From a virus: a stretch of DNA of 25,297 nucleotides. Location: positions 1 to 25,297 of IMG/VR virus record IMGVR_UViG_3300027782_000336; one strand, 5' to 3'. The position numbers and the translations under genes were made by a program. This document shows positions 1-25,297 of the stretch, one piece after another (positions within the stretch are counted from its first letter, which is position 1; each line of letters opens with the position of its first letter). The notes beneath the pieces were generated by a model. The model had not been told where the DNA came from and searched no databases. It saw nothing but the letters and a program-made list of their open reading frames with translations.

Positions 1-2
1 TG

Positions 3-176
3 CGTCTGGCAATTAAGGCGCTGGGCTACGAGACGCTTGTGCAAAAAGCGCTAAAGAAGGTCGATGGCCGCGTGCGGTCCTTCACCGTCTACGCTTTGAA
101 GGACAAGATGGAGGAGTACGAAGGGTCGAGGCCGGTAGACCTCTTCGACATGGTGCAGCACCCGGTAGAATACTAA
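3..176 (+). CDS. hypothetical protein, 3' part of a gene cut by the window start
   Basis: An open frame runs from the left edge to a TAA at 174-176 and gives 57 residues. The other two plus frames close within the first 55 bases, so this is the likely coding frame. The peptide is rich in Lys, Asp and Glu, has no signal or membrane segment, and ends in HPVEY. I do not recognise the family. It precedes a palindrome and an HTH gene on the same strand, so it is probably the last gene of an upstream early operon. The true start lies outside the window. Confidence 0.6.
   Translation, partial: RLAIKALGYETLVQKALKKVDGRVRSFTVYALKDKMEEYEGSRPVDLFDMVQHPVEY
144..171 (+). promoter_or_regulatory. weak candidate promoter at the end of the first gene
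   Basis: TTCGAC (144-149) and TAGAAT (166-171) are separated by 16 bases, a poor -35 and a fair -10. It is weaker than the three TTGACA promoters further right. It is listed because a near-perfect palindrome and then an RBS and start codon follow it directly. The whole match could be chance. Confidence 0.25.
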
Positions 177-179
177 AAA

Positions 180-196
180 TGCGACACTGTGTCGCA
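180..196 (+). promoter_or_regulatory. 17-base palindrome, candidate operator
   Basis: TGCGACAC-T-GTGTCGCA is a perfect inverted repeat, with 8-base arms around one central base, in the gap between the first gene and the HTH gene. No T-run follows, so a terminator is unlikely. If the weak upstream promoter is real, the palindrome covers the start of the transcript, a usual place for repressor binding. The HTH protein encoded just downstream would be the natural candidate for autoregulation, which is inference. Confidence 0.5.
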
Positions 197-212
197 TATA
201 CGGAGAAACGAC

Positions 213-731
213 ATGAGAGAGATGAGTGAACGGAATAAAGAAATGCTCGCGGCGGTCCTTAGTGGGGCTTCCAAGCCAAAGGATGTAGCCAAGGCGTACG
301 GTGTCGACATAAACAAGGTATACAAGCTGACGCACAACCACCGGGAGAAGCTTAAGCGCGCCGAAGCTAGGGCCAAAAGGCTCCGCGAAGCGGACAAGCG
401 GAAAAAAGAGGCTAAAGCCCAAAGCCATCTCCGGCGGAGAGGGTGGTGGGAGAAGCTGCAGGTGGAGAGGGAGAAAGAGGCCCTTAAAGCCGCCCAGCGC
501 CAGAACAAGGACGAGCTACAGAAGATCGCGATTGCGGCGAGGAAGCTGCACGCGATCACGATCAGCCCACCCGCTCCATCCACCAAACCCGAGGACTACT
601 TCGAGCGCTTGGAGATGGCGCAGGCAGAAATAGACCGTCTGGTCGCGGAGTCTACCGAGCAAAAGAGGCAGATCGAGCTACTCCAGAGCCAGAACAAGAT
701 GTTTATGAAGATGCTTTCCAAATACATATGA
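213..731 (+). CDS. HTH and coiled-coil protein, probable phage regulator
   Basis: This is a 172-residue protein. I chose ATG 213 over the in-frame GTG at 189 because CGGAGAAACGAC ends exactly at 212 and the upstream GTG sits inside the palindrome. Residues about 5-45 read as a helix-turn-helix of the Mor/GcrA-like small type: a helix with LAAVLSGASK, then DVAKAYGV, then a recognition-like helix INKVYKLTHNHR. Residues 45-100 are very rich in Lys, Arg and Glu. The last 50 residues (ERLEMAQAEIDRLVAE onward) form a predicted coiled coil. DNA binding and dimerisation are inferred from this. A terminator-like hairpin follows the stop. It could be an early transcription regulator, and the flanking palindrome would fit self-control. 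Confidence 0.6.
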   Translation: MREMSERNKEMLAAVLSGASKPKDVAKAYGVDINKVYKLTHNHREKLKRAEARAKRLREADKRKKEAKAQSHLRRRGWWEKLQVEREKEALKAAQRQNKDELQKIAIAARKLHAITISPPAPSTKPEDYFERLEMAQAEIDRLVAESTEQKRQIELLQSQNKMFMKMLSKYI

Positions 732-748
732 TTGTCATATATTGACAA
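732..748 (+). promoter_or_regulatory. inverted repeat TTGTCA-N5-TGACAA over the -35 box
   Basis: The arms are TTGTCA (732-737) and TGACAA (743-748). The right arm coincides with the -35 element of the promoter at 742-770. The same arrangement, CTGTCA-N5-TGACAG, occurs at 3638-3654 over another -35 box. Two copies with the same spacer and position suggest a binding site for a repressor or activator and not merely a promoter. Confidence 0.45.
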
Positions 749-770
749 GGGGTCCCACCCGTGGTTTACT
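742..770 (+). promoter_or_regulatory. sigma70-like promoter P1
   Basis: A perfect TTGACA (742-747) is followed by a 17-base spacer ending in GTGG and by TTTACT (765-770). Predicted transcription starts near 777, upstream of the RBS at 798-809. It shares the ATTGACA-N13-GTGG-(-10) plan with the promoters at 1596 and 3648. It overlaps the terminator hairpin of the gene upstream. Confidence 0.7.
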
Positions 771-786
771 TAGCGGGTGGGATTTT
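753..786 (+). terminator. rho-independent terminator overlapping promoter P1
   Basis: The arms TCCCACCCG (753-761) and CGGGTGGGA (774-782) pair perfectly over 9 bases, the loop is 12 bases, and TTTT follows at 783-786. It lies 22 bases after the stop of the HTH gene. The -10 box of P1 sits in the loop and the expected start point falls in the right arm, so a transcript started at P1 would lack the left arm and escape termination. Confidence 0.7.
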
Positions 787-809
787 CCCAAGCGATACGG
801 AGAAACGAG

Positions 810-1112
810 ATGGCCAAGGTTACCAAGTACAACCAGAGCGACCGCGACTACAAAGCCCTTGAAAAGCTGCCCGCCCCCATTCGATACACCATCTACGAGT
901 CGGTCGTCGGCTGGTCGCCCACTTCCGCGCTCAAGTATTACCGCCAACTTATGAAGAGGACCAAGAACGAGAAATACGCCATTCAAGCCGTGATCGCATG
1001 GCTGCGCGGAGCCGACGAGGTCGAGGCCAAGCGCTCGCCGATCGCCGGGGTCTCGGTCCTGTACAACTACCAAGACCATATCGTGTTTGCAGACGTCTGC
1101 AAGCCCTACTAA
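810..1112 (+). CDS. conserved hypothetical protein, possibly DUF6525-like
   Basis: The protein has 100 residues. ATG 810 is preceded by CGGAGAAACGAG at 798-809; a longer frame opens at 777 but would start inside the terminator arm. The N-terminal half contains DYKALEKLP followed by VVGWSPTSALKYYRQLM. From memory this resembles the 'DYDRLP...W..RS..R.Y' pattern of the DUF6525 family in alphaproteobacteria, but I cannot confirm it. No signal peptide, membrane segment or catalytic motif is visible. It is the first gene behind promoter P1 and is followed 12 bases later by the next gene. Function unknown. Confidence 0.65.
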   Translation: MAKVTKYNQSDRDYKALEKLPAPIRYTIYESVVGWSPTSALKYYRQLMKRTKNEKYAIQAVIAWLRGADEVEAKRSPIAGVSVLYNYQDHIVFADVCKPY

Positions 1113-1124
1113 CGGAGAGAAACG

Positions 1125-1307
1125 ATGGTATTCCTACCAGTAAGAAAAATGACCATTAAGCTCCTCGAAGCAATGGACGAGGGGGTGATAGAGGCGAAGG
1201 TCCTTGCCGAGATGTGCATCCTGTGGATGACCGAGAAGGAGGTGGTCGAAATGGCCAGAGTCTACGAATTAACCAACATCGCCGAGTGGAGCAAAAAAGA
1301 TGACTGA
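1125..1307 (+). CDS. small hypothetical protein, 60 residues
   Basis: ATG 1125 lies 12 bases after the C of CGGAGAGAAACG, the phage's usual RBS module. The acidic 60-residue protein has an amphipathic helix in its centre (LLEAMDEGVIEAKVLAEM) and ends in SKKDD. That tail is encoded by the ribosome-binding sequence of the next gene, which begins inside it with an 8-base overlap (ATGACTGA). I do not recognise the family. It sits second in the P1 operon. Confidence 0.65.
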   Translation: MVFLPVRKMTIKLLEAMDEGVIEAKVLAEMCILWMTEKEVVEMARVYELTNIAEWSKKDD

Positions 1308-1578
1308 TTCCCATATCCACGTCACCGACGGTGTAGCCACCGCATACGTTGGCCTCGACGCAACGCACCTGTTTCGCGCCAAGACCATCATGATTTCTAT
1401 CAAGTACACCAACAAGGGCATGAAGATGACCCGTGGCATGACTATGACCAAGCTCCTGAAGATGGCCAGCGAGTACACCGGCAAGAAGTACAAGCGCACC
1501 GAGGCCGAAACGGCCATGGAAGATCTGCGCCAGTGGTGCTTGGCTATGGAGATGGCCCTTCCGGTGGTCCATAACTGA
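1300..1578 (+). CDS. hypothetical protein, 92 residues
   Basis: It starts at ATG 1300, inside the last codons of the preceding gene, with GGAG at 1288-1291. The N-terminus (MTDSHIHVTDGVATAYVG) looks globular. The middle is basic and Met-rich (KYTNKGMKMTRGMTMTKLLK), and the C-terminal half is helical. No known domain is recognised. It is the last gene before promoter P2, so it probably ends the P1 transcript, although no strong terminator is visible behind it. Confidence 0.65.
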   Translation: MTDSHIHVTDGVATAYVGLDATHLFRAKTIMISIKYTNKGMKMTRGMTMTKLLKMASEYTGKKYKRTEAETAMEDLRQWCLAMEMALPVVHN

Positions 1579-1595
1579 CACCGTTCCGTAGTATA

Positions 1596-1624
1596 TTGAC
1601 ACCCCGCGTCGGCTGTGGTTAAAT
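1596..1624 (+). promoter_or_regulatory. sigma70-like promoter P2
   Basis: TTGACA (1596-1601), a 17-base spacer ending in GTGG, then TTAAAT (1619-1624). It lies 18 bases after a stop codon and 29 bases before the next RBS. It matches P1 and P3 in -35 sequence, spacer length and the GTGG before the -10 box. It lacks the TGTCA-N5-TGACA inverted repeat of the other two. Confidence 0.65.
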
Positions 1625-1664
1625 AAACCAGTGGCCGATGCCACCAGTGAAACGGAGAAACGCA

Positions 1665-1814
1665 ATGCGAAAGATACTGGCAGAATTCCGCAAGAACCCG
1701 ACGCTCGCGAACGAGATGCGCCTGCGCGTCTATCTGTCCAAGCACCCGATGGCGGTCGTAGTGGCCCCTCTGGAGGACTACGAATTCCTAAAGCAAGTCG
1801 GCATCATCAAGTGA
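1665..1814 (+). CDS. small hypothetical protein, 49 residues
   Basis: ATG 1665 follows CGGAGAAACGCA at 1653-1664 with the same 12-base spacing seen at five other genes, and it is the first start after promoter P2. The frame reads MRKILAEFRKNPT and ends in FLKQVGIIK before TGA at 1812-1814. It is a small, basic protein with a hydrophobic stretch (MAVVVAPL). No family is recognised. A longer frame in a different phase covers the same bases but has no RBS and an atypical Arg/Pro-rich composition there. Confidence 0.6.
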   Translation: MRKILAEFRKNPTLANEMRLRVYLSKHPMAVVVAPLEDYEFLKQVGIIK

Positions 1815-1825
1815 GGAGAGAGCAA

Positions 1826-2113
1826 ATGTACGCAGCCACCATGTACGCTATGTTCGAAAAGTCCTTTGACTTCCTCCCCGGCGCGACGTTCGAGGAGGTC
1901 CACCTGTCGATCGAGGTAGACGTTGGCGGAGGGTCTTGGTACATCGAGCGCGTGGACATCTGCGAAGAGGCCCCCGGCAAAAAGTACAGGTCCTTTGCGT
2001 CCGACGAATGGATGTTCCAAAACGTGGTCAAGGCGGTATACGACAACGCCGCGCTCTGCGACGACATCTCTTTCTACTCTAGAGAAGCCGCCATGGCCGA
2101 AGAGATGCTATGA
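1826..2113 (+). CDS. hypothetical protein, 95 residues
   Basis: ATG 1826 is placed by GAGGAGAGAG, whose GGAG lies 11 bases before it. The frame stays open further upstream (to 1631), but the extension overlaps the 49-residue gene out of phase and has no RBS. The protein is acidic, with VHLSIEVDVGGGSWYIERVDI suggesting beta strands, and a helical C-terminus. It may be a small phage modulator, but no domain is recognised. The stop overlaps the next start (ATGA). Confidence 0.6.
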   Translation: MYAATMYAMFEKSFDFLPGATFEEVHLSIEVDVGGGSWYIERVDICEEAPGKKYRSFASDEWMFQNVVKAVYDNAALCDDISFYSREAAMAEEML

Positions 2114-2361
2114 GCGACGAAAAAGGGTACACCGTAGACATCCCCGAGTTGTACTACCAACTCGGGGTCGAGCGCGATCTGTCGCACAATCTGCAGAGGG
2201 CGCTAGATGGCTGGGTGTCTCTGATGGCGAAGAACGGCCTGATTAGAACGTTCCCCGCGTCCTATTCGGACATGCGCAAGGAGGCCGAGGCGCGAATAGC
2301 CGATCTGAAGCACCTGGCCTATCCGCCCAAGACATACGAGGACGAGGGAGACGACGAGTGA
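2110..2361 (+). CDS. hypothetical protein, 83 residues
   Basis: It starts in an ATGA overlap with the previous gene, so translation is likely coupled. The sequence YTVDIPELYYQLGVERDLSHNL begins it and an acidic tail (TYEDEGDDE) ends it. The whole protein is predicted helical, with no membrane segment or known motif. It shares the P2 operon with its neighbours. Function unknown. Confidence 0.6.
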   Translation: MSDEKGYTVDIPELYYQLGVERDLSHNLQRALDGWVSLMAKNGLIRTFPASYSDMRKEAEARIADLKHLAYPPKTYEDEGDDE

Positions 2362-2570
2362 ATGACGAGCGAAACGCAAAAATCGTCAAGCTTTGGAACA
2401 GTGGGCTCAGTGCCAAAGAAGTGGCCAAGCAAGTGGGCTGCACAAAGAACATCGTGCTTGGCGCCGTCGTGAAGCATAGGGCGTTGGGCGACATAACGCG
2501 ACCGATGATCGAGAGCGCGTCGGAGCGCAGCAAGCTTGGCAACAGGATGAAAAAGAGGATCGCGAAATGA
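2358..2570 (+). CDS. small HTH protein, GcrA N-terminal-like
   Basis: This is a 70-residue protein starting at GTG 2358, which overlaps the previous TGA (GTGA). Residues 8-36 (IVKLWNSGLSAKEVAKQVG, then TKNIVLGAV) match the helix-turn-helix of GcrA, where the typical text is 'LWLEGLSASQIA..LG.VTRNAVIGKVHRL'. They also match the N-terminus of the gene at 12920 (IIEMWNNGATSGDIANHLE). The cysteine-rich GcrA C-terminus is absent, and the last 30 residues are basic. GcrA binds CcrM-methylated GANTC promoters with sigma70 in alphaproteobacteria. This short copy may bind DNA without contacting sigma, which is inference. Confidence 0.6.
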   Translation: MNDERNAKIVKLWNSGLSAKEVAKQVGCTKNIVLGAVVKHRALGDITRPMIESASERSKLGNRMKKRIAK

Positions 2571-2764
2571 TGATGCAGCTCGACCCGCCGATCCCCGTCG
2601 TGACGCCAGAGGGGAAAGGCCTCGCCCAAGTGCTGATCGACTACGGACCGGAGCACGACCTAATGTGGGTGGTGTTCCTGAACAACGGGGAGTGCTGGAC
2701 CTATAACAACAAGCTAATTCGCGCCGATGTTAACGTCACATATGGCCGGGGGTCGTTGCCGTGA
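2567..2764 (+). CDS. conserved small phage protein, 65 residues
   Basis: Three ATG codons in a row (2567, 2570, 2573) overlap the previous stop, and any could be used. The pattern PPIPVVTPEGKGLAQVLIDY followed by LMWVVFLNNGECWTYNN is one I recognise as recurrent in phage early regions. It is predicted to be a small all-beta, SH3-like barrel. No activity is known to me. The last codon overlaps the GTG of the following gene. Confidence 0.6.
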   Translation: MMMQLDPPIPVVTPEGKGLAQVLIDYGPEHDLMWVVFLNNGECWTYNNKLIRADVNVTYGRGSLP

Positions 2765-2976
2765 TCGACGTTAAGGACGAAACCGGCAAGGTCTTTGGAC
2801 GTCTGACCGTCATCAAGCGCGTCAAGATGCCGACTAAACGCTGCCGATCGGGAGCGGTGTTTAGGTGCCGGTGTTCTTGCGGGAAAGAATTAAACATGTC
2901 CGGCAATCTGCTACGCAAAGGCACGTTCAAGGAGTGTGGCACTTGCGCTCAAGCATGGGAGAAGAAAGATGACTGA
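2761..2976 (+). CDS. zinc-ribbon phage protein
   Basis: It starts at GTG 2761 (GTGA overlap) and has 71 residues. The layout D-TGKVFGRLTVIKRV, FRCRCSCGKELNMSGNLL and ECGTC matches the N-terminal zinc-ribbon module common in phage HNH/AP2-type DNA-binding proteins ('GxRFGRLTVI...CRCDCG...L..G...SCGC'). Cys residues in CRCSCG and CGTC would bind one zinc ion. No HNH or AP2 domain follows, so this is the stand-alone ribbon, possibly a DNA- or RNA-binding regulator. The C-terminus WEKKDD is encoded by the next gene's ribosome-binding site. Confidence 0.65.
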   Translation: MIDVKDETGKVFGRLTVIKRVKMPTKRCRSGAVFRCRCSCGKELNMSGNLLRKGTFKECGTCAQAWEKKDD

Positions 2977-3187
2977 ATGGCAAGATATATCAACAGCGCC
3001 AAAAGATGGAACAAAGTTTCTGGCACTAATGAGGACAAGTAATATTGAGATCGCTTTTCATACCGACGGTGAGTACGGCGGGTTCAGGGTCGATTCGTAT
3101 GCTCCACCCATGATTAATGAGGATTGGATGACGCATTGGATGCCGCTGCCAATACGGCCTGCATTACAGGAGAAGAAAGATGATTGA
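2969..3187 (+). CDS. DUF551 family protein
   Basis: The protein has 72 residues. ATG 2969 is chosen because GGAG lies 11 bases upstream and the start overlaps the previous stop (ATGACTGA). The N-terminus WQDISTAPKDGTKFLAL and the C-terminal THWMPLP are the signature ends of DUF551, a small phage and prophage family of unknown function with the text 'W..I.TAPKDG......THWMPLP'. The ending QEKKDD is again the next gene's RBS read in frame. This gene and the next look visibly more AT-rich than their surroundings, suggesting recent acquisition. Confidence 0.8.
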   Translation: MTEWQDISTAPKDGTKFLALMRTSNIEIAFHTDGEYGGFRVDSYAPPMINEDWMTHWMPLPIRPALQEKKDD

Positions 3188-3395
3188 CGACATTGTGGAT
3201 CGACTGCGTGATAGGGCCGCTTATGCGGCGTCTTTTGGCTGGGACAATGCTGTATTCAAACAAGCTGCCGACCGCATCGAGCTTCTAGAAACCGCCTTAA
3301 GGGCTGTTCGTACGCACTGTGAATACGACTACCCACCCAACGCCAAAGCAATAATAATGTTTGTGAACACCGCATTGGAGAAGATACATGACTAA
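3180..3395 (+). CDS. hypothetical protein, 71 residues
   Basis: ATG 3180 overlaps the previous stop and follows GGAG by 11 bases. The protein reads IVDRLRDRAAYAASFGWD, then AADRIELLETALRAVR, which looks like a short helical, possibly coiled-coil protein of a type common in phage early regions ('D.I.RLR...A...I..LE..L'). No enzymatic motif is present. Its end is coupled to the next gene through GGAGAAGATACATGACTAA. Confidence 0.6.
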   Translation: MIDDIVDRLRDRAAYAASFGWDNAVFKQAADRIELLETALRAVRTHCEYDYPPNAKAIIMFVNTALEKIHD

Positions 3396-3651
3396 TGATA
3401 AAGACGACTTTAATGCAGAAATGTTGTTCTGTTTGCGGGACCACATTTCCCAGACCCTGTCTGGCCTGGACTTCCCAGAGGCGTTGGCGGTGTTGATTCT
3501 GGTCACCACCGAAACGCTGGTTAAAGCCTCGCCCACCAAGGAGGCGTACGACCACAACGTTGAGAAGGCATGCGACATGATGAGGTTCATGCCAGAGTTA
3601 GTGGAGGGTGTGGAAAACATGCTAAACGGTACTAATTCTGTCAAACATTGA
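3388..3651 (+). CDS. hypothetical protein, 87 residues
   Basis: It starts at ATG 3388 in an 8-base overlap, with GGAG 11 bases upstream. The protein is acidic and helical. LDFPEALAVLILVTTETLVKAS is moderately hydrophobic but interrupted by charged residues, so it is more likely a buried helix than a membrane span. The family is not recognised. It is the last gene before promoter P3 and its stop lies at 3649-3651 inside the -35 box of that promoter. Confidence 0.6.
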   Translation: MTNDKDDFNAEMLFCLRDHISQTLSGLDFPEALAVLILVTTETLVKASPTKEAYDHNVEKACDMMRFMPELVEGVENMLNGTNSVKH

Positions 3652-3654
3652 CAG
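3638..3654 (+). promoter_or_regulatory. inverted repeat CTGTCA-N5-TGACAG over the -35 box
   Basis: The arms CTGTCA (3638-3643) and TGACAG (3649-3654) flank five bases. The right arm overlaps the -35 hexamer of promoter P3 by five of six bases, as at 732-748. The left arm lies within the last codons of the preceding gene. It is a candidate operator shared by two early promoters. Confidence 0.45.
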
Positions 3655-3676
3655 CCCGCAAAGGGCGTGGTATAGT
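3648..3676 (+). promoter_or_regulatory. sigma70-like promoter P3
   Basis: TTGACA (3648-3653), a 17-base spacer ending in GTGG, then TATAGT (3671-3676). This is the best consensus match of the three early promoters. It lies 23 bases before the start of the next RBS-to-ATG unit (3688-3700). The spacer holds a small GCCC-GCAAA-GGGC hairpin. Confidence 0.75.
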
Positions 3677-3699
3677 GTACAAGTAAACGGAGAAACGAC

Positions 3700-3921
3700 A
3701 TGCAACTAGAATTCGACTTTTTCACCCCCTACCACTCGATCCTCGACATGGTCACCGATCGCTACAGCGAAGAGCCCTGTTGCGATCACCCCGACCTGTG
3801 GTCCCTTTTCTGCTACATGTCCGACAGATACCCATACGGCTCCTCGGTGTCGGTATGGACGGTGCGAGACGTCGCCGATTGGGCAAACTTCAAGATCCGC
3901 CAGATGCAGGGAGACAAGTAA
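3700..3921 (+). CDS. hypothetical protein, 73 residues
   Basis: ATG 3700 directly follows CGGAGAAACGAC (3688-3699) and is the first start behind promoter P3. The protein is aromatic-rich (FDFFTPYHSILDMV) and ends with VRDVADWANFKIRQMQGDK, which could be a small helical DNA- or protein-binding surface. No family is recognised. Its stop shares one base with the start of the SSB-tail-like gene. Confidence 0.6.
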   Translation: MQLEFDFFTPYHSILDMVTDRYSEEPCCDHPDLWSLFCYMSDRYPYGSSVSVWTVRDVADWANFKIRQMQGDK

Positions 3922-4163
3922 TGGCATGGGAACATCGCGAGGGCTCCGGTTCTCTCTTCACGAACAAGTTCAAGGAGAAGGACGCGCACCCCGACTACAC
4001 CGGCGAGTTCATGCTCAACGAGATCGTCTACAAGATCTCGGGCTGGAGAAAGAAGTCGGCCAGTGGCAACTCCTACCTGTCGCTGTCCGTGCAGGAGAAG
4101 AACATCAAGCCCGCCACGTCAAACGACGGACCGTCACCGGTAGACGACGAGATCCGGTTTTAG
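3921..4163 (+). CDS. small OB-like protein with SSB-type acidic tail
   Basis: The protein has 80 residues. ATG 3921 shares its first base with the previous TAA, and an open extension to 3780 lacks an RBS and overlaps that gene. The body reads GSGSLFTNKFKEKDAHPDYTG, VYKISGWRKKSASGNSYLSLSVQEK, a small beta-rich layout like DUF736/OB-type phage proteins. The end VDDEIRF resembles the acidic DDDIPF tail through which SSB proteins recruit partners. Single-stranded DNA or partner binding in replication is inferred. It lies in the transcription unit that leads into the replication genes. Confidence 0.5.
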   Translation: MAWEHREGSGSLFTNKFKEKDAHPDYTGEFMLNEIVYKISGWRKKSASGNSYLSLSVQEKNIKPATSNDGPSPVDDEIRF

Positions 4164-4164
4164 G

Positions 4165-4491
4165 ATGGCGAAGTTTAAGCGTGCGTTTGCGCCCAACCCA
4201 TCGCCCAGATACGACCAAGAGGCTCCTCTACTTATCGCCGATGAAATCGTCTACGTTTGCTCGAAGCCTCTGTACGATGACCTCATCTCTCAGGCGTCCG
4301 ACTACGAAAAGACGATTTCTAACATGATGAAGGACTTTGACCCCGATCACGATGTGATCATCGACTTTGGCGATCCCCTCATCTTCGCGATGATGATTTA
4401 CTACATAGGCGACCATGATCCTGTCTACGTTGGTCGCTATAACAAGAAGCTTAACAAGTATACCATAGTTACGCTGAGTAGCTGGTGGTGA
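4165..4491 (+). CDS. hypothetical protein, 108 residues
   Basis: It starts one base after the previous stop. It begins MAKFKRAFAPNPSPRYD, has an acidic centre (DPDHDVIIDFGDP) and ends TIVTLSSWW. FAMMIYYIG is short and hydrophobic but flanked by charge, so a membrane role is doubtful. No domain is recognised. It is followed by the RBS module of the next gene at 4496-4507. Confidence 0.6.
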   Translation: MAKFKRAFAPNPSPRYDQEAPLLIADEIVYVCSKPLYDDLISQASDYEKTISNMMKDFDPDHDVIIDFGDPLIFAMMIYYIGDHDPVYVGRYNKKLNKYTIVTLSSWW

Positions 4492-4507
4492 GAAACGGAG
4501 AAATGAA

Positions 4508-5068
4508 ATGGTAAACGAGTTGTCGTTCAAGTACGCGGACATTGGCGAAAAACTGCCGCCGGACGTGGCGGAACTGCGCGATGCCGAGTTCTGCATCAAG
4601 AGGGTGTACACGGTCCTCGAAGACATGCGCAAAGAGATCGAGCACCTGAAATCGCTTGGCCCGTCGACGGTCCTCGCTCCTACCGCCACCCACTACAAGA
4701 ATCTGGTGGATCTGGAGGACGCGATACAGACCGTGAAGGCTCAGGTCTTTCATATGAAGGAGAGTCTGCGGTTCACCGTCCTGCCCGAGCTGTTTAGCCA
4801 GAACTCGGTGAAGAGCGTAACCACCCTTAACGGCTACCGCATCGCCATCGACATGTCCGACATCTCGGTGTCCGTGCCGCCCGAGAACAAGGGCAAGGCC
4901 TACGATTGGCTCACCGAGAACGGCTACGGTGACATCATCACCAGCACCATCAATTCGAGCACCCTCAAGGCCACTGTGAAGAACATGTTGAAAGAGAACA
5001 TGCCGGTGCCGGAGGACGTGTTCAAGATTTCGCCTTACGTCAAGCTGTCCGTGACGAAGGCTCCATAA
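4508..5068 (+). CDS. Gam/DUF7173-like phage protein
   Basis: This is a 186-residue protein with the RBS CGGAGAAATGAA ending at 4507. An N-terminal half with a helical stretch (VYTVLEDMRKEIEHLKSL) is followed by a C-terminal domain, about 95-186, with LNGYRIAIDMSDISVSVP, AYDWLTENGYGDII and VNSS-type text (TINSSTLKATVKNML), ending VKLSVTKAP. This pattern is known from phage proteins next to recombination and replication genes ('..W..F...I......L..R.IN..TL......G..VPG......LSV'). The family name is from memory. DNA-end or single-strand binding is inference. It precedes the 277-residue replication accessory gene. Confidence 0.5.
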   Translation: MVNELSFKYADIGEKLPPDVAELRDAEFCIKRVYTVLEDMRKEIEHLKSLGPSTVLAPTATHYKNLVDLEDAIQTVKAQVFHMKESLRFTVLPELFSQNSVKSVTTLNGYRIAIDMSDISVSVPPENKGKAYDWLTENGYGDIITSTINSSTLKATVKNMLKENMPVPEDVFKISPYVKLSVTKAP

Positions 5069-5139
5069 TCACCGGTGGTGGGGCGGTGGTAACTTCCCGT
5101 TGAACCCCACTAGAAAAGCAGCAAGCAGAGAGAACCAAA

Positions 5140-5973
5140 ATGGCAAAGCAAGCAACGAAGAGCGAAGTAGCAGTGGTTGAAGAGACCGGACCGTTGGCCC
5201 TCCCCGATTTCATGCGGGAAGACGCCGGTTTGGGCATGGAGGGCGTGGACCGGTCTAGCATGGCCATCCCCCGCCTTTCTCTGATGCACGCGACAAGCGT
5301 TCCTGTGGGTAATGGCGAGGCCAAGGCTGGCAATTTCTACCACACCAGCCTTCGCGAGGACTTGGGCGACGAGATCATCGTGGTCCCCGTCTACGCTGAG
5401 ACCGGATACGCCCTTTGGGACCCGACGGGGGAGGCTAACGCTCCCTTGGCCCGTGGTCGCCGTAACGAAAAGGGCATCTGGATCTGGGACCCGAGCAACA
5501 CCCAGTTCGACGTTATGGTTGGCGGCAAGAAGGAGATATGGGACACCAAGAGTTCAATCGCGGAGTCGCGTTTGACCCATTGGCCCAAGGGGAACCCACC
5601 GCCCCCGGGCAAGGAGTCCCTTAATTTCCTTTTCGTCATCCCCGGTAGCGGGTCTAACGCCTTTGGCGTGATGACTTTCCAGAAGTCTGCTTTCTCGATC
5701 GGAAAGAAGCTTAAGGAGAACATCCTGATGCGGTCTCATGGCGGGCCTTCCTTCGCCCTCAAGTATCGCATCAAGTCCGTCACCGTCACTGCCAGCAATG
5801 GCAAAAAGCACCTTGCCCCGGACTTCTCGTTCGTTGGCATTAACTCGGACGAGACTTCTTACAAGTTCTGCAAGAGCATGCACCAACAAGTGAGCAAGTC
5901 TGGTCTGTACGGAGTTGCTGAAGAAGTCGATCATGGCGAAGGAGACGCCGCCACGACCACAGTCGACTACTGA
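5140..5973 (+). CDS. probable replication accessory / ssDNA-binding protein
   Basis: This is a 277-residue protein starting at ATG 5140 behind AGAGAGAACCAAA. The N-terminus is disordered, then AIPRLSLMHATS and VGNGEAKAGNFYHTS precede EIIVVPVYAETGYALWDP. This order is shared by phage proteins usually lying just before a family A polymerase and predicted to have a single-strand-binding fold. A basic beta-rich middle follows (SNAFGVMTFQKSAF, IGKKLKEN), and the acidic C-terminus (EEVDHGEGDAATTTVDY) fits an SSB-like tail. No catalytic motif is seen. Role on the template strand beside the polymerase is inferred from position and composition. Confidence 0.5.
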   Translation: MAKQATKSEVAVVEETGPLALPDFMREDAGLGMEGVDRSSMAIPRLSLMHATSVPVGNGEAKAGNFYHTSLREDLGDEIIVVPVYAETGYALWDPTGEANAPLARGRRNEKGIWIWDPSNTQFDVMVGGKKEIWDTKSSIAESRLTHWPKGNPPPPGKESLNFLFVIPGSGSNAFGVMTFQKSAFSIGKKLKENILMRSHGGPSFALKYRIKSVTVTASNGKKHLAPDFSFVGINSDETSYKFCKSMHQQVSKSGLYGVAEEVDHGEGDAATTTVDY

Positions 5974-5979
5974 GCAAGG

Positions 5980-5998
5980 AGCGCGCGAGGGGCGCGCT
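5980..5998 (+). repeat. inverted repeat AGCGCGC-N5-GCGCGCT
   Basis: It has perfect 7-base arms around GAGGG and begins 7 bases after the stop of the accessory protein gene. It is the first of three consecutive hairpins in the 92-base gap before the polymerase gene. No T-run follows. It could be part of a terminator array, an RNA processing site or an origin. Confidence 0.5.
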
Positions 5999-5999
5999 T

Positions 6000-6016
6000 A
6001 AGGATCGAAAGTCCTT
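6000..6016 (+). repeat. small inverted repeat AAGGA-N7-TCCTT
   Basis: A 5-base stem with loop TCGAAAG sits directly between the two larger hairpins. On its own it would be unremarkable; it is listed because three adjacent stems fill the gap almost completely. Confidence 0.35.
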
Positions 6017-6017
6017 G

Positions 6018-6047
6018 GCCCCCGACGGCGTAGAGTCCGTCGGGGGC
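6018..6047 (+). terminator. 11-bp stem hairpin upstream of the polymerase gene
   Basis: GCCCCCGACGG (6018-6028) pairs without mismatch with CCGTCGGGGGC (6037-6047) around an 8-base loop. Only GTT follows, so an intrinsic terminator would lack a proper U-tract. The polymerase start is 19 bases downstream. It may reduce read-through from the early genes, protect the polymerase mRNA 5' end, or act as a replication signal. Confidence 0.5.
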
Positions 6048-6065
6048 GTTCACAGAGGGTTCTAA

Positions 6066-7850
6066 ATGTCTTTAATTGATGACGTATCGAACCGCATAGA
6101 GTGGGCGAGCGAGATTGTGGTCGACGTCGAGACTACTGGTCTTGACTGGAGAACCAACCAGATCTGCGGCTACGTCTTCTCCTTTGGCCCGCACCAAGAA
6201 GACTCCCTGTACCTACCCGTAAGGCACGAGAGGGGGCCTAATTACGACGCCGCGACGGTCAAGGCTATGATCCTGTCCCACCAGAAGCATCCCCGCCGAT
6301 GGATAGGCCACAACATGGCGTTCGATCTTGGCTTCCTGCACGCCGAGGGCATCAGCCTCAACGGTCCGATCGAAGATACGATGATCAACGCGGCTCTGCT
6401 TAACGAATTTCGCCGGTCCTTCTCGCTGGAGAGCTGCGCGGAGGAGGCCGGGGTCGTGGCAAAGAAGTCAAGCGAGATCAAGGCGCACATCGAGAAGACC
6501 TTTAACAAGGACTTTGGCCGCAACTACATGGGCCAGTATTGGCGCCTGTCGGCAGACGATCCGGTCGCCATCGAATACGCCACCGGCGACGGGGTGACGA
6601 CATGGCAGCTGTGGGAGAACCAGACCCACGACATCGACAAGCAGAGCCTCGATCGGGTGCACAAGGTTGAGTGCGACCTGATCCCCGTGTTAAACCGCAT
6701 GACGATGCGCGGCATCAAGATCAACGTCGATCGTCTGCACCGTCTGCGGGTGGTGATGGCCGAGACGCAGCAACGCGCCAAGGAGTCGCTTGGCGAAGAG
6801 GTCAACGTCAACTCGTCGGCCCAGATCCTGAGGCTTCACCAGAAGCATAATCTGTCGGGGTGGCCTACCACCGAAGCTGGCAACGCGTCATTCCCCGAGG
6901 AGTATCTGCGCACCACCGACATCGGTCGAAAGATCGTCGCCATCCGGAAGTCTACCCGCCTCCTTGAGGCCTTCATCGACCCGATGATTGACCGGCATCT
7001 GCACAATGGGCGGGTGCACGCCACGTTTAACCAGCTGCGGGGCGACACGTATGGGACCGTCACCGGTCGCCTGTCGTCGTCGAACCCCAACTTGCAGGCG
7101 GTTCCCAAGCGCGACGAAGACGCTGGTACTCTGTTCAGGTCCATATTTATCCCCGACGAGGGCATGGTCTGGGGCTCCGCCGACTACAGCCAGTGCGAAC
7201 CCCGGCTCCTCGCCCACTACTCGGGGTGCAAGGTCCTAGTAGACGGGTACAACCAGACCCCGTCGATCGATGCTCATACCGCCGTCGCCAAGGCAGCTAA
7301 TATCGACCGCCAATCCGGCAAGCGCCTTAACCAAGCCCTCCTGACGGGGGCCGGTAACAACAAGGCCGCTTTGATGCTAGAGAAGCCCATGGACGAGGCT
7401 CTAAAGATCGTCGACGCGTACTTCAATTCGATGCCCGAGATCAAGGACCTACAGCGGGACGCCTCGCGCCTCATGAAGAAGCGCGGTTTCGTCTTCTCGA
7501 TCCTTGGCCGCAAGTCTCGCCTCGAAAGGAAGGGCCTGGAGTACAAGGCGGTCAACCGCATTCTCCAGTGCTCGAACGCCGACATGATCAAGATCTCGAT
7601 GGTGAAGATCGACCAGATGTGCACCGAGATGGGCGGCATCGACATGCTTAACAACGTGCACGACTCCATTGACTTCCAATACGTGGAGGGCAACGAGGGT
7701 GCCTACAAGAAGGCGCTGGAGATCATGTGCGATTTCCCCGAGATCCGCGTACCGATCGAAGTAGAAGAGGACTCCGGACCCGATTGGGCATGGGCTTCCT
7801 ACGGCGAGAAGACGTGGCAAAAGATCATGTCCGATAGGGGCATGATATGA
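6066..7850 (+). CDS. dpoZ: family A DNA polymerase with 3'-5' exonuclease, DpoZ candidate
   Basis: The protein has 594 residues, the usual length for phage PolA without the 5'-3' nuclease. The exonuclease domain has all motifs: D20 and E22 (VVDVETTGLD), N83 and D87 (WIGHNMAFDLGF), Y171 and D175 (EYATGDGVT). The polymerase domain has TGRLSSSNPNLQAVPKR, motif A D373 (ADYSQCEPRLLAHY), motif B R415 to G430 and motif C H532-D533 (NVHDSIDF). Motif B reads RQSGKRLNQALLTGAG: R415 and K419 are kept, but the positions of E. coli F762 and Y766 are Q423 and T427. Motif C has HDS where HDE is usual. It copies the phage genome and, given purZ, mazZ and datZ downstream, is likely to favour dZTP over dATP (inference). 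The stop overlaps the next start. Confidence 0.85.
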   Translation: MSLIDDVSNRIEWASEIVVDVETTGLDWRTNQICGYVFSFGPHQEDSLYLPVRHERGPNYDAATVKAMILSHQKHPRRWIGHNMAFDLGFLHAEGISLNGPIEDTMINAALLNEFRRSFSLESCAEEAGVVAKKSSEIKAHIEKTFNKDFGRNYMGQYWRLSADDPVAIEYATGDGVTTWQLWENQTHDIDKQSLDRVHKVECDLIPVLNRMTMRGIKINVDRLHRLRVVMAETQQRAKESLGEEVNVNSSAQILRLHQKHNLSGWPTTEAGNASFPEEYLRTTDIGRKIVAIRKSTRLLEAFIDPMIDRHLHNGRVHATFNQLRGDTYGTVTGRLSSSNPNLQAVPKRDEDAGTLFRSIFIPDEGMVWGSADYSQCEPRLLAHYSGCKVLVDGYNQTPSIDAHTAVAKAANIDRQSGKRLNQALLTGAGNNKAALMLEKPMDEALKIVDAYFNSMPEIKDLQRDASRLMKKRGFVFSILGRKSRLERKGLEYKAVNRILQCSNADMIKISMVKIDQMCTEMGGIDMLNNVHDSIDFQYVEGNEGAYKKALEIMCDFPEIRVPIEVEEDSGPDWAWASYGEKTWQKIMSDRGMI

Positions 7851-8263
7851 ACGAGGTCGAGCACCAGAGAAAGGTAATGCAGGACTTCAAGGCAGCGTTC
7901 CCAAAGGCGTACGCCATCAAGATGTCTAATCGGTTTCTAGCCGGTATACCGGATCTGATGCTCAAGGCCCCCGGCCACGAAATACTGTTCGTGGAGATGA
8001 AGGTTACGGACTACAAGAAGAAAGGGTTCGTAAACGTCGATACCACGAGAATTCAGCAGGAAACCATGGCCAAGATGGGTATGGCTGGCATCCGTTGCGA
8101 GGTCTGGGTGGTAGTCACCAACGACGACGACTTGTACATGTTGCGGGTTCCACCCGAGGCCACTCGTGTGGAGTGCTCGATAGAGTCGCTGGCGAAGAAA
8201 GAGAAGAGGGGTCCTTGGCCCATCGTAGAATTTATCAACAACCCTGTAAGGATATACACATGA
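7847..8263 (+). CDS. VRR-NUC type PD-(D/E)XK nuclease
   Basis: This is a 138-residue protein with an ATGA overlap with the polymerase gene. The nuclease core is visible: helix glutamates E3/E5, a GIPDL motif with D36, then E50-x-K52 in LFVEMKVTD, with the QxxT/M helix (IQQETMAKMG) after it. This is the layout of VRR-NUC and Holliday-junction-resolvase-like phage nucleases, about 100-140 residues long. Likely roles are resolution of branched DNA, end processing or host DNA degradation. It lies between the polymerase and purZ, so it is co-translated with the base-modification genes. Substrate is unknown. Confidence 0.75.
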   Translation: MNEVEHQRKVMQDFKAAFPKAYAIKMSNRFLAGIPDLMLKAPGHEILFVEMKVTDYKKKGFVNVDTTRIQQETMAKMGMAGIRCEVWVVVTNDDDLYMLRVPPEATRVECSIESLAKKEKRGPWPIVEFINNPVRIYT

Positions 8264-9372
8264 GCAGCTTTCTAACGCGTGGCAAGGCTAGCGTAGTGAT
8301 CGACGGACAGTTCGGCAGCACCGGCAAAGGTCTTGCCGCCGCGTACCAAGTAGCCCAGATGGACAAAGACCATCCGGACCACAACTGGTCGTTCACCGTC
8401 TGCACCACGAACGCGGCCCCCAACGCTGGTCACACCACCGTTCTACCAGACGGCACCAAGTTCATTACTTTCCATATGCCGACGATGGGCGTCCTGAAGA
8501 AAGACTCGATGATTTACCTTAATGCCGGGGCCATCATCGATATAGAGATGCTAGAAGAGGAGATAAACACCCTTGACATCGATTTTCGCCGAGTCGTAAT
8601 CCACCCCAACGCGGCTGTCATTACTCAGGAAGACAAAGACTACGAAAAGGACAAGTCGTCTGGGGCCACCCAGATCGCGTCTACCCAGAAGGGTGTTGGT
8701 CGCGCTCTGGCCCGCAAGATCATGCGGGAGGGCGTGACGGCCAAGGACTACACAAAGCACCTGTCCTACCTTGGTATGTCCGTTAGAGCCATAGACCTTA
8801 ACGACGTGATGGAAAAAGGCTACGCCGTTTGCGTCGAGACGCCGCAGGGCATGGGTCTGTCCCTCAATAATGGCTTTCACCCGCACTGCACATCGCGCGA
8901 AGTCTCGGTATCGCAGTCGCTGTCCGATGCGGGAGTCCACCCCTCCTACTTGCATAAGACCCTGATGACCGCAAGAACGTACCCAATTCGCGTTGGCAAC
9001 ATCGTCGACGAGAACGGCGCGACCATTGGGTACTCCGGCGGGGTGTACGACGACCAGCACGAGTTGAACTGGGAGGACTTCCCCAACGTGGAGCCCGAGC
9101 GCACGACCGTTACCAAGCGCGTTCGCCGCATCTTCACGTTCTCGGAGATGCAGTACAGGGAGTCCATCGCGCGACTTCGCCCAGACATCGTCCATTTAGG
9201 GTTCTGCGACTATCTCCTAAATGAGGCGGAGTTGGTCAAGATCCTTAACAAGATGATGGTGGCGCACGCATACTACGGGGTGAAGCCCCAGATAGTCTAC
9301 TCGTTCGGCCCCTGCACGACAGACGTCCTGTCGCTTCACGACGCAGTCGAAAGACTGTCCAATGGCAACTAG
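8260..9372 (+). CDS. purZ: PurZ, 2-amino-2'-deoxyadenylosuccinate synthase
   Basis: The protein has 370 residues. ATG 8260 lies within the end of the nuclease gene (AAGGATATACACATG); an open extension to 8095 lies inside that gene and has no RBS. The adenylosuccinate synthetase fold is clear: VVIDGQFGSTGKGL (residues 12-25) stands for PurA's VVVLGTQWGDEGKGK, NAGHT is at 55-59 with the catalytic His58, then GAIIDIEMLEEEI, STQKGVGRA and ETPQGMGL before HCTSREVSVSQ. PurA's catalytic Asp of GDEGKG is Ser20 here, the change associated with PurZ, which accepts dGMP. It is shorter than PurA (about 430). Reaction: dGMP + Asp + ATP gives N6-succino-2-amino-dAMP, the first committed step to Z. A salvage-type PurA is the less likely alternative, because mazZ and datZ follow. 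Confidence 0.88.
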   Translation: MSSFLTRGKASVVIDGQFGSTGKGLAAAYQVAQMDKDHPDHNWSFTVCTTNAAPNAGHTTVLPDGTKFITFHMPTMGVLKKDSMIYLNAGAIIDIEMLEEEINTLDIDFRRVVIHPNAAVITQEDKDYEKDKSSGATQIASTQKGVGRALARKIMREGVTAKDYTKHLSYLGMSVRAIDLNDVMEKGYAVCVETPQGMGLSLNNGFHPHCTSREVSVSQSLSDAGVHPSYLHKTLMTARTYPIRVGNIVDENGATIGYSGGVYDDQHELNWEDFPNVEPERTTVTKRVRRIFTFSEMQYRESIARLRPDIVHLGFCDYLLNEAELVKILNKMMVAHAYYGVKPQIVYSFGPCTTDVLSLHDAVERLSNGN

Positions 9373-9667
9373 TATCCGCCCAGAGGTGGCGTACTTCGCC
9401 GAGATGATGGAGCTAAAGCTCAAAAAGCGCGACGGATACGGGGGGTGGGACCACCTCCCCCTTGAATACCTAAGGGAGAAGCTTCAAGCAGAGGTCCGAG
9501 AGCTGGAGATTTCCCTCAGGTACGAGCCCACTAACGAAGTAATGAATGAATGCATCGACGTAGCCAATTATTGCATGTTCATATGGGACATTCTAGCCAA
9601 AGGCAAAGATAATCGCGAAAATCTAGTGTCGCGGGGGAGCAAGCAAGATGCGAATGAAGCCGGATAA
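9362..9667 (+). CDS. mazZ: MazZ-like (d)GTP pyrophosphohydrolase
   Basis: The protein has 101 residues and begins at ATG 9362, 11 bases inside the end of purZ. The MazG-type metal-binding pattern is visible: E44-V-R-E47 (LQAEVRELEISL) and E63-C-I-D66 (NECIDVANYCMF), with GGWDHLPLEYLREK before it. MazZ in Z-phages converts dGTP to dGMP and pyrophosphate, providing the PurZ substrate. Plain MazG-like housekeeping activity cannot be excluded from sequence alone, but placement between purZ and datZ is the arrangement expected for the Z pathway. The last 20 residues (RENLVSRGSKQDANEAG) are probably disordered. Confidence 0.75.
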   Translation: MATSIRPEVAYFAEMMELKLKKRDGYGGWDHLPLEYLREKLQAEVRELEISLRYEPTNEVMNECIDVANYCMFIWDILAKGKDNRENLVSRGSKQDANEAG

Positions 9668-10238
9668 GCCATTTACAGCCGACTTTCGGGACGTGGCGTA
9701 CGTACCGAGGTGGGCGATCGCCCGACGCATCCGCCAGCAGTACCTAGCGGAGCACTCGTACTTCACCGCCGTCTACGCGGACCAGATCGCCCGCACGATA
9801 GGCTGGGACGGCAGCTACGAAGAGCTGTTTAGATACGCGCTGTACCACGATCTGGACGAGACGATCACGGGCGACATACCTGGCCCCGCTAAAAGGGCTG
9901 CTTGGTGCAAGGAGAAGGGCGGGGACGCCATTTTGCCGGTCATGACCGCCAAATTTGGCTTGGACGTCATGCATACCCGCCTCGTGGCCACGGACGAGAT
10001 CCGGGCCATACTGTCCGTAGCGGACTCTATCGAGGAAGTCTGCTACCTGACCGAGGAGCTGCTGCTGGGCAACGTCTGGGTATCTCCAGTAGTGAAGGAA
10101 GCTCAGCAAAGGCTAAAGTTGCGGTGGATGAAGCTACCCGCCACGACTGAGGACCTAGAGGCTCTATGGAAGGAGCATGCTAACGAGTTGTGCCTAAGGC
10201 AGCATGCCCCGCCCACCCTTTTAATGGACGAGCTATGA
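9648..10238 (+). CDS. datZ: DatZ-like HD-domain dATP triphosphohydrolase
   Basis: This is a 196-residue HD-domain protein. ATG 9648 follows GGGGGAG at 9633-9639; ATG 9654 is possible. Metal ligands of the YfbR/DatZ group are all present: R21-W22, H36 (YLAEHSYFTA), H67-D68 with E71 (ALYHDLDETITGD) and D126 (SVADSIEEV). DatZ removes dATP from the nucleotide pool so that only dZTP is left for pairing with T. YfbR-type 5'-nucleotidase activity on dNMP is the alternative. It overlaps mazZ by 20 bases and the helicase by 4, so expression with purZ and mazZ is certain to be linked. Confidence 0.78.
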   Translation: MRMKPDKPFTADFRDVAYVPRWAIARRIRQQYLAEHSYFTAVYADQIARTIGWDGSYEELFRYALYHDLDETITGDIPGPAKRAAWCKEKGGDAILPVMTAKFGLDVMHTRLVATDEIRAILSVADSIEEVCYLTEELLLGNVWVSPVVKEAQQRLKLRWMKLPATTEDLEALWKEHANELCLRQHAPPTLLMDEL

Positions 10239-11596
10239 CAGACTGGCCCTTCAACATGCCACCACTGCCGGTTCAGGCAGAGGCGCTAAAGCAATCCGAC
10301 GAGATGCGCGGGTTTGCATTTTTCATGGAGCCCGGTATGGGTAAGACCGGAACGGTCATGGCCGAGTTCACCGATTTGGCCAAAAAGGAGGAGGTAGACC
10401 TACTTCTGGTGATCTGCCCCAACAATTTGCGGGCCAACTGGAGGTCCGAGGCCGAGAAGATGGGGTTCGAGTACGAAGTAGCCATATTTCCCGAGCCCGC
10501 GCCAAAGCTTGGGATGTGGATCGTTAACTACGAGAAGATGATAAGCAAGTCTTTCGACGAGATATACTCGGAGGTTAAGGACCGAGATTTCTACGCCGTC
10601 TGCGACGAGAGCCACCGCATTAAGAACTTCAAGGCTAAGGTGTCCAAGGCGGTTATATACATGTTCGACCACGCCAAGGTCAAGCGGGTGATGACCGGGA
10701 CCCCGATGGCGAACAACGTCGTCGACCTCTGGGCGCAGCTCCGGGCCATAAACAAGCACGGCGGTCACCGCAGCCCCTACACTTTCCGCAACCGGTTCGG
10801 CGTAATGGGCGGTTGGATGGGCAAGCAGATCGTCGGCATGCAAAGGGGCGCCGAGCTTAAGGAGATGCTGGCGGAGTGCTCCTTCACCGCCAAGAAGAAG
10901 GAGTGGATGGCGTCTCTCCCACCCAAGGCCTACTACACGCTTGGCTACGAGATGAACATCGACCAACGCCGGTTCTACAAGCAGATCATGAAGGACCGGT
11001 TTCTGGCGATCGACGACAAGGAAGTCACCGCCCAAATGGTGATTACCGCCCTGATGAAGATGCAGCAGATCACCAGCGGGTTCATGATCGACGACGACCA
11101 GAAAGTGATACACCTTTGCGAACCCGGCAAGAACCCGAAAATCGAGGCCATTAAAGACATAATCGAGGACATACCGGGAAAGGCCATCATATTTGGCCAC
11201 TACCGCGAGACTATCAATATGCTCGAAAGGGCGTTGGGGCCTTACGACCCGTTGGTGATCCGTGGCGGCATGGACAAGGACGACGTCTCCGACATCGTGT
11301 CCTGCTTTAACAAGCGCGATGACCAGCGGGTGATAATAGCCCAGACGTCGACGGCCAAAGAGGGCCTAACTTTGCTGGGGACCGTTAACGTGCCGTGCTG
11401 CACGACCATCTTCGCCGAGAACAGCTATAGCATAATCGACCGCACGCAAGCGGAAGACAGGAACCACCGCCACGGGCAAGTGTCGGACCAGGTTTCCTAC
11501 TACGACATGGCGGGGAGCCCGATCGAGGCCAAGATCATCAAGGCGCTCCAAGACAAGAAGGATCTGGTCAAGGTAGTAATGGAGGTCAGGAAGTAA
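10235..11596 (+). CDS. SNF2-type DEAD/DEAH helicase
   Basis: The protein has 453 residues. ATG 10235 overlaps the datZ stop (ATGA); the longer open frame lies within datZ. Motifs: Q14 in LPVQAEAL, Walker A with K37 (MEPGMGKTGT), Walker B DESH at 124-127 (CDESHRIKNF), motif III MTGTPMANN, then the C-terminal RecA domain with IIFGHYRETINML, STAKEGLTLLG and motif VI DRTQAEDRNHRHGQ. These are the SWI2/SNF2 signatures found in many phage replication helicases. It would move along or remodel duplex DNA, perhaps opening the more stable Z:T pairs (three hydrogen bonds) during replication, which is inference. No separate DnaB-type helicase is in the window. Confidence 0.85.
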   Translation: MTDWPFNMPPLPVQAEALKQSDEMRGFAFFMEPGMGKTGTVMAEFTDLAKKEEVDLLLVICPNNLRANWRSEAEKMGFEYEVAIFPEPAPKLGMWIVNYEKMISKSFDEIYSEVKDRDFYAVCDESHRIKNFKAKVSKAVIYMFDHAKVKRVMTGTPMANNVVDLWAQLRAINKHGGHRSPYTFRNRFGVMGGWMGKQIVGMQRGAELKEMLAECSFTAKKKEWMASLPPKAYYTLGYEMNIDQRRFYKQIMKDRFLAIDDKEVTAQMVITALMKMQQITSGFMIDDDQKVIHLCEPGKNPKIEAIKDIIEDIPGKAIIFGHYRETINMLERALGPYDPLVIRGGMDKDDVSDIVSCFNKRDDQRVIIAQTSTAKEGLTLLGTVNVPCCTTIFAENSYSIIDRTQAEDRNHRHGQVSDQVSYYDMAGSPIEAKIIKALQDKKDLVKVVMEVRK

Positions 11597-11781
11597 TGTC
11601 GGAAAGAATGAAGAAATACATGGAGTCCCAGAAGGAGAGGGGCTTTAAGTTAGTCTCAGTATGGGTGCCGGAAGAGAAGGCCGATGGCCTGAGAAGGACC
11701 GCCGAGAGGTGGAGAAGACAAACCGGCCACATCACTGTTCGCGCCAATATGCTTTACCGTAAGAAGAGGACCTCGAAATGA
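11596..11781 (+). CDS. small RHH-like protein
   Basis: This is a 61-residue basic protein whose ATG shares a base with the helicase TAA. The text ERMKKYMESQKERGFKLVSVWVPEEKADGLRRTAERWRR resembles short ribbon-helix-helix or MazE/DUF3018-like proteins of proteobacteria: a strand with VSVWVP followed by a helix. That fold binds DNA as a dimer. The C-terminus (LYRKKRTSK) is strongly basic. No partner toxin gene is adjacent. A regulatory role is likely but not proven. Confidence 0.5.
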   Translation: MSERMKKYMESQKERGFKLVSVWVPEEKADGLRRTAERWRRQTGHITVRANMLYRKKRTSK

Positions 11782-12134
11782 ACACCATCAATCACCACAT
11801 CCTGAGCGAAGCCATCCGCGTCACCACCGATCGCCCCAACACCCACGGGGACTCCGAGGCGAACTTCAACCACACCGCTAATTTGTGGTCGGCTTATCTC
11901 GGGTTTAAAATTTCTGCTGCGGACGTCTGCCAAATGCAGGTGCTGGCCAAGATGTCTCGGTCCAAGGTTGGCAACGCTAACCACTCGGACCACTACATTG
12001 ACCAAGCAGGTTATTCCTCGCTTGCTGGTAGAATGGCTATGGTAGCGCCCGTAAATCTGTGCAAGCTGGAAAAGGAGATGAAACAGGCAGTTGTAGAGAC
12101 ATCCCAAAAAGAGGAAATACAGGAGAAATCATGA
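11778..12134 (+). CDS. DUF6378 family phage protein
   Basis: This is a 118-residue protein with an ATGA overlap. HHILSEAIRVTT, then a HGDSEANFNHTANLWSAYLG stretch, ISAADVCQMQVLAKMSR and HSDHYIDQAGYSSLA follow the DUF6378 pattern ('IL.EA..LT.GDR...YG.PE.NF..IA.LW..YLG...T..DVA..M.LLKIAR....D..VDIAGYAA'). The family is widespread in phages and helical; it may relate to MazG-like nucleotide hydrolases, since the GD..E..F and D..DIAGY positions are acidic. Function is not established. The TSQKEEIQEKS end is read through the RBS of the lysin gene. Confidence 0.7.
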   Translation: MNTINHHILSEAIRVTTDRPNTHGDSEANFNHTANLWSAYLGFKISAADVCQMQVLAKMSRSKVGNANHSDHYIDQAGYSSLAGRMAMVAPVNLCKLEKEMKQAVVETSQKEEIQEKS

Positions 12135-12739
12135 AACGCATCATAGCCATAGTAGCTTCCGTTTCCTTGGCGGTTGGCTCAATGCCAACTGTCTGGGCTA
12201 ACGAAAGCGCCGCCGACTTTTTCCGAAAGGACAAAGAGTACTGGTCGAAGGGGATAGCAGTGGGAAGCACTGTTTGGGCCGGAGACTTGTACTATGCCCC
12301 CGGGAAGCAAGCCGACGTGGCAAAGATGGTGATGGACGAGGCCCGCAAGCGCCTTGGACAACAGCATGTCGACGACGCTCTCCGACTAACCAAGTTGGAG
12401 AGTAATTTCCGGTGCCACGTGTTGGGACCCAAAACCCGCCATGGTAGGGCGGTTGGACCCCTGCAGGTGCTACCGAAAAGCGCCGAGTCTCTTGGCATTA
12501 GCCCTTACGACTTGCACCGGGACTGCCGGTCGCAGATCACTGCGGGCATCCTCCACATGGAGAAATGTCTTCATGTGGGGGCCAACACCTACCGCAAAAT
12601 GGCCGCATGCCACGTCGCCGGTTGGGGCGGATGGAACAAGCGCTTAAACCGCAGAGCCGAGGCGTACAGGAGTAAGTACGTGAAGATGGCCGAGGCGTCT
12701 AAAGTGCCACACTGGGCAGGAGTTCTGCAAACATGGTAG
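12131..12739 (+). CDS. exported lytic transglycosylase (endolysin candidate)
   Basis: This is a 202-residue protein with start ATG 12131 behind AGGAGAAATC. It has a classical signal peptide: MKRIIA, a hydrophobic core to about residue 17, then PTVWA with likely cleavage after A23. The SLT fold follows: catalytic E90 in LTKLESNFRC, GPLQVLP at 109-115 for the GxxQ motif, and AACHVAGWGGWNKR where lysozyme-type enzymes have AYNAG. Four or more cysteines suggest disulfides in the periplasm. It would cleave glycan strands at lysis. The small membrane protein gene overlapping its end supports a lysis role. Housekeeping-like SLT morphogen is the alternative. Confidence 0.75.
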   Translation: MKRIIAIVASVSLAVGSMPTVWANESAADFFRKDKEYWSKGIAVGSTVWAGDLYYAPGKQADVAKMVMDEARKRLGQQHVDDALRLTKLESNFRCHVLGPKTRHGRAVGPLQVLPKSAESLGISPYDLHRDCRSQITAGILHMEKCLHVGANTYRKMAACHVAGWGGWNKRLNRRAEAYRSKYVKMAEASKVPHWAGVLQTW

Positions 12740-12870
12740 ATGTCCTAGTATTTATAGGAGTAATCATGGCCACCTGTGTCGCCATAAATCTGGTGATGGT
12801 TACTGTTTTGCTCACGATAATGGGGGCAGACCTCATCAAGGAATCTTGGGGCAGGTTTACGAAAGATTGA
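12733..12870 (+). CDS. 45-residue one-helix membrane protein, holin candidate
   Basis: The frame opens at ATG 12733 (AGGAG at 12719-12723) in the last codons of the lysin gene and ends at TGA 12868-12870. A hydrophobic stretch from about residue 4 to 31 (VLVFIGVIMATCVAINLVMV and on through LLTIM) is long enough to cross the membrane, followed by the basic end KESWGRFTKD. A second in-frame start, ATG 12766, has its own AGGAG five bases upstream, giving a 34-residue form. Two starts and the position behind a lysin recall holins and pinholins. No family match is claimed. Confidence 0.5.
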   Translation: MVDVLVFIGVIMATCVAINLVMVTVLLTIMGADLIKESWGRFTKD

Positions 12871-12876
12871 GTAAGA

Positions 12877-12902
12877 GGGGCGCTGGCATCAATCAGCGCC
12901 CC
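12877..12902 (+). terminator. hairpin behind the lysis genes
   Basis: GGGGCGCTG (12877-12885) pairs perfectly with CAGCGCCCC (12894-12902) around an 8-base loop. The following bases are CAATTTAT, a weak U-tract. It starts six bases after the small membrane protein's stop and would end or attenuate the replication-lysis transcript before the GcrA-like gene. Confidence 0.55.
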
Positions 12903-12919
12903 CAATTTATGAGGGAAGA

Positions 12920-13432
12920 ATGAAAAGCGAAATTATTGAAATGTGGAATAACGGCGCTACGTCTGGAGACATAGCCAATCATCTCGAAGTTACACGGAAC
13001 ATAGTCATGGGGACTGTGTATAGGGCGCAACAAGAAGGTCTTGCCGTGAAAAAAGGACCACAAACGCCGAAGCAAAAAGAACTGCCGTCTTACCCACCAA
13101 AGCCTCGAAAGAAAACCCTCTTCCCGATTGAGGACAAAAAGGACCAGTTGGCGGATAAACACGTCACCACTAACAAGAGAATCGGACCAGCCACGACGAC
13201 CTTGCCAGTCACCAAGCCGCCCGCAAAGATGAAGACGATGATGGAGTTAACGCCGCACGACTGTAGGTGGATGTTCGGTAACGGTATGTACTGTAGCCAA
13301 GCCGTGGACTCAATATTGAGGCCGTGGTGCAAAGAACACTATAGGCTAGTCTACGTCCCAAGGAAACCGCGAAGCGTTAACAGCAGCCGGACGATAGCAA
13401 TGGCGAATTTTAACTTCTTGTGGGTGCGCTAG
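12920..13432 (+). CDS. GcrA-like transcription regulator
   Basis: This is a 170-residue protein starting at ATG 12920 after GAGGGA. The N-terminal HTH (IIEMWNNGATSGDIANHLE, then VTRNIVMGTVYRAQQEGL) and the C-terminal module (LTPHDCRWMFGNGMYCSQ with C115 and C125, then RPWCKEH with C137 and H140, and LVYVP) have the same order as the cell-cycle regulator GcrA, whose C-terminus reads 'L..TCRWPIG......FC......YC..H..LAYQP'. The linker (residues about 45-105) is basic and proline-rich, as in GcrA. GcrA stimulates sigma70 promoters carrying methylated GANTC. A phage copy could redirect host RNA polymerase or rewire host cell-cycle genes. The stop lies within the following hairpin. Confidence 0.75.
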   Translation: MKSEIIEMWNNGATSGDIANHLEVTRNIVMGTVYRAQQEGLAVKKGPQTPKQKELPSYPPKPRKKTLFPIEDKKDQLADKHVTTNKRIGPATTTLPVTKPPAKMKTMMELTPHDCRWMFGNGMYCSQAVDSILRPWCKEHYRLVYVPRKPRSVNSSRTIAMANFNFLWVR

Positions 13433-13451
13433 GGGGGTTCGCCCCCCTAGC
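13428..13451. terminator. bidirectional terminator hairpin between convergent arms
   Basis: GCTAGGGGGG (13428-13437) pairs with CCCCCCTAGC (13442-13451) around a TTCG loop: 10 perfect base pairs, very stable. The TAG of the GcrA-like gene is part of the left arm, and the tail-fibre gene on the other strand ends 10 bases beyond. No T-run is present on either side, so it may work with Rho or simply block converging polymerases. Confidence 0.6.
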
Positions 13452-13460
13452 TGTTCGACG

Positions 13461-15053
13461 CTACGCCAATCTTGCTTCTAGCGCCTCGACGCGCGCGACC
13501 AGCTCTTTGATCGCTGCCGTCAGGATGGGGACCAGCTTGCTGTGATCTATGCCCTGCGCTCTAATTGATCCATCAGGTGCGACCGCATCTTTTTTCCCGG
13601 TCACAGCTTGGGGGACGATTGCCTGCACTTCATGGGCTATGAAGCCCGTCACGGCCATACCTGATGGGTCGTTTTTCCATGTAAAACTTGCCGGGCGAAG
13701 GGCTTTTACAACATCTATACCATTCGAAAGATCGAAGACATTTTCTTTCAAACGGTAGTCGGAAGCAGTATTGTATGACACCGCTGAAATAGTGGTGCTA
13801 ATGTCGCCAGTTGCGACATATGACGCCGGAGTTGTGCTTGACCCATAAAAGAACTGAGCAAGAGGGTTGTTGACATTGTTCACGCGGACAGCCAACGCGC
13901 CAAAAGAATTGTCAGCCGTGTCGCTTTGGTACGCCTCAAGCCCCCATTCGGCGCTGTTGTTAAATCGGCCTTTCGCTCCCGTGAATGACCCTCCAGCACC
14001 TGTTGTCGTATTTCCGGCCACCAAGTTGCCAGTGCCGTCTACGAAGAAAGTTTCCGTGCCTGAAGAGTTTTGACCCACATAATTGTATTGGGTGTTCGTT
14101 GTCACCTTAGACACGACGCCGTCTGTGCTGGCCGGGGCAAGAACCGTCAGGGTTTCCGCCGTGGAGAGGGCGCTAGACGTGCCTATGCGAGCCGTAGTCA
14201 TGCCCGCCAGCGTCCCACCCGTGATGGCTACAGAGCTTGCAGCTTGCGTGGCTATAGTACCAAGGCCGAGGCTTGTACGTGCGTTCGATGCGCTCGAAAT
14301 GCTGTAGGTAAGGGTGACAGCGCCAGTCGAGACGTTTGCGGCCAGACCAAAGCCGCTTGCCGAGCTTGTCGCTGCAATCGAAGTAACGCCCGACGGCGAG
14401 GCCGAACCCGTAGCCGAAATCGTTATGGTGCCGTTGCCGTTGACGATGGTTACGTTCGAGCCCTGAGTGAGTGTTGCGGGAGTAAGACCACCCGCAGAGT
14501 TGCCAATGAGAAGCTGCCCAGCTGTATACGTCGTCGCTCCAGTACCGCCGTTGGCCACCGTTACGGGCACGGTTAGGTTTATCGTGTCCCCGTTTGTTAT
14601 GTTAATTCCAGTACCCGCATTAATAGGCGTACTATCGGCCAAGTATGTGCTAGCAGTGGCTTGGTCCACCCACACTTGGGTATTGGCTTCCTGAACGGCT
14701 TCTACAAACTCTACGCCAGCACCAGCGTTTTTAACGTATATGGTGAAGGGTCCGGTGGTCGAGTTGTCTATAATGAAAGCGCCGGATAGCGTGGAGGGAA
14801 AGAACAAGTTAATGGTCTTCGCCGTGGTGGCCGTGCCGGTGAGCTTGATGCGAGCGTTTTGGCACTGCGTCGCAGTAAGCGTTATATCGGTGCTGGCAGA
14901 TGTAAGGCTTGGCGGAGAATACGTTCCGCCAAACGAGGTATCTATGACTTCCCAGTTGGTGTTAATTGGTTCAGTCCAGCCGGTCGCGTCTGCGGCGAAT
15001 TCTTGGTAGGTGGGAGTGAAAAGACCTTTGTTAGTCGTGGTGGCGGTGGGCAT
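13461..15053 (-). CDS. tail fibre with C-terminal S74 self-cleaving chaperone domain
   Basis: The protein has 530 residues. The start at 15053 has GAGG nearby upstream. The N-terminus (TTNKGLFTPTYQEFAADATG, then WTEPINTNWEVID) looks like a virion-attachment region. A long Thr/Ser/Gly/Ala-rich beta-repeat shaft follows (NGGTGATTYTAGQLLIGNSA is the typical fibre text). The last 100 residues form an intramolecular chaperone (Peptidase_S74): S431-D-Y-R-L-K436 with the Ser and Lys at the catalytic spacing, VTGFIAHEVQAIVP, and a C-terminal coiled coil (LVARVEALEARLA). Cleavage would occur just before S431 after trimer folding. It is the host-receptor-binding fibre candidate and the last gene of the virion operon. 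Confidence 0.8.
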   Translation of the reverse strand: MPTATTTNKGLFTPTYQEFAADATGWTEPINTNWEVIDTSFGGTYSPPSLTSASTDITLTATQCQNARIKLTGTATTAKTINLFFPSTLSGAFIIDNSTTGPFTIYVKNAGAGVEFVEAVQEANTQVWVDQATASTYLADSTPINAGTGINITNGDTINLTVPVTVANGGTGATTYTAGQLLIGNSAGGLTPATLTQGSNVTIVNGNGTITISATGSASPSGVTSIAATSSASGFGLAANVSTGAVTLTYSISSASNARTSLGLGTIATQAASSVAITGGTLAGMTTARIGTSSALSTAETLTVLAPASTDGVVSKVTTNTQYNYVGQNSSGTETFFVDGTGNLVAGNTTTGAGGSFTGAKGRFNNSAEWGLEAYQSDTADNSFGALAVRVNNVNNPLAQFFYGSSTTPASYVATGDISTTISAVSYNTASDYRLKENVFDLSNGIDVVKALRPASFTWKNDPSGMAVTGFIAHEVQAIVPQAVTGKKDAVAPDGSIRAQGIDHSKLVPILTAAIKELVARVEALEARLA

Positions 15054-15062
15054 GTTACTACC

Positions 15063-17531
15063 TCAAATGTGGCGGTTGGCGACTTCAAGAGCTTTAGCTA
15101 TGTGGTCATCGCTGGATTTTAACAGTGGCTCCGTGGTCTTGTTAATACCCTTTTTCGCGGACTCCGCGGCACGAACTAAAGCATCGGCTTTTCCTTCTGC
15201 GGAAACCCGCCCACCAGATTTTCTTCCAACTCGCTCGCCAGCCGGTGCTGCAGCCCCCGCCTTTTTCTTCTCGGCTCTCTCTAGAGCCTGCTCGAAATTG
15301 GTGTTAGCCACGGACATCGTAGTCGTTAGGCGGTTGAACAGGTTATTAACTATAGGGTACTGTTCTGCCAGCTTGGCGATTTCCATGAAGTCCTTCGGGT
15401 CTTTAGAGAGAGCCAGCGGGATGACTTTGTCGGCCACCCGACGCTCCATGGCGCTAAAGCCCTGCTTGATCCCCATCGCCCCGAGAAAGCCCATAAGGGC
15501 CGTTGGGGCGGCGCTGCCCGCTATGGACTGCAGACCCTGTCCCTGAACGAGCGCTTGCAAAATGTCCGGAATAGCTATGGTGGACCCGAGTGAACCTGCA
15601 CTAAGTGGCGTCACCTTCGATGCTATAAAGCGGAGCTGGTCGGCCTGCCTGACCGTGTTTTCGGCTAGAATCGTTCCAAAAATGCGGTTAAAGGACTCTT
15701 CTCCGAGGACGTGCTTCATGTCCTTTCGGAACGTTGCGTCGTCTAGGTATTTCTTGGCTACCTTCCCGATGCCGCCGCTCTCGACTTCGTCCTGTATCCG
15801 AGCAGCAACGCCCAATCGTGTGAATTGCTGGTTCTGGGGGTCCATGGCGTCAAATTCGCGGCGAACTTCGCCACGAGTAAATGGGTTCTTCTTGCTGGTG
15901 ATCAGGGAGCCCGCGAAATTGTAACCCGCCTCGGGGGCCTCTTCGCCAACAAACGTCTTGCGGGCCGCTCCTTGGGCCTCCCGATACGTAATTTGGCTAC
16001 CCGCCCTTTTGAACACGCTGTCCAGCTCGTCGCGTAGATTGTTCTGAGTAGATATGAGGCCACGAGCCAGCTGGGTGTCGCCATTCCTTTTCGCTATCTT
16101 AATCATCGACCCGATCTCTTGGTCGACCTGCTGGTAAAACGCGAGATTGCCCGGTATTTCCTGAGCGGGAACCGCCGGGGTTCCAGGCGTTTCTTTAAGG
16201 CCCTGAGGGGTTTGCAGTATTTTGCTCTCCGCCCCGGGAACGCCTTTAATGCTTTGCGGGGTAACGATTTGAAATTCGTCCGGCAGACGTTGCGAGTTCT
16301 TGAGAGCACGCTGAACGGCAGTCTGGTAGTCAACGTCGTCTATTAGCTTCCTAGAAAACAGCGACGAGTCCACCGCGTCAGCCTCCGGTCTACCCTTGAG
16401 GTACCCATAGACCCGGTCGCGAGTCACTTTGCCCGCCGCTTCGTTGAATTGCTGCAAAGCGTCAGCGTCCAGCTTGGTGACGCCCATGGCGTCTCGAACG
16501 TTTTCCCCAACGCGCTCCCCTGACAAAAGGGATCTTTCTCTAAGGTACGCGTTGAATTGCCCTACCCTGCTCTGAGACGCGTTCGACAGGTCGCCATACT
16601 TACCAAGCATAGCTAGGGTCTTGGGACCCGCTATGTCCGCAAGGGTTATGGGAGTGCCGTCAATAATCGCTTTGCGGGCAGCTTCGAGAGACATGGGGGT
16701 CTGGCCCTTGCGGAGATCCTCAGCTAGAGCCTCCGCGATCTTGTCTCTACCAACGACGGTGGGCAACATGGCGTTGGCCATTTTGCTGCCCAGCAACCCA
16801 CCACCAAGAGCGCCGACTAACGTGGCGAAGCCCTCGTTGCCCTCGCCCTCGCCAGCGTATTGAGTACCCATTTCTGCGCCAGCACCAGCACCAGCGCCCG
16901 ATATAACCCGGCCAGCCATAGTGCGGACCGCCCCGGGTATGCCTTGAGCACCACCCGTGATGGCCTCACCAAGAATTTTCTCACCCGCAGTTTCAGGCTT
17001 ATATGTGGCGTCCGGTATTTGTCGCACTTGGCGAGCGATTTCAGAAGGAAGGGCCGGAAACCCCTCTTCGGGTCCCTTTTGCACGGACGCCGCCATACCC
17101 TTCCAAGTGGGCATGCCAGTTATCGGGGCGATGTATCCTTTTTTCTGCAGTTCAGTCTGGTCTTTTAAATAACCCGGAAGGTATTCCTGCGACCCCGGCG
17201 CGCGGATTTCCTCCGCACGTTGAGGCGAAATCACGTCGAACTTCTCGCCCAGATAAGACCCCACCCCACGAGCCATCATGGGTACATCTTTGGCCGCAAA
17301 CGTCTCGATACTGCCAATGGGGGAGAAAGTACCCAAAGCGGTGGCGGATTCCAAACCCTTGGCGATGGCCGTTTTTCTAAGACCCTCCCCCGTTTCCGTC
17401 CACGTGCGGGAAGGGGGTGGTGCCTCTTCTTCCGCAGGGGTTATCTTAAATTCGGGCCGAGGGGGTGTAGGAGCCCCCTCGGGCGTTGTTTCTTCCGGTG
17501 CGTCGGTAATTTCAAAGGGAAACTTGGCCAT
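15063..17531 (-). CDS. internal virion / DNA ejection protein, 822 residues
   Basis: It starts at 17531 behind GAGGGTTACTTAA. The N-terminus is acidic and proline-rich (DAPEETTPEGAPTPPRPEF). A central Gly/Ala-rich segment (VISGAGAGAGAEMGTQYAGE, then LVGALGGGLLGSKMANAM) could span or insert in a membrane, and the rest is long, helical and charged. The C-terminal block SGGRVSAEGKADALVRAAE followed by TEPLLKSSDDHIAKALEVA recurs at the end of internal core or ejection proteins of podoviruses. Such proteins are packed in the head and pass into the cell to form a DNA channel. No enzyme motif is seen. It lies between the giant virion protein and the fibre gene. Confidence 0.65.
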   Translation of the reverse strand: MAKFPFEITDAPEETTPEGAPTPPRPEFKITPAEEEAPPPSRTWTETGEGLRKTAIAKGLESATALGTFSPIGSIETFAAKDVPMMARGVGSYLGEKFDVISPQRAEEIRAPGSQEYLPGYLKDQTELQKKGYIAPITGMPTWKGMAASVQKGPEEGFPALPSEIARQVRQIPDATYKPETAGEKILGEAITGGAQGIPGAVRTMAGRVISGAGAGAGAEMGTQYAGEGEGNEGFATLVGALGGGLLGSKMANAMLPTVVGRDKIAEALAEDLRKGQTPMSLEAARKAIIDGTPITLADIAGPKTLAMLGKYGDLSNASQSRVGQFNAYLRERSLLSGERVGENVRDAMGVTKLDADALQQFNEAAGKVTRDRVYGYLKGRPEADAVDSSLFSRKLIDDVDYQTAVQRALKNSQRLPDEFQIVTPQSIKGVPGAESKILQTPQGLKETPGTPAVPAQEIPGNLAFYQQVDQEIGSMIKIAKRNGDTQLARGLISTQNNLRDELDSVFKRAGSQITYREAQGAARKTFVGEEAPEAGYNFAGSLITSKKNPFTRGEVRREFDAMDPQNQQFTRLGVAARIQDEVESGGIGKVAKKYLDDATFRKDMKHVLGEESFNRIFGTILAENTVRQADQLRFIASKVTPLSAGSLGSTIAIPDILQALVQGQGLQSIAGSAAPTALMGFLGAMGIKQGFSAMERRVADKVIPLALSKDPKDFMEIAKLAEQYPIVNNLFNRLTTTMSVANTNFEQALERAEKKKAGAAAPAGERVGRKSGGRVSAEGKADALVRAAESAKKGINKTTEPLLKSSDDHIAKALEVANRHI

Positions 17532-17544
17532 TTAAGTAACCCTC

Positions 17545-20500
17545 TTATAATGGGATGCCGAAGTAGCGAAGGACGTTAGGTCCGTACTTCTCTTTGACTA
17601 CCTTCTTTTCCTCGTCGCCAAGGTCGTTCCCGTACTTAGCCATATACTCCATGATCTTGATGGGCTTGCCAGTTTTAGGATCGGGGGCCGTGTCCTTGAA
17701 CATCTTCTCTAGAGTCTGGCGTTCCGCCGCGTAGAAAGCGTCGGTGTAGGTTTGGTCGAACGCTCTATTAGCCTCTCGGCTCGTCAGGCGCACGTAGTCG
17801 CGGTATTGACCCCGATCGCCCCTGCCCGCTGCTTGCCAATCGGTAAAGAACTTGTCTTTGTCGATTTCGCGCATGTTAGTAGAGAGTAGCTTGGCCATCA
17901 ACGCGTACTGCCCGCCCGGAGACGTGCTGAGGCTGGGTATACCCTCCGCCAGCTCCTTAAAGGCCGAAACCGCACGAAGCTGGCTGTCGCTCAGACGGCC
18001 CTGCTGGAGTTGGTTAACCAGCTTGTTAACTTCTTCTTGGTTCATCAGGATCGAGGGGTCCTGAATTAGGTTCGACTTGCCTGTAATGGCGGCAAGATTG
18101 TTAAGCGTGGCCATCACCGGCTGCAAAAGCTCTTGAGCCTTACCACTGGTAGAAATGCTGCCAGCAGCGGGAAGAGACGCGAACGACGCGGACAGAGGCA
18201 CTAGGATCTGCTGCTGGGCGCGGGCATTAGTCGCCATCTTGAGCTGGGGATCAAAGAAGTCCACAGCCTCCGCCTTGGCCTTAGTGGCGGCATCGGAACC
18301 GGCCATTTCGAACGCTGCGCGAGCTGCCGTGTTGGCTTGGTCTTTGGACAACGCAATAGCCGTGGGCATGCCCGAAGGGGTGCGAGTAATATCGACTCCT
18401 TCAACCCCCGGTCTTACGGTTACTCTACCGGGTACTTCGGGCGTAGTCGTTCCCGCAGGCGTGTTAGTTCCCGCAGGAGCGGGTGCAGCCGTGCCATCAG
18501 GCTTAGTCGCCCCGGAACCCGTGGTGGACTTCCTCATCTGGCTAACGATTGACTCCACGCGGGGGTCAACCTTGGGGCGAGAGCCGGGATCTGCCGCCAA
18601 CCACTCGTTATAGGGGAACCAGTCATAGCTACCGTCGGACTTGATGATTTTAATGAACGTTACCCCGTTCTCGGTCTTAAAGGAGCTACCGACAATGTCG
18701 GACATCACCTTCTCAACGTTAGCGCGGGATGCCCCAAGCGCCTGCTCTTGGGTTTCCTCGCCAGCGGAGGCGGAGATCGCACCGACAAGGCCTTCGCCGA
18801 GAGCTTGGCTAAATCGCGGCTTATTAGACGCGAGCATCGAGCCAACACCCGCCAGCAGAGGCCTCCAGAATGCGGAAGATTTCATTTCGTCGGGCAAGGA
18901 GTCCCCGCCAATCCTGTCTAGGATGTTCAGGTACGGGGCGGACTTCTTGTCCATCGGACCTTGGCCCGGACCACCGATGCCGGGGCTACGGATCTGGCTA
19001 ACCTTCCCGTCAACGAGATCGCTGCGCTGTTCGGTGCCAGACCTTCCTTCAGAATCAGAAGAGCCGCTGGCTATGTCGGAGCGCAGGTTGTTAATGCGGG
19101 TTCCCCAAGCTTTAACGTATGCCCCATACTTGCCGGGGTTTTTCTCGATGAGAGAATCCTGAAATTCCTTGCGGAGATCCAGGAATTTCTGGGGGTCACC
19201 ACCCGACAACCGGATGAGTTCCTTAGCCTTCTCAACACCCGCTATTACCGCCGTATCGAATGCCACGTGGGCGAGATCCGGGGAAAGCTTGTCAGCACCG
19301 ATCGCGTCCCAATACTGCGACTTGTATATCTCTGCGGCCTTTTCCTTCGACGGATTTTCGAAGAAACCGGGGTGGTACTTGCGGTTGATGCCGTAAAGAG
19401 AGGGTTCGCCGTTGGTGTCCCTCTTGTTAAGACCGCCTTCTTCTTTAAAGGTACGGGACAGAGCACGGTCAAAGTTCGGGCTTCTACCCTCAAGACCCGC
19501 GACTTCCACCTCAGCGCCCTGAGGGGCGTCGGAAGGTATGTTCAGATTAACGTCTGGACGAGAAGGCACCAGACCAGTGGTGGGCATCGGTGTCTGTCTA
19601 ACCGCGCCCAACCCCGGCAAGGGGGCGTCGGACGTTATGTCGCCACGAGAAGCTAACTGGACCGGGGGAGCCGCGCTCTCGATTGGGAGAGCCGCGCTCT
19701 CGATCGGGGGTGGCGGGATCTGGTCTTCCTCAAGCGAATTTTCAAGGCCAAGGGGTCCACCGCCGTACTTGCGCGGGCGAGCCTTCGACGTCGCCTTGCG
19801 GTAGTTGACCATCTTAATGCCGTCAATTTCGTGAACAGCACTAGGGTGGCGCTTCTCGACCTCTTGGGCCATCAGCCCGAGCTGGGTCTTGCCATCGCCG
19901 AAGTCGTAGCTGTACACTTTCTGGCCGTCAAACAACTCGCCAACGACCTTCTTGTTCTCCTTGATGCGCTCGTCCGAGAACATCGTAAGGAGCATCGGCA
20001 GGAATTTGGCCGCAGCAGTGCCTATGGATGCAACGGAAGCCGCCGTGCCAAGGGCCTCGCCTATTCCGCCACCACTAGACCCACCACCGCCACCACTGGG
20101 CTTAAGAAGGCCTTCACCAAGCTTGCGGTCGGATCTCTCGTCGGGGATGTCGATCCCCTCTTCGGGGGCTAGACCGGCAGGAAGGCCACCGCCCGCAAAG
20201 TGAGCGCGACCGCCACCTGCAAAGTGGGCGCGGCCACCACGAGCCAAGTCTATAGAATCAAAAGAGGACGACCCCTTACCACTAGCTACCGGAAGAGAGT
20301 CGTTCATGGTGTTCTTCGACAACCAATCATCCGGGTCGATTTTGCCGCCAGCCAATTGGACGTTGCTCGCATCATCTAGCGACGCGCCGGGGCTAGTAGT
20401 CGTGGTCGTGGTCCCACCGGGCATGGGTGGACCCTGTTCTGGCTTACCAATGGCCCCGAGGCGCTCCCCAATGCTGGGGATGCGCGTGCCTTCAGAGTCT

Positions 20501-22986
20501 CTTCCGCCAGTAACGTACGGGGCGGCTTTCTTGCCCATGTCGAACAGTTTGCCAATATTTTCCCCGGTCTTGGCGGCTTCGCCTATAGACGACCCGAGGG
20601 TTTGAGGCCTCTGGAGACTGCTGCCAGAACTACGAAGCGCTGCCATCGCTTCTTTGGATGGTTGCTGAACCGTATGCTTAATGCGCTCAAAGCCGGGACC
20701 ACCCGGCATCTGCCCGTATTGCGCGGCGTGTTGTGCGGCGAGCTGCTGGAGCATCGCCAAACTGCCACCGCCCTGCTTTTCAATGCGACCGCCAGACGCC
20801 ATGCTGGCGACCGGGCCTTTTCCGGACGCCGTCGGGGCGCCAGACGATGTGGGGACCGGAGTTGCCCTACTGGCAACGGAGCCGTACCGGGTCGACAAGG
20901 CAGGAGGCGGCGGTGAACCCGGGTAACCGGAAGTAGCTGGTCCCTTGCCTTGCCCAACCATCGACGATCCACCAGTGGTCGGGGGTGTGGTAGCGCCTGC
21001 GGTGGGTGCCGGTCCTTTGCCCGTAGCAGCGGGCGCGCCGGGAGTGGTAGCGGGAGCCACGGGTGCGGGTGCGGGCGGCGTCGACGGCCCTTTGCCGGAC
21101 GCTGTCCCCGCTCCCATTGGCGACGGCCCCTTGCCCGCAACAGCAGGTGCGCCGGGAGTAGCCGCTTGTGGAGAGAAGGACGACGCGCTGGCTGTGCTTG
21201 GTGCGGCGTAGAACCCGCTCCTGTTCTTCGTCATCTGGTCGTAAGGCTTAAATGCGTTCGGGTCATACTTAAGAGAATCTTGGTAAGGGGCGGTAGGGAT
21301 GCCGGTGAACACCGCCTGGTTCTGCGTAGCAGTGTACTTCTGGGCCTCCGGGCTCTTCGCGATCGACGAAGCTATCTGGTCAGGGGTCTGACCCGTAGAC
21401 AGCATCTTTTCCCAATAGTCGGTTTCCGCCTCGCTAGCGGGTGCGCGACCAAGGTACTTCTGGTACATCTGCGACACTTGGTCTTCGTAGCCAGAATTTG
21501 TAAACCCGGGAAACTGGGGGGCTTTTTTCTGCTCTACGGGTGGGGCGAAACCCGCACTTTCCATATCGTCGGACCAAACGTACCTTGGCTGGCCGTTTTC
21601 GTCGGGGCTAGACGGAATCATGCCACCGGTAGCATAGTCACCGGGGTTAAGCACAGCACCGCCCATTCGCGACGCGACGAGGCCACCTGACGCGAAGTGA
21701 CCTCTCTTGGCAGCGTCCTCCGTTGCATCGCGGTAATCAACAGTCAGATACCCACCACGCTCGCCAACCGCCTCTGGGTGCTCTTTCTTCACTTCCTGAG
21801 CTATAAGGCCGAGCTGCGTAAGCTTTTCGCCCTTGAAGTTGTAGCTATAGATGTTCTGGCCATCGTAAGTCTCGCCGACTTTCTTAACGTTCTCCTTAAG
21901 GCGGCGATCGGACCACCCGCCCGGAGCGTTCGTCGTCGTGGTGCTTCCCGACAGCGCACCTGTACCCATGGCGATGTTTGCAAGGAACTGCGCCTGCTGG
22001 TACGGGTACCCCTGCTGCTGCAGGAATTGGTTGTACATAGCCGTTCTACCGGCTTGGTCGGTTTGCTGCTGGATCTGGCCCGCACCCATCTGCGCTTGGC
22101 CCGCATTAAGCGCTGCCTGCTCCGCCGCCCCGCCAAGAGTGGCGTATGCCTGCCCAGCACCGGTACCCATTCCATACAAAGCTTGGCCTGCGCCAAGACC
22201 CATGTTGTACAGGTTCTGCCCCGCGCCAGTCTGCTGAGCGTACTGTTGTTGTCCGAGTGCGGCCAACTGCTGGCCCGCCCCCTGAACAGCCGCCCTGTTC
22301 GCCTGCCCTGCAGCAAGGTTCACGCCCTGCTGTTGCTGGAATGTGTTAAGAGCCTGTCCGTAGCCCTGCGACAGTAGACCCGAGAGGGTGGCCTGATTAG
22401 CCATAGACTGTTGGCGGGCAAGATTCGCTTGGGCAATGCCGCCCCTGTCCCCGCCAAAGGCCCCCGACATAATGGCCTGGCCCGACAACGCTGAACGTTG
22501 TTGTTCAGCCTCCTGCTTTTGCAGAGCCTGCTGGGCTTCGATAACGTTCTTCATATACGGGTTCATGTACTGCTGAAGAGCAGCTTCGCTGAACTTGTCT
22601 GCGTTTACTTCCCCCATGCCTCTATTTATAGCGCTTTCGGCTTGGCCCGCGTATCTGCTGCCAGTTCCTAAAGCTTCATTAGTGAGGCTCTGACCCTGAC
22701 CAAGACCAGACTGAACCAGAGGAGCCCCTTGGTTAAGGCCCCCCATTATCATCTCTTGTCCGGCTGCGTAGGAGGGCTGCGACATTCCCGCTGCGGCGTT
22801 AATGTTCGCAATACCCGCCTGTTGCGACGGCGTCAGACCCGCCACAAAAGCGTTGGGGTCATTAGAGTAAGGGACAAATGGGCGAGCAGCTACATCTTCA
22901 GCGCGCGTGTTAACAGCGTTGTAGCGAGCGAGAACCTCAGGCGGGATGGAAACCGACTGTGTTGAAGAAGTAGTTTTACCGCCCAT
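17545..22986 (-). CDS. 1813-residue virion protein with two S74 domains, DUF4214 and GH108 muramidase
   Basis: The start at 22986 follows GGAGTAGAAGAC. Order of parts: a Gln/Ala/Gly-rich helical region (about 90-345, with MNPYMKNVIEAQQ and GAFGGDRGG); first S74 domain from S359 (SDRRLKEN, Lys364); FASGGLVASRMGG; a DUF4214 module at about 499-550 (QMYQKYLGRAPASEAETDYW); a Pro/Ala linker with five GKGP boxes at about 600-730; tandem RAHFAGGG at about 917-932; second S74 domain from S1004 (SDERIKEN, Lys1009); a GH108/PG_binding_3 muramidase at about 1173-1310 with catalytic-type E1183 (EEGGLNKRD, AFDTAVIAGVEKA); and a helical C-terminus. It probably forms part of the ejected core and opens the cell wall during infection. 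Autocleavage at both serines would give three proteins (inference). Confidence 0.75.
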   Translation of the reverse strand: MGGKTTSSTQSVSIPPEVLARYNAVNTRAEDVAARPFVPYSNDPNAFVAGLTPSQQAGIANINAAAGMSQPSYAAGQEMIMGGLNQGAPLVQSGLGQGQSLTNEALGTGSRYAGQAESAINRGMGEVNADKFSEAALQQYMNPYMKNVIEAQQALQKQEAEQQRSALSGQAIMSGAFGGDRGGIAQANLARQQSMANQATLSGLLSQGYGQALNTFQQQQGVNLAAGQANRAAVQGAGQQLAALGQQQYAQQTGAGQNLYNMGLGAGQALYGMGTGAGQAYATLGGAAEQAALNAGQAQMGAGQIQQQTDQAGRTAMYNQFLQQQGYPYQQAQFLANIAMGTGALSGSTTTTNAPGGWSDRRLKENVKKVGETYDGQNIYSYNFKGEKLTQLGLIAQEVKKEHPEAVGERGGYLTVDYRDATEDAAKRGHFASGGLVASRMGGAVLNPGDYATGGMIPSSPDENGQPRYVWSDDMESAGFAPPVEQKKAPQFPGFTNSGYEDQVSQMYQKYLGRAPASEAETDYWEKMLSTGQTPDQIASSIAKSPEAQKYTATQNQAVFTGIPTAPYQDSLKYDPNAFKPYDQMTKNRSGFYAAPSTASASSFSPQAATPGAPAVAGKGPSPMGAGTASGKGPSTPPAPAPVAPATTPGAPAATGKGPAPTAGATTPPTTGGSSMVGQGKGPATSGYPGSPPPPALSTRYGSVASRATPVPTSSGAPTASGKGPVASMASGGRIEKQGGGSLAMLQQLAAQHAAQYGQMPGGPGFERIKHTVQQPSKEAMAALRSSGSSLQRPQTLGSSIGEAAKTGENIGKLFDMGKKAAPYVTGGRDSEGTRIPSIGERLGAIGKPEQGPPMPGGTTTTTTSPGASLDDASNVQLAGGKIDPDDWLSKNTMNDSLPVASGKGSSSFDSIDLARGGRAHFAGGGRAHFAGGGLPAGLAPEEGIDIPDERSDRKLGEGLLKPSGGGGGSSGGGIGEALGTAASVASIGTAAAKFLPMLLTMFSDERIKENKKVVGELFDGQKVYSYDFGDGKTQLGLMAQEVEKRHPSAVHEIDGIKMVNYRKATSKARPRKYGGGPLGLENSLEEDQIPPPPIESAALPIESAAPPVQLASRGDITSDAPLPGLGAVRQTPMPTTGLVPSRPDVNLNIPSDAPQGAEVEVAGLEGRSPNFDRALSRTFKEEGGLNKRDTNGEPSLYGINRKYHPGFFENPSKEKAAEIYKSQYWDAIGADKLSPDLAHVAFDTAVIAGVEKAKELIRLSGGDPQKFLDLRKEFQDSLIEKNPGKYGAYVKAWGTRINNLRSDIASGSSDSEGRSGTEQRSDLVDGKVSQIRSPGIGGPGQGPMDKKSAPYLNILDRIGGDSLPDEMKSSAFWRPLLAGVGSMLASNKPRFSQALGEGLVGAISASAGEETQEQALGASRANVEKVMSDIVGSSFKTENGVTFIKIIKSDGSYDWFPYNEWLAADPGSRPKVDPRVESIVSQMRKSTTGSGATKPDGTAAPAPAGTNTPAGTTTPEVPGRVTVRPGVEGVDITRTPSGMPTAIALSKDQANTAARAAFEMAGSDAATKAKAEAVDFFDPQLKMATNARAQQQILVPLSASFASLPAAGSISTSGKAQELLQPVMATLNNLAAITGKSNLIQDPSILMNQEEVNKLVNQLQQGRLSDSQLRAVSAFKELAEGIPSLSTSPGGQYALMAKLLSTNMREIDKDKFFTDWQAAGRGDRGQYRDYVRLTSREANRAFDQTYTDAFYAAERQTLEKMFKDTAPDPKTGKPIKIMEYMAKYGNDLGDEEKKVVKEKYGPNVLRYFGIPL
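19668..19706 (-). repeat. 21-base tandem repeat within the giant virion gene
   Basis: The 18-base element GAGCCGCGCTCTCGATTG recurs with one change (C for T) 21 bases later, encoding two copies of PIESAA. It falls in the proline-rich linker ahead of the muramidase domain, where length change would be tolerated. Confidence 0.65.
20191..20238 (-). repeat. 24-base tandem repeat encoding RAHFAGGG twice
   Basis: Two adjacent 24-base units share the core GCAAAGTGNGCGCG and encode successive RAHFAGGG at residues about 917-932. The DNA has drifted (several silent changes) while the peptide is identical, which argues for selection on the protein and not a fresh duplication. Confidence 0.65.
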
Positions 22987-22991
22987 GTCTT

Positions 22992-23492
22992 CTACTCCGC
23001 AGCGTCTTTCCAGCCACCCGTAGTGGCGTTGTACAAGAAGAACGCTCCACTCGGCTTACCGAATTGGCGCTCGTAAAGTCTAACCTTAGCTTCCGTTCTG
23101 TGATTGGACAAAACGCCAATTATCAGAGGAATGTTTAGTGTGTCTGCCGCCTGTTTAGAGAACTCGCATAACCGGCGCGCTCTCCCGCCCTTAGCACTTC
23201 TGTACTCTGGGTGGATGAAAATCGCTTTTTCTTCCAACACCAGATTATCACTATACCACATCGCACCGATTCTGAGAAGGACAGCCCCTTCTGGCTTGCC
23301 ATTCTCTGGGCCAATCACCCCTACCAGCCCGTAATGCTGGTTAAGGGCGGGCCATATTTCGTTAAGCAACTTGGCCGGGTTGGGCTCGACGAATCCGTTT
23401 TCGTCGCAAGCGGAAAGAGCCAAACCCATAATGTCGTCGACGTCTTCCGGTTTTCCAATCCTGATTACCAACTGCGTCGCCAGATCAGACAT
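22992..23492 (-). CDS. GNAT family acetyltransferase in the virion operon
   Basis: The protein has 166 residues. The start at 23492 follows AAGGAC. The fold is read from LVIRIGKPEDVDDIMGLAL (strand 1 and helix 1), GAVLLRIG, then the acetyl-CoA loop in IFIHPEYRSAKGGRARRLCE (R..KGG.A at the place of Q/RxxGxG/A), and IIGVLSNHRTEAKVRLYERQ for the final strand and helix. The lengths fit GNAT enzymes. It is encoded between structural genes with spacings of three and five bases. Similar genes occur in virion regions of other podoviruses. Substrate is unknown; protein N-acetylation or a structural, non-catalytic role are both possible. Confidence 0.7.
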   Translation of the reverse strand: MSDLATQLVIRIGKPEDVDDIMGLALSACDENGFVEPNPAKLLNEIWPALNQHYGLVGVIGPENGKPEGAVLLRIGAMWYSDNLVLEEKAIFIHPEYRSAKGGRARRLCEFSKQAADTLNIPLIIGVLSNHRTEAKVRLYERQFGKPSGAFFLYNATTGGWKDAAE

Positions 23493-23494
23493 GC

Positions 23495-24052
23495 TTAGTC
23501 CTTCTTGGGGCCGGGTAAATTCTGAAGAGTCTGAACCGTCTTGGCCCGCATCTTCTTCACAAAAGAGTCAAGGATCTTATGCCCCTCATCAAGGTCCCCT
23601 CCCCCTAAGTTACAGACGTCGTCCGGATGGACTACGTATTCACCGCCAGCGGCCACGATAGGAACGGAGGAGAACGAATTGCTACCTACTGCCCCGTCGT
23701 GGGTATCGCCAAAAATCTCTTTCGCTACCCGGAAACCCGCCATAGTGTTTCCCTCGCCCATGGCTGATATAATGTCTGCGGGTATTACATACGAGCCCGA
23801 GGGTACGTTCATGGGCAGGTGGTCCGTGCGACCAGCAACTACGCTATGAATAGCGCCCACGTGTTGTTTAGTCGTTTCCCCGCCCTTGGCGTACCCGAGC
23901 AACATTCCACCATCTGCGCGCTTGCTACGAGCTTTGTTTGCCACGTTCAAGGCTGCAGCAATAGCTTGCTTCTGCGGATACCCAGAATGCATCATTTCGG
24001 AAATGTTTTTAGAAACGGTACTTTTGGAAGAACCCTTGATCAGTGGCATCAT
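23495..24052 (-). CDS. phage structural-region protein with DUF6496-like N-terminus
   Basis: This is a 185-residue protein whose start may be the first or second Met (MMPLIKGSSK). The opening PLIKGSSKSTVSKNISEMMHSGYPQKQAIAAAL follows the DUF6496 pattern ('PL..G.SK..I..NI..E...GKPQ.QAVAIAL'). Then KRADGGMLLGYAKGGETT gives two Ala-x-Gly-Gly boxes, and YVIPADIISAMGEGNTMAGF is typical of head-region proteins of podoviruses. VGSNSFSSVPIVAAGGEYVV and HPDDV follow. It is probably a virion or assembly protein; the exact role is unknown. The next gene's stop is immediately upstream. Confidence 0.6.
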   Translation of the reverse strand: MMPLIKGSSKSTVSKNISEMMHSGYPQKQAIAAALNVANKARSKRADGGMLLGYAKGGETTKQHVGAIHSVVAGRTDHLPMNVPSGSYVIPADIISAMGEGNTMAGFRVAKEIFGDTHDGAVGSNSFSSVPIVAAGGEYVVHPDDVCNLGGGDLDEGHKILDSFVKKMRAKTVQTLQNLPGPKKD

Positions 24053-24406
24053 TTACCCCAGCGAATAAGTAACGTTGATGGACTGACCAGTTCCCGGAGA
24101 TACTACTATTCCGTTCGTAAACACTAACCCAGCAGGAAATACGCCAGCTGTCGTACCGATTGGGCAAAGCTTCTGTCCCGCAAGGAGAGACGACGTTGAA
24201 TTGGAATTGTACACCGAGCCAGCAGCGCTACCACCAACAACTACTGTCCACGACACCAAGTACCCTCGCCCAGACGCTACCAACGTGTCCGTGGTGACAG
24301 TGGCGGATGTGTAGGCCCCCTGAACCCGCAAGAGCGCGCTGGTATTGCCATTGATGGCTACAACGCCGTTTTTCTGCGCGGTTAGAATGTCGTCAAGAGA
24401 CGCCAT
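24053..24406 (-). CDS. small beta-rich virion protein, 117 residues
   Basis: It starts at 24406, overlapping the previous gene's end by one base. MASLDDILTAQKNGVVAINGN, then VTSATVT-type text (YTSATVTTDTLVASGRGYLV), GSAAGSVYNSNS and GQSINVTYSLG resemble a conserved small structural protein of tailed phages that I have seen near head-tail genes. It is predicted all-beta, with no catalytic motif. It could be a decoration, head-closure or tail-tip protein. Confidence 0.6.
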   Translation of the reverse strand: MASLDDILTAQKNGVVAINGNTSALLRVQGAYTSATVTTDTLVASGRGYLVSWTVVVGGSAAGSVYNSNSTSSLLAGQKLCPIGTTAGVFPAGLVFTNGIVVSPGTGQSINVTYSLG

Positions 24407-25297
24407 TAGAATTTCCCATCCTGCTGGAACCTATAGCGAATATTACCAATTCGCCAGAAAGAGCCGAGATCTTGGCTTTCGAGCTTAATGGACACCAAAC
24501 GACCACGGAACCTAGGGGTTAAGTATTTCGTCGATTGAGTCATGTTGTATGTGGTGCTAGCGATCGGAGGTTGGCCCGCGTAGTCGGTGTTATAAAACGT
24601 CATCTTGACTGTGGCGTTTTGAGTCCCACCAAAGTACCCCCACTTCATGTCGGGCCACACTTGGTCAACGAACATTTTAACATCCGCTTCGGCGATAACA
24701 AAGTACCCGCTCTGGAAGCTAGAGAACATAGGTGCACCGTCGGCGTCCGGCGACGTTTCGTGCTGGTATATGATTTGGTTCATGGCAGCGCCAATCGGCG
24801 GTCCCAGAACGCTTTCGTTAATCCACGCAGTACGGGCTACATAGGGGTTCTGGGCGGTGTCTTGCCCATAGTCCCACTGGTCAAGCAAGATGTTGTACTT
24901 AACATAGTGGCTAACTTCGCCGCCATTACCGAGGGTTGGATATTCCCAACGAAGCTCGCCGAAACGTGAATTAGCCCCAAAGCGGATCTTGTCGAGAGCC
25001 GTTTGGGATGTATCTAGGTCTTGAAATATCACGTCCCAAATGGGGCATCGGATTGTTTCTACACCCGATGAAGACAGCTTAAAGAACTGGCTCTGCCCCA
25101 TCCAGTAAACAACGCCGTTCATGGACCCGGCAGCTTTTCGCCCTATTAGACCGCAACCAGTGCCTAGCTCGTTGAACTGGTACACATAGGGTGGCCCAGC
25201 GTACTGCATGGCCCAGATGCCCAAATCAGTCCACACCAAGCCCTGCTGCGGACCCTGGATCGCCTGAACTATCTTGGACCCTTTGGGTATGCGGTAC
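24406..25297 (-). CDS. tail/neck beta-propeller-like protein (P22 gp10-like), 5' part missing
   Basis: The frame is open to the right edge of the window, adding about 20 residues (IPKGSKIVQAIQGPQQGLVW) to the frame that could start at TTG 25239, so the true start is outside. Repeated strands such as LVWTDLGIWAMQYAGPP, AGSMNGVVYWMGQSQFFKL and VKYNILLDQWDYGQ match tail-hub or packaged-DNA-stabilising proteins of P22-like podoviruses. The C-terminus ends in short strands (RFRGRLVSIKLESQ, IRYRFQQDGKF). It would seal the portal and connect it to the needle or fibres. Assignment rests on remembered sequence character only. Confidence 0.5.
   Translation of the reverse strand, partial: YRIPKGSKIVQAIQGPQQGLVWTDLGIWAMQYAGPPYVYQFNELGTGCGLIGRKAAGSMNGVVYWMGQSQFFKLSSSGVETIRCPIWDVIFQDLDTSQTALDKIRFGANSRFGELRWEYPTLGNGGEVSHYVKYNILLDQWDYGQDTAQNPYVARTAWINESVLGPPIGAAMNQIIYQHETSPDADGAPMFSSFQSGYFVIAEADVKMFVDQVWPDMKWGYFGGTQNATVKMTFYNTDYAGQPPIASTTYNMTQSTKYLTPRFRGRLVSIKLESQDLGSFWRIGNIRYRFQQDGKF

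Follow-up and report, generated by a model that had tools for sequence, protein, structure and literature searches.

The window analyzed here, that is, the whole stretch of 25,297 bases of a virus record, comes from a freshwater phage and is probably incomplete; no terminase, portal, or capsid genes were seen in it, and the start of the structural operon falls outside the contig. Its replication block contains nuclease and helicase genes in addition to the dpoZ-, purZ-, mazZ-, and datZ-like genes listed in Table 1. The last gene of the rightward operon is a gcrA-like gene, which lies 3' of a lysis cassette (12131-12870; lytic transglycosylase-like and holin-like genes, assigned by eye) and directly before the convergent structural/tail genes. 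Its ATG is immediately preceded by GAGGGA, a ribosome-binding-like sequence. The hairpin that follows the holin-like gene lies too close to the gcrA start codon for a promoter to fit in between, and a consensus promoter scan around gcrA gave nothing useful. In the related contig L004, no lysis cassette is present at this place. By eye, we also observed three RLKENV/RIKENK-type stretches resembling intramolecular chaperone tails in 13461-15053 and 17545-22986, as well as a GH108-like lysozyme stretch inside a 1,813-aa ORF.

Table 1. Features of the window that bear on the gcrA-like gene (positions are those of the window)
Feature	Positions	Strand	Evidence
Second small GcrA-like gene, HTH only, 70 aa	2358..2570	+	Pfam GcrA 31.5 bits (cut-off 26.9), positions 5-49
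dpoZ-like family A DNA polymerase	6066..7850	+	phrog_17, 2.2e-103; nearest named phage vB_OspP_OH (a purZ phage)
purZ (2-amino-adenylosuccinate synthetase)	8260..9372	+	phrog_1211, 7.2e-60; GQFGSTGKG, Ser at catalytic position
mazZ-like gene	9362..9667	+	homologous to pyrophosphohydrolase adjoining purZ in Ochrobactrum phage vB_OspP_OH
datZ-like dATP triphosphohydrolase	9648..10238	+	phrog_7076, 1.3e-13
10-bp GC-rich hairpin, gap between holin-like gene and gcrA	12877..12902	+	RNA fold about -20.5 kcal/mol, z -3.06; no T run behind
gcrA-like gene, 170 aa	12920..13432	+	ATG at 12920, stop ending at 13432; Pfam GcrA, 7ye1_G, AlphaFold2
DNA-binding HTH	12920..13039	+	core T25-R26-N27-x-V29-x-G31-x-x-x-R35; 5yiv_A superposition; W9, G12, G31, R35 invariant
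Sigma-70-interacting-type domain	13229..13369	+	C115, W117, C125, C137, H140, Y145; 7ye1_G and 5yix_B model matches
10-bp hairpin, gap between gcrA and convergent tail-fibre gene	13428..13451		RNA fold -22.3 kcal/mol, z -3.23; no clear T run

The original prediction, made from the letters alone, had named this ORF a GcrA homologue, and the searches bore this out. Pfam GcrA (PF07750) aligned over profile positions 13-149 of 155 with 37.5 bits (4e-09), above the curated cut-off of 26.9 bits; the best PDB sequence match was Caulobacter GcrA 7ye1_G (phmmer, E = 3.7e-09), and the relatives in bacterial genomes were GcrA proteins of alphaproteobacterial or unplaced proteobacterial origin. The product comprises the HTH (residues 1 to 40), a Lys/Pro-rich linker (about 43 to 103), the sigma-interacting-type domain (SID; about 104 to 150), and a C-terminal helix and tail (151 to 170). 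Pfam and AlphaFold2 agree with the proposed HTH, and the linker is indeed basic and proline rich, with 13 K, 2 R, and 11 P counted from the sequence. The three cysteines and the histidine of the predicted C115/C125/C137/H140 block are all in place, joined by W117 and Y145. Nine columns are invariant across 55 GcrA proteins (W9, G12, G31, R35, C115, C125, C137, H140, and Y145), and the window protein keeps all of them; the C, C, C, H, and Y of its C-terminal domain, likewise invariant in 42 such domains, are among these.

The description of the cysteine-rich C terminus as complete stood only in part. By sequence, none of the four presumed ligand positions is missing, yet the near-invariant cellular stretch WPIGDPxxxxF between the first two cysteines is replaced by RWMFGNGMY, which is five residues shorter. 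The N-terminal WTxE is also gone, and HTH position 32 has changed from K to T. Since both WPIGDP...F and K32 are missing, the protein may have changed or lost its sigma docking or its DNA binding. It scores 43.5 bits where the NCBIfam NF050816 equivalog requires 280. On its sequence, we assign the ORF to the GcrA family without calling it an orthologue of cellular cell-cycle GcrA. The 70-aa protein encoded at 2358-2570 is without the SID, and no counterpart of its gene was found within the available stretch of L004.

AlphaFold2 models gave pLDDT values of 93 to 97 for the HTH and 89 to 94 for the C-terminal domain, with about 54 to 68 in the linker, which is modelled as unstructured and would be flexible. 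The HTH model superposed on 5yiv_A, the GcrA DNA-binding domain with methylated DNA, with an rmsd of 0.8 Å over 38 residues (37% identity; Z 5.4). Because many other HTHs, several of them unrelated, score equally well, the assignment to the GcrA type rests on sequence identity, with which the fold agrees without proving it; Foldseek with the full-length model returned only general HTHs among its top matches. When residues 100 to 170 were modelled alone, three PDB matches were obtained at E ≤ 10, namely, 7ye1_G and 5yix_B (both GcrA) and a negligible third, and the domain aligned with 5yix_B with Z 5.1 and an rmsd of 1.6 Å over 43 residues (VIA-align). In these models, the C-terminal domain has the GcrA sigma-interacting fold, in line with the structural match that had been anticipated; the alignment behind the models contains GcrA relatives, so that this fold match is not fully independent of homology.

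The gene content of the window also supports well the premise, made at the outset, of a Z genome. PurZ carries the GQFGSTGKG motif, and the serine at its catalytic position replaces the Asp of PurA in 100% of phage PurZ proteins (PMC12884076); with mazZ-, datZ-, and dpoZ-like neighbours, homology indicates that the DNA of this phage probably contains Z. The order of DNA polymerase, purZ, mazZ-like, datZ-like, helicase, and convergent genes resembles that of Ochrobactrum phage vB_OspP_OH. Unlike the window, that phage has no GcrA-type SID and has different tail genes.

The original prediction had proposed counting and locating GANTC sites, which GcrA reads, in phage promoters. Relative to synonymous-codon shuffles, the observed/expected ratio of GANTC was 0.72 to 0.76 in the window, 0.47 to 0.48 in L004, and 0.2 to 0.6 in most relatives, with a range of 0.00 to 0.80 over the window, L004, and the aquatic relatives. 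Sites were not enriched outside genes either in the window, where 1 of 51 is intergenic, or in 14 relatives (13 of 299, versus 12.6 expected), and the three window sites of the extended motif YGAKTCG are all intragenic. On these counts, we rejected GANTC-marked phage promoters, which are unlikely targets of the protein. Depletion of GANTC was present also in contigs without a detected gcrA and thus tracks the host rather than the gene; we infer that it fits hosts with CcrM. The ratios gave no consistent sign that Z relaxes GANTC avoidance: beside the values for the window and L004, the purZ phage vB_OspP_OH had 0.25, and the purZ contigs L005 and L006 had 1.15 to 1.19. The sole intergenic GANTC of the window lies in the loop of a strong hairpin (6017-6047), 33 bases 5' of dpoZ. 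In the window, CCNGG (0.56) and CTNAG (0.58) are more strongly depleted than GANTC (0.72) against codon shuffles. Contig L109 (20,147 bases) has one GANTC in total, and its coding set has 0, versus about 31 expected.

L004 carries an orthologue at the corresponding place, with both domains present. This gene, which overlaps the 3' end of the preceding one, was missed by the Pfam search and found by phmmer and alignment searches, and absence was consequently judged with a SID profile. The two GcrA proteins are only about 32% identical, having 49 of 154 aligned residues in common, whereas neighbouring genes reach 54 to 74% and PurZ 71% (260 of 365). Such fast evolution, together with the position of gcrA at the close of the rightward operon and next to the convergent structural genes, would suit an activator of the phage's own middle or late promoters that combines sigma-70 docking with a changed, methylation-independent DNA specificity. 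A precedent may be the GcrA of B. subvibrioides, which apparently controls a small number of genes that have no methylation site (PMC7987155). We nevertheless consider this activator role rather unlikely, as neither a repeated site nor a promoter turned up in the window, which does not reach the beginning of the structural operon, and as the HTH still has the core TRNxVxG...R, which argues against a wholly new specificity.

By its structural genes, the window falls in a very large aquatic family, relatives of which infect Pelagibacter, Roseobacter, and Caulobacter. A SID was found in 12 of the 42 contigs searched of this structural lineage, and in 8 of the 11 contigs of at least 30 kb; 10 of the 12 SID-bearing contigs encode HTH, linker, and SID, and two SID-only-like proteins (L209 and L210) also occur within the lineage. 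A search with the C-terminal domain added 15 contigs, which encode either a SID alone, in a sister lineage with a related polymerase, or an HTH and SID with little linker, located before convergent tail genes. No clear match to a named phage other than MW202485 was obtained for the SID-only and short-linker proteins, and a close-relative scan of viral contigs gave nothing useful. The SID-only proteins, of about 75 to 80 aa and without an HTH, are encoded near the dpoZ-related polymerase (L103, L105-L108, L110-L114, and L116); one example reads MSHLERREESP...CRWVTDYVTLAGLHIFCG...RPYCKDHYGLVYVK. They are possibly stand-alone binders of sigma-70 domain 2. Together with L209 and L210, these proteins lend some weight to a competitor function of the window protein, whereby the SID would occupy sigma domain 2, displace host GcrA, and shut off the GcrA regulon, the HTH being secondary. 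This function appears unlikely, and more so than activation of phage promoters, since the window protein, its L004 orthologue, and the proteins of ten relatives all retain the HTH, which is also the better conserved half between the window and L004 (19 of 40 residues identical, versus 13 of 47 for the SID).

In the tree, the window protein paired with L004 (UFBoot 98), and both grouped with MW202485 and aquatic phage proteins in one clade of 15 proteins (UFBoot 96), outside of which the cellular and phiCbK-type GcrA proteins fall. In HMM comparisons, the phage model scored above the cellular one for L004 (72.6 versus 48.6 bits), with only a slight difference for the window (75.8 versus 72.2 bits). 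The low identity to cellular GcrA and the equivalog score far below cut-off might suggest a functionless remnant acquired from a host. That idea is hardly credible, however, given an open frame that keeps every invariant residue, a syntenic orthologue conserved at 32% identity, and the supported phage clade. In MW202485 (L007:1368-1928), the GcrA-like gene encodes two tandem HTHs 5' of the SID. Synechococcus phage Ssp-JY42 (L095) encodes a GcrA near cellular alphaproteobacterial GcrA although its listed host is cyanobacterial, from which we infer that the true host of such phages may be an alphaproteobacterium.

We further rejected a tie between gcrA and Z chemistry. No purZ was found in the 42 contigs of the structural lineage, many of which are fragments, or in the 15 contigs with related SIDs, and no GcrA-type SID was found in vB_OspP_OH or in the purZ contigs L005 and L006, both partial. 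From these distributions, the A-to-Z substitution looks incidental to gcrA, a trait of a large aquatic podophage lineage. Because related phages with ordinary adenine carry gcrA too, the gene would be a common takeover tool and no adaptation to the odd base.

Z retains the N6 amino group, and the Z:T pair has three hydrogen bonds. It had been argued that, with Z in place of the adenine of GANTC, the protein must either act on host DNA or read phage promoters without adenine methylation. This dichotomy is not forced. It is weakened by the finding that E. coli methyltransferases still modify Z-DNA in vitro, albeit with an efficiency reduced at least tenfold (PMC8342488), by the methylation-free regulation noted above for B. 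subvibrioides GcrA, and by the presence of gcrA in non-Z relatives; moreover, a sigma-docking domain can act without reading GANTC. Sigma factors are themselves reported to be sensitive to the A-to-Z change (PMC8342488). Since GcrA docks on sigma domain 2 and stimulates open complexes (PMC7403470), a phage-encoded version could make up for the base change by helping host sigma-70 to open promoters with Z in the -10 element, and non-Z relatives would then employ GcrA for another purpose. We regard such help as a long shot. Among the papers searched, none names PurZ and GcrA together.

The reading that we prefer, with a probability of about one half, is that the phage version of GcrA docks on host sigma-70 and redirects host transcription, with host promoters as the likelier targets. 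In the cellular system, GcrA combines a DNA-binding domain with a SID that docks on sigma domain 2, and open complexes are promoted at methylated promoters (PMC7403470); an action on the host has likewise been proposed for phage GcrA (PMC3556154). Family, domains, lineage, and, by model, the folds are the established steps. Beyond these, the C-terminal SID would bind host sigma-70 at its domain 2, and the HTH would tether the sigma-70 polymerase to host promoters; in infected cells, the phage would in this way imitate or displace host GcrA and redirect host transcription. Given that these phages have few GANTC sites and no intergenic excess of them, the protein would more probably target host promoters, or phage promoters of another sequence, than phage GANTC promoters; the search for targets in the window covered 25.3 kb of an incomplete genome, with the start of the structural operon beyond the contig. 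In sequence, the retained HTH core suggests a related DNA target. The existence of the SID-only sister proteins suggests that sigma docking is useful by itself and that it is the activity that has been kept.

What is known of phage GcrA proteins comes mainly from phiCbK-type jumbo phages and from single annotations. Earlier homologues include those of phiCbK-like phages (PMC3556154), Agrobacterium phage Atu_ph08, Brucella phage Y17, and a coral-associated virus. Like Caulobacter crescentus GcrA (5yiv, 5yix, 7ye1; PF07750; NF050816), the window protein has the order HTH, linker, and SID, the invariant C, C, C, H, and Y, and the modelled folds; it differs in its identity of about 33%, in the missing WTxE and WPIGDP...F, in K32T, and in its score below the equivalog cut-off. 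With the phiCbK type (phiCbK gp222, CcrBL10, and BL57), for which a role in shifting the host towards DNA replication has been suggested (PMC3556154), it has in common a phage-borne HTH and SID, whereas those proteins possess a WPYGDP stretch and group with cellular GcrA, apart from the clade of the window protein. Also related are the GcrA-like proteins of aquatic podophages (L199-L208, L109, L115, and MW202485), which fall in the same clade and belong mostly to the same structural-gene lineage. Unlike the window, their contigs are without purZ as searched (MW202485 in part only), MW202485 has two tandem HTHs, and L109 and L115 have almost no linker.

The analysis removes the apparent paradox of a GANTC reader in Z-DNA. 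It indicates that abundant aquatic podophages harbour a widespread GcrA clade of their own, accompanied by SID-only relatives, and it offers a natural test of which half of GcrA matters. The clade and its SID-only relatives would represent a common route by which phages take hold of alphaproteobacterial sigma-70.
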